Made by a program: the position numbers and the translations under genes
Assembly (NCBI RefSeq): GCF_000379725.1
Contig: NZ_KB903664.1
Location: forward strand, 124,154 to 188,153
DNA: 64,000 bases
Reading direction: 5' to 3'
Origin: Cytophaga aurantiaca DSM 3654
GTDB taxonomy: Bacteria > Bacteroidota > Bacteroidia > Cytophagales > Cytophagaceae
Notes under the pieces: model-generated
Seen by the model: only the letters and a program-made list of their open reading frames with translations
What the model was told of the DNA's origin: nothing
The model's database searches: none
In this document: positions 1-64,000 of the stretch, one piece after another
Layout of the letters: the number at the start of each line of letters is the position of its first letter
Position numbering within the stretch: the stretch's first letter is position 1

Positions 1-903
1 CACATAGCAGATCCTGATGCTTATCGGGAAGAACACCACCTTAAATGTCTTGAACTTGGTTTGCTTGGCCGTATCATTATTGCGAGCGAAGGCTTGAACG
101 GTACAGTTTCCGGTACGGAAGAAGGCTGCCGTCAATACATGGAATATGTGAAAGCAGATCCGCGTTTTGAAGCGCTGGAATTTAAGATCGAAGCACACGA
201 AGGGCATGCATTCCAGAAATTATATGTGCGTGTAAAACCTGAAATTGTTCACTCTTCTCTGAAGCATGTGGACCCTACAAAACGTACGGGGAAACATTTA
301 GAGCCGGCAGAGTTTAAAGCCATGAAAGACCGCGATGATGTGGTTGTGCTGGACGTGCGTTCTAATTATGAACATCAGGTAGGGCGTTTTAAAAATGCCG
401 TTACAATTGATATGGAAAATTTCCGGGATTTTCCGGAGAAAATAAAAGAACTGGATCACCTGAAAGGCAAGAAAGTATTGACGTATTGCACAGGCGGAAT
501 CAAATGTGAGAAGGCAAGCGCGTTCTTGATAGAACAAGGTTTTGAAGATGTATACCAATTGCATGGAGGTATCATTAAATATGGTATTGAGCAAGGCGGC
601 GAAGATTTTGAAGGCAAGTGTTACGTGTTCGACGGTCGTGTAATTGCAGACGTGAACAAAGTGAATCCAAGCATCATTTCGAAATGCTATGTATGCGGAA
701 CGTTAAGCGATCGTATGGTGAATTGTGCAAATCCGGTATGTAACCGTCACGAACCGATGTGTGAAGCCTGTGGTGATAAAATGCAGGGTGCGTGTTCAGA
801 AGAATGTAAATGTCATCCCGAGAAGCGTCCGTATGATGGTACCGGTGCGTATCCAAAAGAGCTGAACGGGTACGATCCTTATCTGCATGTTAAACGCAGT
901 TAA
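1..903 (+). CDS. trhO: tRNA uridine(34) hydroxylase TrhO / YceA-type rhodanese protein (5' end outside window)
   Basis: The reading frame is open from the first base of the window, so the gene starts upstream and only about the last 300 residues are visible. A central rhodanese domain carries the catalytic loop CTGGIKCEKA, with the active-site Cys codon at 487-489. It is preceded by the family's N-terminal acylphosphatase-like segment (IIIASEGLNGTVSG) and followed by a Cys-rich C-terminal region (CYVCG...NC...C...CEACG...C..EC.C), as in YceA/TrhO. Known family role: oxygen-dependent hydroxylation of U34 in certain tRNAs, in the cytoplasm. A TTG at 61 could be mistaken for the start but lies inside the conserved N-terminal domain. 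The gene ends just before a clear hairpin terminator. Confidence 0.92.
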   Translation, partial: HIADPDAYREEHHLKCLELGLLGRIIIASEGLNGTVSGTEEGCRQYMEYVKADPRFEALEFKIEAHEGHAFQKLYVRVKPEIVHSSLKHVDPTKRTGKHLEPAEFKAMKDRDDVVVLDVRSNYEHQVGRFKNAVTIDMENFRDFPEKIKELDHLKGKKVLTYCTGGIKCEKASAFLIEQGFEDVYQLHGGIIKYGIEQGGEDFEGKCYVFDGRVIADVNKVNPSIISKCYVCGTLSDRMVNCANPVCNRHEPMCEACGDKMQGACSEECKCHPEKRPYDGTGAYPKELNGYDPYLHVKRS

Positions 904-941
904 ATTCCAAAGAACAAATTCCAAACGGAACAGGATATCAA

Positions 942-977
942 AAAGAGTTGTGCTAACTAGTACGACTCTTTTTTGTT
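942..977 (+). terminator. Rho-independent terminator after trhO
   Basis: An inverted repeat (AAAGAGT-TGT / ACG-ACTCTTT) around a short loop is followed by a T-rich run, 39 bases after the trhO stop. Confidence 0.8.
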
Positions 978-1163
978 TTATAGATTATTCAATGATCTTG
1001 AAGTCACAATTTGTGAACCCAAGCGTTACAAAGATTCGATGTATAATTTCTTAACACGAACTTTCTTTTCATACCACTATTTTTAAGAAGTTTTTATCGA
1101 TATTTGTCTCATTAATCGAAGTCCAATCGTATTAACATCTGCTGTTAATATAAATTCTGTCGC

Positions 1164-1856
1164 ATGAGTTCCATACGCTTAGCAGGAATGATCATATGGT
1201 CTATTCTGTGCATTACCTCTTCTATACTTGTTCGCTTTCTTACCTTTTCTACACATCTGGGTGTTGCTATGGCGCGTACGATGTGGGCACCTGTAATCTT
1301 ATGGTTAGCTGGTATTAAGTTAACGGTGAAAGGACTTGAAAATATTCCTACAGATAAGCAATCGTATATTGTGGTTGCCAATCATCAATCCGTGATTGAT
1401 ATTCCCATTTTGTTTTACACCCTTCCGTTCAATGTATATTTTGTAGCGAAAAAAGAAATAGCAAAAGTTCCTTTTATCGGCTGGTACATGTATGCAATGG
1501 GTATGATCTTTATCGACCGCGGCAGTCGTGATAAAGCCATGCAGAGTATGATCAACGCAGGTTCATTAATTCGGAATGGCAAAAGCGTAATGACCTTCCC
1601 GGAAGGTACACGTTCATTAGATGAAAAGATGGGTGTGTTTAAGGCGGGTACGTTTGTAATGGCTGAAAAAGCTGGTGTACCTATACTTCCTGTTAAGATC
1701 ACTGGTGCAGGCAAGATCTGGCCAAGCGGAAGCTTTACCATCAAGGGCGGACCTGTTACGGTGTCGTTTGGTGAGCCGATCTCAACTGCAGGTTTGAATG
1801 ATCAGACACGGGCTGCGTTTATTGAAGAGGTGAAGGGCAGAGTAGAGGCATTGTAA
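1164..1856 (+). CDS. plsC: 1-acyl-sn-glycerol-3-phosphate acyltransferase (PlsC family)
   Basis: A 230-residue protein with the PlsC/LPLAT signatures: NHQSVID (NHx4D catalytic motif, residues 73-79) and FPEGTR (residues 145-150, acceptor binding), plus a hydrophobic N-terminus (about residues 8-30) that would anchor it to the inner membrane. Family role: acylation of lysophosphatidic acid to phosphatidic acid in phospholipid synthesis. Length is typical for bacterial PlsC. It stands alone after the trhO terminator, and a two-hairpin repeat begins about 95 bases downstream. The same motifs occur in other LPLAT enzymes (for example ornithine lipid acyltransferases), so the exact acceptor is inferred. 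Confidence 0.88.
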   Translation: MSSIRLAGMIIWSILCITSSILVRFLTFSTHLGVAMARTMWAPVILWLAGIKLTVKGLENIPTDKQSYIVVANHQSVIDIPILFYTLPFNVYFVAKKEIAKVPFIGWYMYAMGMIFIDRGSRDKAMQSMINAGSLIRNGKSVMTFPEGTRSLDEKMGVFKAGTFVMAEKAGVPILPVKITGAGKIWPSGSFTIKGGPVTVSFGEPISTAGLNDQTRAAFIEEVKGRVEAL

Positions 1857-2183
1857 GAGGCATAAGGCTGGTTGTTTCCTAGCCACTGCTCAACCCGTTG
1901 TTGTACCAACGGCCAACAACCCACAAAATTTTTTAGGAGATGGTCAATAGAGGCTGTTGTTGGTGTTTCTGCCTGAGTAAATGATATGATAGAGGTAGCG
2001 CGTTTGCGCAGACCACCAACAACTATGGGCAGATTAACTTTTGAGAGCAGCAGGTTGTTGGTAGCCCGCGTTGTTTTTAGTTCATTAAATAAACACCAGA
2101 GCTGGCGGGAATACCAACAACAGCGAAGGAGAAAAATCAATGTTTATAGTTAGAGAATTCTTTAGGCACAAGAGCAGTGAAAT
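1857..2183. other. Gene-free stretch holding a two-hairpin repeat and a palindromic remnant
   Basis: No convincing coding frame. Bases 1866-1950 contain GTTGTTG/CCAACAAC half-palindromes resembling pieces of the 171-172 bp repeat and may be a degenerate partial copy. Bases 1953-2124 are a full copy. A minus-strand frame through here is only a by-product of the repeat. Confidence 0.6.
1953..2124 (+). repeat. Two-hairpin REP/MITE-like repeat, copy A
   Basis: A 172 bp unit. It starts GCTGTTGTTGGTGTTTCTGCC and ends with the near inverse, giving imperfect 21 bp terminal inverted repeats. Internally it folds into two adjacent hairpins: GTTGTTGGTG pairs with CACCAACAAC in the left half, with a GCGC-GTTT-GCGC stem inside, and GTTGTTGGTA pairs with TACCAACAAC in the right half. 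It shares almost all of its sequence with the copies at 3877-4047, 4610-4780 and 4823-4993. The centre is more diverged than in the others (CTATGGGCAGATTAAC in place of the shared ATAAGTATGTAAC segment). Confidence 0.9.
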
Positions 2184-2246
2184 TTGCTTTTGCTATCCGA
2201 ATCAGATACATTTAGTTCACAACAAAACAGCAGCAATGCTACTTTT

Positions 2247-2657
2247 ATGAAAGTATTCTTCGCCTTTGCACTTAGCGCCGGTATTCTTACAAGCTTTGTA
2301 AACTATAATTCATCGTCCTTTCCGGATATTTACGTTAAGGCTATTGCCGTTAAAGACACTGTTGCAGTTGGAGAAACCTACAAAGCCAAATTGTTTATCG
2401 TAAATGGAAAAGAATTGGGTGGCACTACACCACCTGTAATGTATTACATGTACGACTGTTGCTATAATATTTTTGCTGATGGCAAGAAAGCAATCGTAAA
2501 AAACGATACCGCTTATGTAGAGTTTATCGTACCGGATTATAAATCGAAAAAGAAATTAAGTATAGAGCACTGGGGCGCAAGAGTTACTCAACAAACAAAG
2601 AATGGAAGCGATACAACCTTTTTAATGAATTTCGCTTATGCTGCAATCAGGAAATAA
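2247..2657 (+). CDS. Hypothetical secreted or membrane-anchored protein
   Basis: The frame is open from 2184, but the ATG at 2247 starts a typical signal/anchor sequence (MKVFFAFALSAGILTSF), so that start is preferred, giving about 136 residues. The rest looks like a beta-rich extracytoplasmic domain (DTVAVGETYKAKLFIVN is a bacterial Ig-like strand pattern), including a CC pair in MYDCCYN. No family recognised. The neighbouring repeat ends at 2124, close upstream of the frame, so the longer N-terminus reads through sequence next to that insertion and is probably not native. Confidence 0.55.
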   Translation: MKVFFAFALSAGILTSFVNYNSSSFPDIYVKAIAVKDTVAVGETYKAKLFIVNGKELGGTTPPVMYYMYDCCYNIFADGKKAIVKNDTAYVEFIVPDYKSKKKLSIEHWGARVTQQTKNGSDTTFLMNFAYAAIRK

Positions 2658-2713
2658 AAACATGTAGCAAGCAATAACTATTTTATAATACAAAAATTAA
2701 TTAATCAATCTTT

Positions 2714-3781
2714 ATGTCAAACCGATTTATATTGAAATTGTTTTTTTGTCTGATTTCTTTTTTAAGTATACATCTTGTTCACGCAGGTAAAAAAGAAAAT
2801 ACGTTAAAACTGATCAATACTATAACTGAATTACCTATACTGAAGTGGGGTGATGAAAGTGAATTCATACACGGATTTTATATTCCTATCCGGGAATATT
2901 CCGAAGTAGGAAATATTTCTGTCGTTGAATTGCGTACACCGCAGCGCGAGATCATGTATCGTTGTGAAGTAACAAGCAATGAAGATGCTATGCCTGTAGA
3001 AATACTTGTTTATACTTCTGTTAAGACAAGCAATTATACAGGTGTAGATAACGGAACCTATGAAGTGAAACCCTGCATGCGCATTAAAATATCGTATGAG
3101 GTCACCGGTAAAATGAAAACCATTTCGTATAAAAATATTGTATGGGGTGAAGATGCTACGGCTGAAGAAATTGCTTTGGACTATTTGCCAAACGGAATGA
3201 TCTGGCGTGTGTATCATACAAAGTCCAGCGATTATGGTCCTGTATTTGAGGCATACTATGCCAATGGACATGCAGATAGTATTACCATTGGTGTACTGGG
3301 AATAGCAGGGAAGGTGGTTCCTTTTGCTATCCGAAGATCTGTATATGATGCAAAATGGAATGTCATCAGACATACGTTGCGTTATGTAGATGATACCTAT
3401 TTTGAAACAGACCTGATTCTATATGCAGCAGATGGTAAAGTACAGGAATGGTATAAAAGAAAATATGCTACGGAAGGTTCTACCAAAGAAGTATCCGGAT
3501 ATGTATTTACGTATGAAAATTCAAAAGTAATTAAAGCGAATTATTACTTTGATTATGTTTCTGATCAAACAGGAAAGCTTGAAGATGTTAAAAATCTGGG
3601 GCGTTTAAAGAAAGAATTCTATTATACGTATTCAGCGAACGGCAATTTACTCAGTTACAAAGATGCTCTTATAACCGATTGTGTGATTGCAGACAGAACA
3701 ACAACCTATACGCTGGATGCGAAGGGGATGGTACTGAAGCAAACGACGGTTGATAAGACGAAGTATAAGTGTAAGTACTAA
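2714..3781 (+). CDS. Hypothetical secreted protein
   Basis: 355 residues beginning with a signal peptide (about residues 1-24, ending HLVHAG). The C-terminal half is rich in Tyr/Lys beta-strand patterns (YYTYSANGNLLSYKD, YTLDAKGMVLKQ) resembling the short Y-x-x-x-G-x-L strands of YD/MORN-like secreted proteins, but no domain is firmly recognised. It follows the previous gene by 56 bases in the same direction and could be co-expressed. The function is unknown. Confidence 0.7.
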   Translation: MSNRFILKLFFCLISFLSIHLVHAGKKENTLKLINTITELPILKWGDESEFIHGFYIPIREYSEVGNISVVELRTPQREIMYRCEVTSNEDAMPVEILVYTSVKTSNYTGVDNGTYEVKPCMRIKISYEVTGKMKTISYKNIVWGEDATAEEIALDYLPNGMIWRVYHTKSSDYGPVFEAYYANGHADSITIGVLGIAGKVVPFAIRRSVYDAKWNVIRHTLRYVDDTYFETDLILYAADGKVQEWYKRKYATEGSTKEVSGYVFTYENSKVIKANYYFDYVSDQTGKLEDVKNLGRLKKEFYYTYSANGNLLSYKDALITDCVIADRTTTYTLDAKGMVLKQTTVDKTKYKCKY

Positions 3782-4091
3782 TTTGCTATGTTTATTAAAT
3801 GCAGTCAGAGATTGCCGAATGATGGACACCAGTCAACGCTTCGCTAAGAATGCGCCAGGTGAATGGTTGGGTAGAGGCTGTTGTTGGTGTTTCTGCCTGA
3901 GTAAATGATATGGTAGAGGTAGCGCGTTTGCGCAGACCACCAACAACCATAAGTATGTAACTATTAACGAGCAGTGGTTGTTGGTAACCCGCGTTGTTTC
4001 CAGTTCATTAAATAAACACCAGAGCTGGCGGGAATACCAACAACAGCATCATTAGATACATTTTTAACAATAATTTTTTGTTTGAATAGGT
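3782..4091. other. Gene-free stretch holding repeat copy B and the transposase leader
   Basis: About 95 bases without recognisable content, then the two-hairpin repeat (3877-4047), then a 44-base AT-rich leader (ACAATAATTTTTTGTTTGAATAGGT) to the transposase start at 4092. Nothing else is seen. Confidence 0.6.
3877..4047 (+). repeat. Two-hairpin REP/MITE-like repeat, copy B
   Basis: A 171 bp unit nearly identical to copies C and D, with the same terminal inverted repeats and two-hairpin fold. It lies 44 bases upstream of the transposase gene. It shares the five bases TAGAG immediately before its left end with copy A. Confidence 0.93.
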
Positions 4092-4607
4092 ATGGAAAAA
4101 ATAATTTATCATCCCGAATTTGTTACTGCAACTATAGTAAATTGGTATCCACTGTTGAAGCAGCGTTCATACAAAAAGATAATTTTAGAAAGTCTTCAAT
4201 ATTTAGTGAAGAAAAATAAGATTATCGTATATGCTTATTGTATTATGGATAATCATATTCATCTAATATGGCAGATTAAAGGTGAACAGTTGCAGTCAGA
4301 TGTTCGTCGAGATTTTTTTAAATTTACTGCAAAAAAGATAAAAGAGGATTTAGAAAAATACAATCCTGAAGTGCTATCTTATTTTAAATCGACTCAAGCA
4401 GACAGGGAATATCATTTTTGGGAACGAAATCCTGAGTGTAAGGAATTGTTTACGGATGATTTTTTTGAACAGAAATTCAACTATATTCACAATAATCCAG
4501 TTGACGCAGATATATGTGAATTGGAAGAACATTATGAATATTCTAGTGCGAAATTTTATTTGACAGGAGAAGATAAGTTGGGCTTACTAACGCATTATCG
4601 GCGCTAA
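4092..4607 (+). CDS. REP-associated tyrosine transposase (IS200-like Y1 HUH nuclease, RAYT)
   Basis: 171 residues with the HUH motif H55-I-H57 in MDNHIHLIW and the catalytic tyrosine Y131 in FNYIHNNPV, the pattern of the RAYT branch of the Y1 transposases. Family role: single-strand DNA cleavage and joining at palindromic hairpins; RAYTs are linked to the spread of REP/BIME sequences. The gene sits between copies of a palindromic repeat: copy B ends 44 bases upstream and copy C begins 2 bases after the stop codon. That arrangement strongly suggests the repeat is its substrate. The length is near full for a compact RAYT and no frameshift is visible, so it may be active. Base composition is more AT-rich than the neighbouring genes. 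Confidence 0.9.
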   Translation: MEKIIYHPEFVTATIVNWYPLLKQRSYKKIILESLQYLVKKNKIIVYAYCIMDNHIHLIWQIKGEQLQSDVRRDFFKFTAKKIKEDLEKYNPEVLSYFKSTQADREYHFWERNPECKELFTDDFFEQKFNYIHNNPVDADICELEEHYEYSSAKFYLTGEDKLGLLTHYRR

Positions 4608-4609
4608 TG

Positions 4610-4780
4610 GCTGTTGTTGGTGTTTCTGCGTGAACAAATGATATGATAGAAGTAGCGCGTTTGCGCAGACCACCAACAACATAAGTATGTAACTATTAAC
4701 GAGCAGTGGGTTGTTGGTAGCCCGCGTTGTTCTCAGCTCATTAAATAAACACCAGAGCTGGCGGGAATACCAACAACAGC
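4610..4780 (+). repeat. Two-hairpin REP/MITE-like repeat, copy C
   Basis: A 171 bp unit that begins 2 bases after the transposase stop codon (TAA at 4605-4607). It has the same terminal inverted repeats and paired hairpins as the other copies. It forms the first half of a tandem duplication with a period of 213 bp. Confidence 0.93.
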
Positions 4781-4783
4781 GCA

Positions 4784-4993
4784 AGATAAGTTGGGCTTAC
4801 TAACGCATTATCAGAGCTGATGGCTGTTGTTGGTGTTTCTGCCTGAGCAAATGATATGATAGAGGTAGCGCGTTTGCGCAGACCACCAACAACATAAGTA
4901 TGTAACTATTAACGAGCAGTGGGTTGTTGGTAGCCCGCGTTGTTCTCAGCTCATTAAATAAACACCAGAGCTGGCGGGAATACCAACAACAGC
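4784..4993 (+). repeat. Two-hairpin repeat copy D plus duplicated 3' tail of the transposase gene
   Basis: Bases 4784-4822 repeat the last bases of the transposase gene (AGATAAGTTGGGCTTACTAA onward, original at 4571) with a few substitutions, followed by a full repeat unit at 4823-4993. The block is a tandem copy, offset by exactly 213 bp, of 4571-4780. Confidence 0.92.
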
Positions 4994-5039
4994 GAAAAAT
5001 CTCCGAAACAACAACATTGATGTAAACGTATTAAAATTC

Positions 5040-6293
5040 ATGCGATATCTTTTAATCTCTATTCTTTCAATCTTAACAATTCTTATTCTGTGGATCAACA
5101 TTGGTTTGCATACACCCGATGATACAAGGGCAGAACAAAAGGAGGATATATTGAAGCAATTGCATTTTTTAGAATCCGAATTAAAAGAGAATAATTTGGG
5201 TGAACGCATGCAGCAGATTTTTCCCGAAGGATATGTTTTTATTCATGCGCTTTATGGATTGAGCTGGTGTGAACTTGCATTGGCAGATTCATCACAAAAT
5301 AAAACGATAAAAGATAAAGCGATCAAAGAAGCCTTGTATGCATTTGATCAGATTGATTCTGAAAAGGGACGTTCTACTTTTCAGATAGAACTTATTCCTG
5401 AAAATGGTATTTTTTATTGCGGATGGAAAAATTATCTGTTGTCTAAAATCCTGCAGGTAGATACCACATTCAAAGGACATAAATTCTATGAAGTTCAATT
5501 TAAACAGCAGAGTAAAGAGATTGCAGAAGCTATCAAGTTAAGTAAGACACCATATTTAGAATCGTATAGTGGACATGCATGGCCGGCAGATATGTTTGTA
5601 GCGATGGCCTCTTTGAGTAATTACGAGAAAGTATATACTCCAGCATTTCAATCCGATATACAATCCTGGTTGGTTAAGGTGAAAGGAAAATTAGATCCGG
5701 TAACACATCTTATTCCGCATAAAGTATATCCTGAAACAGGCGCTCTCATTGAAGGACCGAGAGGCAGTTCTCTGGGCCTGAGTTTACGTTTCCTGGCGGA
5801 GATTGATCCTGCATTTGGAAAAGAGCAATTTGCGTTGGACCGCATGCATTTTATTACCACCAAATTCGGACTGCCTGCAGTGCGCGAGTATCCGAAAGGC
5901 AATTATAATTTAGGTGATGTAGATTCCGGTCCGGTTATTTTTGGTGTAGGTTTTTCTGCTACCATTGTGATGATCGGTACCATGTCTATGTACGATCACG
6001 CTACTTTAGCAAACCAGCAATACACAACGATTCATGCCTTTGGTTTTGAAACAGGAAATGATGAAGAGAAAAAATATTTATTCGGAACACTGCCGATGGG
6101 TGATGCATTCATTGCCTGGGGTAGAGCAACAGATCTGCATTACAGTTTATACCAGCCGTATATTTCTTCAAAGAACTGGCGACTGCAGTTTCATTTGATT
6201 TCTTTAGCGGTGCTGGTGGTTTTGTGGATACCGGTGTATTGGAGGAGTATAAAAAAGATATTTACGAAGTCGCAGTCAAAGACTGCCCAATAA
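5040..6293 (+). CDS. Hypothetical membrane protein with an alpha/alpha-barrel-like periplasmic domain
   Basis: 417 residues. Hydrophobic segments lie at both ends (about 3-22 and 382-402, the latter followed by basic residues), so a large soluble middle would sit outside the inner membrane. The middle has a helix-rich character with conserved-looking motifs (YSGHAWPADMFVAMAS, GPRGSSLGLSLRFLAE, DVDSGPVIFGVGFSATI) reminiscent of (alpha/alpha)6-barrel proteins of the linalool dehydratase-isomerase or glycosidase-like type. This resemblance is by eye only. No operon partner is evident; the repeat array lies upstream and the immunity-like gene 61 bases downstream. Confidence 0.7.
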   Translation: MRYLLISILSILTILILWINIGLHTPDDTRAEQKEDILKQLHFLESELKENNLGERMQQIFPEGYVFIHALYGLSWCELALADSSQNKTIKDKAIKEALYAFDQIDSEKGRSTFQIELIPENGIFYCGWKNYLLSKILQVDTTFKGHKFYEVQFKQQSKEIAEAIKLSKTPYLESYSGHAWPADMFVAMASLSNYEKVYTPAFQSDIQSWLVKVKGKLDPVTHLIPHKVYPETGALIEGPRGSSLGLSLRFLAEIDPAFGKEQFALDRMHFITTKFGLPAVREYPKGNYNLGDVDSGPVIFGVGFSATIVMIGTMSMYDHATLANQQYTTIHAFGFETGNDEEKKYLFGTLPMGDAFIAWGRATDLHYSLYQPYISSKNWRLQFHLISLAVLVVLWIPVYWRSIKKIFTKSQSKTAQ

Positions 6294-6354
6294 TAGACGC
6301 CAGTGGTACAATAATGAAACTTTAGAAATGAATATTTAAATAAGATTTTCAACT

Positions 6355-6594
6355 ATGATGTCCAGAGAAGAATTAATTGAATTGGGACGGAAAATTGTGA
6401 ATTGCGAGGGGACAGAAGAAGAGATAGATTCTATGTATGATTTATTTAATAAGAATGTTCCACATCCGAACGGTGCTAATTTATTCTATTATCCAGAAAA
6501 TTTTAATGCGCGTAAAGATGATCTATCAAAATACAATCCTTTAATTGAAGAAGTTGTTGATCAGGCATTAAATTATAAACCAATTCAGCTTTAA
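6355..6594 (+). CDS. Colicin/pyocin (E-type) immunity-like protein
   Basis: 79 residues. The pattern HPNGANLFYYP (residues 37-47) matches the hallmark HPxGxxLxYYP of the Im2/Im7/Im9 family, which binds DNase colicins; the upstream acidic helix (EGTEEEIDSMYDLF) and length also fit that four-helix fold. Family role: cytoplasmic inhibition of a cognate nuclease bacteriocin. No DNase or other toxin gene is visible nearby, so this is either an orphan immunity gene or a domesticated relative. ATG codons occur at 6355 and 6358; either could be used. A strong terminator follows. Confidence 0.72.
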   Translation: MMSREELIELGRKIVNCEGTEEEIDSMYDLFNKNVPHPNGANLFYYPENFNARKDDLSKYNPLIEEVVDQALNYKPIQL

Positions 6595-6614
6595 TCAGTT
6601 GCTCTTAAAATAAC

Positions 6615-6643
6615 AAAGCCCGCGATCACTCGCAGGCTTTTCT
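6615..6643 (+). terminator. Terminator after the immunity-like gene
   Basis: AAAGCC-C-GCGA / TCGC-A-GGCTTT hairpin with a TCAC loop and a short T-run, 20 bases after the stop. Confidence 0.8.
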
Positions 6644-6647
6644 ATTT

Positions 6648-6761
6648 GTCTGAATTTGGATTTATTGGATTAGAAGATTAATTGGATTATTTACCCGTAT
6701 TCAGATTATTGATTTTAGAAATTCTGCCTTTCAGAATAATCCAATAAATCCAAATTCAGAC
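6648..6761. repeat. Perfect 25 bp inverted repeats enclosing 64 bases
   Basis: The arms 6648-6672 and 6737-6761 are exact inverse complements (starting GTCTGAATTTGGATTTATTG). The right arm ends 4 bases before the metG stop codon on the other strand. The element could be a small MITE-like insertion or a long bidirectional terminator stem. Confidence 0.85.
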
Positions 6762-6765
6762 AATA

Positions 6766-8835
6766 TCAACCAATCATACTACCCGCATTAACAACACCAT
6801 CTGGTTGCACAAACTTCAACGAACCATCTGCATCTTCCGCCATTAAGATCATACCTTGTGATACGATGCCTTTGATCTCACGCGGAGCAAGGTTGGCAAG
6901 TAAAGATACTTGTTGTCCGATTATTTTTTCAGGATCGAAGTGTTCTGCGATTCCGCTTACTACCGTACGTTCGTCGATGCCCGTTTTAAGTGTAAGCTTT
7001 AATAGTTTTTTTGTCTTTGCAACTTTCTCTGCTGCAATAATTGTTGCTACACGGATATCCATTTTTGCGAAGTCGTCGAAGGAAACATTTTCTTTCAATG
7101 GTTTTACTTCAGCGTTGGCAAGCAAGTTCGCCTGTTTGGTGTCCTCCAGTTTTTTAACCTGTGCTTCAATTGTTGCATCTTCTATTTTGTCAAACAACAA
7201 CTCGGCCGTGCCTAACTGATCGCCTGCTTTTAACAAGTCAATTGTACCAGCATTGTTCCAGGTGTTTGCTTTTAAGTTTAACATCGTAAATAATTTCGCC
7301 GATGTAAACGGAATGAACGGTTCAGAAACAATGGCTAGGTTTGCTGCAATCTGTAAGCCGATGTGTAAAATGGTTTTTACACGCTCCGGATTTTCTTTGT
7401 AGATCTTCCAAGGCTCCGTATCCGCTAAATATTTATTTCCCAAACGTGCAAGGTCCATCATGAAACCAAGTGCTTCACGGAAACGGTACTGCTCAATAGA
7501 TGCAGCAATCTTACCCGGAAATTCTTTTAACATCATGATCACGCCTTCGTCTGAAGCTTCAAGCTTACCTAAAGCCGGGATCACACCTTCGTAATATTTA
7601 TGTGTCAACACCAATGCACGGTTTACAAAGTTTCCGTAGATAGCTACAAGCTCATTGTTGTTGCGTGCCTGAAAATCTCTCCAGGTAAAATCATTGTCTT
7701 TTGTTTCCGGCGCATTCGCACACAATGCATAACGCAACACGTCCTGCTTGCCTTGAAATTCTTCCAAATATTCATGCAACCAAACAGCCCAGTTACGTGA
7801 CGTAGAAATTTTATCGCCTTCAAGATTCATGAACTCGTTTGCAGGTACGTTGTCGGGAAGAATATAACTTCCTTCCGCCTTCAACATAGCAGGGAAGATG
7901 ATGCAGTGAAATACGATATTATCTTTACCGATAAAGTGTACCAGCTTGGTATCGTCTTTCTTCCAGAAGTCTTCCCAGGTATTCGATTTATGAATTGCTT
8001 TGATCGCAGAATTCTTAAAGTAATCTTTTGCTGCCGAGATGTAACCGATCGGTGCATCAAACCAAACGTACAGAACTTTTCCTTCCGCACCGGCAACGGG
8101 TACAGGTACACCCCAGTCTAAATCACGTGTTACGGCACGGGGCTGCAAGCCTTGATCCAGCCACGATTTACACTGACCGTATACATTGGTCTTCCAGTTT
8201 TTATGATCTTCTAAGATCCATTGTTTCAACCACGGCTCGTATTGATCCAAAGGTAAAAACCAATGTTTCGTTGATTTCATTACCGGCTTCTCGCCACTTA
8301 GTGTAGAGCGCGGATTAATAAGCTCCGAAGGACTTAATGTTGAACCGCATTTCTCACACTGATCTCCATAGGCGTTTTCGTTTCCGCATTTCGGACAGGT
8401 ACCAATGATGTATCTATCTGCTAAGAATTGTTCAGCCTTTGGATCGTAATATTGTTCGCTGGTTTGCTCGATGAATTTTCCATCTTCATACAACTTCTTA
8501 AAATACTCCGAAGAAGTTTCCGCATGAATTTTTGAAGACGTTCTGGAATAGATATCAAATGAGATCCCCAATTCTTCAAACGATTGTTTTATCTGAACGT
8601 GGTATTTATCTACGATCTGTTGTGGTGTAACGCCTTCTTTTTTTGCACGGATGGTAATAGGCACCCCATGTTCGTCTGAACCGCCGATAAACAATACATT
8701 TTCTCCTTTCGAACGTAAAAAACGCGCATAAATATCCGCAGGCACGTAAACACCTGCCAAATGGCCGATGTGAACCGGTCCGTTGGCATACGGCAGGGCA
8801 GAGGTAATTGTATATCTAGTAGGTTTGTTCGTCAT
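6766..8835 (-). CDS. metG: Methionyl-tRNA synthetase with C-terminal tRNA-binding domain
   Basis: 689 residues from the ATG at 8833-8835 ([20 protein letters not shown]); the frame extends 28 codons upstream, but that stretch encodes no MetRS sequence. Class I signature HIGH is at residues 22-25, a KISTS form of the KMSKS loop follows DKISTSRN in the second half of the catalytic domain, and a zinc knuckle lies at C147/C150/C160/C163. The last ~110 residues form a Trbp111/EMAP-like tRNA-binding OB fold ([16 protein letters not shown]), present in long MetRS forms. Role: charging of tRNA-Met in the cytoplasm. The gene is divergent from bipA across a palindrome-rich spacer. Confidence 0.97.
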
Positions 8836-9448
8836 ATATGTAAAGTAATGAACTGCAAATATAAGAAATAAGGCTGGTACTGTAAATCTAGGGGCGATAC
8901 CCCTAGCTAAAATATGCAAGGCTTTCAGCCTTAAAGGATTCTATAAACATTTAATGCGTTGTACCTTAACTTTATAACACACAAATAAGGCTGAAAGCCT
9001 TTCATATCCAAACTTGGGGCATCGCCCCAAGTTGAATAAGGAAGAAGACTAACTCTTGGGGCGATGCCCCAAGTTTTGCTATTACAGCCTTTCAGGCTGA
9101 GTGCTCTAACATTTACTTGATGTACTGGTTAGAGCACTTTTCAGGCTGAAAGCCTGACATATTTTAACTTGGGGCATCGCCCCAAGAATTTCAAGGCTGA
9201 ACGCTTTTGCGTTTTGCATAGTTCAGAGCAGAGCTTATTAAAAACTTACCCGATTCATATTACTTTTTCATTAATTTTCAAAAGGCTTCAAAACCTTCAT
9301 TTTAGCTTAAAAATAGCATTTTTAGACTTCTACTTTCAGCTTTTGGCCCTAAGCATGATGCATTTTTCCTTCTTTTTCAAAGCTTTAAGCATTACGCTTT
9401 TCGCTTTAAGCTTTTTTCCGTACTTTTGCACCTTATAAAATTCAATTT
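8836..9448. repeat. Array of short palindromes between metG and bipA
   Basis: No gene is seen in this 613-base divergent spacer. It holds at least eight perfect or near-perfect palindromes: CTAGGGG/CCCCTAG (8888-8906), AAGGCT/AGCCTT (8918-8932, 8987-9001), CTTGGGG/GCCCCAAG types (9011-9033, 9055-9073, 9166-9186), CAGCCT/AGGCTG (9085-9099), and a 10 bp stem GTGCTCTAAC/GTTAGAGCAC (9101-9110 with 9128-9137). Two motif families alternate. The distal 200 bases are AT-rich and lead to the bipA promoter. An 89-codon frame at 9169-9438 runs through this array and is not credible. Confidence 0.85.
9421..9428 (+). promoter_or_regulatory. Bacteroidetes -7 box of the bipA promoter
   Basis: TACTTTTG matches TAnnTTTG exactly, 20 bases before the bipA start. 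The same box followed by CA precedes both tRNA-Lys genes in this window. No exact TTTG -33 box is seen. Confidence 0.65.
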
Positions 9449-11257
9449 ATGCAGAGTATCAGGAATATTGCGATCATCGCACACGTCGATCACGGTAAAA
9501 CAACATTGGTTGATAAAATCATTCACGCTTCTAAAATCTTCAGAGAGAACCAAGTATTCGAAGACTTGATCTTGGATAACAACGATCAGGAACGCGAACG
9601 AGGCATTACAATTTTAGCTAAGAACGTTTCTATTCGTTATAAAGAACATAAAATTAACATTATCGATACACCTGGTCACGCCGATTTCGGTGGTGAAGTA
9701 GAACGTGTATTGAAAATGGCTGATGGTGTAGTACTATTAGTAGATGCATTTGAAGGTGCTATGCCTCAAACGCGTTTTGTATTAAGTAAGGCTTTGGGCT
9801 TAGGCTTGAAACCAATCTTGATTGTAAACAAAGTAGATAAAGAAAACTGCCGTCCGGACGAAGTACACGAAGAAGTATTCGACTTGATGTTCAACTTAGG
9901 TGCCACGGAGCATCAGTTGGATTTCGTTACACTTTACGGTTCAGGCCGTGGTGGTTGGATGAACACAGACTGGAAAGTTAAAACAGATAACATTATTCCT
10001 TTGTTGGATGCTATCGTGGATCACATTCCTCCAGCTCCTGTACACGAAGGTATTCCTCAAATGCAAATTACTTCTTTAGATTACTCTACATTCACAGGTC
10101 GTATTGCGATCGGTCGTGTGTTCAGAGGTGAATTGAAAGAAGGTGGTCAGTATTCATTAACTAAATCTGACGGTTCAATCAAAAAAGTACGTATTAAAGA
10201 ACTTCATTCATTTGAAGGTTTAGGTAGAGTACGTGTTGAAAGCGTTTTAGCAGGTGATATCTGTGCTGTAGTTGGTATTGAAGATTTCGAAATTGGTGAT
10301 ACAATCACAGATTTAGAAAATCCGGAAGAACTTCCTCGTATCGCTGTTGATGAGCCTACAATGAGTATGCTTTTCACAATCAACAACTCTCCATTCTTCG
10401 GTAAAGAAGGTAAATTTGTAACATCTCGCCACATCAGAGATCGTCTGAATAAAGAATTAGAAAAAAACCTTGCGTTGCGTATTCAACCAGGTGAGTCTGA
10501 AGATAAATTCTTGGTATTCGGTCGTGGTATTCTTCACTTGTCTGTATTGATCGAGACAATGAGAAGAGAAGGATATGAATTACAAGTGGGACAACCACAA
10601 GTATTATATAAAGAAATTGATGGCAAACGTTGCGAACCGGTAGAAGTATTGGTAGTAGATGTACCACAGGAAACTTCCGGTAAAGTAATCGAATTAGCTA
10701 CTCAACGTAAAGGTGAGTTGTTGATCATGGAACCAAAAGGTGATTTACAACACTTAGAGTTCAGAATCCCTTCACGTGGTATCATCGGTTTACGTACAAA
10801 CGTATTGACTGCAACATTCGGTGAAGCAATTATGACACACCGTTTAGATGGATACGAGCCTTACAAAGGTACGATCGCTGAACGCGTAAGTGGTTCTATC
10901 ATCTCTATGGATAGCGGTGATGTTACTGCATATGCATTGGATAAATTACAGGACAGAGGTAAGTTCTTCATCGAACCGGGTGATGTTATTTACCAGGGTA
11001 TGGTTATCGGCGAGCACAACCGTCAGAACGATATCACTGTAAACGTTCAACGTGAGAAGAAATTGACTAACATGCGTGCATCCGGAACAGATGATAACGC
11101 TAAGATCGCTCCGAAGATCAACTTCTCATTAGAAGAGATGATGGAATACATCCAGAAGGATGAATACATCGAGGTTACGCCTAAGTCTTTACGTATGCGT
11201 AAAATCCTTCTTGACGAGAACGAACGTTTGAGAAACACGAAAAAAGAAACAGTTTAA
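9449..11257 (+). CDS. bipA: Ribosome-associated GTPase BipA/TypA
   Basis: 602 residues, typical length. GTPase motifs: AHVDHGKT (P-loop, residues 11-18), ERGITI (switch I), DTPGHADFGGEVERV (switch II) and NKVDK (G4). Translation-factor domain II follows, then the EF-G-like domains and the BipA-specific C-terminal domain. Family role: GTPase binding the 70S ribosome, involved in ribosome assembly and stress adaptation. Single gene with its own promoter and terminator. Confidence 0.97.
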   Translation: MQSIRNIAIIAHVDHGKTTLVDKIIHASKIFRENQVFEDLILDNNDQERERGITILAKNVSIRYKEHKINIIDTPGHADFGGEVERVLKMADGVVLLVDAFEGAMPQTRFVLSKALGLGLKPILIVNKVDKENCRPDEVHEEVFDLMFNLGATEHQLDFVTLYGSGRGGWMNTDWKVKTDNIIPLLDAIVDHIPPAPVHEGIPQMQITSLDYSTFTGRIAIGRVFRGELKEGGQYSLTKSDGSIKKVRIKELHSFEGLGRVRVESVLAGDICAVVGIEDFEIGDTITDLENPEELPRIAVDEPTMSMLFTINNSPFFGKEGKFVTSRHIRDRLNKELEKNLALRIQPGESEDKFLVFGRGILHLSVLIETMRREGYELQVGQPQVLYKEIDGKRCEPVEVLVVDVPQETSGKVIELATQRKGELLIMEPKGDLQHLEFRIPSRGIIGLRTNVLTATFGEAIMTHRLDGYEPYKGTIAERVSGSIISMDSGDVTAYALDKLQDRGKFFIEPGDVIYQGMVIGEHNRQNDITVNVQREKKLTNMRASGTDDNAKIAPKINFSLEEMMEYIQKDEYIEVTPKSLRMRKILLDENERLRNTKKETV

Positions 11258-11276
11258 TCTGTTCTTTACATATATG

Positions 11277-11313
11277 AAAAGCCTTCTGATAGAAATATCG
11301 GAAGGCTTTTTTG
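11277..11313 (+). terminator. Terminator after bipA
   Basis: AAAAGCCTTC-TGATA / TATCG-GAAGGCTTTTTT hairpin with a strong T-run, 20 bases after the bipA stop. Confidence 0.88.
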
Positions 11314-11335
11314 TTTGGTATACATTGTTTGTGTT

Positions 11336-11395
11336 CCCACGACTGAAGTCGTGGGCTATGCAAACCGTACTGCATAGCCCATGGTTTTAACCATG
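11336..11395. repeat. Chained palindromes (CCCACGACT-type REP)
   Basis: Three overlapping inverted repeats: CCCACGACT/AGTCGTGGG (11336-11355), GGGCTATGCA/TGCATAGCCC (11353-11380) and CATGGTT/AACCATG (11380-11395). Related, more degenerate copies lie at 12511-12631 downstream of the first TPR paralogue. Confidence 0.8.
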
Positions 11396-11546
11396 AGATT
11401 TATAAGATTAACCATCCAAGCCGTTTATTTCGCTGCTGGCGCAAGCATTTGCTTACGCCTTTCATATGAATTTGAATAGCCGATTATATTAAATATCTTA
11501 ACGTAAGATATGTTTTGTAGAATATTGAATTGCTAATACATCATTT

Positions 11547-12482
11547 ATGAAAAGGGTTTTATTAATATTTTTATTTCTATTCGCATCCTTACTTTATTCC
11601 ATTGCTTGTGTTAATGGGCTTACACGAGAGCTAAAGGATGGCACAGTGGTTTCAATGGATTTAAGAGGGGAGCATAGTAAGTATATTCCTATGGGATATT
11701 TGATTTTTAACAGTGATAAAGCATTAAAACGGTTGGATAGTTTATGGAAGACTACAAAAGATGTAGATTATTTATCCGATTATGCTGTTGTTTTAATTTT
11801 TCAACATGAATATAAAAAGGCAAGGGACATTTATTTGAAGATTGAAAAAATAAAGCCTGATCAGTATGCCACTGCTGCAAATCTTGGGACGGCATATGAA
11901 TTGTTGGGCGATAATAATAACGCACTTAAATGGATACGCAAATCTGTACAGATTAATCCTGCGTCACATGATAGTTCAGAATGGGTTCATGTAAACATTC
12001 TTGAAGCAAAAATAAAAGGAGATAAATTTTATACATCTGATTTTTTATTAAAAACCAACTTTGGCAACGACTCCATTCCTGTATCTGCATTGTCCAATAC
12101 TGAATTAATTAAACTAAGTGATGCCCTAGCTTTTCAGTTGAATGAAAGAGTATATTTTACAAATCCATTAGATAACGATAAAATTGTTGCTCAGCTATTA
12201 TTTGATCTGGCGAATGTTTTGACCTTGCTTGAGAATAAAAAAGACGCGTTAGCTGTATATAAAATAGCCAGAAAATATGGATACTCAGGTCCGCTTTTAG
12301 ATAGTCGAATGAATTATGTTAAATCTAAGTTAATAGCCGATACAGATTCTTTACAAGCAATCAGTAAACCTGTTTTGCAAACACCTGTTTCTGAATCCGA
12401 CTATACACTGTTCTATATCCTCGGTGTAGGTGCCAGTATATTATCAATAGGTGGTTTTTTCTTTTTTAAGAGAAAGAAATGA
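11547..12482 (+). CDS. TPR-containing exported protein with C-terminal membrane anchor (paralogue 1)
   Basis: 311 residues: signal peptide (about 1-20, ...LLYSIACVNG), a TPR-like middle (about 75-135; DYLSDYAVVLIFQHEYKKARDIYLK then ATAANLGTAYELLGDNNNAL), and a C-terminal hydrophobic helix followed by KRKK. This predicts a periplasmic domain anchored in the inner membrane. It is clearly paralogous to the next gene, sharing many identical blocks (RLDSLWK, DYLSDY, GTAYELLGDN/GTLYELLGDN, HDSSEW). The function is unknown; TPRs suggest protein binding. No catalytic motif is seen. Confidence 0.78.
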   Translation: MKRVLLIFLFLFASLLYSIACVNGLTRELKDGTVVSMDLRGEHSKYIPMGYLIFNSDKALKRLDSLWKTTKDVDYLSDYAVVLIFQHEYKKARDIYLKIEKIKPDQYATAANLGTAYELLGDNNNALKWIRKSVQINPASHDSSEWVHVNILEAKIKGDKFYTSDFLLKTNFGNDSIPVSALSNTELIKLSDALAFQLNERVYFTNPLDNDKIVAQLLFDLANVLTLLENKKDALAVYKIARKYGYSGPLLDSRMNYVKSKLIADTDSLQAISKPVLQTPVSESDYTLFYILGVGASILSIGGFFFFKRKK

Positions 12483-12510
12483 ATCTATGCGTAGAGGCTA
12501 TATAACCTAT

Positions 12511-12636
12511 TTCCACGATTGAAGTTGTGGGTTATGCAAAGTCGTAGGCTACGCAAAGGCATTATGTGATCCCAACCGTTTCAATGATTATCTGTTTAAC
12601 TATTTGCATAGCCCACGATTTTATCCGTGGGTAATT
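12511..12636. repeat. Degenerate copies of the CCCACGACT-type palindrome
   Basis: TTCCACGATTGAAGTTGTGG at 12511-12530 and CCCACGATTTTATCCGTGGG at 12612-12631 are altered versions of the palindrome at 11336, with GTTATGCAAA/TTTGCATAGC tags beside them. Confidence 0.65.
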
Positions 12637-12768
12637 GATTAGAAAAAGTATTCAACCTTATATTTTCATTCAGTAATTTGAATAGCCCGATTATATTAAA
12701 TATATTAACATACGAATAAGACTGCTAGAGAACTATTCAATTAAAGTTGAACAATATTTGAAGTTTAC

Positions 12769-13713
12769 ATGATAAGAGTTATTTGCCTATTCGTTATTTC
12801 ATTTTTCTTAGTTACATCATCATATGCTTGTATACAGGGGCTTCAGGAATTAAGCGATGGTAGAGTCGTTTCAGTAGAGAATCAAAATCTTTTTATCCCT
12901 AAAGGGAATACACTCATTCCTCAGGATGAAAACGTATTGTTTCGTTTGGATAGCTTGTGGAAAGCCACTAAGAATGTAGATTATTTGTCTGATTACGGAA
13001 TGGTGCTCATTGTAAATGGAAAATACGAAGAAGCAAAAAACAGTTATTTACAGATTGAAAAAATAAAGCCGAATCAATATCCAACAGCGTCAAACCTTGG
13101 AACGCTATACGAGTTGCTTGGGGATAATAAAAATGCACTCACATGGATTCAGAAAGCTGTAAAGTTAAATCCGGTATCACACGACAGTTCTGAGTGGCTG
13201 CATGTACGGATCCTGGAAGCAAAGATCAATGGAGCACCTTATGTAAATACAAATTTTTTATTGCACACAGATTTTGGTCGTGATTCGATACCTGCCTCGG
13301 AATTATCAAAAACAGAATTGCTGCATTTGCAAAAAGCATTATTCTATCAATTAAATGAGCGTTTAACATTTATTCATTCATCTGATAAAATTGTTGCACA
13401 GCTTTTATTTGATCTGGCGAATATTTCCTTGCTTACAGGCGTGAATATTTATCAGGTAAATGATATATACAGCATGGCTAAAAAGTATGGATACGAAGGT
13501 CCTTTGTGGGATAAGAGAAGCACGTATGCAAAACATTTAAGTCTGAAGATCAATAAAGGACAGGTAGATACTCCTGCTCATAAAAGAGAAGAAGTGAAAA
13601 CACCTGAAGTAGATTTTCCATGGGCAATCATTCTTGGCGTTTGTTTTCTAATCGCTCCGGTGTTTATGTTCTTCTATTTGAAATCAAAAATGAATACCAG
13701 TAATCCGAAATAA
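12769..13713 (+). CDS. TPR-containing exported protein with C-terminal membrane anchor (paralogue 2)
   Basis: 314 residues with the same layout as the preceding paralogue: signal peptide (1-20, ...SSYACIQG), TPR-like middle (DYLSDYGMVLIVNGKYEEAKN, then GTLYELLGDNKNALTWI) and a hydrophobic C-terminal helix with a short basic tail. The upstream regions of the two genes also match (TTGAATAGCC(C)GATTATATTA), so the duplication included regulatory DNA. The next gene starts 11 bases after the stop, so they form an operon. Function unknown. Confidence 0.78.
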   Translation: MIRVICLFVISFFLVTSSYACIQGLQELSDGRVVSVENQNLFIPKGNTLIPQDENVLFRLDSLWKATKNVDYLSDYGMVLIVNGKYEEAKNSYLQIEKIKPNQYPTASNLGTLYELLGDNKNALTWIQKAVKLNPVSHDSSEWLHVRILEAKINGAPYVNTNFLLHTDFGRDSIPASELSKTELLHLQKALFYQLNERLTFIHSSDKIVAQLLFDLANISLLTGVNIYQVNDIYSMAKKYGYEGPLWDKRSTYAKHLSLKINKGQVDTPAHKREEVKTPEVDFPWAIILGVCFLIAPVFMFFYLKSKMNTSNPK

Positions 13714-13724
13714 TTTTTTTAGTC

Positions 13725-14222
13725 ATGTACACATACATAAAAAATATTCTGGTAGTTATTTGTATACTTGTGGCAGGGCTAAGTGATGTAGCTGCTCAGA
13801 ATGATACCTGTAATGTCCAGTCTTACGTACGTGCTGACGGGGTTTTGATTCGTGGCGTTGATTTTGAACCGATTTTTAAAAATGATAGTATACAAATATC
13901 AGCAGCCATGTATACAATCGATAAAGATTATTATTTGGTGCTTCGTATTGAAGGGGATAAGAAATTATATAAATACAACAATGATCTTGCTATACAATTC
14001 TCTGACAGTACAGTTATTTTATTGCCTTTTGATTCTAATAAAGATGACCGCAGTAAAAAAATGTATGAAAGTTATTTTAAAATAAATAACGATGGTATGG
14101 GATACATAGAGCGGTATACTGTTGAACGTTTTATTTATACCGTTAATGGTGTTCGGAAAAACCTGATGATTCAACGAAAACACATTCTTCAGCGGCATTT
14201 TGCCTGCCTTAGAAAGAATTGA
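13725..14222 (+). CDS. Hypothetical secreted protein
   Basis: 165 residues with a signal peptide (about 1-25, ...LSDVAAQ). Beta-strand-rich mature part with no recognisable domain. It lies 11 bases after TPR paralogue 2, so it is probably translated from the same transcript and may be a partner of that protein. The stop lies close to the convergent gene on the other strand. Confidence 0.65.
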   Translation: MYTYIKNILVVICILVAGLSDVAAQNDTCNVQSYVRADGVLIRGVDFEPIFKNDSIQISAAMYTIDKDYYLVLRIEGDKKLYKYNNDLAIQFSDSTVILLPFDSNKDDRSKKMYESYFKINNDGMGYIERYTVERFIYTVNGVRKNLMIQRKHILQRHFACLRKN

Positions 14223-14260
14223 TTTTTATTCAATAGCTACTGGATTATATGTATCAGTAC

Positions 14261-15034
14261 CTATTTTTTATTGAAGTAGCCTTTAAAATAATTAACAGAG
14301 AAAATATTGTTAATGGATAAAGTTAACGCCCAGGCTTGGATGCTGGCATCAGATCCATTGGGTAATATCCGTATTGTATAAGCGTAAAGTGATTCAAGAG
14401 TTATATAATCGGTGATACAATAGCCTAGCCCAACTTGAGTTAAGTTCCGATCAAAAAAATGATAACCTGTTACTGAGCTTCCTGTGTTAAACATGATTTC
14501 GTTTGAAACATATAAATAGAGTGCTCCCTGTATTAGATTTTTTTTATTTATTCCTACAACAGATTTTATTAAGTAGCGTGGACGAAACGTATTGACAAAG
14601 TCACCTGTACTATTTTCTATGATACGATCTTCAATACGGATTCTGTTTTGAAGTGTCCAGCGATTAAACGGAGAATAGTAAACATTTTGAATAGCAATTC
14701 TGTATTCCATTCTGTCATAATCAGAATCTGCAGTTGATCTGTTCCAGATAGGTTCAAAAAATAGAGAAGTCTTTACTTTTGATCTGAAATAGTGATTATA
14801 CCAGATTCTACCGCCCACCCCGGAATTATAGCCTAAACTAGTAGAAGTATCTGCATCAGATTCACGGTTTGAATACAGATCAATTCCAATGGTTGATTTA
14901 TTAAAAGGTTTGCTTGTAAAATCTATTTCAGGCCAGAATTGTGTACTCGAATTTTTTTGCGCAATCACATTTTCAGATTGAAAAAAGAAAAGTGCACACG
15001 ATAAAAATAAATAAACCCTATATATATTCCGCAT
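14261..15034 (-). CDS. DUF2490-like outer-membrane protein
   Basis: 257 residues with a signal peptide (1-25, ...NVIAQ). The mature part is a run of amphipathic strands with the DUF2490 pattern: an internal RIRIEDRIIEN motif (the WxxxxRxRxEdR core), QVGLGYCITDYITLESLYAY near the end, and a terminal basic tail. Likely an outer-membrane beta-barrel; the role of DUF2490 proteins is not established. A second member lies at 21042. Convergent with the gene at 13725 and divergent from the FGE gene. Confidence 0.7.
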   Translation of the reverse strand: MRNIYRVYLFLSCALFFFQSENVIAQKNSSTQFWPEIDFTSKPFNKSTIGIDLYSNRESDADTSTSLGYNSGVGGRIWYNHYFRSKVKTSLFFEPIWNRSTADSDYDRMEYRIAIQNVYYSPFNRWTLQNRIRIEDRIIENSTGDFVNTFRPRYLIKSVVGINKKNLIQGALYLYVSNEIMFNTGSSVTGYHFFDRNLTQVGLGYCITDYITLESLYAYTIRILPNGSDASIQAWALTLSINNIFSVNYFKGYFNKK

Positions 15035-15119
15035 AAACTAAAGGATATGGGCTAATTTACACTTATTTTATTAAATCTGCTTGCATGATAAATCTAAAAA
15101 ATAATAATACATTTATTTT

Positions 15120-16244
15120 ATGAATAAAATAATACGTAAGCTGGTCAATTCAATTGCAGTTTTAACTTTCATATTTTCATTGGCTTGTACATCTCCTTCG
15201 GAGCAGGCTGCAGAAACGAAAGATAGCATGAGTTGCCACAAAGGGATTCCGGATCGTTTTTCGAGCAGTGGTGGTGTTGTAAATCTTTCAGATATTGTAC
15301 AACGTGCGGATACCAATCATACTGGCATGGTATGGGTACCCGGAGGTACGTTTTCTATGGGGGCAGACAACAAGCAAGCTTCCCGGGATGAATATCCCAA
15401 ACATAGAGTAACGGTAGATGGCTTCTGGATGGATGCTACAGAAGTTACAAATAAAGAGTTTACAGAATTTGTAGAAGCGACAGGATATATAACAACTGCT
15501 GAACGGAAAATAAACTGGGATGAAATAAAAAATCAAGTTCCTGTAGGAACACCGAAGCCGCATGATAGTTTGTTGCTGCCATCTTCGTTGATATTTAAGC
15601 CATCGCTGGGGCAGATTGATATGAATGATTATACGCAATGGTGGGAGTGGAAGCGCGGTGCAGACTGGCAACATCCTCAAGGGCCGGGGAGTACTATTGA
15701 AGGTAAAGAGGATTATCCGGTTGTACAGGTTTCCTGGGATGATGCAGTGGCATATGCTAAATGGGCTGGGAAACGCTTGCCTACCGAAGCGGAGTGGGAG
15801 TATGCAGCGCGCGGAGGTCTTGAAAATAATATTTATCCATGGGGCAATACATTCTTAAAAGATGGTAAGCCAAATGCGAATTACTGGCAGGGGAAATTTC
15901 CATATCAAAATGATAACAGTGATACATATGAAAATTCGGCTCCTGTTAAATCATTCAAGCCAAATGGCTATGGGTTGTATGATATAGCAGGAAATGTATG
16001 GGAATGGTGTTCGGATCTATACAGATATGATTATTATGTATCCATGGAAAATATTGTTTCCAAAAATCCCATGGGGCCTATAGATAGCTATGATCCTGAC
16101 GAACCTAATGTTTCAAAACGTGTAACAAGAGGAGGTTCTTTTTTATGCAATGAATCGTATTGTTCGGGATATAGAGTTGCAAGACGCATGAAGACAACAC
16201 CGGATTCTTCTATGGAACATCAGGGTTTCAGGTGTGTGAAATAG
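15120..16244 (+). CDS. Formylglycine-generating enzyme (sulfatase-modifying factor), lipoprotein
   Basis: 374 residues with a lipoprotein-type signal peptide (FSLAC, Cys23). The FGE-sulfatase domain shows MVWVPGGTFSMG, DGFWMDATEVTNKEF, RLPTEAEWEYAARGG and NVWEWCSD. The C-terminal block GGSFLCNESYCSGYR carries both catalytic cysteines (C343 and C348) that bind copper in true FGEs, and is followed by TPDSS...GFRC as in human SUMF1. Role: oxidises the active-site Cys of sulfatases to formylglycine. Two Cys-type sulfatases encoded further along this window are obvious substrates. Unlike cytoplasmic FGEs, it appears to be exported. A non-catalytic SUMF-like role (as in GldK/GldJ) is unlikely because both cysteines are kept. 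Confidence 0.9.
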   Translation: MNKIIRKLVNSIAVLTFIFSLACTSPSEQAAETKDSMSCHKGIPDRFSSSGGVVNLSDIVQRADTNHTGMVWVPGGTFSMGADNKQASRDEYPKHRVTVDGFWMDATEVTNKEFTEFVEATGYITTAERKINWDEIKNQVPVGTPKPHDSLLLPSSLIFKPSLGQIDMNDYTQWWEWKRGADWQHPQGPGSTIEGKEDYPVVQVSWDDAVAYAKWAGKRLPTEAEWEYAARGGLENNIYPWGNTFLKDGKPNANYWQGKFPYQNDNSDTYENSAPVKSFKPNGYGLYDIAGNVWEWCSDLYRYDYYVSMENIVSKNPMGPIDSYDPDEPNVSKRVTRGGSFLCNESYCSGYRVARRMKTTPDSSMEHQGFRCVK

Positions 16245-16268
16245 AAAGATCGTTTTCAATAGTCCGGT

Positions 16269-16288
16269 CCGTCACATAAATGTGACGG
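16269..16288. repeat. Short palindrome after the FGE gene
   Basis: CCGTCACA-TAAA-TGTGACGG, a perfect 8 bp stem 24 bases after the stop, without a T-run. It could be a processing/stability hairpin or a binding site. Confidence 0.5.
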
Positions 16289-16364
16289 CAATGAAAGCGA
16301 GGCAATTTTTCAAATCAACATATGTTGTATGCATGGTGTTCAAACTAAGCGGGCAATTAATTCA

Positions 16365-16649
16365 ATGACAGCAAAATATATAATTAAAAACATCTTTAGG
16401 ATTACTGGTCGCGGACTAGTACTAGCAGGTTATATTGAGGAAGGAGAAGTATTTATTGGTGATTATATTGAATTCAGCATATTTGAAAAAACTATAAAAA
16501 GAAAAATATTAGGAGTTGAAGGTATTAGAAAAGCGAATGCAGATAATACTAATACAGGCCTTCTTATTGAATGTCACAGTGAAAAAGAAATTGATGAGTT
16601 AGGTCAATGGATACCTAAAGACGAAATTGGATTGGTGACAAAAGACTAA
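16365..16649 (+). CDS. Small protein resembling an EF-Tu domain 2-like beta-barrel
   Basis: The frame opens at 16329, but the ATG at 16365 (MTAKYIIKNIFRITGRG) looks better, giving 94 residues. The strand pattern FRITGRGLVLAGYIEEGEVFIGDYIEF, KRKILGVEGIR and WIPKDEIGLV resembles the isolated beta-barrel domain 2 of translation GTPases (where RGTVVTGxVxxGxxxxGD is typical). It has no GTPase domain. Cytoplasmic, no signal peptide. Function unknown; comparable stand-alone domains occur in Bacteroidetes as hypothetical proteins. Confidence 0.65.
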   Translation: MTAKYIIKNIFRITGRGLVLAGYIEEGEVFIGDYIEFSIFEKTIKRKILGVEGIRKANADNTNTGLLIECHSEKEIDELGQWIPKDEIGLVTKD

Positions 16650-16696
16650 ATAATAAATACTAAGTAGATAATTCATAGATACGCCCCGCTTCATTG

Positions 16697-16725
16697 CCGT
16701 TGTGCTTTAGCCAACGGTTTTTTTC
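16697..16725 (+). terminator. Terminator after the EF-Tu-like small gene
   Basis: CCGTTG/CAACGG stem with an 8-9 base loop and a run of seven T's. Confidence 0.72.
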
Positions 16726-16764
16726 TTTTATAAAATTCTGAATTCGTTAATTATTTTCATCCGA

Positions 16765-19020
16765 TCAGAATATAAACCCAACTTTTATATTTGAATAGAC
16801 GGCGTTTATTTCCGGCGAATACATTGCTGTAATTTCCATTGGTAATGCTCCTATATCATAACCGATGCCTGCTGAAAATCCATTGATCCATTTTGCTTCT
16901 TTAGATTGCGTCTTGTCTGTTGACCATAAATTGTCATAATTATAAATACTTGTATTCACTCTTCCCAGTAGTAACAGATGACCTAAAAGATTATACTGAT
17001 AGCCTACCATGGCTATTGCTGTGGAGTTGGTAATGATCTGCCCTTCATTGATTCCTGCAAATGGAATCTGTTGATTTAATATATATTGTATACCGCCTGT
17101 AAAGTAATTGTCTAAAATAAAATCTTTTGAATTAATACAATAGGCTCCTTCCATTTTTAAGATAAGTGTTGATCGTATGCTTAATGGTTTGTACGTGATG
17201 TATTTTAATCTTAACCGATACAATTCAGGAGTGCCTTTGACTTTTGCTGAAATACCTTCAATGTAATTGTCTGTTGTGTCTGCAGATATATGCAATGAGC
17301 GGTTGTAATCTATTCCTATTTCAGCTAATAGTTCGTGGCCGCTGGTTGGGAAATTCGGGCTGTTGATCGTTTTCGATTCTGTTCGGATATAAGAAAATAT
17401 TTCAGTAAAATTTCCTCTGTAACTTATCTGTTCAGGCGTTACTTCCGGAGAGTATCGGACGTTTTGGAAATTTGTACCTGCTGTAACACTCCAATTAATG
17501 GTGAATACTTTTGTGAAATTTAAATCAAATAATGATTTATTGATATTATAAACGACTCGCTTATTTGATTCATCATAGAGATTCAATGGTAAATGATCGT
17601 ATTCGTAACTGATGTTAAAATAGGAATTTGTTTTTTTACCGAATGCCTGTCTATGCTGAACAAAGCCTCTGAAATACTCACCAACTGCAAACTTGGCCAT
17701 TGTTCTGGATTTGGTAAATAGCAGATCTCGTAGGGTTAGATTTGCTATGACAGCAAAGCCGGTAAATGTTAGATACGAAATGCCAACTTTAGCTTGTGTT
17801 AACGGAGCTTCTTTCACAATGCAGGTTAAATTTGCATGATCTTTCTCCGTAGGCGTTAATTGGTAATACACGTTTTTATAATACCGTGTTGAAAATGCAT
17901 TTCTAAAACCTGCATTCAATTCATCTATGGAATAAGAAGCACCTGCTTCAATTCCAAGCTTGTCCTGTAATAATTCTTTATTTGTTTTTTCTATTCCTAT
18001 AAATTCGATTTTATCAATTACTAATTTATGAGACTTCGGCAACCGTCCATCGGGGCTGTAGTGTATATGCTGAATTGCATTTAATGAATCGGCTAATTTT
18101 TTAAAAAACGGATAATACAGTTTCCCTATTTCTTTTCCGATTGCAATAATATCGTTTGCATCACTAAAACTTCCTGCAGAATATTTTTCCAAAGGTGGTT
18201 CAATGATCAGATCGCATAAACGTTTTTCTTTTACCAGATCTTCCGCATCTCTGTATTGTGTGATCTGGTAAAAAATATCCATGGCAGTATTCAGTTTTGA
18301 AATATCAGGAAGTCCTTCGAACAGATTTACTCCGATCACATAATCGGCTCCCATTTCTTTAACATCAATGACAGGGAAATTTCGAACGATACCACCATCT
18401 ACCAGTTTGGTTGAATCGTAACCAACTGCTGTAAAGATGCTGGGTATGGCCATGCTGGATCGGATTGCAGTTACGATCTCTCCCTGTGAATGTACAACGG
18501 CGTTGCCTGTTGACAGATCCGTTGCAATGCATTTAAAAGGAATATTGAATTTTGAAAAATCTTTTATATCATACACCGGTGAATACAATTGAGTCAATGT
18601 GAGCCATAATTCTTCAGATTCAATCAAGCCGGATGGTATTTGTGGCTGCAGTTTTTCTAAACCCAATTCAATGGAATACTTTGCATATTCGTCTTTTTCT
18701 TCAATGCTGATATTTTTGTAATCGGGCTTGTTGCTTAACAAGGTATTCCAGTTTAAGTCCCGGGCAATTTTTTCTATGTCATTTCCTGAGTACCCAATTG
18801 CATATAAACCGCCAATGACACTTCCCATGCTTGTTCCGGTAAGGTAATCGATCTTTAGTCCTGCACTATCGATCGCTTGTAAGATCCCGATATGTGCAAG
18901 TCCTTTTGCACCCCCGCCGCTTAGAACAAGACCTATCTTTGGTCGTTCCTGAGCAGTAGCCTGCAAATGGAAAAAGAATAATAAAAGAATAATTATAATT
19001 TGCGCTCTAAGTAATTTCAT
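16765..19020 (-). CDS. Patatin-like phospholipase fused to an outer-membrane barrel (PlpD-like)
   Basis: 751 residues: signal peptide (1-24, ...QATAQ); patatin domain with oxyanion loop SGGGAKG (34-40), nucleophile Ser64 in GTSMG and the catalytic Asp208 in VDGG; then a POTRA-like segment (about 330-410; IEFIGIEKTNKELLQDKLG) and a C-terminal Omp85-type barrel ending in Phe. This is the layout of type Vd autotransporters such as PlpD, in which a lipase passenger is carried by its own barrel. Role by family: phospholipase A exposed at or released from the cell surface. Single gene, convergent with the preceding small gene. Confidence 0.9.
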   Translation of the reverse strand: MKLLRAQIIIILLLFFFHLQATAQERPKIGLVLSGGGAKGLAHIGILQAIDSAGLKIDYLTGTSMGSVIGGLYAIGYSGNDIEKIARDLNWNTLLSNKPDYKNISIEEKDEYAKYSIELGLEKLQPQIPSGLIESEELWLTLTQLYSPVYDIKDFSKFNIPFKCIATDLSTGNAVVHSQGEIVTAIRSSMAIPSIFTAVGYDSTKLVDGGIVRNFPVIDVKEMGADYVIGVNLFEGLPDISKLNTAMDIFYQITQYRDAEDLVKEKRLCDLIIEPPLEKYSAGSFSDANDIIAIGKEIGKLYYPFFKKLADSLNAIQHIHYSPDGRLPKSHKLVIDKIEFIGIEKTNKELLQDKLGIEAGASYSIDELNAGFRNAFSTRYYKNVYYQLTPTEKDHANLTCIVKEAPLTQAKVGISYLTFTGFAVIANLTLRDLLFTKSRTMAKFAVGEYFRGFVQHRQAFGKKTNSYFNISYEYDHLPLNLYDESNKRVVYNINKSLFDLNFTKVFTINWSVTAGTNFQNVRYSPEVTPEQISYRGNFTEIFSYIRTESKTINSPNFPTSGHELLAEIGIDYNRSLHISADTTDNYIEGISAKVKGTPELYRLRLKYITYKPLSIRSTLILKMEGAYCINSKDFILDNYFTGGIQYILNQQIPFAGINEGQIITNSTAIAMVGYQYNLLGHLLLLGRVNTSIYNYDNLWSTDKTQSKEAKWINGFSAGIGYDIGALPMEITAMYSPEINAVYSNIKVGFIF

Positions 19021-19172
19021 GGAATAAATACTATTTTTGAAAAGTAGTACATGATGTTTAACATGTAATTGAATCTGAAAAAAGGGGTAATGCTCTTTTC
19101 AAATATAATTCGTTTAAAATAATAATTCATATTTTTACCTGAAAGAAATAATTCAATTAATAGAAAAGCCCT

Positions 19173-20234
19173 ATGAATAATCAGTCTCCAGCACATTCTT
19201 TTTACGATACCACCATACGTATGATTTTTCTTCTGATCATTATCGTGTGGTGTCTGTTGATTTTAAATCCGTTTGCAAACGTATTGCTTTGGAGCCTTAT
19301 ATTGGCGCTGGCTATGTTGCCTTTGCATCGGTTTCTATCTAAAAAACTTGGCGAGAAGCCAAAATTAGCTTCGTTCATACTTGTTTTTAGTTTTTTGCTT
19401 TTGGTAATCATACCGCTCTTCGTAGTAGTCACATCGCTTGTGGAAGAAGTGATGCAGCTCAAGGCAACGTATGTTACAGATCCGCTTACTATTCCGGCGC
19501 CAGATGAAAAAATTAAATCGTTGCCGGTGATAGGTAAAAAACTATACACAAACTGGCTGGCGATCTCAACAGACAAAGATGCATTTGTACAGTCGCATCA
19601 GGAGCAGCTTATCGAGTTTGGTAAAGTATTTATGAAAGGTATCTTAGGAGCTGTAAGCAGCATCATACAACTTATTTTATCTCTTTGCATAGCAGGTGTG
19701 TTATTGGCATACGATGATACCGGCAAGTGGCTGCGGGAGTTTTTTATAAAAATTGCAGGTAGCAGGGGAGATGAGTTTGCAGATCTTACCGTTAAAATAG
19801 TTAGTAGTGTTGTGAAAGGTGTTCTTGGCGAAGGCTTTGTTTTAGCGCTGTTGCATGGTGTGGTGTTTATGCTCGCAGGTGTACCGTACCCGGGTATTCT
19901 GACCTTGGTGGTATTTGTTTTTGCTATAGTACAGGTGCCGGCGTTTTTTGTTTCAATTCCGGTTGTGATATACTTTTTTGTAACAAAAGAAACCATGCCT
20001 GCTGTTATGTGGTCTGTACTTATGATTCTGGTAAGTCTTTCGGATAATATACTCACGCCGTTGATGCTTGGCAAAGGCGCGCCTGTACCGATGGTTGTCA
20101 TATTTATTGGTGTGATCGGAGGCTTTGTATTGTCGGGTTTTATAGGGCTGTTTACAGGTGCTATTGTAATGTCATTGGGCTATAAATTATTTCTTGAGTG
20201 GATTAGGCCGGGTAACACGCTCGTTAAAGAATAA
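19173..20234 (+). CDS. AI-2E (PerM/UPF0118) family membrane protein
   Basis: 353 residues with about eight hydrophobic segments in the family pattern: two near the N-terminus (16-50), one at 60-85, a soluble stretch (about 90-155), then helices from 155 on, including GVLGEGFVLALLHGVVFMLAGVPYPG and SDNILTPLMLGKGAPVPMVVIFIGVIGGF, which are characteristic AI-2E blocks. Family members are proposed exporters of autoinducer-2 or small ions, so the substrate here cannot be told. The next gene follows closely in the same direction but has its own -7 box. Confidence 0.88.
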   Translation: MNNQSPAHSFYDTTIRMIFLLIIIVWCLLILNPFANVLLWSLILALAMLPLHRFLSKKLGEKPKLASFILVFSFLLLVIIPLFVVVTSLVEEVMQLKATYVTDPLTIPAPDEKIKSLPVIGKKLYTNWLAISTDKDAFVQSHQEQLIEFGKVFMKGILGAVSSIIQLILSLCIAGVLLAYDDTGKWLREFFIKIAGSRGDEFADLTVKIVSSVVKGVLGEGFVLALLHGVVFMLAGVPYPGILTLVVFVFAIVQVPAFFVSIPVVIYFFVTKETMPAVMWSVLMILVSLSDNILTPLMLGKGAPVPMVVIFIGVIGGFVLSGFIGLFTGAIVMSLGYKLFLEWIRPGNTLVKE

Positions 20235-20284
20235 TCAACGACTTCGTGTAATTAATATAAATAAAAAGTTTGCTGAAGTTTTTA

Positions 20285-20292
20285 TATTTTTG
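20285..20292 (+). promoter_or_regulatory. Bacteroidetes -7 box before the DUF502 gene
   Basis: TATTTTTG matches TAnnTTTG 22 bases before the ATG at 20315. Its position argues for that ATG over the upstream in-frame ATG at 20270. Confidence 0.55.
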
Positions 20293-20314
20293 TACGCTGC
20301 TACAAGACTTATTT

Positions 20315-20905
20315 ATGAAAAAAATACTGATTATATTAAAAAATACATTGTTACGAGGCATTGTATTTACAGTACCGATATTGGTGGTTGTTATTGTACT
20401 CGAACAGGTATTTGAAAAACTTCAGCAAATAGCAAATCCCATAGCAGATCTATTGCCGTATCATTCTCTTTTTGGAATTGGTAAAGCATATTGGGCTGTT
20501 TTTTTAATACTCATTTTGGTTGGTCTTTTGATGGGATTGGTTGCCAGACTTAAAGTAGCAATGAATTCTGTAATCTGGCTTGAAGATAATTTATTGAATC
20601 GTTTGCCGGGTTACACGTTTATGAAGCAAATGGGTGAATCAATGATTGGAGCAAATGATACATCAGCTTATAAAGTGGTATTGTTAGATATTGAAGATTC
20701 CTGGCAGCTGGCCTATCTTGTGGAAGAACTCGATGGCAATATGATTGCGGTGTATGTACCTAGTGTGCCCAGTGCATTGGATGGAGATTTGTTCTATGTG
20801 CCCAAAAGTCGTATTAAAGAAACATTCATTTCTTATAAGGATAGTATCCGATTACTGCATTGTCAGGGACGGGGATCTAAAAAAATTATGAAAGGGGTAT
20901 TCTGA
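20315..20905 (+). CDS. DUF502 family membrane protein
   Basis: 196 residues from the ATG at 20315 (MKKILIILKNTLLRGIVF); the frame is open from 20270. Two hydrophobic helices (about 12-32 and 62-85) are followed by a soluble domain with the DUF502 blocks LLNRLPGYTFMKQMGE, FYVPKSRIKETF and VPSVPSALDGDLFYVP, corresponding to the family's phase of conserved Pro and Gly residues. Family function unknown. It lies downstream of the AI-2E gene, 80 bases apart. Confidence 0.8.
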   Translation: MKKILIILKNTLLRGIVFTVPILVVVIVLEQVFEKLQQIANPIADLLPYHSLFGIGKAYWAVFLILILVGLLMGLVARLKVAMNSVIWLEDNLLNRLPGYTFMKQMGESMIGANDTSAYKVVLLDIEDSWQLAYLVEELDGNMIAVYVPSVPSALDGDLFYVPKSRIKETFISYKDSIRLLHCQGRGSKKIMKGVF

Positions 20906-21041
20906 TTTTAAACCTGATTGATTATTTTATTCAAATTTGCTTTCATATTCATAGAAGTATCGCAATACATTTGAATTTACATGCATTATATGAATCTTTA
21001 TAAAGGGATTGCCATGATCATTTTACTTTTATTAAAACAGG

Positions 21042-21866
21042 ATGCGTCTTTTACTTTTTAATATTCAGCAGTACCGTATGTTCAGAATGTGTTCGCTCAT
21101 TCTTTTTATACAGGTGCTTATATCTTTCAAGAGTAGTGCACAATCATATCCTGTAAATTATACAGGCTGGTATGGCTATGAAGGCTACCATGCTTTTAGA
21201 GAAGGTAAGCCCTGGGGATTAATGGGTGAAGCGTTCTGGATCCGGGATGAAGTGATACTGAAACAAAATGCCTTGTTTGCCAGAGTCGGACTGAATTATT
21301 ATTTGCCTTCGGGTAACCGCATCAATGCAGGGATTGCGTATCAATATAATTATCCGTATGATGAGGCATCGAAGCCATACAACTGGCCGGATTACAGGTT
21401 GTTTCAGCAATACCTGATCCGTATAGCACGACCGAAAGGCATGTGGCAATTTCGTTTCAGAATAGAAGAACGCTGGCTTGGCAGAAAGACAGATCCTGCA
21501 CAATCGACGTTTGATTATTACAAATATGAAACGTCGTTCATCATGATGGCTAAAAAATCCTTTAATCTGGGTGAAAAATATTATGCCGTTGTATATGACG
21601 AGATCTGGTTGGTCTTTAATCCTGCGGATCGGATCTTAGATCAGAACCGGGCATACCTGGGCTTTGGAATGAATCTGGATGAAAAAAAGGAATGGAGACT
21701 GGAACTCGGATACATGAATCAACCTAATTTTGATGACTCGCCAGATACAGATAACAGAGCCAGAATGAATCATGCACTGCGTGTTACGCTTACTTCAGAT
21801 ATACCATTCAGGCGCGGAGGAGCTTCGAAGAAGAATAAAGCAATGGAGAAACTTAAAACGTTATAG
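21042..21866 (+). CDS. DUF2490-like outer-membrane protein
   Basis: 274 residues from the first ATG; starts at 21075 (MFRMCSLILFIQVLISF) give a better signal peptide ending ...KSSAQ. The mature part shows the DUF2490 pattern: LFQQYLIRIARPKGMWQFRFRIEERWLG, VVYDEIWLVF, FGMNLDEKKEWRLELGYMNQ. Predicted outer-membrane barrel of unknown role. Related in pattern to the protein at 14261 on the other strand, with no close neighbour in common. Confidence 0.75.
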   Translation: MRLLLFNIQQYRMFRMCSLILFIQVLISFKSSAQSYPVNYTGWYGYEGYHAFREGKPWGLMGEAFWIRDEVILKQNALFARVGLNYYLPSGNRINAGIAYQYNYPYDEASKPYNWPDYRLFQQYLIRIARPKGMWQFRFRIEERWLGRKTDPAQSTFDYYKYETSFIMMAKKSFNLGEKYYAVVYDEIWLVFNPADRILDQNRAYLGFGMNLDEKKEWRLELGYMNQPNFDDSPDTDNRARMNHALRVTLTSDIPFRRGGASKKNKAMEKLKTL

Positions 21867-21949
21867 GTGAAAATGATTTTATTGGACAACTGTTGCTGTT
21901 GGGGGATTTTTATATTTACTTTTAATGAATTGAATGAATACTATCGTAT

Positions 21950-22657
21950 ATGAAAAAAAGCATCTTTATTTTATTGATTTCTTTATTCGCTTATCAGGCA
22001 CATTCTCAGGTATTGATTTCATTGCTCTTGGGAGATAAACTGAATTCTGATAAAATTGAATTCGGTTTGGAAGGCGGAGCAAACTTCTCCCACATCTCTT
22101 CCTTGCAATCAACGAAGTATGTTCCGACTTTTAATTTAGGTTTCTATTTTGATATTCAGATTAAAAAATCGTGGCGCTTGTATACAGGCGTGCTGGTAAA
22201 ATCAAATTTAGGGACAAAAGAGTTATCTGCTTCTGATTTAATTCAGCTACATGCTTCAACATACAATGCAAGCGGAACATACAGTCAGAAAATAGATTAT
22301 TTTTTAGTACCTGTATTAGCCAAATATCAATTCAAAAATAGAATCTATCTGGAAGCCGGTCCGCAAGCGGGTTTAATGACGAAGGGCTGGGTTGAATTCA
22401 AATCTGATAGTGGTAATACGACTGCAAAGATCAAAGAAAAAAATACGGACAATATTCATCGCATTGATTTTGGTTTTGTTGGCGGCTTTGGATATAAATT
22501 TCAAAAAACACAAGGCGTAACGATTGGGGTGAAATACTATTATGGATTAACGGATGTATACAAAGACATTGCAGGCAGCAATAACAGTTCATTTTTTATT
22601 AAGTTAAATATTCCGATTGGCGCAGGTAAAAAGAATAAAGATGCTGTTGCTGAATAA
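21950..22657 (+). CDS. PorT-like/outer-membrane beta-barrel protein
   Basis: 235 residues with a signal peptide (1-19, ...HSQ). The mature part begins FGLEGGANFSHISS and has the evenly spaced strands of the Bacteroidetes OMP_b-brl_2 family (GFYFDIQIKKSWRLYTGVLV, YFLVPVLAKYQF, IYLEAGPQAGLMTKG, GVKYYYGLTDVY). Likely a small outer-membrane barrel; function not inferable. Followed by a strong terminator. Confidence 0.8.
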   Translation: MKKSIFILLISLFAYQAHSQVLISLLLGDKLNSDKIEFGLEGGANFSHISSLQSTKYVPTFNLGFYFDIQIKKSWRLYTGVLVKSNLGTKELSASDLIQLHASTYNASGTYSQKIDYFLVPVLAKYQFKNRIYLEAGPQAGLMTKGWVEFKSDSGNTTAKIKEKNTDNIHRIDFGFVGGFGYKFQKTQGVTIGVKYYYGLTDVYKDIAGSNNSSFFIKLNIPIGAGKKNKDAVAE

Positions 22658-22680
22658 TTGATCAAGAAAAATTAAAATGA

Positions 22681-22718
22681 AAAAATCCGTTCCGATTGCT
22701 CGGGACGGATTTTTTTTA
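22681..22718. terminator. Bidirectional terminator
   Basis: AAAAATCCGT-T-CCG / CGG-G-ACGGATTTTTTTT lies between two convergent genes, with A- and T-runs on either side. Confidence 0.88.
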
Positions 22719-22734
22719 TTGAATACAATATATT

Positions 22735-23853
22735 TTACAATCCAAATCGGTATTGCAGACCTGCAATTACTTGGGTTCTCCCTCCAAAGAAACCAGCTTC
22801 GGCTCTTATCATCCAGTGTCTGTTAAATTGAAATTGGCTACCTACTAAGAAGTTCCACATTTGTGTTGGTCTTTTAGAAAGAGAATATTGTACGGTTGCT
22901 TTTTCTGCATTCGTTACCACAGTAGATAAACCGTCTAAGGTAGCTTCAGCTTTAGCCAGTGCATTTTCTGCCGCATCTTTTTTTGCTATGTTTCCAGGTC
23001 TTTGCTGTTCCGCCGGACTAAGTCCAGCCCACCAGGTGTCAACGTTTTGCTGTGCATCATCAATTTTGGTGTAGCCATTATCTATTTTCTGTTCGATGCC
23101 CTCTGTATTAAACAGATCTCCTATAGGCATTGAGCCGGATGTACTGGAACTCATTTTTAAACGAAAACCTCCGACCCAAAAAGTAACATTTTGATCGGGC
23201 TTATGCAGTTTGAACGCTTTCCCAACTCTTGGTCCGAATATATAGATAAAGGCTGGTTTGTCTAACTGTGGAATATCGGTCCAGGTGAAGTTCATATCCA
23301 TCGCCATCCAGCAGCCTTTGATACCCATTGTTGGAGTTAGTCCAAAACCGGCTGTCGTGCCTTGGAAATTTGCTTTCGTTTGAAAACTTGCAATGCTTTG
23401 CCAATCAGAGCCAGGCACGGATGGGTCTGTCGGGATCTGGAGATCAATATCAATTGCAGTAGATGAATTTGATTTGGCAAGAATCCCGTAAACATTCAGA
23501 AAGGGAAGCACCCACACATCCGGACGTATATTGATTCCTTGTGACGTGGCAGTTGCATTATTGAAGTGAACAATGTTGTCCATGTTGTACATGGTGCCAT
23601 GATTGAAACCAACTTGTAGATTGCTAACAGTGATGTCCGATTTTTGCCATAAATAATTTAGCCCCAATCCTCCTGAATACGGAAGTTTAAAACCTTTCGC
23701 GGCAACCTTCTTTCCCCATATAGGCAGCAGATAAGGATAAGGTTCTTCTTGTTTAACAGTGTCTTTTTTAAGATTGTCTCTATCGGAGAATACCTGAGCT
23801 TGCCCCAATAAACAGGAAGATGTAAAAAGGAACGTAAGTATATACTTTGTCAT
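22735..23853 (-). CDS. Outer-membrane barrel-like protein with an inserted helical segment
   Basis: 372 residues, signal peptide 1-19 (...LLGQAQ). The opening PYLLPIWGKKVAAKGFKLPYSGGLGLNY matches a conserved start seen in a family of outer-membrane proteins of unknown role (LPIWG, then G-[YF]-xLP). The barrel strands are interrupted by about 70 residues (roughly 245-315) rich in Ala, Glu and Gln that look helical. The last residues QVIAGLQYRFGL form a terminal barrel strand. Function unknown. Confidence 0.7.
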   Translation of the reverse strand: MTKYILTFLFTSSCLLGQAQVFSDRDNLKKDTVKQEEPYPYLLPIWGKKVAAKGFKLPYSGGLGLNYLWQKSDITVSNLQVGFNHGTMYNMDNIVHFNNATATSQGINIRPDVWVLPFLNVYGILAKSNSSTAIDIDLQIPTDPSVPGSDWQSIASFQTKANFQGTTAGFGLTPTMGIKGCWMAMDMNFTWTDIPQLDKPAFIYIFGPRVGKAFKLHKPDQNVTFWVGGFRLKMSSSTSGSMPIGDLFNTEGIEQKIDNGYTKIDDAQQNVDTWWAGLSPAEQQRPGNIAKKDAAENALAKAEATLDGLSTVVTNAEKATVQYSLSKRPTQMWNFLVGSQFQFNRHWMIRAEAGFFGGRTQVIAGLQYRFGL

Positions 23854-24133
23854 CAGTTAAAAATTTAGTTTATAATACAAGTATACATGTTTTAATTAAT
23901 TTTTTTATGATTTTATAACATGTTTTTTGTGCCACATATTTTACGGTTCAAATAAATGAAAATTTAAAGTGAGAATATTGATACTTGTCATAATAAGGTA
24001 CTGACGATATAGGGTGAGATAAAAGTCAAAAAATAACATTATCTTTCCAGAGTTTTAAATGCTCTTTTAAAAGCATTTTGCTATTTAAAACAAGTAGTCT
24101 TTTATTTTTATATAATTATAAATTACAACGCAT

Positions 24134-26254
24134 ATGAATATTCGTTTAATCAGATCAGGAATGTTTTTTTTATTCCTTGCAATGATATGCAATGGTGTAT
24201 CTGCACAATGGCCTAAAGTTGTTACAGGCAAGAATGCTGAAAAAATTACCATCTATCAGTTTCAGCCTGAAAGTGTAGAAGGTAATATGGTTAGTGGCCG
24301 TTCTCCTTTTTCAATCCAATACAAATCTTCAGATGATTATCTTTTCGGATTGTTTTGGTTTGACGCTACTGTATCAACAAATACGAAAACTCAAGTTACC
24401 ACACTTGTAAGCATAACGGTTACGGATATTAAATTGCCGGATGTAACGGATACAACTAAAATTGCTGAGATCAGATCTATTTTGGAAACAGAAATCCCTA
24501 AGCTTAAGATCTCCGGTTCAATGGCAGATATACATGTTGCATTAAAAGAAGAACAAGACAATACAAATAAAAATTTTAATAATAATGCTCCGTTCATCTA
24601 TTATAAGAATGCGCCTACAACGCTTGTTATTATTGATGGAGAACCTAAGATCGAAGAAGATAAAGAACTGAATGTAAAGCGTGTGATCAATACGGCATTT
24701 TTACTTGTTCAGGATCCCGGCAATAGTAAGTTTTATTTGTATGGTGGCAGTGCATGGTATGTTTCTTCAACAGCAAAAGAAGGGTATGTTGAAACCACAA
24801 AGCTTCCGGGCAATGTTTCTGCTTTAGATAAAAAATTAAAAAGTGAAGGTAAGTTAAATGAAGCTCCTGTATCAAAAGATTCTAAAGAAGAAAAGGAAGC
24901 TGCGCCTGCGATTTTGATCAGTACTGTTCCGGCTGAGCTGATACAAACAAAAGGGGAGGCACAATTTTCAAATGTAGAAGGCACAAGTTTGCTTTTTATT
25001 TCGAATTCAGAAGATGATATTTTCAAAAATATCAATGATCAGAAGTATTATGTATTACTCTCAGGAAGATGGTATGCCGCTCCGAAGTTAGATGGTACCT
25101 GGGAATATATTGCAGCTGATAAATTACCGGCAGACTTTAAAAAAATACCGGCAGGTTCTGAAAAGGATGATGTGCTTGCAAGTATTGCCGGCACAGATGC
25201 CAGTAAGGATGCGGTTAAAGAAGCACAGGTTCCTCAGACAGCAAAAGTAAGCAGAGATTCTGCAACGTGTACCGTAACATATAATGGTGAGCCGGTGTTT
25301 GAAAAAATTGAAGGCACATCACTAGAGCTTGCAAAGAACACAAGTAGCACGGTGATCAAATCCGGTAAAAGTTATTATGTATTGGAAAGCGGTGTTTGGT
25401 TTATATCTGAAAATGCAAAAGGCCCGTGGAAGGTAAGTGATGAACGTCCAAAAGATCTGGATAAGATACCACCAAGCTCACCGGCTTACAATGCACAGAA
25501 TGTATACATATATGAAACAACACCTCAGTTTGTGTATGTTGGTTATACACCAGCATACATGGGCTGTTATGTGTATGGCGGTACGGTAGTATATGGAACA
25601 GGGTATTATTACAATCCATGGTATGGCCCGTATTATTATCCAATGCCGATGACGTATGGATATAGCATGCATTATAGTCCGTATATGGGTTGGAGCATGA
25701 GCGTTCATTCTTATTATGGTTGTTATCACGCGGTATATTTCGGACCGCCAATGTATCGTCCTCCATACTATGCACACTATCATGGTGGCATGTATGGCCC
25801 GCATGGTCCAACGTATATACATAATGATATAAATATAAATGTTGATCGTTCGAATAATATCTATAACAAACGGAATGGTGCCACAACCAATGATGTTAAG
25901 AGAGGAAATTATTCGAAGCCAAGTACGATGGATAAAAGTAATGGGCAACGTGGACAATCCACTGGCGCACCGCGTGCAACAACGGGTCAACGCAATCAGA
26001 ATGCAGGAGGTAATAATACAGGAACACGTCAGCCTGCCGGTGGAAATGGGAACGCAGGGAATGCAAATAGAGCAGGTGCGGGCAATGCAGGTGCAGGAGG
26101 CGGCGGTGGACAGATGAATCGTCAGCAGCCAGAGGGTGGCGGCAATATGGGCGGCGGAGATGGTGGATTTGGCGGACGCGGCGGATTTGGTGGTGCAGGC
26201 GGTGGTGGTATGGGTGGCGGCGGTCGCATGGGTGGCGGTGGTAGAGGAAGATAA
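24134..26254 (+). CDS. Large secreted protein with Tyr/Gly-rich C-terminal tail
   Basis: 706 residues. Signal peptide 1-24 (...GVSAQ). The first ~460 residues begin WPKVVTGKNAEKITIYQFQPESVEGN, a start typical of Bacteroidetes proteins annotated as carbohydrate-binding family V/XII, with internally similar segments around 260-330 and 375-440 (both containing VEGTSL/IEGTSL and a YYVLLSGRWY/YYVLESGVWF motif). Residues about 460-560 are extremely rich in Tyr, Pro, Gly and Met (YYYNPWYGPYYYP), and the last ~130 are Asn/Gly-rich, ending in long poly-Gly tracts. This suggests a surface or matrix protein. The function is unproven. A perfect terminator follows. Confidence 0.75.
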   Translation: MNIRLIRSGMFFLFLAMICNGVSAQWPKVVTGKNAEKITIYQFQPESVEGNMVSGRSPFSIQYKSSDDYLFGLFWFDATVSTNTKTQVTTLVSITVTDIKLPDVTDTTKIAEIRSILETEIPKLKISGSMADIHVALKEEQDNTNKNFNNNAPFIYYKNAPTTLVIIDGEPKIEEDKELNVKRVINTAFLLVQDPGNSKFYLYGGSAWYVSSTAKEGYVETTKLPGNVSALDKKLKSEGKLNEAPVSKDSKEEKEAAPAILISTVPAELIQTKGEAQFSNVEGTSLLFISNSEDDIFKNINDQKYYVLLSGRWYAAPKLDGTWEYIAADKLPADFKKIPAGSEKDDVLASIAGTDASKDAVKEAQVPQTAKVSRDSATCTVTYNGEPVFEKIEGTSLELAKNTSSTVIKSGKSYYVLESGVWFISENAKGPWKVSDERPKDLDKIPPSSPAYNAQNVYIYETTPQFVYVGYTPAYMGCYVYGGTVVYGTGYYYNPWYGPYYYPMPMTYGYSMHYSPYMGWSMSVHSYYGCYHAVYFGPPMYRPPYYAHYHGGMYGPHGPTYIHNDININVDRSNNIYNKRNGATTNDVKRGNYSKPSTMDKSNGQRGQSTGAPRATTGQRNQNAGGNNTGTRQPAGGNGNAGNANRAGAGNAGAGGGGGQMNRQQPEGGGNMGGGDGGFGGRGGFGGAGGGGMGGGGRMGGGGRGR

Positions 26255-26278
26255 TATTCATTAGGTATACATTCAATA

Positions 26279-26313
26279 AAAAAAGGTCATCCCTAACGGA
26301 TGACCTTTTTTTA
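26279..26313. terminator. Bidirectional terminator
   Basis: AAAAGGTCATCC-CTAAC-GGATGACCTTTTTTT, a perfect 12-13 bp stem between convergent genes. Confidence 0.92.
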
Positions 26314-26332
26314 TTGATAGCGATTTTTTAAA

Positions 26333-27121
26333 TTAATTTGATACAACAGATCTTCCATACAGCGCCTGAACATGTCGTGCATTGTTGCCCTCCAATGCAT
26401 TCAGCGCTTTGATTTGTTCTGCTGAAGCTTCAAATATATGCTTTGCAATAAACCAACGTACCGCTTCGGTATAAGGAGGAGTGGTTAAAGAACCTTTGTA
26501 ATTGAAATAATGATTCTTAAGTTCTTTAGGAATGGTACCGAATAAATCCGATAATTTTATGGTGCCTGCTTTTACTTTTACATTGGCATCTGTTTCTTTT
26601 GGAATTAGATTTAAAAAGTCTTTGATAAACGCATTCTCCTTACCCTCTTTAAATAAAATTCCAATAACAAGATATTGGGGCTTGTCTTTGGGTGCCGTTG
26701 TCAATACATTCACAATATGCATCTCCATTGGAAATGTTATACCATCAATCAAATGTTCGGAAGGGGTATGGAAGTGACATTGTTTAAAGGTGAACACCGT
26801 ATCGTCGTAGGTAATAGTACTTCCTGCTTGAAAATCCAATTGAACAGTATGTCCTAAATTTTCAATTTTATTTACTTTATCATTAAAATACAAGGTGATC
26901 TTATGCGTATTATTGGATGAAGAATCGTTGGAATTGATATTGATTGGCGACTGCTCGAAACCATGATCCAAGCCCGGCATGATATAACCTAATGAATGTT
27001 GTTTTGATGAATCTGTCTGAGTAGAATCATGCGATGTATTTGAAGTTATTTTATCTGTTTGTTTGCAGGACAAAAGAATTGCTAGTAAAAAAAAGGAAAT
27101 AATTGTTCGAGCTGAAATCAT
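26333..27121 (-). CDS. Alpha-class carbonic anhydrase, lipoprotein
   Basis: 262 residues with a lipoprotein signal (Cys19 in LLSCK). The alpha-CA core carries the three zinc-binding histidines H116 and H118 (QCHFHTPSEH) and H135 (PMEMHIV), plus the active-site threonine motif SLTTPPYTEAV (residues 211-221) and the typical QSPINI (57-62). Role: reversible CO2 hydration in the periplasm. Length is normal. One atypical detail is Cys115 before the first zinc histidine. No operon partners. Confidence 0.93.
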   Translation of the reverse strand: MISARTIISFFLLAILLSCKQTDKITSNTSHDSTQTDSSKQHSLGYIMPGLDHGFEQSPININSNDSSSNNTHKITLYFNDKVNKIENLGHTVQLDFQAGSTITYDDTVFTFKQCHFHTPSEHLIDGITFPMEMHIVNVLTTAPKDKPQYLVIGILFKEGKENAFIKDFLNLIPKETDANVKVKAGTIKLSDLFGTIPKELKNHYFNYKGSLTTPPYTEAVRWFIAKHIFEASAEQIKALNALEGNNARHVQALYGRSVVSN

Positions 27122-27325
27122 AGAAGTCGTATTAAAAGAAGTTATACTCTGATACTAATATTGGATAAAGTATCTGGAAAACCAAAAAGATTGTTTGGGC
27201 AGCTTACAGTTTATCCGACATTTTTTTATATTTGAATTGTTTTGAAACATGTCAATTATTCTTTTGAAGAATGAGAGATGAGTATCTGTTTTAAAATAAA
27301 AAAAGCATTTTTAAATAAACCTCAC

Positions 27326-28345
27326 ATGAAAAAGTTTTTTATTTATTTAGTCCTTGCTGCGAGTATCAATGCCTGTACTACGAAGGATAATGCTCATTTA
27401 AATAAAGCAGAAGATGTTGAAGCGAAAGACCAAATGGCTTTATCCTCTTGGTCTGACAGCACACGACAGCTTATTGAAGCGTGGGTGAAAGATGTTACAG
27501 ATACAAGTTCTCCCAATTTTATTCCTGTGCCAGATAGAATTGCTGTGTTTGATAATGATGGTACCTTATGGCCGGAGCAACCTGTTCCGAATCAATTAAT
27601 ATTTGCTATTGCGAATTTAAAAGCGCTGGCACCAACACATCCGGAGTTTCAGAAAGACCAGGTTTTAAAAGGTATTTTAGATGGCGATCTGAGTCCTATG
27701 AAAAAAGCAGGTGAAATCGGCTTCTTAAAATTACTGGCTGCAAGTCATACCAATCAAACAGAAGATGCATTCAATCTTGCTGTTCGCAATTGGGCCGATA
27801 CAGCAAGAGATGCTAAGTTTCATAAGTTATATAAAGAAGTAATTTATCTGCCGATGGTTGAGTTGTTAAACTATTTACGCGCAAATGAGTTCAAAACATT
27901 TATTGTAAGCGGTGGTGGTGTAGATTTTATGCGCGTATGGACAGAAGAAGCATATGGCATTCCTCCCTATCAGGTAATAGGCAGTTATGCTGCAGTGAAA
28001 TATGACGTGGTAGATGGTAAGCCTGTGATCACAAAAACAGCCGGATCACCTTATGTAGATGATAAAGCCGGGAAACCGCAGGCTATTCATCAGTTTATAG
28101 GTAAGGTTCCTGTATTCTGTGGAGGTAACAGCGATGGAGATCAGGCAATGATGCAATATACAAGCGGAAGCAAATATAAAAGCATGTGTGTGATTCTACA
28201 TCATACAGATGCTACAAGAGAATATGAATACGATCTGAAAACATTAAGCGGACATTTAGAAACGGCTCTAGTTGAAGCGAAAGAAAAGAATTGGCTGGTT
28301 GTAGATATGAAAAAAGACTTCAAAAGGATATTTTCGTTTGACTAA
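27326..28345 (+). CDS. HAD-superfamily phosphatase-like lipoprotein
   Basis: The frame opens at 27278, but the ATG at 27326 starts a proper lipoprotein signal (MKKFFIYLVLAASINACTTK, Cys17), giving 339 residues. The HAD motif I is FDNDGTLW (Asp76, Asp78 with this start); motif III/IV region reads GGNSDGDQAM. Likely an exported phosphohydrolase or phosphotransferase. It lies directly upstream of the sulfatase (about 170 bases), a pairing I recall from other genomes, but the substrate link is inference. A TAnnTTTG-like box (TATATTTG, 27227-27234) is upstream. Confidence 0.82.
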   Translation: MKKFFIYLVLAASINACTTKDNAHLNKAEDVEAKDQMALSSWSDSTRQLIEAWVKDVTDTSSPNFIPVPDRIAVFDNDGTLWPEQPVPNQLIFAIANLKALAPTHPEFQKDQVLKGILDGDLSPMKKAGEIGFLKLLAASHTNQTEDAFNLAVRNWADTARDAKFHKLYKEVIYLPMVELLNYLRANEFKTFIVSGGGVDFMRVWTEEAYGIPPYQVIGSYAAVKYDVVDGKPVITKTAGSPYVDDKAGKPQAIHQFIGKVPVFCGGNSDGDQAMMQYTSGSKYKSMCVILHHTDATREYEYDLKTLSGHLETALVEAKEKNWLVVDMKKDFKRIFSFD

Positions 28346-28465
28346 ATACAACTGAATTTTAGTTCTATAAAATATTTGTATGTATTCTTTTTGGCATATT
28401 TTCTATATCACTAAAATGAATTTAATGATATAGATCATTGGTGGCATATTTTATGAAATTGTATT

Positions 28466-28473
28466 TATCTTTG
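28466..28473 (+). promoter_or_regulatory. Bacteroidetes -7 box before the first sulfatase
   Basis: TATCTTTG matches TAnnTTTG exactly, 40 bases upstream of the start codon. Confidence 0.5.
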
Positions 28474-28513
28474 TAGCGAAAGATATTCATTTTATTCTTT
28501 TAAATTTTATCAT

Positions 28514-30946
28514 ATGAAAAATACTGTTCGAAATTCGATTGCTTTTTTTAGTCTAGCATTAGCGTTGGTTACATTTAGCTGCAAGGATCAAGGGGATAAA
28601 ACAAACTCTTCCAACGATTCTACATCTGCTTTTAAAGGCGATATACAATTGGATGTACGCAATTCAAAACCTGATTGGGATCCATATATGCGTAAAAAAG
28701 CTCCGGAAGGATCTCCCAATATATTATTCATTTTATACGATGATACCGGTTTAGCTACCTGGTCTCCTTATGGGGGTCGAGTAAATATGCCAACATTGGA
28801 TAGTCTTGCTGCAGATGGTTTAACGTACACACAGTGGCATACAGTTGCCTTGTGCTCTCCGACACGTTCTACTATTCTTACGGGTCGCAATCATAACCTG
28901 AATGGTATGGGCTGTATTACAGAAGGCTCAAGTGGTTTCCCAGGATTTAGCGGACAAATACCTGATCAGGCTGCAACCCTTGGACATGTGTTGCAGGATA
29001 ATGGCTGGAGTACATTCTGGCTTGGTAAAAATCACAATGTTCCTGAAACAGATCTATCGTCTGGTGCAAATAAAAAGCAATGGCCTTTACAAATGGGCTT
29101 TGATCGTTTCTATGGCTTCATTGGCGGCGAGACCAATCAGTGGTATCCCGATTTAGTAGAAGACAATCATTACATAGAACAACCGTATAGTCCGGAACAA
29201 GGCTATCACTTTTCTAAAGATCTGGCAGATCAGGCTATTAAAATGATTACCGATCAAAAATCTGCGAATCCCTCTAAGCCATGGTTTATGTGGTATTGCC
29301 CGGGTGCAAATCATGCACCGCATCAGGCACCGAAAGATTATATTGCAAAGTATAAAGGAAAGTTTGACGATGGATATGATGCATACCGTGAATGGGTATT
29401 ACCTCGTATGATTGCAAAAGGAATTTTACCGAAGGACACAAAGCTGACAGATTTTAATCCGATGCCAACAGATCAGGCAAACTCTGGAGATTTTGTTCGT
29501 CCATGGAATACCTTGAATGCAGATGAGAAAAAATTATTCTCACGTTTGTGTGAAGTATTTGCAGGTTACTCTGAATATACCGATGCGCAGATCGGTCGCG
29601 TTATTGAGTACTTAAAAGAAACCGGTCAGTATGAAAATACGGTAATCATGTATGCTGCTGATAACGGTGCTTCCGGTGAAGGTAGCCCAAGTGGTTCTGT
29701 AAATGAAAATAAATTCTTTAACGGTTATCCGGATGAATTAAGTGAAAACATGAAGCTGATTGATGAACTGGGCGGACCGAATACCTACGAACATTATCCT
29801 ACAGGATGGGCAGCAGCATTTTCAACTCCATTCAAAATGTTTAAACGGTATTCAAACTATTCAGGAGGTACGTCAGATCCATTGGTTATTACTTGGCCTA
29901 AAGGTATTAAAGCACGTGGTGAAGTGCGTAATCAATATCACCATGCCGTAGATATTGTTCCGACTATTTTGGAAATCTGTGGTTTGTCTATGCCAACTAC
30001 TTACAGAGGAGTAGAACAATTTCCGTTATCAGGTGTATCTATGAAGTATTCATTTGATGCAACACCATCAGCGCCTACACAAAAACACCGTCAGTATTAT
30101 GCGATGTTAGGTACCCGTGCTATGTGGGAAGATGGCTGGAAGGCTGTAGCTGTACATGCTCCGTTAACCGACAAAGGTAATTTTGATAAAGATGTCTGGG
30201 AATTGTATCATGTAGATGTAGATCGCGCAGAAGCGAATAACCTTGCTAAAAAATATCCTGAAAAATTAGCAGCGTTGATCAAAGCATGGGATGAAGAAGC
30301 GGATAAGAATAATGCTAAACCTTTGGATGACCGTACTACGGTACAAATTCTTTCTATTGTTCGACCGAGAGAAGAAAAGCCTCGAGATGTATATACATAT
30401 TACCCGCATGCAAGCCCAATTGCAGAAGCAGTTGCTGCAAATATCAGAGGGCGTTCCTATAAGATCGTAGCCAACATTGAAATCACAGATGCGAATTGCA
30501 GCGGAGTTATTTTTGCTCATGGTTCGCGCTTTGGCGGGCATGCGTTATTTATCAAAGATCACAAACTGTATTATGTTTATAATTTTCTTGGCATAAAACC
30601 TGAGCAACAATTTATCTCATCCGTTCCTTTAAAACCAGGAAAGTACACTGTAGGGATGGAGTTTATCAAAGAGAAAGTTGGTCCGTATCATGAATCCATT
30701 GGTACCATGAAATTGTATATCAATGATAAGGTGGTTGCTCAAGGACCTATGCGTGCACAGGTTGGCAGCTTTAGTTTGGTTGGTGACGGACTTTGCGTAG
30801 GATATGATAGTGGAGATCCTGTGAGTCAATTGTACAAATCTGTAAACGCATTTACAGGTGGTAAAATTCGTTTTGTTTCAATCAGTGTTGACAATTCTCA
30901 ATACACCGATTTTGAAAAAGCAGCTGCATTAAAACTTAGAGATTAA
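28514..30946 (+). CDS. Arylsulfatase (S1 family, FGE-dependent), lipoprotein
   Basis: 810 residues with a probable lipoprotein signal (Cys23, FSCKD). Metal-binding ILYDDTG (Asp76/77) and the catalytic CSPTR (Cys114 to be converted to formylglycine) define a type I sulfatase; further family blocks are YAADNGASGEGSPSGS and the C-terminal small domain from about 640. The protein is longer than classic AtsA (~530 residues): about 200 extra C-terminal residues (SPIAEAVAANIRGRSYKI...) form a beta-rich domain, often seen in this long arylsulfatase subgroup. Role: hydrolysis of sulfate esters, location envelope. The FGE at 15120 would activate it. Confidence 0.92.
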   Translation: MKNTVRNSIAFFSLALALVTFSCKDQGDKTNSSNDSTSAFKGDIQLDVRNSKPDWDPYMRKKAPEGSPNILFILYDDTGLATWSPYGGRVNMPTLDSLAADGLTYTQWHTVALCSPTRSTILTGRNHNLNGMGCITEGSSGFPGFSGQIPDQAATLGHVLQDNGWSTFWLGKNHNVPETDLSSGANKKQWPLQMGFDRFYGFIGGETNQWYPDLVEDNHYIEQPYSPEQGYHFSKDLADQAIKMITDQKSANPSKPWFMWYCPGANHAPHQAPKDYIAKYKGKFDDGYDAYREWVLPRMIAKGILPKDTKLTDFNPMPTDQANSGDFVRPWNTLNADEKKLFSRLCEVFAGYSEYTDAQIGRVIEYLKETGQYENTVIMYAADNGASGEGSPSGSVNENKFFNGYPDELSENMKLIDELGGPNTYEHYPTGWAAAFSTPFKMFKRYSNYSGGTSDPLVITWPKGIKARGEVRNQYHHAVDIVPTILEICGLSMPTTYRGVEQFPLSGVSMKYSFDATPSAPTQKHRQYYAMLGTRAMWEDGWKAVAVHAPLTDKGNFDKDVWELYHVDVDRAEANNLAKKYPEKLAALIKAWDEEADKNNAKPLDDRTTVQILSIVRPREEKPRDVYTYYPHASPIAEAVAANIRGRSYKIVANIEITDANCSGVIFAHGSRFGGHALFIKDHKLYYVYNFLGIKPEQQFISSVPLKPGKYTVGMEFIKEKVGPYHESIGTMKLYINDKVVAQGPMRAQVGSFSLVGDGLCVGYDSGDPVSQLYKSVNAFTGGKIRFVSISVDNSQYTDFEKAAALKLRD

Positions 30947-30968
30947 CATAGGAAGTATATAATGCATT

Positions 30969-31007
30969 TAAAAAGGTCTGATTGCTGAATGTAGTCAGAC
31001 CTTTTTC
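30969..31007 (+). terminator. Terminator after the first sulfatase
   Basis: AAAAAGGTCTGA/TCAGACCTTTTT stem with a 13-base loop. Confidence 0.85.
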
Positions 31008-31132
31008 ATATAAGTACACACACGATACAAGCTTCATAATGTCTTGAATAAACTGGCATGAAATTTATGCAACTAATTTGAGCATGAGTAAAATACATGT
31101 TTCATTCTTTTATTAGAATAAATGAATTCAGT

Positions 31133-31843
31133 ATGAACGTATATAAGCTATTTATTTTCTGTATTATTTTTTGTGGTTGCAATTTCATCTATGAGAATAA
31201 TACCAATCACGATGCTGCGCTGGAAGAGCTCAAACGTGAAACCGATTCATTAAAAAAAGAAATCAATGTGTTGAAGAAGCAGGCAAATAATAAAGATACA
31301 CTTTACAATATATCTAATCCTGTGTCAGCTTATAGGTCAGATTCTGTAAAGGATACGACTTCAATTAAACGAACACTTCCCAAAGTTCCTTCAGATAAAA
31401 AAACAGTTCAGAAAAAAACTAAAGTATCCAAGAAGTCAGATACGATGTTTTATTATTATACGAATACAAAAAAGATCTCTGCTAAAATTCCGGCACGAAA
31501 TGTACAGGGTGAAAAAATTAGAATTCGATTTTATGATCTTAAAGGCAATATAACGTTTGAGCAGGAAGATGTATTTGCGAGTTATTCTATTTCAACAGAG
31601 ATAAAAGAATTTCATTCAAACGGAGCGGTAAAACGTATTGTGATCCATTTCAATCCCGGAGCAAGTATACATTGGTATGAGACCATTATAACATTCGATA
31701 CAGATAACATACCTTTGTGGAAGGAAGATGTCACATATCCAATGACAATAGATAATATGATGAATAATAAATCGTATTGGGATATAACTAAAAAACAATG
31801 GGTGAAGCAAGAGGTTGTAATTGAACAACCATATGTGAAATAA
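31133..31843 (+). CDS. Hypothetical lipoprotein with N-terminal coiled coil
   Basis: The frame opens at 31097; the ATG at 31133 (MNVYKLFIFCIIFCGC) gives a lipoprotein signal with Cys16 and 236 residues. Residues about 25-55 form a short coiled coil (LEELKRETDSLKKEINVLKKQ), then a Lys/Ser/Thr-rich linker, then a beta-rich C-terminal half. No family recognised. Confidence 0.68.
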   Translation: MNVYKLFIFCIIFCGCNFIYENNTNHDAALEELKRETDSLKKEINVLKKQANNKDTLYNISNPVSAYRSDSVKDTTSIKRTLPKVPSDKKTVQKKTKVSKKSDTMFYYYTNTKKISAKIPARNVQGEKIRIRFYDLKGNITFEQEDVFASYSISTEIKEFHSNGAVKRIVIHFNPGASIHWYETIITFDTDNIPLWKEDVTYPMTIDNMMNNKSYWDITKKQWVKQEVVIEQPYVK

Positions 31844-31888
31844 AAAAAAGAAACCAAAAATCAATTATCACTTTTACAAAATAAAAAT

Positions 31889-31917
31889 TAAAAGGGAGTT
31901 CATTTGAACTCCCTTAA
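31889..31917. terminator. Bidirectional terminator
   Basis: AAGGGAGTTC-ATTT-GAACTCCCTT, a perfect 10 bp stem in an AT-rich convergent intergenic region. Confidence 0.82.
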
Positions 31918-31921
31918 TTAA

Positions 31922-32392
31922 TTAGTTAGAAAATTCTCCAATGAATGGAAGTTCATCCAGAATTTCGAATTTGATTGCAGTCTGAATATAATCGTCTAAT
32001 TGTAAAAAGTGAGCAGCAATTTTTGCACCCAATTCTTTTTTCATCTTGCCATAATATTTGATGCGCATTGCATCTTCAGCCTTATCTACTGCCAACCATT
32101 TTTTCATAAATGCATCTGCATCTTCATTGCTCATTGTTTGGTATTTTTCAACGTACGTTTTAAGTAATGTGATACGTTCAGAGCCTATTTTAGAACGCTC
32201 TGTTTCAAATGAATTGTAGATCGTCCAGAATTTATCAAATTCTTCCGTTTTTAAATGCATATTCTCTGCGAAGTATGCTCTTTTTTCCTGTTTGAAAACA
32301 GAGTTAAACATTTCATCCTGCGTTTGTGCGTTCGCTAAAAAAGACATTGCCGACAAAAAGATGATAGCTAAAACAGTGGTGATTTTTTTCAT
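31922..32392 (-). CDS. Exported helical protein, Spy/CpxP-like
   Basis: 156 residues with a signal peptide (1-22, ...LANAQ). The mature part is almost all charged helix (KTEEFDKFWTIYNSFETERSKIG, EDADAFMKKWLAVDKAEDAM), a common small Bacteroidetes periplasmic family often annotated as sensor of ECF sigma factor or Spy-like chaperone. Last gene of a probable three-gene minus-strand unit with the barrel and DUF4136 genes. The role is not established. Confidence 0.65.
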   Translation of the reverse strand: MKKITTVLAIIFLSAMSFLANAQTQDEMFNSVFKQEKRAYFAENMHLKTEEFDKFWTIYNSFETERSKIGSERITLLKTYVEKYQTMSNEDADAFMKKWLAVDKAEDAMRIKYYGKMKKELGAKIAAHFLQLDDYIQTAIKFEILDELPFIGEFSN

Positions 32393-32449
32393 GATTCTAA
32401 GTTAAAATGTATAAAGTATTTGATTGGTTAATTTGAAAATTTTAATTAA

Positions 32450-33052
32450 TTAATAAGGAGTGAATGCAAAACCAATATTGAACGTTAGTAATTCTCTTTT
32501 TGCAGTAGAAGATGTTTTAAAAGCATATAAGAACTCAGAACTTACGGAAAGCTTTGTTGTTTCGTTTAAATAATACCAAAGTCCGATTTGAGGTTTGAAA
32601 CCTGTATGCCAGTCTTTAGTATTGTAACGATACAGTCCCATGTCAACATTTTCAATGCTGTATACGGCACCAACTCCAAGTCCAACGAATGGTTGTATTA
32701 CATGATCATTGTCAGCAAAGAAATAATCAACTGTTGCCATAAACGGAAGAACATTCAATGATCTGTATTGAGTACCGGATAAGCTTGCTGTTCCAATGGT
32801 ATAGGTATCGTATGATTTTTTTTCATACAAAACATTCCAGTTAAAATCAAAACCCAAAGCAACCTGATCAGAAGTGAATTTTTTGTATTCAAACGAAGCA
32901 CCTCTGAAACTCATTTTGCTTATTCCGTCATGCGTATTTCCTAAACCAAGAGCGGTAGAGTAGTGAAGTGTTAAATAGTTTTCACCCACTTGTGCTATAG
33001 ATTGCGTTGTTACCGATATAAAAAGAAGAAATAATATATATAGCTTTTTCAT
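32450..33052 (-). CDS. Outer-membrane beta-barrel protein
   Basis: 200 residues, signal peptide 1-20 (...QSIAQ). Alternating amphipathic strands (YLTLHYSTALGLGN, VALGFDFNWNVLYEKK, HVIQPFVGLGVGAVYSIEN, LLTFNIGFAFTPY with an aromatic end) mark a small outer-membrane barrel. Starts 9 bases after the DUF4136 gene, so they form an operon. Confidence 0.78.
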   Translation of the reverse strand: MKKLYILFLLFISVTTQSIAQVGENYLTLHYSTALGLGNTHDGISKMSFRGASFEYKKFTSDQVALGFDFNWNVLYEKKSYDTYTIGTASLSGTQYRSLNVLPFMATVDYFFADNDHVIQPFVGLGVGAVYSIENVDMGLYRYNTKDWHTGFKPQIGLWYYLNETTKLSVSSEFLYAFKTSSTAKRELLTFNIGFAFTPY

Positions 33053-33061
33053 TTATCAATG

Positions 33062-33697
33062 TTATTTTAAATATGGAGATTGAGTAAACGCCTGGTTGAT
33101 GGTTGTTGTAATTCTGCTGTTCACACTGGTTGTGCTTCCAACATTCAATAAGCCATTGATAACGCCTGACCATACAACAGGAACACTAGATGCTTCAATA
33201 CCTGCCGGGTATGTCATTTGCATAAGTAATGTACCGGTTTGGTAACTGGTTGCAACCGGATACGGAGCGTAGCCTGGATATCCCCAGCCATATCCCGGAT
33301 AATATCCCGGATAATACCAACCCCAATAAGACCAGTCATAATAGTAATAGATATTTGTAGTTTTAGATGCTGAAGGAAGCAAAATAATATCAGCATTCAA
33401 ACTGTCTGTTTCTGTCCAGCCGTAACCATTCAAATTTGTACGTATCTGATTTAAAATAAGTGTTGCAGTTGCCTGATCAACAAATATTGGTTGTCCCGTT
33501 AATGTTTGGTCACCGATCAATACAATGCTATCCGGTAATGCGTATGTTTTGTTTGCAGAAAAATTAAAATCCTTGTCGTAATTTGTAGCTACAAGATCGT
33601 ATTCGTTTACATATCCATTATTATCCTGAGGATAACATCCACATAACAATAAAAATGTGCTGAACCAGAATATGATTTTAAGATGATTTTTTTTCAT
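33062..33697 (-). CDS. DUF4136 lipoprotein
   Basis: 211 residues; lipoprotein signal with Cys21 (LLLCGCYPQ). The DUF4136 pattern is present: YDKDFNFSANKTYALPD at the start, IRTNLNGYGWTETDSLNADIILLPSA, and GTLLMQM/WSGVINGLL near the end. An insertion of aromatic residues (YYYYDWSYWGWYYPGYY) occupies the middle. Family function unknown. First gene of the minus-strand unit. Confidence 0.82.
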   Translation of the reverse strand: MKKNHLKIIFWFSTFLLLCGCYPQDNNGYVNEYDLVATNYDKDFNFSANKTYALPDSIVLIGDQTLTGQPIFVDQATATLILNQIRTNLNGYGWTETDSLNADIILLPSASKTTNIYYYYDWSYWGWYYPGYYPGYGWGYPGYAPYPVATSYQTGTLLMQMTYPAGIEASSVPVVWSGVINGLLNVGSTTSVNSRITTTINQAFTQSPYLK

Positions 33698-33849
33698 TTA
33701 AATTTCATTTAAAAGTATTTGAATGAGTTATTTATAGTTGAGCCAAATTTACCTTTTAAAATTGATTCTCCAAATAAAAAATGACTTGACACATATAACC
33801 TATTCGAAAAATAATAGTAATTTACCCCGTATTAAATATCTATTATATA

Positions 33850-34662
33850 ATGAAGTATTTATTGTTTTTCTACTGTTCTATTTTAAGTTTTGGCGCCTTT
33901 TCGATGGATTCATTGAAGGTAGCTAAAATGCCCAAGTATAGATATTATGTTTATGCAGGTACGTTTTTTCCGACAACTGAAACAACATTGCGTGTGGACG
34001 GAAAATTTGTTGGAACCTATATTAATCTGGAAAATGATTTTAAAATGAAAGGTAAAGGAATATCCTTCAGAACAGAAGCCATAGCACAATTTTCGCCGCG
34101 AAGTTCTGTTTCCTTAACCTACTTTTCAATCTTCAATCATGGAAATAATACGCTTGATCGGGACATCACATATGGTGATTCAACATTTCATGCAGGTGCC
34201 AACCTGGATTCTTATTTTAATATCCGTTTTATGGGAGCTTCTTATAGATATAGTATCTTTTATAAAGAAAACTGGAGTCTTGGTTTGACAACGGGTCTGC
34301 GCGTTTTAAATATGGATGTGGGAGCCACTCTTAAAAGAGCGAATGGCGATTCTTACTCCAATCAGTTTTCAGTTTATATACCTGTAGTATTATTTGGTAT
34401 ACATGGTTCTGCTTATATTACACCAAAGCTTTTAGCCCGGTATTCACTGGAATATTTCGGAATAACCATTCAGGGTATTAATGGACGGGTGATTGATAAC
34501 AGGCTTACATTGGAATATTATTTCCTGAAAAATTTTGCCTTAGGAGGGTCATTCACAAACATCAGTTACAAAGTAAAAGACTTCCCGTTAACAAGCCGTT
34601 TTGATGGAGAGGTAAGTTATTCTATCACGGGTTTTGCATTGTACGCAGCAGCCCGTTTTTAG
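33850..34662 (+). CDS. Outer-membrane beta-barrel protein
   Basis: 270 residues with a signal sequence (about 1-18). Strand-rich throughout (YVYAGTFFPTTETTLRVDGKF, WSLGLTTGLRVLNMDVGATL, ITGFALYAAARF with terminal Phe), matching a barrel with a C-terminal aromatic. No named family recognised. Divergent from the DUF4136 gene. Confidence 0.72.
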   Translation: MKYLLFFYCSILSFGAFSMDSLKVAKMPKYRYYVYAGTFFPTTETTLRVDGKFVGTYINLENDFKMKGKGISFRTEAIAQFSPRSSVSLTYFSIFNHGNNTLDRDITYGDSTFHAGANLDSYFNIRFMGASYRYSIFYKENWSLGLTTGLRVLNMDVGATLKRANGDSYSNQFSVYIPVVLFGIHGSAYITPKLLARYSLEYFGITIQGINGRVIDNRLTLEYYFLKNFALGGSFTNISYKVKDFPLTSRFDGEVSYSITGFALYAAARF

Positions 34663-34752
34663 AATTGATTTAAATCATTTAAAACAATTACTCATTGTCT
34701 TGATAATTTAAATAGTTTATATTTAAACTTTAATTCACGAAAAAACAATTGT

Positions 34753-35400
34753 ATGAAAACAAGATTGTATTCTTTTTTAATGCTCGTTTCACTTTTAGTA
34801 TTTTCTAATTCTACAAGTTATGCGCAGCGGATTGAATTAACTGCAACGGGCGGTTATCAATATTGGGGCGCTTATAAATATTATAATAGTGTAAATCAAG
34901 GGAGCGGTAAACTCGCATTAGGCGATGGTCCGTGTTATGGTGGTATTCTGGGTTTTGAATTAGCTGATGCTACTTTTGTGGAATTGGTTTACAACCACCA
35001 GGATTCGAGATTGATCAATAAACCAAATTATGGCCCCGACAACACGGTGATAGATGTGGTGGGCGTGAATTATTTTCAATTGAACGGTACCCGTGGTGTT
35101 CAGATCAATGACAAAGTTGAACCATTTGGAACACTTGGTTTGGGAGCAGGTTTATTTGATCCTAAATCAGATAAATACCATTCTCTTTGGAAGTTCTCTG
35201 TAAACTTTGGTGTAGGTGTTAAATATTTTGTAAGTGATAGAATTGGCTTGAGATTCAGTACAGGTTTCTGGGCTCCCATTCAAGGTGTAGGTCTTGGTGT
35301 AGGTCTTGGTACAGGCGGTGCGTATGCGGGTGCTTCTACCTACACAACAATTATTCAGATGAACCTGCAAGGTGGTATCATATTCAGATTGAAGAACTAA
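34753..35400 (+). CDS. Outer-membrane beta-barrel protein
   Basis: 215 residues, signal peptide 1-24 (...TSYAQ). Barrel strands: RIELTATGGYQYWGAY, GGILGFELADATFVELVYNH, VEPFGTLGLGAGLFDP, GLRFSTGFWAPIQG. A Gly/Val-rich duplicated stretch GVGLGVGLGTGG follows. Likely a small outer-membrane protein; role unknown. Terminator downstream. Confidence 0.75.
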   Translation: MKTRLYSFLMLVSLLVFSNSTSYAQRIELTATGGYQYWGAYKYYNSVNQGSGKLALGDGPCYGGILGFELADATFVELVYNHQDSRLINKPNYGPDNTVIDVVGVNYFQLNGTRGVQINDKVEPFGTLGLGAGLFDPKSDKYHSLWKFSVNFGVGVKYFVSDRIGLRFSTGFWAPIQGVGLGVGLGTGGAYAGASTYTTIIQMNLQGGIIFRLKN

Positions 35401-35421
35401 TCATTAACTATATTATAATTA

Positions 35422-35469
35422 AAAACAGCTCGGTTATATTACCACTAATATAAACTGAGCTGTTTTTTT
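35422..35469 (+). terminator. Terminator after the barrel gene
   Basis: AACAGCTC-G-GTT-ATATTA / TAATATAA-ACT-GAGCTGTTTTTTTT, a long stem with a run of eight T's. Confidence 0.85.
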
Positions 35470-35514
35470 TGTTTATTTAGATAAACATATTATTCAAGAG
35501 CTTTAAAGCACAAC

Positions 35515-36786
35515 ATGAAGTATTTAATCATACTGACTTCTTTTTTTCTATTTATACTGCATCAGCCTGTATTTGCACAGGATACAGCATCCTGTACACC
35601 TAAAAATTTAAGTGAGGTATTATTTCATAAACACGTTTCGCCTACAACAAAAATTAAAAAAAATAGCAATACGTCTTTAATTTTGTTGCCTGTAATAGGT
35701 TCGAGTCCTGCTACCGGATTCTTTTTCGGAGTAGGTGGTGTAGCTGCTTTTTTTCTGGGTAAACCTGCGTATACACGTATGTCTTCGTCTAATCTGGCGG
35801 CACAGTATACAACCAAGAATCAAGTGATATTAATGCTGAAAACGTCTGCGTATACTCCCCATAACAGATTTTTTTTACAAAGCGATGTACGTTTAATGAT
35901 TTATAATCAGCCGACGTTTGGATTGGGAACAAATGCGCCGGATACAGCATCTATTTTATATCAAATAAATATTAATGGTAATAATACCAGCGGGAATACA
36001 GGCGCTCAGCCTATTTCCTATAATTATGTTAAATTTCATCAGATTATTTCTAAAACAATTAACCCAAGCAATACCCTTTTCTTCGGACCCGGTTATCATC
36101 TCGATCATCATTATTCTATAGTAGATGAAAATCTGAATGTATCGGAGAAACAATATACAAGTCATTATATTTATTCAAAACATTATGGTTTTGATACAAG
36201 TCACTATACGGTGAGTGGATTGAGTGCTAATTTTGTTATAGACACGCGTGATAATCTTATAAATGCATACAAAGGATATTATGTGAATGTAAATGTTCGG
36301 TTTAATGAAACGTGGCTTGGTAGTACAGCGAAAAGTACGATGTTGTGGGCAGAGTTTAAACACTATTTTTCACTCTCAGAAAAAAAGAACAGACATGTGC
36401 TTGCGGTATGGGCCTGGGCAAACATGCAGCTTAGCGGACATACTCCTTATTTGGATTTACCGGCTCTTGGATATGATTCCAAAGGTTTCTCCGGACGTGG
36501 TTATGCACAAGGAAGATTCAGAGGTGAGCAAATGCTGTATACAGAAGTAGAGTGGCGTTTCCCGATTTCTAAATGTACAGAAGTATTGGGCGCTGCTATA
36601 TTTGTAAATCTTACTACGGCATCCAGTAAAGATAATCATGTAGATTTGTTTGAGTATATTAAACCGGGCATCGGTGCTGGCTTACGTATTATGCTGGATA
36701 AAAAATCACGTACAAATTTAAGTATGGATTATGGAGTAGGAAAAAAATCAAATGGCTTTTACATGACTGCGGGCGAAGTGTTTTAA
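35515..36786 (+). CDS. Omp85-like surface antigen (BamA/TamA-type barrel), POTRA-less
   Basis: 423 residues, signal peptide 1-22 (...VFAQ). The C-terminal two thirds match the bacterial surface antigen barrel: VIDTRDNLINAYKGYYVNVNVRFN is the diagnostic start, and GFSGRGYAQGRFRGEQMLYTEVEWRF with an internal GRGYAQGRFRG lid-loop-like motif follows; it ends in Phe. It has no room for multiple POTRA repeats, so it is a short member of the family. It lies upstream of the second sulfatase. Confidence 0.82.
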   Translation: MKYLIILTSFFLFILHQPVFAQDTASCTPKNLSEVLFHKHVSPTTKIKKNSNTSLILLPVIGSSPATGFFFGVGGVAAFFLGKPAYTRMSSSNLAAQYTTKNQVILMLKTSAYTPHNRFFLQSDVRLMIYNQPTFGLGTNAPDTASILYQININGNNTSGNTGAQPISYNYVKFHQIISKTINPSNTLFFGPGYHLDHHYSIVDENLNVSEKQYTSHYIYSKHYGFDTSHYTVSGLSANFVIDTRDNLINAYKGYYVNVNVRFNETWLGSTAKSTMLWAEFKHYFSLSEKKNRHVLAVWAWANMQLSGHTPYLDLPALGYDSKGFSGRGYAQGRFRGEQMLYTEVEWRFPISKCTEVLGAAIFVNLTTASSKDNHVDLFEYIKPGIGAGLRIMLDKKSRTNLSMDYGVGKKSNGFYMTAGEVF

Positions 36787-37099
36787 TATAGAGGACAGAG
36801 GTCAGTAAACAATGGTCAGTTGCGCAGCGACGTACAGTGGTCAGACCACTTGGAAACTATACAACTTAATAACAACACAGTGGTTTATTTAGTGAAATTA
36901 GAATTGAATAAAATCTATAGTCTATTGTTATTAGATTTACATATATTTTATTCTGTGTTTTAACATTAACGTATTTACATCTAAGTGGCACTAAAAAAAT
37001 GATTCTATAACTCAAAAGAGTAGGATTTTTTAGGATTTTTTTGCTGATTTGAACTATAGAACTTTTAACTTTTTACCATACATTTTAAATTTCTTTCAC
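36787..37099. other. Gene-free AT-rich spacer before the second sulfatase
   Basis: Contains the palindrome GTGGTCAGACCAC (around 36837-36849), related to the GTGGTCTGAC hairpins at 52491, and direct repeats of TTTTTTAGGATTTTTT near 37025-37045 in the leader of the sulfatase gene. No gene seen. Confidence 0.55.
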
Positions 37100-38773
37100 A
37101 TGAAAAACAAACTTTCTTTAGTTGCTTTGTTTTTACTTTGCATTGGAATGCAGGCAATGGCTCAGCAACAAAAGCCGAATATTCTTGTCATCTGGGGTGA
37201 TGACATCGGTACCACCAACATCAGTGCTTATAGCGATGGTATTATGGGTTATGCTACACCAAACATTGATCGTGTGGCGAATGAAGGTATACGCTTTCTT
37301 CAATATTATGGAGAACAGAGTTGTACTGCCGGTCGTGCTGCGTTTATCACAGGTCAGCATGGTATTCGTACAGGCTTAACCAAAGTAGGGTTTCCTGGTG
37401 CACCAATGGGCATGAGTCAATTGGATCCTACCATTGCAGGCGCATTAAAACAACAGGGTTATGCTACTGGCCAGTTTGGTAAAAATCACTTAGGCGACCG
37501 CAACGAGAGTTTACCTACAGTGAATGGATTTGATGAATTTTTAGGAAATCTATATCACCTGAATGCAGAAGAAGAACCGGAACTTCCGGATTATCCGAAA
37601 GACCCTGCTTACTTAGCTAAATTTGGTCCGCGTGGTGTATTGCATTGCTGGGCAACAAATACCGATGATCCTGCTATCCCGGATGCTCGTTTTGGTAAAA
37701 TAGGCAAACAACGCATAGAAGATACAGGTCCGCTTACTAAAAAAAGAATGGAAACAATTGATGATGAAACATCTGCTGCTGCCATTGATTTTATGAAAAG
37801 ACAACATGCTGCCGGCAAACCATTTTTTATATGGTGGAACGGTACACGTATGCATTTACGCACACACGTAAGAGAAGAGAACCGTGGTAAATATACCCAT
37901 GGTGATAGTGAGTACAATGATGGAATGATCGAGCATGATCTGACTGTGGGTCAGTTGTTAAAAGCATTGGATGACTTAGGCATTGCGAATAATACATTGG
38001 TTGTTTATTCAACAGATAATGGACCGCACATGAATACGTGGCCGGATGGCGCAATGACACCTTTCCGCAGTGAAAAAAATACAAACTGGGAAGGTGCATT
38101 CAGAGTGCCTTGTATGGTTCGTTGGCCTAGTGTTATTAAGCCAGGAACGGTTACAAATGAAATCATGGGTCACAACGATTGGTTCCCTACATTGTGTGCA
38201 GCAGCAGGTGAGCCGGACGTTATCAATAAGTTATTAAAAGGCTATGATGCCAATGGCAAAAATTACAAAGTGCATTTGGATGGATACAATCAGTTGGAAT
38301 TTCTGCGTACGGTAACAGGAACTGTAGGGACTGCTAATGGTGCAAAGAGTGCACGCAATCTATTCTTTTATTCAGATGATGACGGTCTGCTTGTGGCGCT
38401 GCGCCAAGGTGATTATAAATATGTGTTTGCAGAACAACGCATGCAAGGGACAATGGGTTTATGGGCTGAACCGTTTACAGAACTGCGCCTTCAAAAAATA
38501 TTTAATCTGATGCAGGATCCATTCGAAAGAGCAGATATTACTTCCAATACCTATTGGGATTGGAACTTAAATCATATTGGTAGTGCATATGGTATGATGG
38601 ACGAAGTCTTTAAGTTTGCAGCAAGCTTTAAGACATATCCTCCGCGATCATTCCCGCCAAGTTTCAATCCTACAAACGTTTTGAAACAAACACTTGAAGA
38701 AATTAAAGCGGAAGAAGCTGCTAAGAAAAAAGCTGCAGAAGCTACTCCTTCAGCTAAACCTGCTAAGAAGTAG
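37100..38773 (+). CDS. Sulfatase (S1 family, CxAGR active site), exported
   Basis: The frame opens at 37049; the ATG at 37100 begins a signal peptide (MKNKLSLVALFLLCIGMQAMAQ), giving 557 residues. Metal-site IWGDDIGTTN and the catalytic CTAGR (Cys75 from this start, FGE-modifiable) identify a type I sulfatase; VYSTDNGPHMNTWP supplies further metal ligands. CTAGR (CxAxR) is a variant of the common CxPxR motif. A Lys/Ala-rich tail (EEAAKKKAAEA) ends the protein. It lies between two Omp85-like barrel genes. Role: hydrolysis of sulfate esters in the periplasm; the substrate is unknown. Confidence 0.9.
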   Translation: MKNKLSLVALFLLCIGMQAMAQQQKPNILVIWGDDIGTTNISAYSDGIMGYATPNIDRVANEGIRFLQYYGEQSCTAGRAAFITGQHGIRTGLTKVGFPGAPMGMSQLDPTIAGALKQQGYATGQFGKNHLGDRNESLPTVNGFDEFLGNLYHLNAEEEPELPDYPKDPAYLAKFGPRGVLHCWATNTDDPAIPDARFGKIGKQRIEDTGPLTKKRMETIDDETSAAAIDFMKRQHAAGKPFFIWWNGTRMHLRTHVREENRGKYTHGDSEYNDGMIEHDLTVGQLLKALDDLGIANNTLVVYSTDNGPHMNTWPDGAMTPFRSEKNTNWEGAFRVPCMVRWPSVIKPGTVTNEIMGHNDWFPTLCAAAGEPDVINKLLKGYDANGKNYKVHLDGYNQLEFLRTVTGTVGTANGAKSARNLFFYSDDDGLLVALRQGDYKYVFAEQRMQGTMGLWAEPFTELRLQKIFNLMQDPFERADITSNTYWDWNLNHIGSAYGMMDEVFKFAASFKTYPPRSFPPSFNPTNVLKQTLEEIKAEEAAKKKAAEATPSAKPAKK

Positions 38774-38799
38774 TAAGCATTATTTTATTATTGCTTGCA

Positions 38800-38847
38800 A
38801 AAAGAAGGCCCTGTTTTATGAATTTAAAATAGGGTCTTCTTTTTTGT
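38800..38847 (+). terminator. Terminator after the second sulfatase
   Basis: AAAAGAAG-G-CCCT-G-TTTT / AAAA-T-AGGG-T-CTTCTTTTTT hairpin with a T-run. Confidence 0.85.
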
Positions 38848-38914
38848 AAGTAAACGATTTGTTCTTTACAATATTAATAGCAATGTAATGACGAATATGA
38901 TTTTTCCGTAAACG

Positions 38915-40078
38915 ATGTATAATATGCATGCTATAAAATTAGTAAGTAGTCTTATCATTTTTTTATTATCTTTTTCTTTGTTTGCACAACAAGAGAAAGA
39001 AAAGAAACGGGCTTTCTACAAGGATACAACCGGAGCTGTAGATATTAGCAATTGGCTTATAAATGCGCATGGGTTTATTCCGCTTCCAACGATTATTACA
39101 GAACCTGCTTTGGGAAATTTTGGGGTGGCTATCGCACCTATATTTTTGCATCCTAAAAAACGTTTCTTAAGTGATACAACAATTAAAGGTAAGCCTCAAT
39201 ATGTTCCGCCGGATATCACTGCCGGGGTATTGTTGTATACTGCTAATAACAGCTGGGGAATAGGCGCGGCCAGAAGAGGAAGCTGGCTGAAGCAAAGAAT
39301 CCGCTATCAAATTGCGAGCGGTTATTTCAATATCAACATGGCATTCTACAGAAAAATTTTAGGAGAAGAAGAAAAATTCACTTTCAATTTTAAAGTTGTT
39401 CCGGTTTATGCACAGGCTACGAGACAAATTGGTTTAACACATTGGTACGCGGGAATTCAGTATTTATTTGCAAATGCAAAAGTTGGTATTGAAGGGGAAG
39501 CATTGCCTGCATTTGTAACAAATAAAGAAGCAACACCGATTATCAGCGCACCGGGATTAATTATTGAATATGATGCACGTGATAATATGTTTTCTCCTAA
39601 TAATGGATTAAAGGTTCATGTGAATGCATTGGCAAGCAATGAGATATTCGGGAGTGATTTTAATTATACGCACATAAATAGTTTTGCATATTACTATTTT
39701 CCGGTTGGCAAAAAACTGATCGGTGGTTTGAGGGGAGATTATCAGCAGATACTTGGAGATGCACCATTTTATATGCTTGCTTATATTGATATGCGAGGTA
39801 TTCCGATTATGCGTTATCAGGGAGATGTTACGTTATTGACTGAGGCAGAAGCGCGCTGGGATTTTTATAAACGCTGGAGTGCTGTATTTTATGGTGGAGT
39901 AGGGAATGCTTTCAACGACTGGAAAAAAATGAGTGAGGCGCAATGGGCGTATAGTGCAGGTACAGGATTTCGTTATCTGATCGCAAGTAAGTTTAAATTG
40001 CGGGTGGGAATGGACGTAGCGCGAGGACCGGAACAATGGGCTTATTATGTTGTGTTTGGAAGTTCCTGGATTAAATAA
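38915..40078 (+). CDS. Omp85-like surface antigen (BamA/TamA-type barrel), POTRA-less
   Basis: 387 residues; starts at 38915 or 38924 (MHAIKLVSSLIIFLLSFSLFAQ signal). The mature part begins with the block GFIPLPTIITEPALGNFGVAIAPIF typical of short surface-antigen proteins, followed by the Omp85 barrel block LIIEYDARDNMFSPNNGLKVHVN and a terminal Tyr/Val/Trp strand. No POTRA region. Similar layout to the protein at 35515, with which it brackets the sulfatase gene. Confidence 0.82.
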   Translation: MYNMHAIKLVSSLIIFLLSFSLFAQQEKEKKRAFYKDTTGAVDISNWLINAHGFIPLPTIITEPALGNFGVAIAPIFLHPKKRFLSDTTIKGKPQYVPPDITAGVLLYTANNSWGIGAARRGSWLKQRIRYQIASGYFNINMAFYRKILGEEEKFTFNFKVVPVYAQATRQIGLTHWYAGIQYLFANAKVGIEGEALPAFVTNKEATPIISAPGLIIEYDARDNMFSPNNGLKVHVNALASNEIFGSDFNYTHINSFAYYYFPVGKKLIGGLRGDYQQILGDAPFYMLAYIDMRGIPIMRYQGDVTLLTEAEARWDFYKRWSAVFYGGVGNAFNDWKKMSEAQWAYSAGTGFRYLIASKFKLRVGMDVARGPEQWAYYVVFGSSWIK

Positions 40079-40121
40079 AAAATGTCCCGTCCCGATAGCT
40101 ATCGGGACGGGACATTTTTTA
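40077..40121. terminator. Bidirectional terminator (perfect palindrome)
   Basis: AAAATGTCCCGTCCCGATAG followed by its exact inverse, between the convergent barrel and efflux genes. Confidence 0.93.
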
Positions 40122-40146
40122 TTTTTTGATATTGATAAAACTATTT

Positions 40147-41535
40147 TTACCAGCCGCCGCCAAAAGCTTTGTATAAATTCACATACGATTTTAAATAATC
40201 TTTCATTAATGTAGAATAGCTTATTTCAGCAGTGAATAAGGTTTGTTCAGAATTTAGTACCTCAATGAAGTCAGTATATCCGCTTGTATAGCGTGCTTTA
40301 GAAAGCTCCAGTACTTTCCGTGCTGCTTCAACCTGTAATTTTCTATGCGCCATTTCTTCCTTCATGGTGCGCGTATTTGTTAGCTCATTTTCAACTTCAA
40401 CCAATGCTTGTATATAATTTTTTTGATATTGAAGTGCAAGCTGTTCCATTTTCATTTTTTCAGATTCTACTCTTCTTTTGTTTTTACCAAAGTTGAATAA
40501 GGGACCCATTAATGAAGTAGAAATGTAATTGGTGATCGAACCTGTAGAAACTATTTCTGATGCATCTGAACTCATGAAGCCAAACAGGCCAGTGATCTGA
40601 AAGGATGGATAACGCATAGCAACAGCAATACCGATTTTTTCATATTGAGCCTGAAGTTGTTTCTCAGACATGCGGATATCCGGACGCTGCGATAATAATT
40701 CAGAAGGCAGTCCTTCCGGGATGTACGGGTTTACAACCTGATCAACAATTTCCTTACCTCGAACAATTGGTCTGGGTGTTTGTGCTAACAATACACACAG
40801 TGCACGCTCGGTATTTTTTACTTGCCTTTCTAATTGGTAAACAATTGCTTTTACATCTTCTAACTGTTGTTCAGATTGCAGCTTGTCAATTTCTGCAACA
40901 TCACCATAATTAAAACGGTCGTTGATGATGTCAAACATTTTTTGTCGTGAGTCAACCGTACGTTTCGTAATTGCAATTTTGTTATCCAGATCAACCAAGT
41001 TGAAATACATCGTTGCAACATCAGATACAATGGATAATTGAATAGCTTTTCGGGAATCTTCGGAAGCTAAGACCTGGTAGTATGCTTGTTTTTTACTGTG
41101 TCGTATCTTGCCCCAAAAATCAAGCTCCCAGGACATGCCAACGTTTGCACTAAAATTATCATATGTCTTTCCGATAGGTACTGCACCGTTATTTGATGGA
41201 TTGTAATGCAGGTATCCGGCACCATAGGTAAAGGCAGGATAGAGATCTGCTTTTGCCATTCCATATAAAGCTCTCGATTCTTCAATTCGCTTTGTTGCAA
41301 TACGCACATCGTAATTTGAATCTAAGGCAACCTTGATCAGATCAACAAGCGATGAATCGTTAAAGAGCTTAAACCATTCGTATGGATGCGCGGTATCGGA
41401 AGGAATCGTTGTAGCGAATGTTTCGCTAAACTTTGTTGAGGTATTGATATCAGGCTGCTTGTATTTCGGGCCAACCATACAAGATGCACAAAGCAATAAT
41501 CCGGAAATGAAAATTATGATTTGATTTGTCTTCAT
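40147..41535 (-). CDS. RND efflux outer-membrane lipoprotein (TolC/NodT family)
   Basis: 462 residues; lipoprotein-type signal (Cys19 in CASCMVGPKYKQPD, the usual start of OprM/CusC-type factors). Two OEP halves with long helices; the block ERVLEV-like ESRALYGMAKADLYPAFTYGAGY and ERQVKNTERALCVLLAQTPRP follow the family. Role: outer-membrane channel of the tripartite pump encoded upstream. Its start is 2 bases after the RND gene's stop, so they are co-translated. Confidence 0.93.
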   Translation of the reverse strand: MKTNQIIIFISGLLLCASCMVGPKYKQPDINTSTKFSETFATTIPSDTAHPYEWFKLFNDSSLVDLIKVALDSNYDVRIATKRIEESRALYGMAKADLYPAFTYGAGYLHYNPSNNGAVPIGKTYDNFSANVGMSWELDFWGKIRHSKKQAYYQVLASEDSRKAIQLSIVSDVATMYFNLVDLDNKIAITKRTVDSRQKMFDIINDRFNYGDVAEIDKLQSEQQLEDVKAIVYQLERQVKNTERALCVLLAQTPRPIVRGKEIVDQVVNPYIPEGLPSELLSQRPDIRMSEKQLQAQYEKIGIAVAMRYPSFQITGLFGFMSSDASEIVSTGSITNYISTSLMGPLFNFGKNKRRVESEKMKMEQLALQYQKNYIQALVEVENELTNTRTMKEEMAHRKLQVEAARKVLELSKARYTSGYTDFIEVLNSEQTLFTAEISYSTLMKDYLKSYVNLYKAFGGGW

Positions 41536-41537
41536 GA

Positions 41538-44500
41538 TTATTTGCTCTTATTAAATATTTTTTCAATTACTACATACAATGCAGGAATAATAATAATTCC
41601 AAAGATGGATGCGATCAACATACCGCTGAATACAACCAAGCCCATTACCTTACGTGCTTCAGCACCCGCACCGGATGCGGTAAGTAGGGGAACAGCACCT
41701 AATATGAATGCGAAGGCTGTCATTAAGATCGGTCTGAAACGAAGACGTGCAGATTCCATGGCTGCGTCAACAACCGTCATACCTTGTTCCTTCAGCATTT
41801 TTGCATACTCTACAATTAAGATTGCATTTTTGGCAGCCAAGCCGATCAGCATAATCAAACTGATCTGCGCATAAATGTTATTGACATAACTTTTATCAAT
41901 CAGATTCATCATCCATAAGCCGCCAAAGGCGCCCAGGATTGCAATCGGTACGCCAAGCAATACGCTGAAAGGTAAGGTCCAGCTTTCGTATTGTGCTGCT
42001 AAAATTAAAAAGACCAATAGAATTGCAAATGCAAAAACGACTCCGGCTTTACCTTCTGCTTTTTTCTCCTGATAACTTAAGTTTGTCCATTCCATACTCA
42101 TTGTTGCATCCAGTGTTTTTGCTGCAACTTCTTCAACAGCGTGCATGGCTTCTGTAGAACTGATACCTGGAGCAGGTAGTCCGGTTATTTCGGCCGAGCG
42201 GAACATATTGAAGCGATTTGTAAAGGCAGGTCCGTATTCTTCTTTTAATGTTACAAGTGTATTCAACGGGATCATATCTCCCTTGGCAGATTTTACAAAA
42301 AAGAATGCCAGATCTTTTTCTTCTTTCCTGTAATTCAGGTCTGCCTGTATAAGCACTTTGTATTGCTTGCCGAATCGGTTGATATCATTTACATACAGTG
42401 TGCTTAAAAAACCACCAACAGCTTTATTGATCTCATCAAGAGATACACCAAGTTTTTTTGCTTTGTCTGTATCAACAATCATTTTGATCTGCGGAATGCT
42501 TGATTGGTACATAGATGAAGCGCGGCCGATTTCCGGACGTTTGTTCAATTCTTGTAGAAACGCTTGCATTTTGGTTGCTAAATATTCAGGTGGATTTCCT
42601 GAACGGTCCTGCAACATCAAACTGAAACCAGAAGAGTTACCCAAACCTGCAATCGGTGGTGGAGCAAAGGCTACACAGGTTGCTTCGGTAATGGATTGAA
42701 GTAATCTGAAGTTTGTTTCTTTAATGATTTCATCCACTTGTTTTCGTTCCGCCCATTCATGCAGGGAAATAAACACCGTTGCATAATTGCTTGAACTCGT
42801 ATTTGAAATCATTGACATACCTACAACAGAAGTTGTATAATGAATGCCTTCAATGCTTTTCATTACCTTCTCAACTTTCTTTGTAACAGCATCGGTGCGC
42901 TCTAAGGAAGATCCATCAGGTAATTGAATATTGATCATGTAGTAACCCTGATCTTCGCCCGGTACAAAACCTCCCGGAATACGTTTGTATACGATGAATA
43001 TTAAGACTCCAATTATGGCTGTAATAATTAAGCTCCGATACGATTTCCGTACAAGCAATCCCACAACGCCGGTATATTTGGACGTAAGAGAATTGAATAT
43101 CTTATTGAAACCGTCAAAAAACTTATCTAATATATTTTTCTTCTTATTCGGATCTTTTGGTTTAAGCAAGAGACCTGCTAAAGCCGGACTTAATGTTAAC
43201 GCATTGAATGCAGAAAACAACACCGAGATCGCAATGGTCACTGCGAATTGCTGATAAAGGCTTCCGGAGATACCAGGTATAAAGGCTACCGGAATAAACA
43301 CCGCAGATAAAATTAACGCTATGGCAATTACAGGACCTGAGATCTCAGACATAGCTTTGATCGTAGCATCTTTGGGATTCAGGCCATGATCCATATTATG
43401 TATCACCGCTTCGACTACTACAATTGCATCATCAACTACTATGCCGATAGCAAGTACAAGTCCAAGCAATGACAGTGTGTTTATAGAGAACCCCAATAAA
43501 GGGAAAGCCATAAAGGTAGCAAGTAAAGCTACAGGTACTGTCATTAAAGGAATGAGGGTTGCACGCCAGTCTTGCAGGAAAATGAATACAACAAGAATAA
43601 CTAAAATGATTGCTTCAAATAAGGTATGTACGATCTCATGCACGCCTTCCATGATCGGCTTTGTAGTATCCAATGTAACAGATGCACTCACGCCCGGTGG
43701 GAAACGGTGTTTCATTTCTTCGATCTGTGCGGTGATCTGATCTGCAACATCCAATGCATTGGATCCTGGTACCTGATAGATGGCAATGATAGCAGATGGC
43801 TGGCTATTTACTCTACCGATGTTGTTGTAATTTTCTAAACCGAATTCAACACGTGCAACATCTTTCAAGCGTATCGTAGCACCATCGCTTGTAGATTTAA
43901 TGATGATGTCTTCAAATTCTTTGGTGCTTTTTAAACGCTCCTGCAATACGACGGTGTAAGAGTAATCAACACCTGCTGCTGCGGGAGAACCTCCAATGGA
44001 GCCACCTGCAGAGATTGTGTTCTGCTCTTTAACAGCCTGCATTACTTCATTTACAGATAAACCTAAACGTGCGATCTGATCGGGTTTTAACCAAATACGC
44101 ATTGCATATTCGCTGCCGCCCATCAGGTTTACCTGACCAACACCTTTTATTCGTGAGATTGGATCTACTAAGTTTATGCTTGCATAGTTTGACAAAAAGT
44201 TGTTATCGTACAACGAACCTTCTGCTTGAAGAGAAACCAATAGTAAGGGAAACGAAAGAGATTTTTTTGTCGTTACACCTTCGTTTTTAACTTCCAGCGG
44301 TAAAAATGCGGTGCCTTGTGAAACCCGGTTTTGTGTAAGCATGTTTGCTTTATCCAGATCTGTACCTACATCGAACGTAACACGAATGGTCATAGAGCCG
44401 TCATTCGCATTGGTACTTTTCATGTAAAGCATTTCTTCAACGCCGTTTACTTTTTGTTCCAACGGTGTTGCTACAGCTTGCTCTACAGCTACGGCTCCCG

Positions 44501-44654
44501 CACCTCTGTATGATGTAGTGATTTGAATTTCCGGTGGTGTAATATCCGGGTATTGACTGATCGGTAAGGATGTTAATGCAACAACACCCAATAAGATCAA
44601 TACAATTGAGAGGACAATAGCAACGATTGGTCTGTTAACAAAGAACTTTCCCAT
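41538..44654 (-). CDS. RND multidrug efflux transporter (AcrB/HAE1 family)
   Basis: 1038 residues, 12 predicted transmembrane segments in the AcrB layout with two large periplasmic loops. The proton-relay pair is in GIVVDDAIVVVEAV (TM4, around residue 405) and the matching lysine is in LIGLAAKNAILIVEYAK (TM10). Role: proton-driven export of hydrophobic compounds through the adaptor and channel encoded on either side. The gene is in the order adaptor, pump, channel. No frameshift or loss of motif. Confidence 0.97.
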   Translation of the reverse strand: MGKFFVNRPIVAIVLSIVLILLGVVALTSLPISQYPDITPPEIQITTSYRGAGAVAVEQAVATPLEQKVNGVEEMLYMKSTNANDGSMTIRVTFDVGTDLDKANMLTQNRVSQGTAFLPLEVKNEGVTTKKSLSFPLLLVSLQAEGSLYDNNFLSNYASINLVDPISRIKGVGQVNLMGGSEYAMRIWLKPDQIARLGLSVNEVMQAVKEQNTISAGGSIGGSPAAAGVDYSYTVVLQERLKSTKEFEDIIIKSTSDGATIRLKDVARVEFGLENYNNIGRVNSQPSAIIAIYQVPGSNALDVADQITAQIEEMKHRFPPGVSASVTLDTTKPIMEGVHEIVHTLFEAIILVILVVFIFLQDWRATLIPLMTVPVALLATFMAFPLLGFSINTLSLLGLVLAIGIVVDDAIVVVEAVIHNMDHGLNPKDATIKAMSEISGPVIAIALILSAVFIPVAFIPGISGSLYQQFAVTIAISVLFSAFNALTLSPALAGLLLKPKDPNKKKNILDKFFDGFNKIFNSLTSKYTGVVGLLVRKSYRSLIITAIIGVLIFIVYKRIPGGFVPGEDQGYYMINIQLPDGSSLERTDAVTKKVEKVMKSIEGIHYTTSVVGMSMISNTSSSNYATVFISLHEWAERKQVDEIIKETNFRLLQSITEATCVAFAPPPIAGLGNSSGFSLMLQDRSGNPPEYLATKMQAFLQELNKRPEIGRASSMYQSSIPQIKMIVDTDKAKKLGVSLDEINKAVGGFLSTLYVNDINRFGKQYKVLIQADLNYRKEEKDLAFFFVKSAKGDMIPLNTLVTLKEEYGPAFTNRFNMFRSAEITGLPAPGISSTEAMHAVEEVAAKTLDATMSMEWTNLSYQEKKAEGKAGVVFAFAILLVFLILAAQYESWTLPFSVLLGVPIAILGAFGGLWMMNLIDKSYVNNIYAQISLIMLIGLAAKNAILIVEYAKMLKEQGMTVVDAAMESARLRFRPILMTAFAFILGAVPLLTASGAGAEARKVMGLVVFSGMLIASIFGIIIIPALYVVIEKIFNKSK

Positions 44655-44662
44655 GTAAATAA

Positions 44663-45790
44663 TTAGTTAGTACGTGTAGAATCTGTCTTTGCCTGAACCG
44701 GATCAACGAGCGTATTTATCGTTAAGAAATTATTGCCCAATAACGCAATGCGTTCATTACCTGTTAACCCTTCTGTAATGATCCATTTGCCATTTGTTTT
44801 TTCTCCTGTTTTCACGATGCGTACCTGAAGTTTATTTTGATCATCAATGATGAATACCTGAAAGATACCTTGGATTTCCCGTACAGCCTGTTGCGGAATG
44901 GTTATTGCATTTTCAATCTGAGCTGTTTGTATACGCACACGCACGTATTGACCGGGTATTAATAAACGGTCCGGGTTTTCAAACAATGCTTCGATCGTCA
45001 TACTTCCAGTAGTAGGATCTATTCTACGGTCGTTGAAGTTAATTGTACCGGTATATGGATATACCTGATCGTTGCTTAAAATAAGAGAGAGTTTTACTTT
45101 TCCTTCAGTAGATTTTTTATCAGATCTTCGCTCTGCAAATTTCAGATATTCATTTTCTGTTATGGTAAACCGTACACGGATCATACTAACATCACTAATG
45201 GTATTTAATACCGAACGTGTACCAATAGGAGAGACGTAATCGCCTTCTTTCGCATTGTTGATACCGATAATGCCGGAAACGTTTGCGACTACATTACAAT
45301 ATCCCAATTGTATTTTCTGACTGCTTTTTAATGCTTCTTGTGCCCTTACCTGCGCTTTAGCAGATTTTTCTTTTGCTATGGCTTCATCCAGATCTCTCTT
45401 CGATACAGCATTCATATCGGCAAGCGGCTTGATCCGCTTCAGGTCTTCCTGTGCATTTACTAATTCTGATTTTGCTTTTTCCAATTCACCATCTGCCTGG
45501 TCTACTTTGGTCTGATACTCGATCGGATCGATTGTATAAAGCAGTTGTCCTTTTTTTACCTGATCCCCTTCTTTGTAATGTACTTTCTCAACTACGCCTT
45601 CAATGCGTGCTGTTACTTGTACGTCAGACTTTCCGAATGTTTGTCCTACATATTCATCAAATATTGGAAGGTTGGATTTTGTTGGAGATACAAATTGAAT
45701 TTGGATGGGCTTTTTTTCGCCAATTTGATCAGACGAACTACAAGCAACTAAAAATAGTGCCTGAAAGAAAATGCAGATTCTTAAAAACAT
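44663..45790 (-). CDS. RND efflux periplasmic adaptor (AcrA/MexA family)
   Basis: The frame extends to 45823, but the ATG at 45790 starts a proper lipoprotein signal (MFLRICIFFQALFLVACSSS, Cys17), giving 375 residues. Barrel-sandwich hybrid halves (VTARIEGVVEKVHYKEGDQVKKGQLLYTID; NVSGIIGINNAKEGDYV), an alpha-hairpin between them and the beta-barrel/membrane-proximal domains follow. Role: periplasmic link between pump and channel. First gene of the operon. No local regulator gene is visible. Confidence 0.93.
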   Translation of the reverse strand: MFLRICIFFQALFLVACSSSDQIGEKKPIQIQFVSPTKSNLPIFDEYVGQTFGKSDVQVTARIEGVVEKVHYKEGDQVKKGQLLYTIDPIEYQTKVDQADGELEKAKSELVNAQEDLKRIKPLADMNAVSKRDLDEAIAKEKSAKAQVRAQEALKSSQKIQLGYCNVVANVSGIIGINNAKEGDYVSPIGTRSVLNTISDVSMIRVRFTITENEYLKFAERRSDKKSTEGKVKLSLILSNDQVYPYTGTINFNDRRIDPTTGSMTIEALFENPDRLLIPGQYVRVRIQTAQIENAITIPQQAVREIQGIFQVFIIDDQNKLQVRIVKTGEKTNGKWIITEGLTGNERIALLGNNFLTINTLVDPVQAKTDSTRTN

Positions 45791-45973
45791 ACTGGGTAAA
45801 TCAAAAGTGAATAAGTAATACAATATTGCGTATAAAGGTAATAATCTGGTTGGATTTGTTATAGTTGCAGTTTAATTAATTTCTTATTTATCTTGCAATT
45901 AACTACTAGGGATGTTTGAATTATACTTTTTTCAAGTTATTTTTACACATATAAATTAAACCTTGTTCAGATT

Positions 45974-46390
45974 ATGAAGATTGTCGTATTACTTTTCTCG
46001 TTATTTACAATGCAATTTTTTGCAAATGCTCAGACTGCTGACACCACAAAATGTTTTGATTACTATAAAGCAGAGTTTGACAAAAAAGGTGCATATCAGT
46101 TAAATGATGGTTTGTATAAAACTATTGTAACGTTTCGCTTAAATGGTGTATGTAAAGTGTATGAAGGCAAAGCACGCATTGTAGGTGGCAAGTTTCAGGC
46201 ACCATTATATATTAAAAATGATAAAGGAGAATATGTTACAATAAAATCTACAGGCAGATCATTCAATAAAAATTACGATGCGTATAAAATTCCTCTTGAA
46301 AATAAAGTTGTGAATGGTGTTTCACCCACGTACATTACGAACAAAGATGAACTTGCGGATATTTTCTTAATAGAATTATTGAAAGACTAA
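45974..46390 (+). CDS. Hypothetical secreted protein
   Basis: 138 residues with a signal peptide (1-19, ...FFANAQ). Mature part includes CFDYYKAEFDKKGAYQ and VTFRLNGVCKVYEGKARIVGGKF, two cysteines, beta-rich. No family recognised. Ends before a strong terminator. Confidence 0.68.
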   Translation: MKIVVLLFSLFTMQFFANAQTADTTKCFDYYKAEFDKKGAYQLNDGLYKTIVTFRLNGVCKVYEGKARIVGGKFQAPLYIKNDKGEYVTIKSTGRSFNKNYDAYKIPLENKVVNGVSPTYITNKDELADIFLIELLKD

Positions 46391-46408
46391 TTGGTCTGGA
46401 GTTCTTAA

Positions 46409-46452
46409 TAAAAGAGGTCTTCCTGAAAAATTCAGGAAGACCTCTTTTATTA
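46409..46452 (+). terminator. Terminator after the secreted protein gene
   Basis: AAAGAGGTCTTCCTGAA / TTCAGGAAGACCTCTTT, a perfect 17 bp stem with a 3-base loop. Confidence 0.9.
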
Positions 46453-46509
46453 TAGAATAACATAGCAGTCTGAAGAATTACTATTGACAATGAGAATCAT
46501 TTCTTAAAA

Positions 46510-46663
46510 CGACCCCAGCGGGGTCGCATGTTTATAGCACATACATAATAGTTTTTTTTACGCACAATACCGAAGGTATTTTATGAGTAAAGAATACCTT
46601 CGGTATTGTGCGTATTTTATTTGAATCAGATAATTCTATAAACATATGACCCCGCTGGGGTCA
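46510..46663 (-). repeat. Cloverleaf palindromic element, copy 1
   Basis: A 154 bp unit. Outer arms CGACCCCAGCGGGGTCG and TGACCCCGCTGGGGTCA are each palindromic and also pair with each other, extended by ATGTTTATAG/CTATAAACAT. The centre is a perfect 21 bp hairpin (ACGCACAATACCGAAGGTATT at 46560-46580 with 46593-46613). Homology to copy 2 (51723-51877, opposite orientation) extends some 25-40 bases beyond each end. Confidence 0.9.
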
Positions 46664-46780
46664 TAACCTAATATCAACAGCGATACGCCCTTTGGCAATT
46701 AATTTGTATGAACTTACTTTGAACATCTTTTTTAATAATAGTATTTGTCAGGGTAGATCTTATATTTTTTATATTGCATC

Positions 46781-47608
46781 ATGTACACAACAGAACGTAT
46801 TGTTACAGATGATCTCATTTTGTCGTATCGCTATTATAAAGGCGGACAGCAAGAAACATTGGTTGCCTTTCATGGCTTTGGCCAAACCAATGTATTATTT
46901 GAATCATTTGTTCCTTCTGTATTGCCTTATTATTCGGTGATAGCGGTTGATCTGTTTTTTCATGGAGGGAGTGGTGCAAACACAGATAATACAGATTATA
47001 TTTCTATTGATCGGTGGAATGCATTGTTCAATCAGATTCTGACAAAACATGCGATCAAACGATTTTCGTTGTTGAGCTACAGCATGGGTTCGCGATTTGT
47101 TGTTACACTTTTGAATAACTATGCAGCACGAATAAATAAAGTTGTGCTTATTGCACCGGATGGTTTTGGAAATAACTTTTGGTTCCGTGTTGCTACCTCA
47201 ACAAAAATTACCCGATCTGTTTTTCAGTATACCATGTGGCATCCGTTCTGGATACAAGCTGTAGTGCGTATCTTAGGTGCTGCCGGAATTTTTAATGCCA
47301 TCACAAAACGTTTTATTGAACGGAATCTGGAATCTGAAGAACATAGAAAAAAAGTCTATGTTTCGTGGGTTTATTTTAGAAAGCTAACAATAACTAAGAA
47401 TGATTTTATAAGGTTTATCAATCAATATAAAATCAAACTGATGTGTTTTTGCGGAAAGGAAGACCAGCTGGTTTCTAAAAAATCTCTGCAGGTACTATGT
47501 GATGAAACTCAGGCGCAGTATGTAGAATTAGATCTTGCACATCATAAGATGGTGCAGGCACTTGAGAAAAATGAGCTGATTGATTTTTTAATTTCCAATC
47601 GGCAATAA
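46781..47608 (+). CDS. Alpha/beta hydrolase
   Basis: 275 residues, no signal peptide. Oxyanion-hole motif VAFHGFGQTN (28-37), nucleophile Ser101 in LLSYSMGSR, candidate catalytic Asp in CGKEDQLV and His in LAHHKMVQ near the end. The nucleophile elbow reads S-Y-S-M-G rather than the common G-x-S-x-G. Substrate unknown; ester or haloalkane-type hydrolysis possible. The stop overlaps the convergent gene's end by 21 bases. Palindromic element upstream. Confidence 0.85.
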   Translation: MYTTERIVTDDLILSYRYYKGGQQETLVAFHGFGQTNVLFESFVPSVLPYYSVIAVDLFFHGGSGANTDNTDYISIDRWNALFNQILTKHAIKRFSLLSYSMGSRFVVTLLNNYAARINKVVLIAPDGFGNNFWFRVATSTKITRSVFQYTMWHPFWIQAVVRILGAAGIFNAITKRFIERNLESEEHRKKVYVSWVYFRKLTITKNDFIRFINQYKIKLMCFCGKEDQLVSKKSLQVLCDETQAQYVELDLAHHKMVQALEKNELIDFLISNRQ

Positions 47609-48328
47609 ATATACATCCCGTACAAATGCCTGTTTGTCTTTCCAGGAGATCTCATACCAGATACCTTCTTTTTTGATGATCCGAACACGGTGACCTGCTT
47701 CAATGTGTTCAATAGCTGCCGAACCCGGAGAAGGGCCTTCCATGATCACGCAATCGTTATTTATGATTCCCATGGAAGGTGTAATGTCATAATTGTTTAA
47801 ATAGAACGCTGCTCCTAGAAGAGCTAAGAATATAATGGGACGGAAGCCTAACCCAATCTGTTTTCTTTTTCTCATGAACAGATAAATGATGAAAGGAAAA
47901 CCGATGGCGCTGATTGAAAAGATGATGTAGTAGTAATATTCTTTGTAAATGGAGATGGCATACTCCAGATCGGTATAGCTATATCCCGATAAATGGTATT
48001 GATTGCCCATATCTTCCATTTTTTGGATCACACGGCTATCCGGATAATAAGAATACATCGTGTTGAGATAATAAAGGGCCATTACGTATTGATCCGAGGC
48101 TTCTTCCATCATGGCCATTCGAGCCAGCATTTGCTGAGAGAAAGCTTTGTCCTCTTCAAATGCTTTTTGATAACACTCCAGACTGGTTTTGTAATCTTTC
48201 TTTGTAAAGAGAGAATCTCCTTTCGTTATATTGGTGTTTTTTAGAGAATTAGCATGAGTGTTGAAAACTAAGGTTAAAAAAAGTGCCGCTATTATAAATA
48301 TTTTAGGTTGTAGGCTTTGCATTTTCAT
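47588..48328 (-). CDS. BatE-like TPR/SH3 membrane protein
   Basis: The frame opens with TTG at 48355; the ATG at 48328 (MKMQSLQPKIFIIAALFL) starts a signal sequence, giving 246 residues. Layout: signal peptide, TPR (KGDSLFTKKDYKTSLECYQKAFEEDKAF), two transmembrane helices (about 130-150 and 160-178), and a C-terminal bacterial SH3 domain (DCVIMEGPSPGSAAIEHIEAGHRVRIIKKEG). This matches BatE of the Bacteroidetes Bat aerotolerance cluster, though no other bat genes lie near, so it may be an orphan relative. The start codon region overlaps the promoter of tRNA-Lys 1 on the other strand. Confidence 0.72.
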   Translation of the reverse strand: MKMQSLQPKIFIIAALFLTLVFNTHANSLKNTNITKGDSLFTKKDYKTSLECYQKAFEEDKAFSQQMLARMAMMEEASDQYVMALYYLNTMYSYYPDSRVIQKMEDMGNQYHLSGYSYTDLEYAISIYKEYYYYIIFSISAIGFPFIIYLFMRKRKQIGLGFRPIIFLALLGAAFYLNNYDITPSMGIINNDCVIMEGPSPGSAAIEHIEAGHRVRIIKKEGIWYEISWKDKQAFVRDVYLLPIGN

Positions 48329-48346
48329 GAATCTCTCGTACTTTTG
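48316..48346 (+). promoter_or_regulatory. Promoter of tRNA-Lys 1
   Basis: TTTG (48316-48319), 19-base spacer, TACTTTTG (48339-48346): a full Bacteroidetes sigma-A type promoter. It overlaps the 5' end of the BatE-like gene. Confidence 0.78.
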
Positions 48347-48385
48347 CACTCGCAATTACGGAAAAATATTCGGTAAAAGCACAAC

Positions 48386-48458
48386 GATTCTGTAGCTCAG
48401 CCGGTAGAGCATAACACTTTTAATGTTAGGGTCCTGGGTTCGAATCCCAGCGGGATCA
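48386..48458 (+). tRNA. tRNA-Lys (anticodon TTT), copy 1
   Basis: 73 nt. Acceptor GATTCTG pairs with CGGGATC, D-arm TAGCTCAGCCGGTAGAGCA, anticodon loop CTTTTAA in stem TAACA/TGTTA, T-arm CTGGGTTCGAATCCCAG. CCA is not encoded. Identical in mature sequence to the copy at 48694. Confidence 0.96.
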
Positions 48459-48461
48459 CAG

Positions 48462-48500
48462 AAAAAAGGCTTCATTCAATCGAATGAAGCCTTTTTCTTT
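48462..48500 (+). terminator. Terminator of tRNA-Lys 1
   Basis: AAAAGGCTTCATT/AATGAAGCCTTTTT stem with a 5-6 base loop right after the tRNA. Confidence 0.9.
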
Positions 48501-48623
48501 TTTAATGCAGCTTCTTTCTGCAGATGTAAAAAAACTTTTGGTATCTAATCGGCTATCTTTCAATTCATATCAGACATTCAGAGCAGAATGTGTATAGATT
48601 CTTTGCTTTCTTATCAGATCAGG

Positions 48624-48655
48624 TTTGTTTTATTTAGTTTAAAATGCTACTTTTG
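48624..48655 (+). promoter_or_regulatory. Promoter of tRNA-Lys 2
   Basis: TTTG (48624-48627), 20-base spacer, TACTTTTG (48648-48655). The following bases GCATTCGCAATTATCGAAAA match the first copy's GCACTCGCAATTACGGAAAA. Confidence 0.82.
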
Positions 48656-48693
48656 CATTCGCAATTATCGAAAAACACCTCGCTAATTCGAAT

Positions 48694-48766
48694 GATTCTG
48701 TAGCTCAGCCGGTAGAGCATAACACTTTTAATGTTAGGGTCCTGGGTTCGAATCCCAGCGGGATCA
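48694..48766 (+). tRNA. tRNA-Lys (anticodon TTT), copy 2
   Basis: 73 nt, identical to copy 1 over the whole mature tRNA; separate promoter and terminator, so this is a duplication of the complete transcription unit. Confidence 0.96.
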
Positions 48767-48774
48767 CATAAAAA

Positions 48775-48812
48775 TAAAGGTTGCATTCTTCATCGAGTGC
48801 AACCTTTTTCTT
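48775..48812 (+). terminator. Terminator of tRNA-Lys 2
   Basis: AAAGGTTGCATTC/GAGTGCAACCTTTTT stem (one T-G pair) and T-run. The frame of the next gene is open through it, which argues against the far-upstream start. Confidence 0.85.
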
Positions 48813-48870
48813 TTTTAACCTGTTTCTCTTAATAGAATCTTTACAACTTCACAGAACTTCATATAAGACC

Positions 48871-49914
48871 ATGCAACGATTTATTTTATTCCTTCTATGT
48901 GTTTGGTTTACTTCTGCATTATATGCGCAGGAGAAGCCGTATTTGGGTGCAGAAATCAGAACCATTGAAACGTTTCAATACGGGAGATTTGAAGTGCGTA
49001 TGAAGCCTTCTGAAGCAAGCGGTATGATCTATTCCTTTTTTACGTTTTACGATGAAGTTGATTTTGCTACAAGCTGGAATGAAATTGACATAGAAATTTT
49101 GGGGCGCTATTCAAACGAAGTTCAATTCAATGCCATTGTCGGTAATCACCAGATGTCTGAAAAAAGATATGTATTACCATTTAATCCGCACGAAGATTTT
49201 CACGACTATGCATTTACCTGGACACCTCAATACATTGCCTGGTCGGTAGATGGCATAGAGGTATACCGATTGACAGGAACCAATGCGGTACTCAAAATGA
49301 ATCATCCGCAAAAGATCATGATGAATGTCTGGCCAAGCAGTTCTGTAGCTTGGGCAGGTACGATAGATGCATCGAAATTTCCATTAGAGGCGGCGTATGA
49401 TTATGTAAAATATTATGCGTATCAACCGACATCTAAAGATACATTCAAATTAAAGTGGACAGATAACTTTGATCAACTGGATGTCAGTCGCTGGCAATTG
49501 GCAACACATACATTCGATAGCAATGAATGTGTGTTTACGACCGATAATGCTGTTGTGGAAGAAGGTATTTTGAAACTGAAGCTGACAAAACCCGCTGATG
49601 AAGAAGAGGCGGTTGTTGTGCCAACTCAATACATTGAATCCGCAAGCTGTATACCCAACACGTCTAAAAAATATGCGATGTATATTCCTGTTAAAGTTCA
49701 GTTTTATACACCTGTGAATCGCATCTATTGTAAACCTGAATTCTTTACGGTAAGTGAAGGTGTGGTAAAGCATGTGTATCTTGATGTAGATCGAACATAC
49801 ATCATATTATATGTAGATGGATTGGACATACGGAAGATCAAAACACAAAAAGTTTTTTATAAGCCTACAACTGACGGAGCAGAAAAATTAATACAGGATG
49901 TTGTAATTAAATAA
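48871..49914 (+). CDS. GH16 beta-glucanase (lichenase type), circularly permuted
   Basis: The frame is open from 48781 but runs through the tRNA terminator; the ATG at 48871 starts a signal peptide (MQRFILFLLCVWFTSALYAQ), giving 347 residues. The mature part starts YLGAEIRTIETFQYGRFEVRM, carries the catalytic NEIDIEILG (Glu71 nucleophile, Asp73, Glu75 acid/base), and ends its first part with WAGTIDASKFPL. Then comes WTDNFDQLDVSRWQLATHTF, which is the N-terminal strand pair of ordinary GH16 enzymes. This order is that of the naturally permuted 1,3-1,4-beta-glucanase of Fibrobacter succinogenes, and many positions match it (remembered sequence). A further ~100 residues form an extra C-terminal domain without a clear family. 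Role: cleavage of mixed-linkage beta-glucan. Confidence 0.88.
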   Translation: MQRFILFLLCVWFTSALYAQEKPYLGAEIRTIETFQYGRFEVRMKPSEASGMIYSFFTFYDEVDFATSWNEIDIEILGRYSNEVQFNAIVGNHQMSEKRYVLPFNPHEDFHDYAFTWTPQYIAWSVDGIEVYRLTGTNAVLKMNHPQKIMMNVWPSSSVAWAGTIDASKFPLEAAYDYVKYYAYQPTSKDTFKLKWTDNFDQLDVSRWQLATHTFDSNECVFTTDNAVVEEGILKLKLTKPADEEEAVVVPTQYIESASCIPNTSKKYAMYIPVKVQFYTPVNRIYCKPEFFTVSEGVVKHVYLDVDRTYIILYVDGLDIRKIKTQKVFYKPTTDGAEKLIQDVVIK

Positions 49915-49944
49915 ACGAAGTACGTATCAGACGAAGTTTTTTTA

Positions 49945-49952
49945 TATCTTTG
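49945..49952 (+). promoter_or_regulatory. -7 box of the tRNA-Leu/rqcH promoter
   Basis: TATCTTTG matches TAnnTTTG 14 bases before the tRNA's first base. No exact -33 box is seen. Confidence 0.6.
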
Positions 49953-49966
49953 AAATCAATTCCACT

Positions 49967-50050
49967 GCTCACATGGTGAAATTGGTAGACATGCCATCTT
50001 GAGGGGGTGGTGCCTTAAGTGGTGTGGGGGTTCGAATCCCCCTGTGAGCA
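49967..50050 (+). tRNA. tRNA-Leu (anticodon GAG)
   Basis: 84 nt with a long variable arm. Acceptor GCTCACA/TGTGAGC, D-arm TGGTGAAATTGGTAGACA, anticodon loop CTTGAGG, variable arm, T-arm GGGGGTTCGAATCCCCC. No terminator before the next gene, 15 bases downstream. Confidence 0.96.
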
Positions 50051-50065
50051 CTATCCATCCATTTC

Positions 50066-51631
50066 GTGCAAAGCAGTTTTTTTATACTTCATACACTCGC
50101 GGAGCGCTTTCAGCAAGAGTTGCACCAGGCAGTTTTTACGGAATGTTTTTCTCCGCAAGCAGATGAGTTATGTTTGGTTTTTCAAACTGAACAAGCAACG
50201 CCATTCTATATTAAAGTTTTTCTGAAAGATTCTTTTCAGTGCATTGCTGTACCCGAAGAAATTACGAAACCGAAACACAATGTACACCCATATTTCACGG
50301 ATGTATATGGCTTGGCTGTACAACGTGTATATGCCGGTGCAAACGATCGCAGCATTGTAATTGAATTGGTAGATGGTACAAGTATTTTGATGAAGATGTA
50401 TGCTAACCGTTCGAACGTGTTGCTGATCGGCGAGAAAGGTGTTGTTGAGCTGGTGAAAAAAGTACACGCACGTGATTGGGAATTTTTGTTGGGTGCGATT
50501 CATAAAACCATTCAGTTTAATCCCGAGCAAACACTTGCCGAAATGTTGAAACCTATGTATTTATCAGCCTCAGTAAATGCATATATCATAGAACAGGTAG
50601 GAGAGGCTACAGGTGCTGATCTTGCAAAGAAAATGCTTGGCTTGTACAATCGTTTTGCCTTAGCTGAAAATTATTTCATTCAGTTAAAAGATCAGCAGGT
50701 TTCTTTTTGTTTGTGGAACAATGAATACACCATTTATTCTTCAGAAGATCTGTTCGATGCATTAAATAAGTTTACGCAGTTTTATTTCCGATATAATGTA
50801 TTTCAGGAACGCAGAATAAAATTAAAAAATCAGCTGCTGAAGAAAATTGAAGCGGCTGAGAAATACATTAAAAAGACCAGTGAACAATTGCTGCTCTTAT
50901 ACGATCTCGTTCCGCCGAATGAAATTGCAGATATCATCATGGCGAATCTTCATGATTGGCCGGCCGCACAGAAGGAGCGGGAGTTGTTTGATTTCTACAG
51001 AAATAAACCGGTTGTTGTTCAGTTAAAAGAAAAAATGTCGCCGCAAAAAATGGCTGAACATTTATATAAGAAATCAAAAAACAGGCACAAACAATTTAAA
51101 CAACTGGAAGTGATTCTGGAAGAACGCAAGCAAAAGCAATTGGGCTATCAATCTGATCTGGAAAGTTTAGATTCAATTTCTGATTACAAACAATTGCAAA
51201 CGATTGAATTGAAATATCAAAAAGAAGAAAAGGCAGTTGAAGAAATTTTTCCGTTTAAACGTTATCATGTAAGTGGCTTTGAAATCTGGGTAGGTAGAAA
51301 TGCTGCAAACAATGAATTGCTTACGCTGAAGTACGCGCACAAAGATGATCTGTGGCTGCATGCACGCAATGCTCCGGGTTCGCATGTGATCATAAAATAT
51401 CAATCGAATAAACCGTTTCCTCAAGATGTTATAGAGAAAGCTGCAGCATTGTCTGCTTTTTATTCAACCTTGAAAAACGATAGCTTATGCCCCGTGTCGT
51501 ACACACAAAAGAAATTTGTACGGAAGTTTAAAGGAGGCGCCTTGGGTTCGATGAAAATGGAACGCGAAGAAGTGATTATGGTTGTACCTCAGGATATGAA
51601 AGAGGCGGAAGGTTTGAAACGGAAGGGATAA
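50066..51631 (+). CDS. NFACT-family ribosome quality control protein (RqcH/Rqc2 homologue)
   Basis: 521 residues with a GTG start at 50066 (no ATG between the tRNA and this point). N-terminal NFACT-N segment (about 1-210; ERFQQELHQAVFTECFSPQADELCLVF), a coiled-coil middle (about 240-395) and the C-terminal NFACT-R domain (FEIWVGRNAANNELLTLKYAHKDDLWLHARNAPGSHVIIK). Family role: binds 50S subunits carrying stalled chains and directs alanine tailing. The gene begins 15 bases after tRNA-Leu, so transcription must come from the tRNA promoter or from within it. Confidence 0.88.
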   Translation: MQSSFFILHTLAERFQQELHQAVFTECFSPQADELCLVFQTEQATPFYIKVFLKDSFQCIAVPEEITKPKHNVHPYFTDVYGLAVQRVYAGANDRSIVIELVDGTSILMKMYANRSNVLLIGEKGVVELVKKVHARDWEFLLGAIHKTIQFNPEQTLAEMLKPMYLSASVNAYIIEQVGEATGADLAKKMLGLYNRFALAENYFIQLKDQQVSFCLWNNEYTIYSSEDLFDALNKFTQFYFRYNVFQERRIKLKNQLLKKIEAAEKYIKKTSEQLLLLYDLVPPNEIADIIMANLHDWPAAQKERELFDFYRNKPVVVQLKEKMSPQKMAEHLYKKSKNRHKQFKQLEVILEERKQKQLGYQSDLESLDSISDYKQLQTIELKYQKEEKAVEEIFPFKRYHVSGFEIWVGRNAANNELLTLKYAHKDDLWLHARNAPGSHVIIKYQSNKPFPQDVIEKAAALSAFYSTLKNDSLCPVSYTQKKFVRKFKGGALGSMKMEREEVIMVVPQDMKEAEGLKRKG

Positions 51632-51970
51632 TAATAAATAATATTAATTTTTAGATCTGCATTGATAAATACTATTATACAAATTCGTTGGCAAAGGATG
51701 TATCGCAGCTGATATTGAGTTATGACCCCAGCGGGGTCATATGTTTATAGAATTATCTGATTCAAATAAAATACGTACAATACCGAAGGTATTCTTTACT
51801 CATAAAATACCTTCGGTATTGTGCGTAAAATAAAACTATTATGTATGTGCTATAAACATGCGACCCCTCCGGGGTCGTTTTGAGAAATAGTTTTCAGCGA
51901 TCTAACTTTTATTGTTAATGAATAGGATGAGAAAAATAATAGTATTTGGCAGGGTAGGCCTATCAAATTT
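51632..51970. other. Gene-free stretch with palindromic element copy 2
   Basis: Holds the cloverleaf element (51723-51877) and, at 51935-51957, the 23 bp sequence repeated from 46734. No gene seen, and no obvious terminator for rqcH other than the palindromes. Confidence 0.65.
51723..51877 (+). repeat. Cloverleaf palindromic element, copy 2
   Basis: A 155 bp unit in the opposite orientation to the copy at 46510. Arms TGACCCCAGCGGGGTCA (51723-51739) and CGACCCCTCCGGGGTCG (51861-51877), central hairpin 51773-51793 with 51806-51826. Confidence 0.9.
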
Positions 51971-52438
51971 TTAATGATGATATTTTTCTCCTTTAATGAT
52001 GGTGCAGGCTCTGTATAGCTGTTCAAGTGCGAATAAGCGAACCATCTGATGCGAGAGGGTCATTTTCGATAAGGCAACTTTACCATTTGCACGTTTATAG
52101 ATCACATCTGAAAAACCATATGGGCCGCCGATCAAAAAAATAAGATTGCCTGAAACGCTGTTCATTTTTTTTTGAATGTACTGACCGAATTCTACGGAAG
52201 TAAATTCACTGCCTTTTTCATCCAGCAAGATCAATTGATCCGAATCCTGAAGACGATCCAGAATAATTTTCTCTTCTTCTTTCTTTAATACATCGCTGCT
52301 AAGCTTTGTATTCTTAGGCTCCGGAATCTCAACGTACTCAAATGGAAGATAGTGGGGAAGGCGCTTTGTATATTGTGCACAGCCTTCTTTCAGATATGCG
52401 TCGTTGGTTTTTCCTATGGTCCAGAGTTGTAATTTCAC
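51971..52438 (-). CDS. rlmH: 23S rRNA (pseudouridine1915-N3)-methyltransferase RlmH
   Basis: 155 residues, the standard length. SPOUT knot motifs: LIFLIGGPYGFSDVIYKRA, LSKMTLSHQMVRLFALEQLYRACTIIKGEKYHH at the C-terminus (diagnostic RlmH ending). Role: methylates pseudouridine 1915 in helix 69 of 23S rRNA on the assembled ribosome. Single gene on the minus strand. Confidence 0.96.
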   Translation of the reverse strand: MKLQLWTIGKTNDAYLKEGCAQYTKRLPHYLPFEYVEIPEPKNTKLSSDVLKKEEEKIILDRLQDSDQLILLDEKGSEFTSVEFGQYIQKKMNSVSGNLIFLIGGPYGFSDVIYKRANGKVALSKMTLSHQMVRLFALEQLYRACTIIKGEKYHH

Positions 52439-52490
52439 TTAGTGAATGTGTTTAATCGATCTTTGATGCCTAGTAATCAGATAATAGGCG

Positions 52491-52569
52491 AGTGGTCTGA
52501 CGGGCAAAAAGCCGTCTGACCACTGTGTTAACATCATTCGTTGGACCACTTTTTTGTGGTCCGACGAAT
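52491..52569. repeat. Paired hairpins upstream of rlmH
   Basis: Hairpin 1 (52491-52524) AGTGGTCTGACGG / CCGTCTGACCACT (one mismatch); hairpin 2 (52536-52569) ATTCGTTGGACCAC / GTGGTCCGACGAAT (one T-G pair) with a six-T loop. Both contain GTGGTC. They lie between MBL and rlmH genes that read the same way and could terminate the MBL transcript or be a BIME-like repeat. Confidence 0.7.
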
Positions 52570-52615
52570 TGTATATTATTGTAGACTGCTTTTGTCATTC
52601 TTTATTAGAAAAAAA

Positions 52616-53380
52616 TTACAATTCAAGCACCAAACCATCGTAAGCAAAATGAATATTTTGAGGCAAGGCTTTTTCTTCGTCTGCATGTTTGCCTAAGCGA
52701 TGGCCCATATGAATAAAATAGGCTTTTCCCGGATTTATTTTTTGAATGACTTCAATCGCTTGGTCAACGGTGTAGTGGGATACATGCGGTTCTTTCTGCA
52801 AGGCATTCAACACAACAATTTTCGAACCTTTGATCTTTTCCATTTCTTCATCCGAAATGAAATTCGCATCGGTGATGTAGGTAAAATCCTGAATGCGAAA
52901 ACCAAACACGGGAAGCTTGTAATGCATTACCTGAATCGGTATGATGCGTTCGCCATTGATCTCAAAAGGTTCGTTGATCAATTCATTGATCTCTACTCTT
53001 GGAATACCCGGATATTTATTTTCTGAAAAGATATAAGCAAATTCGCGGTGCAATGCTTCGATCACATTCTTGCGTGCATAAACGGGCATGTCGCGTTTTT
53101 GAGTGAAGTTGAAACCGCGTACATCATCTAAGCCTGCAATGTGATCTTTGTGTTCGTGTGTGAAAAGAATTGCATCAAGTTCTTTAATGCGTTCACGCAA
53201 CATCTGTTGTCTGAAGTCTGGACCGGTATCAATAACAAGCTTCACATTTTCTGTTTCAATGTAGATTGAAGCACGCAAACGTTTGTCGCGGTAGTCAAAT
53301 GACTTGCAGACTGCGCATTCGCAGGCAATCACTGGTATACCTTGTGAAGTACCGGTTCCTAAAAACGTTGCTTTTACCAC
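52616..53380 (-). CDS. MBL-fold metallo-hydrolase (PhnP/lipB-associated type)
   Basis: 254 residues. Begins FLGTGTSQGIPVIACECAVCKS, a start typical of PhnP-like phosphodiesterases, with a Cys pair that may bind zinc, and the metal motif FTHEHKDHIAGLDDVRGFN (HxHxDH). Further metal ligands: TYITDANFIS and HMGHRLGKH. Role by family: phosphodiesterase acting on cyclic phosphate or lipoyl-related substrates. The gene starts at the base next to the stop of the upstream 89-residue gene, so they are coupled. Confidence 0.88.
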   Translation of the reverse strand: MVKATFLGTGTSQGIPVIACECAVCKSFDYRDKRLRASIYIETENVKLVIDTGPDFRQQMLRERIKELDAILFTHEHKDHIAGLDDVRGFNFTQKRDMPVYARKNVIEALHREFAYIFSENKYPGIPRVEINELINEPFEINGERIIPIQVMHYKLPVFGFRIQDFTYITDANFISDEEMEKIKGSKIVVLNALQKEPHVSHYTVDQAIEVIQKINPGKAYFIHMGHRLGKHADEEKALPQNIHFAYDGLVLEL

Positions 53381-53650
53381 CTATGATGCTGGTTGGTATA
53401 TGTCCAGATACATTTTTTTATTTTTATCCGTCATCTTATCGGTATTCAATTCGATCTGTTTTAAAATTTCGATCAGCGAATTTACTTTACCTTCCAGCGG
53501 ATAATATTTATTTACAATGGCTACATGCGTTTCTTTAAGCAAGCAATAACCGGAGTGGAAGTTGCCTTTTTCATAACGCAACATATAATCCGACTCTGAA
53601 AAGATGTCTTCGAGTTTACTCAGAAACTGTGTGGTGTATTTGATCTCCAT
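53381..53650 (-). CDS. Conserved small protein of unknown function
   Basis: 89 residues, no signal peptide or motif; contains KLEDIFSESDYMLRYEKGNFHSGYCLL and HVAIVNKYYPLEGKVNSLIEIL. Its last base adjoins the MBL gene's start and the gene follows the CheY-like gene by 8 bases, so it belongs to the same run of genes. Function unknown. Confidence 0.75.
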   Translation of the reverse strand: MEIKYTTQFLSKLEDIFSESDYMLRYEKGNFHSGYCLLKETHVAIVNKYYPLEGKVNSLIEILKQIELNTDKMTDKNKKMYLDIYQPAS

Positions 53651-53658
53651 GCTTTGTA

Positions 53659-54033
53659 TTAAGCAGTATATTCTTTAACAACTTCAACCAGACGGTCAAA
53701 ATCCAATGGCTTTTGTAAGTAGGCATTGATACCTGCCGACTTGAAATCTTCGTCTGAGTAATTTTTAGCATTACCGGTAATCGCAACAATAGGTATTGCA
53801 GCTTTTACGGGATCTGATAATTTTCTGATTTCCTGCGCACATGTCATACCATCCATTTGTGGCATATTGATATCCATAAGGATAATATCAAACGAACCTT
53901 TATCAAGTTCTTTCATTACTTCCTTACCGTTTTTAACAGCAGTGATTTCGTAATTTTGAAATTGTAATATCTTCTTTGTCAGATTTTGGATTACTGAACT
54001 ATCTTCTGCTACTAATACTTTTTTTGCGCTCAT
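53659..54033 (-). CDS. CheY-like single-domain response regulator
   Basis: 124 residues comprising one receiver domain: acidic pocket E10/D11, phospho-acceptor Asp54 (ILMDINMPQMDG), Thr86 and Lys108 (LQKPLDF). No output domain. The start overlaps the kinase gene's stop by four bases (ATGA), so it is the direct partner or the shuttle of that hybrid kinase. Confidence 0.93.
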   Translation of the reverse strand: MSAKKVLVAEDSSVIQNLTKKILQFQNYEITAVKNGKEVMKELDKGSFDIILMDINMPQMDGMTCAQEIRKLSDPVKAAIPIVAITGNAKNYSDEDFKSAGINAYLQKPLDFDRLVEVVKEYTA

Positions 54034-57000
54034 TTTGAATTTGAATTTAGAATAAAAGTGTAATGTTGTACGAAACGAATATGAGCTTCAGAAAGTTGCT
54101 CAAGTTCCATTCCCAATTCAGGGTAATAGCCAAACTTCAGCTTTCCTTCAATGGCTCTGGATAAAGATTCCAGCTCAATTGCGCCAAGTGTGCCCGATAC
54201 TCCTTTTAGTGTGTGCAATTTATTTAAAATATTATGAATGTCACTCATACCCAGGTATTTTTTACAATCCACAATTTGCTCAAGTGACTCATTTTCAAAC
54301 TCTTTGTATATCTGATCCAGAATTTCAGCTCCGGATAAGTTTTTAAGTTTGGTATAGGTGCCCATATCAAGAATGGAGTCTATTAATGGTGTTTCTTCCT
54401 CTACAACAGCTCCGTTTGTCTCAACTTCTTCGCCTTCATGGATATGCAGCCAGTGTTTTACCTTGGCAATCAGTGTTTCTGCTTTTATGGGCTTTGCAAT
54501 GTAATCGTCCATGCCGTTTAGCATAAACCGCTCTTTGTCTTCTTTCATGGAATAAGCCGTCATGGCAATAATCGGAGGGGTAACATGCAGATTTAATTTC
54601 CGGATCTCAGCTGTTGCCTGGATTCCATCCATTTGCGGCATTTGTATATCCATCAATACAATCCTATAAGCTGTTTCTTTTACTTTTTGAATTGCTTCCA
54701 ATCCATTGCCTGCAGTATCAATGTCACAGCCTGCCTTGCGCAGAATCTCGGATGCTACAAATAAATTGATTGCATTATCATCCACCAATAAAATTTTAGG
54801 GAAATCTTTGATCGGTTTTTCATATGCAATGGATGTAGGTGTTTCAAATTTTGTTTCGATCGAACGTTTGCTTTCGTTCGCTTCAAACGTAAACCAGAAC
54901 GTACTGCCTACATTCGATTGAGTTTGTACACCTATTTCTCCATTCATTAATTTACTTAACTCTTTTGAAATAGCTAAACCAAGTCCGGTGCCGCCATATG
55001 ATTTTGAAGAGGAATTGTCTACCTGATTAAAATATCCGAAGAGGATGTTTAATTTATCTTCCGCTATACCAATACCTGTATCAATGATGTTGACACGTAT
55101 TTTATTTACCAGATCGTTTCTCGAAGCCAACGAGATCTGAATACGGACAGATCCGTGTTCAGTAAATTTGATTGCGTTGGAAGTTAAGTTTGAAAGTATT
55201 TGCAGCAAACGTGTTTCATCGGCCAGAATTACTTTCGGAACATTTGAATCGATGCTGTAAAGCAATTCGATTTTTTTCAATGTTGCTTGCTGGTAGAAAA
55301 GTGCATGCAGCTTCTCGATCATTTGTTCTATCGAAATAGGAGCAAGTCGCAGCTGCATTTTGCCTGCTTCTATTTTTGAAAGATCTAAGATGTCATTCAA
55401 AATATTCAGTAATGTTTCAGAAGATTTTTTGATCGTCTGTACATACTTCCGTTGCTCTTCCAGCAGCGGTGTTTCATTTAACAGGTCAATCATACCGATC
55501 ACACCATTCATCGGCGTACGGATCTCATGACTCATGTTAGCAAGAAAATTCTCTTTAACTTTTAACGATTTTTCAGCAATTTCTTTTGCGTGGCGCAGAT
55601 CTTCTGAAGCTTTTTTCAGATACGTAATATCACGGGCAACACCATCTAAGCCGATTGGCTTCCCTTCGTTGTTGTAGATCAAACGAATGTTGGAAATACT
55701 TTGGATCGATTCGCCGCCTTTGATATTTACATTCGTTTCATAATTTTTAACCCGACCGGTTTTTAACACTTCACGGATCAGGTTCACCTGTTGTTTCGGT
55801 GTAGTGAAGAAATCACTGATGTGTTTGCCAATGATCTCTTCCTGTGTGTACCCGCTCAGTTCGCAGCCCGAAGGGGAGATCATGGTGATGTAGCCGCTTA
55901 GATCGGTTCTGTAATAGATATCCTGGAACGATTCAAAAATGTTTCTGAATTTTTCTTCGCTTTCCTGAATGGTTATTTCCCATTGCTTTTTCTCTGTAAT
56001 GTCATGCGAGATACCTGATACTTCATCGATTCTTCCATCCGGTAAAAAGATCGGGTTTAAGAATGTCTCTCTCCAGAAGACATCGCCATTCTGATTGGTA
56101 TTGCATGCTTCAAAATGCTGCGCTTCTCCATTGAATGCTGCTTTGTATTTTTGATCAATGGATGTATGAAACTCCGTATCGGAGAGTACTAAGATTTCTT
56201 TTGTCTCGCCTTCTTCATAGATCGAAGGATACTTTTGATATTTTTTGAAAATTGCATTCGCGTAATTCTGGTTGAAGGAAGTAAGTCCGCGTCTTCTGTT
56301 CACCGACCAGATCAAATGCGAACTACTTTCGAAGATCGCATTCAAACGTGCCGTCTGATCAATGATCTTTTCTTCGTTTCGCTTACGTTCAATTACAAGT
56401 GCGATCTGTCCGGAAATAAAGTCCAGCAGCTCTACGTGTCTTCTTTTATATTTATTCCGGTCACTATGACTCTTTACACAGATCACACCAATCGTTCTGC
56501 CCTCTAAACGTAGCGGTACACCTAGCCAGATCTTTGGTATTGGTCCAAGCAATTCAATTTTGCCTTCTTCGGAAAGTTTCTTGATGTCTTCTTCGTAGAG
56601 AAACGTTGGTTCTTCGTTAAACAGCGAATACTCTGTCAAACCTTTACCTACAATACGTTTCATGCTGATAGGTTTCGGACCTATGTTCTCATCAACGTAG
56701 TAGGGGAAGTTTAAATAATTGTGATCTCTATCGTACAGCGCAACGTGGAAATTGTTGACAGCAATCAGTGTACGTAATTCTTTGTGAATATTATCCAGCA
56801 AAGAATCAAGTTTATCACTGTTGATCGCAAGTGTTGAGATCTTGTAATATAGATTCTGCGCACGTTCTGCACGCATGTGTTCTGTATTGTCGTGGAAGAT
56901 CCCTCTGAACGAAACCGGCTTTTCTTTTTCGTAACGTACGTTTACACTGCAGATAACCTGTATGTTTCTACCGTTCTTACTGGTGAAGACCGTTTCAAAT

Positions 57001-57632
57001 TTATCATCTTTCTTTCCTGCAAGAATATTATTTAGATGTTCAAGCGTATCGTTCACATGATCTTTTGCAATAATGTCGCGAAAGTTCAGCTTTAAGATTT
57101 CTTCATCGGTATACTGAAGACTGGCTTTCCAGGCACGGTTCACAAACTGAATCTTACCATCCAGATCAAACACCTGTATTAAGTCATTGGCATTTTCGAA
57201 CAGATCCTGTAATTGATCGTTGCTGTCTTTTAATGCACGGATAACTTTTTTCTTATCGGTAATATCTTCACCGATAAGTGTTGTTAAATGTTTATTATCG
57301 CTAATTGGATGATGAATAACAACATTGAATTTTATGGTACGGGAATCTCCTTCTTTGGAAAGAAACTTACGTTTTAACTGATCAATAAATCCTTGTTTTT
57401 TGATCAGGGTATAAATGTGTTCTTCTTTGTTTTTGTCTCTGTCCGATTCTAAAAAATACTTCCAGTTTTCTCCGATCACACGTTGGCGTTCCCAGCCGAT
57501 TACTTCTAAAAAAGCTTCGTTTGTAAACACAATCAACCCATCCTGATCAATTGTCATGACCAGCAAATTAATTTTTTCAAATGCTTCCTGAAGAATTTTT
57601 TCGGGGCGCTGGTTTGCATTGATGATCTGCAA
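54030..57632 (-). CDS. Hybrid sensor histidine kinase (multi-PAS, GAF, HisKA, HATPase, REC, Hpt)
   Basis: 1200 residues from the TTG at 57632. PAS domains at about 20-125, 140-255, 425-550 and 555-675, a GAF domain (265-415), HisKA with His702 (SHEIRTPMNG), HATPase with N819 (SNLTSNAIKF), D851 (DTGIGIA) and GGTGLGLAI, a receiver with Asp995 (VLMDIQMPQMDG), and an Hpt with His1140 (LHTLKG). A complete phosphorelay is therefore in one protein, soluble, with no transmembrane segment. The start is uncertain: no ATG precedes the first PAS in this frame, and an ATG at 57700 starts in another frame (see findings). Confidence 0.93.
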   Translation of the reverse strand: MQIINANQRPEKILQEAFEKINLLVMTIDQDGLIVFTNEAFLEVIGWERQRVIGENWKYFLESDRDKNKEEHIYTLIKKQGFIDQLKRKFLSKEGDSRTIKFNVVIHHPISDNKHLTTLIGEDITDKKKVIRALKDSNDQLQDLFENANDLIQVFDLDGKIQFVNRAWKASLQYTDEEILKLNFRDIIAKDHVNDTLEHLNNILAGKKDDKFETVFTSKNGRNIQVICSVNVRYEKEKPVSFRGIFHDNTEHMRAERAQNLYYKISTLAINSDKLDSLLDNIHKELRTLIAVNNFHVALYDRDHNYLNFPYYVDENIGPKPISMKRIVGKGLTEYSLFNEEPTFLYEEDIKKLSEEGKIELLGPIPKIWLGVPLRLEGRTIGVICVKSHSDRNKYKRRHVELLDFISGQIALVIERKRNEEKIIDQTARLNAIFESSSHLIWSVNRRRGLTSFNQNYANAIFKKYQKYPSIYEEGETKEILVLSDTEFHTSIDQKYKAAFNGEAQHFEACNTNQNGDVFWRETFLNPIFLPDGRIDEVSGISHDITEKKQWEITIQESEEKFRNIFESFQDIYYRTDLSGYITMISPSGCELSGYTQEEIIGKHISDFFTTPKQQVNLIREVLKTGRVKNYETNVNIKGGESIQSISNIRLIYNNEGKPIGLDGVARDITYLKKASEDLRHAKEIAEKSLKVKENFLANMSHEIRTPMNGVIGMIDLLNETPLLEEQRKYVQTIKKSSETLLNILNDILDLSKIEAGKMQLRLAPISIEQMIEKLHALFYQQATLKKIELLYSIDSNVPKVILADETRLLQILSNLTSNAIKFTEHGSVRIQISLASRNDLVNKIRVNIIDTGIGIAEDKLNILFGYFNQVDNSSSKSYGGTGLGLAISKELSKLMNGEIGVQTQSNVGSTFWFTFEANESKRSIETKFETPTSIAYEKPIKDFPKILLVDDNAINLFVASEILRKAGCDIDTAGNGLEAIQKVKETAYRIVLMDIQMPQMDGIQATAEIRKLNLHVTPPIIAMTAYSMKEDKERFMLNGMDDYIAKPIKAETLIAKVKHWLHIHEGEEVETNGAVVEEETPLIDSILDMGTYTKLKNLSGAEILDQIYKEFENESLEQIVDCKKYLGMSDIHNILNKLHTLKGVSGTLGAIELESLSRAIEGKLKFGYYPELGMELEQLSEAHIRFVQHYTFILNSNSK

Positions 57633-57808
57633 CTCCTTTACCTGCTGGATTAACTCATCTTTCGAAGAATGCTGAAAGGGGAATCTAGTTCTGAACTCAT
57701 GCTTTTTTTCCTCGATTGAGAAATATGATTGGACTACTATTTGGGCGTGTAACCTACTATGTATAAATTTACCTATAATATCTGTTTTCTACAAGAGTCA
57801 AAAGGTCC

Positions 57809-58798
57809 ATGAAAGTGTATTTATCGTTCGATTATGAGTTGTATTTCGGAGCGCAGAGCGGCTCTGCAGGCATTTGCATTATTGAACCTACGAAACAGCT
57901 GCTTGCACTGGCAGAAAAGCATGGCATTTACCTCAACTTTTTTATTGATAGCGGATACCTTCTTGCGCTTGAAAAGTATTCAAAGCGTCATCCTTCTGTA
58001 GCTTATGAAAAGCAGCAGGTGTATAAGCAATTGATAGAGCTTTCAGAGGCTGGGCATGATTGTCAGCTACACATACATCCGCATTGGGAAGATAGTTATT
58101 ACGATGGCAATGGATGGAAGATGAATACAGATCGGTATCGCCTGGATCATTTCTCAGATGTGCAGATGCAGGAAATTATTACTTCTTATTTTAACGTCAC
58201 GAAAAATATTTCCGGAAAGGCTCCCATTGCTTACAGAGCAGGAGGATGGTGTTTACCGCCCTGGGATAAGATTCAGGATACGTTTAAAAAACTGGGTGTC
58301 TGGATCGATAGTACGGTATATGAAAAAGGTTTTTCAGAAGAAGGACAAGTAAAATTTGATTTTAGAAATGCGCCTTCATCCGATCAATGGATGTTTGAAA
58401 AGAATCCTGTGGAACCGGATCCGGTAGGATATTTTTTAGAACTTCCCATCTCATCTGTTCGCCTTTCTCCTGTATTCTTCTGGAATCTATACGTTAAAGG
58501 TCGCTTGAATCGTTCTCTTCATAAAACAATCGGAGACGGTACGCCCATGGCACAACCCGGAACAAAAAAGAAAGTACTCACTTCATATACGCAACAGGCA
58601 TTAAGCTGCGACGGCTATTATGCAAGCCTTTTGGTTTCTGAATATAATAGTCGTACAAAGCGTAACGACGATACCATGGTTGTGATTGGTCATCCGAAAG
58701 CGCAAACCGTTTTTTCGTTACAAAAGCTTGATGAATTTGTCTCAACAGTTAAAGGTACGTGTACGTTTGCACGTTACTCAGACTTACAACTCAATTGA
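57809..58798 (+). CDS. Polysaccharide deacetylase-like protein (NodB homology)
   Basis: 329 residues, no signal peptide. Starts MKVYLSFDYELYFG (Asp8, motif 1) and carries histidines H88, H90 and H92 in CQLHIHPHWED, matching the metal motif of NodB-type carbohydrate esterases (CE4-like); later motif AYRAGGWCLPPWD gives the conserved Arg. Role: likely glycan or sugar deacetylation in cell-surface polysaccharide synthesis. First of a three-gene unit. Confidence 0.85.
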   Translation: MKVYLSFDYELYFGAQSGSAGICIIEPTKQLLALAEKHGIYLNFFIDSGYLLALEKYSKRHPSVAYEKQQVYKQLIELSEAGHDCQLHIHPHWEDSYYDGNGWKMNTDRYRLDHFSDVQMQEIITSYFNVTKNISGKAPIAYRAGGWCLPPWDKIQDTFKKLGVWIDSTVYEKGFSEEGQVKFDFRNAPSSDQWMFEKNPVEPDPVGYFLELPISSVRLSPVFFWNLYVKGRLNRSLHKTIGDGTPMAQPGTKKKVLTSYTQQALSCDGYYASLLVSEYNSRTKRNDDTMVVIGHPKAQTVFSLQKLDEFVSTVKGTCTFARYSDLQLN

Positions 58799-58800
58799 TT

Positions 58801-59706
58801 TTGGTACAGCTGTTACAACACACTCAAATAGATTTTAACAAATGGGACGCATGTATTTTGCGTGCTTCAAATGCAGATCCGTTTTTATTGTCTTCGTGGT
58901 TGAATGTTGTTGAAGCGAATTGGTCGGCCTTCGTGGCAGATGATTATGCTGCAGTCTTTCCAATTTTTCAGACAAAAAAAATGCGCTGGTCTTTTTTTGA
59001 TCTGCCGAATTTTGTTCAGAAACTCTCTGTGTATGGAGATGCACGATATGAAAAAGAGATCGCTGAATGCCTGAAAGAACTTCATGCAACGATCGATTAT
59101 GTGTGTTATACGACAGACGAACGTTTGGTTGAAGATGTTACAATAAAAAGAATACCACGTCGCCATCAGATCCTGCAATTACAGGAAGGTGTTCGTTTCC
59201 CGACGAAAGTATGGGGGCGCAACATTCGTAAAGCGGAAGCATCCGGTTTTACAGAGCTTGCAGCTGTTCCTATAGACGTGTTTGTTCCGGCTTTGAAGAA
59301 AGAACTGATAGAGAAAGGGAATCCGTACAAAAAAGCAGATTATATATTGTTGGAAGCATTGGCGAGACAATCTATACATGCTGGTTATGGTTTTATTGAA
59401 GGAATAAAAGATGAAGCAGGTGCATTCACTTGTGGACAATTTTATATTTATATGAAAGGCAGAATATATCTGGTAGCCTGTTTCAGTAATGAACGTGCCA
59501 GAGAACACAGTCTGCTGCATTATCTGCTATACAAAATCATTCAGCAAAAATACGGACTAGATACAACGATGCGTGTGCATTTTGGCGGATCGAACATTCC
59601 GGTGATTGCTGATTTTAATAAAAATTTCGGAGCAACAGACGAGCAGTTTGTACTAGCATACAAAAACAATCTGCCGTTTTGGTTCCGGATCTTTAAACAT
59701 GCCTGA
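58801..59706 (+). CDS. FemAB/GNAT-like acyltransferase
   Basis: 302 residues with a TTG start at 58801, two bases after the previous stop; an upstream GTG start at 58759 would overlap the deacetylase gene and is less likely. No ATG is available before residue 60. Two GNAT-like halves: DPFLLSSWLNVVEANW...RKAEASGFTEL and YILLEALARQSIHAGYGFIEG...GQFYIYMKGRIYLVACFSNER...LLHYLLYKIIQ, the layout of FemAB-like proteins in polysaccharide clusters. Probable role: transfer of an acyl group to a glycan or peptide precursor. Coupled to the glycosyltransferase by a TGATG overlap. Confidence 0.78.
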   Translation: MVQLLQHTQIDFNKWDACILRASNADPFLLSSWLNVVEANWSAFVADDYAAVFPIFQTKKMRWSFFDLPNFVQKLSVYGDARYEKEIAECLKELHATIDYVCYTTDERLVEDVTIKRIPRRHQILQLQEGVRFPTKVWGRNIRKAEASGFTELAAVPIDVFVPALKKELIEKGNPYKKADYILLEALARQSIHAGYGFIEGIKDEAGAFTCGQFYIYMKGRIYLVACFSNERAREHSLLHYLLYKIIQQKYGLDTTMRVHFGGSNIPVIADFNKNFGATDEQFVLAYKNNLPFWFRIFKHA

Positions 59707-60845
59707 TGAGTAACACAAGAATAATTGTTTCTGTAACCACCGATTTAGTAACCGATCAACGTGTCTATAAAGTATGCAACAGCTTATATACACATGGATA
59801 CGATATTTTATTGGTTGGTCGGAAAAAGAAAGACAGCATGCCAATGGATTCAAGACCTTATAAAACACATCGTTTTAATTTGTGGTTTGAAAAGGGTCCG
59901 TTGTTTTATGCGCAATACAACCTGTATTTATTTTTCTATTTGCTGTTTCACAAAGCAGATATTTTATTGGCAAACGATTTAGATACCTTGTTGCCAAATT
60001 ATTTAGCGTCAAAGATCAAGCGTGTTCCGCTTGCGTACGACAATCACGAATATTTTACCGGCGTACCTGAATTGATCAGACGTCCGCGCGTACAGAAGAT
60101 CTGGAAGAGTATTGAAAACTGGATCTTCCCGAAAGTAAAATACATCTACACCGATAATTTTGCAAAGCGCAGTTTGTTTGTAGAAGAATTCAAACAGCCG
60201 GTTGAAGTTGTAATGAATGTACCTATTCTGCAAACAACTGCATTGGATCCTGCCTATAAACTGGAGGATGCTGAAAATAAATTTATACTGATTTATCAGG
60301 GAACAGGTATTAATGTAGAGCGTGGCACAGAAGAGCTAACGCTTGCCATGAAGTATCTGGATGAACGTTTCTTGTTGTTGTTTGTAGGAAGCGGCGATGT
60401 GATTGATGTATTAAAAGCATTGGTGAAAGAACATGGTTTGGAAAACAGAGTGCGTTTTATTCCAAAAGTGCCACATCATATTCTGAAGCAATACACCATG
60501 CAGGCGCACCTAGGCTTGACGGTTGATAAACCCATCAGTGAAAATTACATTTACAGTTTTCCGAACAAAGTATTTGATTACGTACATGCTGGTGTTCCTG
60601 TATTAGCTTCACGTTTGCAGGAAGTAGAACGCATCATGAATCTGTATGGCATAGGAACGTTCGTTGAATCCTATGATCCGAGACACATTGCAGATCGTAT
60701 TCAATGGATACACGATAATCCGGAGCAGTATGCAGTATGGAAAGAAAACTTAAAATATGCTGCACAGGAGATCAATTGGGCGCAGCAGGAGAAAGTGTTG
60801 TTGAGCATTTATCAACGGATTAGAGAGGAGAATGGGATTGCATAA
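59706..60845 (+). CDS. Glycosyltransferase (GT4-like)
   Basis: 379 residues. GT-B layout: N-terminal RIIVSVTTDLVTDQRVYKVCNSL, linker, C-terminal nucleotide-sugar half with LIYQGTGINVERGTEELTLAMKYL, LLLFVGSGDVIDVLKAL and the acceptor-side SFPNKVFDYVHAGVPVLASRLQEVERI (the E-x7-E-type region of GT4). Role: transfer of a sugar in surface polysaccharide or lipopolysaccharide synthesis. The start overlaps the previous stop by one base. Confidence 0.9.
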   Translation: MSNTRIIVSVTTDLVTDQRVYKVCNSLYTHGYDILLVGRKKKDSMPMDSRPYKTHRFNLWFEKGPLFYAQYNLYLFFYLLFHKADILLANDLDTLLPNYLASKIKRVPLAYDNHEYFTGVPELIRRPRVQKIWKSIENWIFPKVKYIYTDNFAKRSLFVEEFKQPVEVVMNVPILQTTALDPAYKLEDAENKFILIYQGTGINVERGTEELTLAMKYLDERFLLLFVGSGDVIDVLKALVKEHGLENRVRFIPKVPHHILKQYTMQAHLGLTVDKPISENYIYSFPNKVFDYVHAGVPVLASRLQEVERIMNLYGIGTFVESYDPRHIADRIQWIHDNPEQYAVWKENLKYAAQEINWAQQEKVLLSIYQRIREENGIA

Positions 60846-60923
60846 TTTTTTATCTTAATGAATATACTTTAATCCACATAGCCCCGTTGTTGCTTACGTA
60901 ATTAATTTTATTCTGCTTGATTG

Positions 60924-60931
60924 TATTTTTG
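60924..60931 (+). promoter_or_regulatory. -7 box before the CHU_C protein
   Basis: TATTTTTG matches TAnnTTTG 19 bases before the ATG at 60950; it lies inside the longer frame, which supports that ATG as the start. Confidence 0.55.
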
Positions 60932-60949
60932 AGTAGATGTATCGTAGCT

Positions 60950-62890
60950 ATGAGAAAACTTTTTGTTTTTATTATTTTAATTTCATTACGAAGTTATAGT
61001 CAAAATCTTGTACCCAATCCGAGTTTCGAAGGCTATAATCCTTGTTCTAATGCATTTTCATGCTTCGTACAACCGAATTTAAATGATCCTTGTATTAGTA
61101 GTTGTTGTGGCTCCGGATTACCAGAATTTCCAGGTAGATTAAATAATGGCACATACAATTGGTGGTCTGTAAATAGGGGATATAATGGATTTGTGCCATC
61201 ACCATTATATTTTAATGCGTGTATTTTACATGCTAATGAAGAACAAAAAAAATATTATGGAAATCCTATACAAAATGATTGGTATAAACCAAGAACAGGA
61301 GAAGGGTTCATTATTATATATACATTCGGTGATTTTTATAAGGATACAATTAATTTAAGACAATATGCACAGGTTAAACTTAGACAGCCTTTGCGTGCTG
61401 GTTGTACCTATGAAGCAACTTGTTTTGCGTTACTTACTACTAATCTTAAATATTATTCTGGTACAGTAGTAGATATACAATCACAAGTACAAGCTTCAGA
61501 TGGTTTGGGCATTTATATATCAAAGGATAGTATATTTTTTACAGATGAAACAAAAGGATATAAGGCACTTACTGAATTCTTACCACAAGTTTCTAATCCT
61601 GATGGGTACTTACTTTCAGATTCAATAAACTATCAAAAAGTATCCGGTATTTTTATCGCAACTGGTGGGGAAGAATGGTTAGTTATAGGGAATTTTAAGG
61701 ATAATGAGCATACTGTTACTGCAAGCAATACTCATATGAATTCACTTTATGCTATTGACGATGTAAGCGTAACAGAATGGAAACCGAATCTTGTTTCATT
61801 TAAAGATACAAGTTTGTGTGTTGATAGCACGTTAACTATTAAACTTCCTGATGGATTAAAAGACTATAAATGGTCTACAGGAGAAACAACCAGGCAAATA
61901 ACTATTGCTGGCGGTAATGGGTGTTACACAGTAGAAGCGAGCAATGGTTGCACGATTTTACGAGATACATTTTATATACATGCTGTGCCACGCTTTGCTA
62001 CATCCTTTACATTGGGTAGAGATACCTTTTTTTGTAAAATTCCTGCTTCGTATCAACTTCAGGCACCAGCAAGTTTTGATTTGTATGAATGGTCCACAGG
62101 TTCTCATACTTTCAGCATAGCAATACCCAATGCTGGTACGTATTGGCTAAAAGCTTCTTATGCTTGCGGAACATTGAAAGACACAATCGTTGTAACAGAA
62201 TTTATAAAACCGGATTCTGTGTTGATACCTATAAACGATACTACAATTTGCAGCAATTCGAGTATTGATTTGCAGATTGCACATGTGTCTATGTATTCCA
62301 ATTTTGCATGGAATGATGGCACGACTCAAAATCATTTATTGGTAAATCAGGCAAATCTATATAATGTGAAAGCATACACACCAGAAGGATGTGAGGTTAG
62401 GGATACTATTCGCATCACAACTATGAAGCCTCCTGTATTGTCATTGAAGAACGATACATTGTTATGTGCAGGAACGGAATTAAGACGTGTTGTTTCTAAA
62501 AAAACTACTGAGCAACTCGTATGGAACGATGGATCTATAGATTCTACCTATCGTATTAAGAGCTCAGGTATATATTGGGCTAGACTTTCAAATGTATGTT
62601 TCAATACGACAGATAGTATAACAGTCAGTTTCGTAGATTGTACAGTAAACATTCCCAATCTTATTACTGTAAACGATGATGGAAAGAATGATTATTTTGT
62701 TATTAAAACAGAAGTGAATCGAACGTTTGAGCTCTCCATTTATAATTCCTGGGGATCTCAAATATATCACAATACTACCTATCAGAATGATTGGAATGCG
62801 AATGGATTGGATTCAGGAATTTATTTTTATTATTTGAATGATCCCTTGATGAATAAAAATTACAAAGGATGGTTGCAGGTAATAAAGTGA
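60950..62890 (+). CDS. Secreted protein with gliding-motility/T9SS C-terminal domain (CHU_C)
   Basis: The frame opens at 60917; the ATG at 60950 starts a signal peptide (MRKLFVFIILISLRSYSQN), giving 646 residues. Start of the mature part NLVPNPSFEGYNPC is typical of lectin-like adhesins of this group. Ig-like/cell-adhesion repeats follow: three blocks containing LC-VDS/FCK/ICS...YKWSTGETT, YEWSTGSHT and FAWNDGTTQ, plus LVWNDGSID. The last ~80 residues (NIPNLITVNDDGKNDYFVIK to the final GWLQVIK) form the gliding_CHU_C type B domain that directs secretion by T9SS. Likely a surface adhesin or matrix protein. Confidence 0.9.
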   Translation: MRKLFVFIILISLRSYSQNLVPNPSFEGYNPCSNAFSCFVQPNLNDPCISSCCGSGLPEFPGRLNNGTYNWWSVNRGYNGFVPSPLYFNACILHANEEQKKYYGNPIQNDWYKPRTGEGFIIIYTFGDFYKDTINLRQYAQVKLRQPLRAGCTYEATCFALLTTNLKYYSGTVVDIQSQVQASDGLGIYISKDSIFFTDETKGYKALTEFLPQVSNPDGYLLSDSINYQKVSGIFIATGGEEWLVIGNFKDNEHTVTASNTHMNSLYAIDDVSVTEWKPNLVSFKDTSLCVDSTLTIKLPDGLKDYKWSTGETTRQITIAGGNGCYTVEASNGCTILRDTFYIHAVPRFATSFTLGRDTFFCKIPASYQLQAPASFDLYEWSTGSHTFSIAIPNAGTYWLKASYACGTLKDTIVVTEFIKPDSVLIPINDTTICSNSSIDLQIAHVSMYSNFAWNDGTTQNHLLVNQANLYNVKAYTPEGCEVRDTIRITTMKPPVLSLKNDTLLCAGTELRRVVSKKTTEQLVWNDGSIDSTYRIKSSGIYWARLSNVCFNTTDSITVSFVDCTVNIPNLITVNDDGKNDYFVIKTEVNRTFELSIYNSWGSQIYHNTTYQNDWNANGLDSGIYFYYLNDPLMNKNYKGWLQVIK

Positions 62891-62891
62891 T

Positions 62892-63950
62892 TTAATTGTA
62901 ATATTTTTTTAGTTTCAAAAAAGGTTTTTCAATTATGTAATAAGACGCTGAGGCAACAGCAATAAGCATCAATGCATTTAGTACCCAGATTAAAATAACA
63001 GGTAATTCCTGTGTTATACGGACAGGGATATAATTCCATATGTGAGGTATTGACATATGAAATAAATAAATTCCATAACTTATTTTTCCAATATAGATCA
63101 ACGCTGAATTGTTAAATAGTAGGCTCCATTTAAATGAATTATTTTGATTTTGGTAAAGAAACACAATCAAATAAAAAGCAATGAACGTATTTTTTACACG
63201 TAAAGGCACAACATTAAAATCAGGAAATAATATACCAAATGCAATAAGTAGGATAGCTATAATTGCTCCATACATACTGATTTTTTCAACTTTTTTTAAT
63301 AGGTGTTCCTTTGATATGGCAATCCATGCTAATAAGGCTCCTGCACCAAATGCATCAAAACAACATATGGTCATGTAACGATGGTTGTAAACACTATGTA
63401 ATAGATATTGGCTAATGACTCCAACAAAAATGAATAAAATAATTACACGTAAGATTTTTGATTGTGGTACAAATAACATCAGCCAAGGCCAGATTAAATA
63501 GAACTGTTCTTCTGCAGCAAGCGACCATAAATGTCCTAAGGTCATATTTTCAGGATTGTCAAAATATTGATAATAATTGGAAGTGTATGTATAATAAAAA
63601 CCCATCTCATATTTTAATGTTCCAAAAATGTATAAGTCATATATAGATATAAGTAGTAGAAATAAATAATAGATAGGAAAAATTCGCAGGATTCTTCTGA
63701 TATAAAATCTTTGTACAAGCTGGAGCTGGCTGTTGGTAGTTTCAAATTCATTTTTTTTGAAACGTTGTTCGAGTAAAATTTTAGTTATTAAAAAGCCGCT
63801 AAGTACAAAAAAAATGTCTACACCTAATGGGCCAATCACACCATGCCAATGGTTATAATAAGAGGTTTTGTCGGGCGTGCACCAATGGCTGAATATTACC
63901 AAAGTTACTGCAATTGCTCTTAGGCTATCTAATTGCTTAATGTGAGTCAT
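62892..63950 (-). CDS. Acyltransferase 3 (OafA/YrhL-like) membrane protein
   Basis: 352 residues with about ten hydrophobic helices. Signatures: LDSLRAIAVTLVIFSHW (residues 7-23, with the catalytic-type His), GPLGVDIFFVLSGFLITKIL, and LGHLWSLAAEEQFYLIWP. Family role: O-acetylation (or other acylation) of surface glycans. Convergent with the CHU_C gene, whose stop is 1 base away, so both 3' ends abut with no visible terminator between. Confidence 0.92.
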   Translation of the reverse strand: MTHIKQLDSLRAIAVTLVIFSHWCTPDKTSYYNHWHGVIGPLGVDIFFVLSGFLITKILLEQRFKKNEFETTNSQLQLVQRFYIRRILRIFPIYYLFLLLISIYDLYIFGTLKYEMGFYYTYTSNYYQYFDNPENMTLGHLWSLAAEEQFYLIWPWLMLFVPQSKILRVIILFIFVGVISQYLLHSVYNHRYMTICCFDAFGAGALLAWIAISKEHLLKKVEKISMYGAIIAILLIAFGILFPDFNVVPLRVKNTFIAFYLIVFLYQNQNNSFKWSLLFNNSALIYIGKISYGIYLFHMSIPHIWNYIPVRITQELPVILIWVLNALMLIAVASASYYIIEKPFLKLKKYYN

Positions 63951-64000
63951 GTTACTATAATCTTGGGAACAGTCTAAATGCTGGTAACAACAAGACTTTC

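Follow-up and report, generated by a model that had tools for sequence, protein, structure and literature searches.

According to the parts of Quentin et al. 2018 (PMC6006769) available to us, subclass 2.6 of the TnpA-REP proteins corresponds to RAYT group 5 of Bertels 2017 and is found mostly in Bacteroidetes, with the motifs NH[LIV]H and YIH[QN]NP and a C-terminal SS. As described there, genes of this subclass are bordered by atypical secondary structures that recur at other places in the genome, and the GT[AG]G consensus is absent. REPINs, in the accessible part of their description (Bertels and Rainey 2011, PMC3116915), are inverted doublets of hairpin units built from short REPs, which are dispersed, extragenic and linked to a RAYT. 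As far as the available text of Corneloup et al. 2021 (PMC8266576) goes, the E. coli REPtron has a foot-plus-hairpin layout, with an essential GTAG foot and cleavage at C|T beside the REPs. TIRYT/TIRtron systems (PMC3733652, available in part) consist of tyrosine transposases which are flanked by long inverted repeats and are able to form small repeat families.

Here we refer to the analysed 64,000-nucleotide stretch of Cytophaga aurantiaca DSM 3654 as the window (G000:C44:124154-188153, in the 4.42-Mb genome G000 of 46 contigs). The locus that we describe in it is probably a REPtron, that is, an HUH/Y1 REP-associated tyrosine transposase with an unusually large, non-autonomous REPIN-like doublet as its cognate element. 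Matched by motifs and by description, it appears closest to subclass 2.6 (Bertels group 5), and since the available parts of PMC6006769 already describe that subclass with atypical repeats copied elsewhere in the genome, we regard it as a new, better-resolved member. Among the papers listed by full-text literature searches, none was recognised as describing the 171-bp repeat, which may be listed in Table S1 of PMC6006769. The features of the locus are as follows.

1953-2124, plus strand: copy A of the two-hairpin element, 172 bp (covariance model, 199.4 bits)
3877-4047, plus strand: copy B of the two-hairpin element, 171 bp, 44 bp upstream of the RAYT ATG (188.5 bits)
4092-4607, plus strand: RAYT/TnpA-REP gene, 171 aa, uninterrupted ORF
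4563-4988, plus strand: 213-bp tandem duplication with units 4563-4775 and 4776-4988 (96%; D1 family)
4610-4780, plus strand: copy C of the two-hairpin element, 171 bp, 2 bp past the RAYT stop (191.6 bits)
4823-4993, plus strand: copy D of the two-hairpin element, 171 bp, arisen by the tandem duplication of the RAYT tail and copy C (195.4 bits)
4826-4893: hairpin 1 of copy D, its unit read on the minus strand (5'-3'); the outer stem is GTTGTTGGTG and the inner stem TCTGC
4914-4922, plus strand: foot GAGCAGTGG, candidate guide, 5' of hairpin 2 in copy D
4923-4990: hairpin 2 of copy D, its unit read on the plus strand (5'-3'); the outer stem is GTTGTTGGTA and the inner stem CCCGC

The RAYT and its locus

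The HUH motif of the window RAYT is HIH at residues 55-57 (H55 and H57), lying within NHIH; a YIHNNP motif holds Y131, presumably the catalytic residue, and YSSA is found at the C-terminus. The sequence-only reading had proposed a transposase gene at 4092-4607 with HUH and catalytic Tyr motifs, and we could verify its coordinates, the residues H55, H57 and Y131, and the uninterrupted frame. All three motifs agree with those given for subclass 2.6 in the accessible parts of PMC6006769. On the other hand, the conserved W110 is followed by E, which gives W-E where the subclass has W-Q, so that its WQ motif was not found here, and the HUH-Tyr spacing is 74-76 residues as against a median of 82 reported there. 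In the alignment of the window RAYT with 27 relatives, M52, H55, H57, W110, Y131, N135 and P136 were invariant in 28 of the 28 proteins.

Pfam Y1_Tnp matched the protein with 24.1 bits, above its cut-off of 23. The best NCBIfam match was REP_Tyr_transpos (E 4.5e-19), which at 68.8 bits failed its curated cut-off of 80, and the IS200/IS605 model NF033573 also failed, with 15.9 bits against a cut-off of 55. A profile of the window RAYT and the 27 relatives had E. coli TnpA-REP 4er8 as its first match (1.7e-7), with IS200/IS605-type transposases next. A Foldseek search with the AlphaFold model (pLDDT 81, pTM 0.80) also placed 4er8 on top (E 7.9e-7, TM 0.64/0.67, rmsd 7.5), so that the E. coli protein comes out as the nearest solved structure in both comparisons. 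Judged from its motifs and predicted fold, the window protein is a RAYT/TnpA-REP relative, with HUH and Tyr motifs in what would be a Y1 transposase fold.

When the PDB was searched with the single sequence, T-cell receptor chains were returned with E 0.28 and worse; these chance-like matches were discarded.

The RAYT gene is flanked on both sides by its own repeats, with B upstream and C-D downstream. The spacings read from the sequence, with copy B ending 44 bases before the gene and copy C starting 2 after its stop, were reproduced, and the fourth copy, A, was found where it had been reported. Copies A-D are 88-98% identical to each other (mean 92.7%). All four copies of 171-172 bp proposed earlier are real, but C and D are not independent of each other, as they belong to the 213-bp tandem duplication, which includes the final ~45 bp of the RAYT gene. 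Since 42 of the 48 positions in 4776-4823 are identical to the RAYT tail at 4563-4610, copy D is no independent insertion; it arose by duplication and not by transposition.

The neighbours of the locus are presumably plsC (1164-1856) and metG (6766-8919), named by recognition of their sequences. Both genes flank it in all three genomes compared, namely G000 and the congeners G001 (4.0 Mb, 190 contigs) and G002 (one contig, 4,433,218 bases). In G002 the plsC-metG gap measures 464 bp and contains two incomplete copies of the repeat, scoring 59.1 and 26.6 bits. In G001 it measures about 2.2 kb and contains a full copy (127.6 bits) as well as a weak partial match (12.5 bits); no RAYT was found at plsC-metG in either congener. 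Because both congeners also carry the repeat, complete or in part, in this gap, this one site fits the picture that the sequence-only reading had named as speaking against it, that of copies kept in a conserved intergenic region with no empty sites in relatives. On the simplest reading, the repeat at plsC-metG predates the species split, and the RAYT block with three further ORFs (2184-2657, 2714-3781 and 5040-6293) is special to G000, or was lost from the congeners. At E <= 0.001, no DNA match to these three ORFs was seen among the scored candidates of G001 (40 of 142) and G002 (40 of 71), and none of the three had a Pfam match over its cut-off.

The cluster A-D could also go back to segmental duplication and to recombination between the repeats of a single intergenic region, without transposition. 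This is favoured by the occupied gaps of G001 and G002, by the tandem origin of C and D and by the last five flanking bases, which are common to A and B, but it leaves unexplained the dispersed copies that lie on other contigs with unrelated flanks (see below). We consider such an origin of the cluster possible, though rather on the unlikely side; local duplication is true for D and possible for A-C.

Other repeats were observed in and beside this gap. Sequences of families flanking other RAYTs lie near copies A and B, at 1875-1935, 3789-3862 and 6272-6305; assigned by reading and by DNA matches, they are of the type found around the RAYTs on contigs C2 and C24, and of the GCAGTC..GACTGC / GGCGCCAG type of the C3 pseudogene, G002:526366 and G001:C183. 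Between the RAYT block and metG there is a perfect 27-bp inverted repeat (6646-6672 / 6737-6763, 64 bp apart), and sequence like it occurs at several places in G001. Beside metG, at 8881-9193, an inverted-repeat cluster (AGGCTGAAAGCCT..CTTGGGGCATCGCCCCAAG) has many matches in both congeners. An Rfam scan of 1500-6800 at E <= 0.1 left the two-hairpin repeat unmatched and returned two leader matches at 6547-6778, both under their gathering scores.

Structure of the two-hairpin repeat

We aligned the 14 full-length G000 copies, each of 165-172 bp, over 172 columns. The consensus shows the same two hairpins as copy D, with 10-bp outer stems, a small asymmetric bulge and 5-bp inner stems. Folded as single-stranded DNA, the hairpins of copy D gave z of -4.95 and -5.74 relative to shuffles, and 0 of 200 shuffles were as good. 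Standard pairs fill 97.9% of the 419 pair cells of the alignment, and shifting the pair partners by 1-3 columns cuts pairing to 25-64%. In this alignment, from which the structure was itself derived and in which inherited change is counted more than once, double changes were found in 5 of 30 pairs (15 cells; shuffles 4.4 +/- 1.4, with 0 of 500 as high), while a second covariation measure, the further pair types, pointed the opposite way (7 vs 10.4 in shuffles). Across the copies, 16 of the 30 pairs never vary, and the mean p-distance is four times less in stems (0.083) than in unpaired columns (0.332).

The terminal GC, though unpaired, is invariant at both outer ends where present (one copy is without its 3' end), with the copy ends trimmed where similarity stopped, which favours finding shared ends. 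The base inward of it varies (p-distance 0.275 in columns 3 and 170), so that the T of GC|T is not fixed. On the 5' side of hairpin 2, ten columns (92-101, with a consensus ending in GAGCAGTGG) have a p-distance of 0.330, as against 0.567 in the remaining linker. GT[AG]G stands immediately 5' of the hairpin-2 stem in 3 of the 14 copies (C, D and C44_241167), and in copy B it does so only with a one-base register shift; the repeat falls short of a canonical REP foot. Such a foot was not expected here because subclass 2.6 is without the GT[AG]G consensus in the available parts of PMC6006769. Whereas the GTAG foot is essential in the E. coli REPtron according to the accessible text of PMC8266576, the foot here is GAGCAGTGG-like and variable, within the same foot-plus-hairpin layout.

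The two halves of copy D align to each other in inverted orientation with a score of 15.0 (500 shuffles: mean 4.2, maximum 12.5), much of which is accounted for by the shared stem, and the element carries the terminal inverted repeat GCTGTTGTTGGT/ACCAACAACAGC. A two-hairpin repeat with terminal inverted repeats, as first read from the sequence, is present, with hairpins that beat shuffles. There is no need to place it between a REP pair and a MITE, as the earlier description did; a REPIN-like inverted hairpin doublet fits better, and no target-site duplication was seen by eye. By alignment, the dispersed unit is to be read as an inverted doublet of homologous hairpin units, like the REPINs of PMC3116915 as partly available to us, from which it differs in its units of about 70-80 nt in place of short REPs and in its 14 full copies. 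Compared with what is accessible on subclass 2.6, the present locus resolves the repeat into a 171-bp inverted doublet. Flanking inverted repeats that form small families are also a point of likeness to TIRYT/TIRtron; the repeat here is a two-hairpin doublet, and the GGGGWSAS motif given in the available part of PMC3733652 was not noticed in it by visual comparison.

Dispersed copies and empty sites

With the covariance model at E <= 0.1, and with 150 of about 1,800-2,100 first-look candidates scored per genome, we identified at least 25 non-redundant sites in G000 (150 of 2111 candidates, strands merged), at least 31 in G001 and at least 11 in G002. The G000 sites comprise 14 full-length copies, each of at least 150 bits, and 11 partial or degenerate ones. 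The partial site C45:13835 has the same left flank as C45:14361 across an assembly gap, and the two may be one copy counted twice. In a DNA search of 59 genomes including G000, the repeat was found in 3, namely G000 and both congeners. Other genomic copies of the 171 bp unit, which the sequence-only reading had called for, thus exist, and they occupy varied sites, as it had also proposed. The copy flanks are unrelated, except for the C-D duplication and the five last bases that A has in common with B; by eye, the 12-nt flanks of the 14 flank pairs showed no target-site duplication or common target. By mechanical ORF calls (>= 80 aa), 9 of the 14 full copies lie in tandem gaps, 4 in convergent gaps and 1 in a divergent gap; three of them overlap such calls (A, 112 aa; the C21 copy, 80 aa; the C45 copy, 226 aa through a gap of Ns). 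The ten dispersed full copies have a mean mutual identity of 72.9% (range 65-83%).

Five of these ten (C44:238584, C44:241167, C35:242066, C42:22399 and C24:119203), whose flanks were found in G002 and G001, were tested for empty sites. In G002 the syntenic interval lacks the repeat in all five cases, and the eight syntenic stretches from G002 and G001 (L189-L196) had no covariance-model match to the repeat at E <= 1. Between aligned flanks, clean and simple intervals were seen only at C44:241167 (235 bp in G000 vs 59 in G002) and C35:242066 (344 vs 107). The intervals of C44:238584 (282 vs 207), C42:22399 (512 vs 243) and C24:119203 (1502 vs 185) are rearranged, with a length change of more or less than one repeat, and the left flank of C42:22399 is a tandem gene pair. 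In G001 both flanks were found for 4 of the 5 copies, the left gene at C44:241167 being mostly missing. At C44:241167 the intergenic flanks are too diverged to be aligned up to the exact insertion junction. Empty sites in relatives were thus obtained for 5 of the 5 tested dispersed copies in G002, but not at the plsC-metG gap, which is occupied in both congeners. For the tested copies, loss from both congeners is a possible alternative to gain in G000.

It is also conceivable that the RAYT was domesticated for a host function and that the repeats are immobile, being relics or functional hairpins (transcript ends or DNA-binding sites) with stems under selection at each site. Several observations point this way: the dispersed copies are divergent, as their mean identity indicates, their stems are kept while the loops drift, and the 14 full copies compare with 37 to 427 perfect REP copies per genome in the accessible part of PMC2817692. 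In addition, G001 keeps many copies (at least 31 sites) with no close RAYT, the best being 38% in a fragmented assembly. However, the repeat is missing at the five tested syntenic sites, the invariant unpaired ends would suit a mobilisation substrate better than a terminator, and convergent gaps hold only 4 of the 14 full copies by ORF calls. We regard domestication as rather unlikely.

A few G001 repeat matches lie at contig starts (C107, C134 and C113), and because of such matches a RAYT in G001 was possibly missed. The congener RAYT most like that of the window is in G002 (62%). No amplification of a repeat by this G002 RAYT was detected, its upstream repeat having 3 matches in G002, of which one is the query and two are of 27-28 nt, and diverged copies could escape such a search.

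RAYT-repeat pairing and a candidate mechanism

We compared 17 RAYT loci, taken from the same genome, from the congeners and from the best-scoring matches, which make neither a random nor a complete sample. A repeat common to the upstream and downstream 450 bp (E <= 1e-3) was found at 16 of the 17, whereas the same flank test on 44 other window genes gave 3; the single unflanked RAYT locus is cut by a contig end. The best flank match is inverted in 12 of the 16, and several repeat families are involved. Within the sample, L027 is a pseudogene, the best score of L058 comes from a 49-bp direct repeat, and a repeat family is held in common by L157, L158 and L027, by L055 and L056, and by L011 and L012. 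A repeat common to both flanks is usual for the examined RAYT loci. The layout of a RAYT with its repeat, as proposed from sequence alone, has thus gained support from the protein family, the dispersed copies, the five absent sites and the flanked loci.

Two other RAYT genes of G000 look damaged, one at C3:65394-65882 with internal stops and one at C24:133957-134427 with an apparent frameshift near the C-terminus.

The paralogous RAYTs on C2 and C24 are flanked by repeats whose foot and outer stem are similar in sequence to those of the window repeat. Three of four C2/C24 units fold as a shorter hairpin, and the fourth weakly beats shuffles (z -1.76). This second family has 13 matches in G000, 6 in G001, 1 in G002, 5 in G003 and 0 in G004. 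Were the window repeat instead a MITE of a DDE-type insertion sequence, with an accidental RAYT association, its terminal inverted repeat GCTGTTGTTGGT/ACCAACAACAGC and its MITE-like length of 165-172 bp would be expected; yet each end is itself a hairpin, no target duplication was seen by eye, two-sided repeats are found at 16 of 17 RAYT loci as against 3 of 44 controls, and the repeats of paralogous RAYTs have the same foot and outer stem sequence. This explanation is very improbable.

For the REPtron, we propose the following course. The substrate would be the doublet of two long hairpins in inverted orientation, with feet inward and an invariant GC at the outer ends. The RAYT would bind a hairpin in exposed single-stranded DNA and choose the cleavage site through the foot sequence of that hairpin, and Tyr131 would cut near the terminal GC|T, which fits the cleavage at C|T beside REPs given for E. 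coli in the available text of PMC8266576. Strand transfer would then move or copy the doublet into other intergenic sites. Mobility of the element is likely on this evidence, with the window RAYT, or a recent ancestor, as the putative mover; binding, the guide role of the foot and the cleavage position are predicted by analogy.

A more specific version can be offered only tentatively. Perhaps the 171-bp double hairpin is mobilised with the GAGCAGTGG-type foot, a relaxed GT[AG]G, as guide and with cuts at the terminal GC|T, the doublet being an internal-deletion offspring of a REPtron, and RAYT and repeat having co-diverged into cognate pairs within one genome. An internal-deletion origin is suggested because the doublet has the layout of [repeat-RAYT-inverted repeat], as around C2, minus the gene in the linker; it is rated lower because the C2/C24 units mostly fold as shorter hairpins.

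With this locus, a RAYT near subclass 2.6 gains a defined candidate substrate: its two hairpins have conserved stems, its ends are fixed, a guide can be proposed for it, and both dispersed copies and empty sites are on record. Specificity can be tested directly with the paralogous RAYTs that G000 also encodes, whose repeats are related to this one yet distinct. If the RAYT does act on the repeat, REPIN biology would extend to large hairpins in Bacteroidota.
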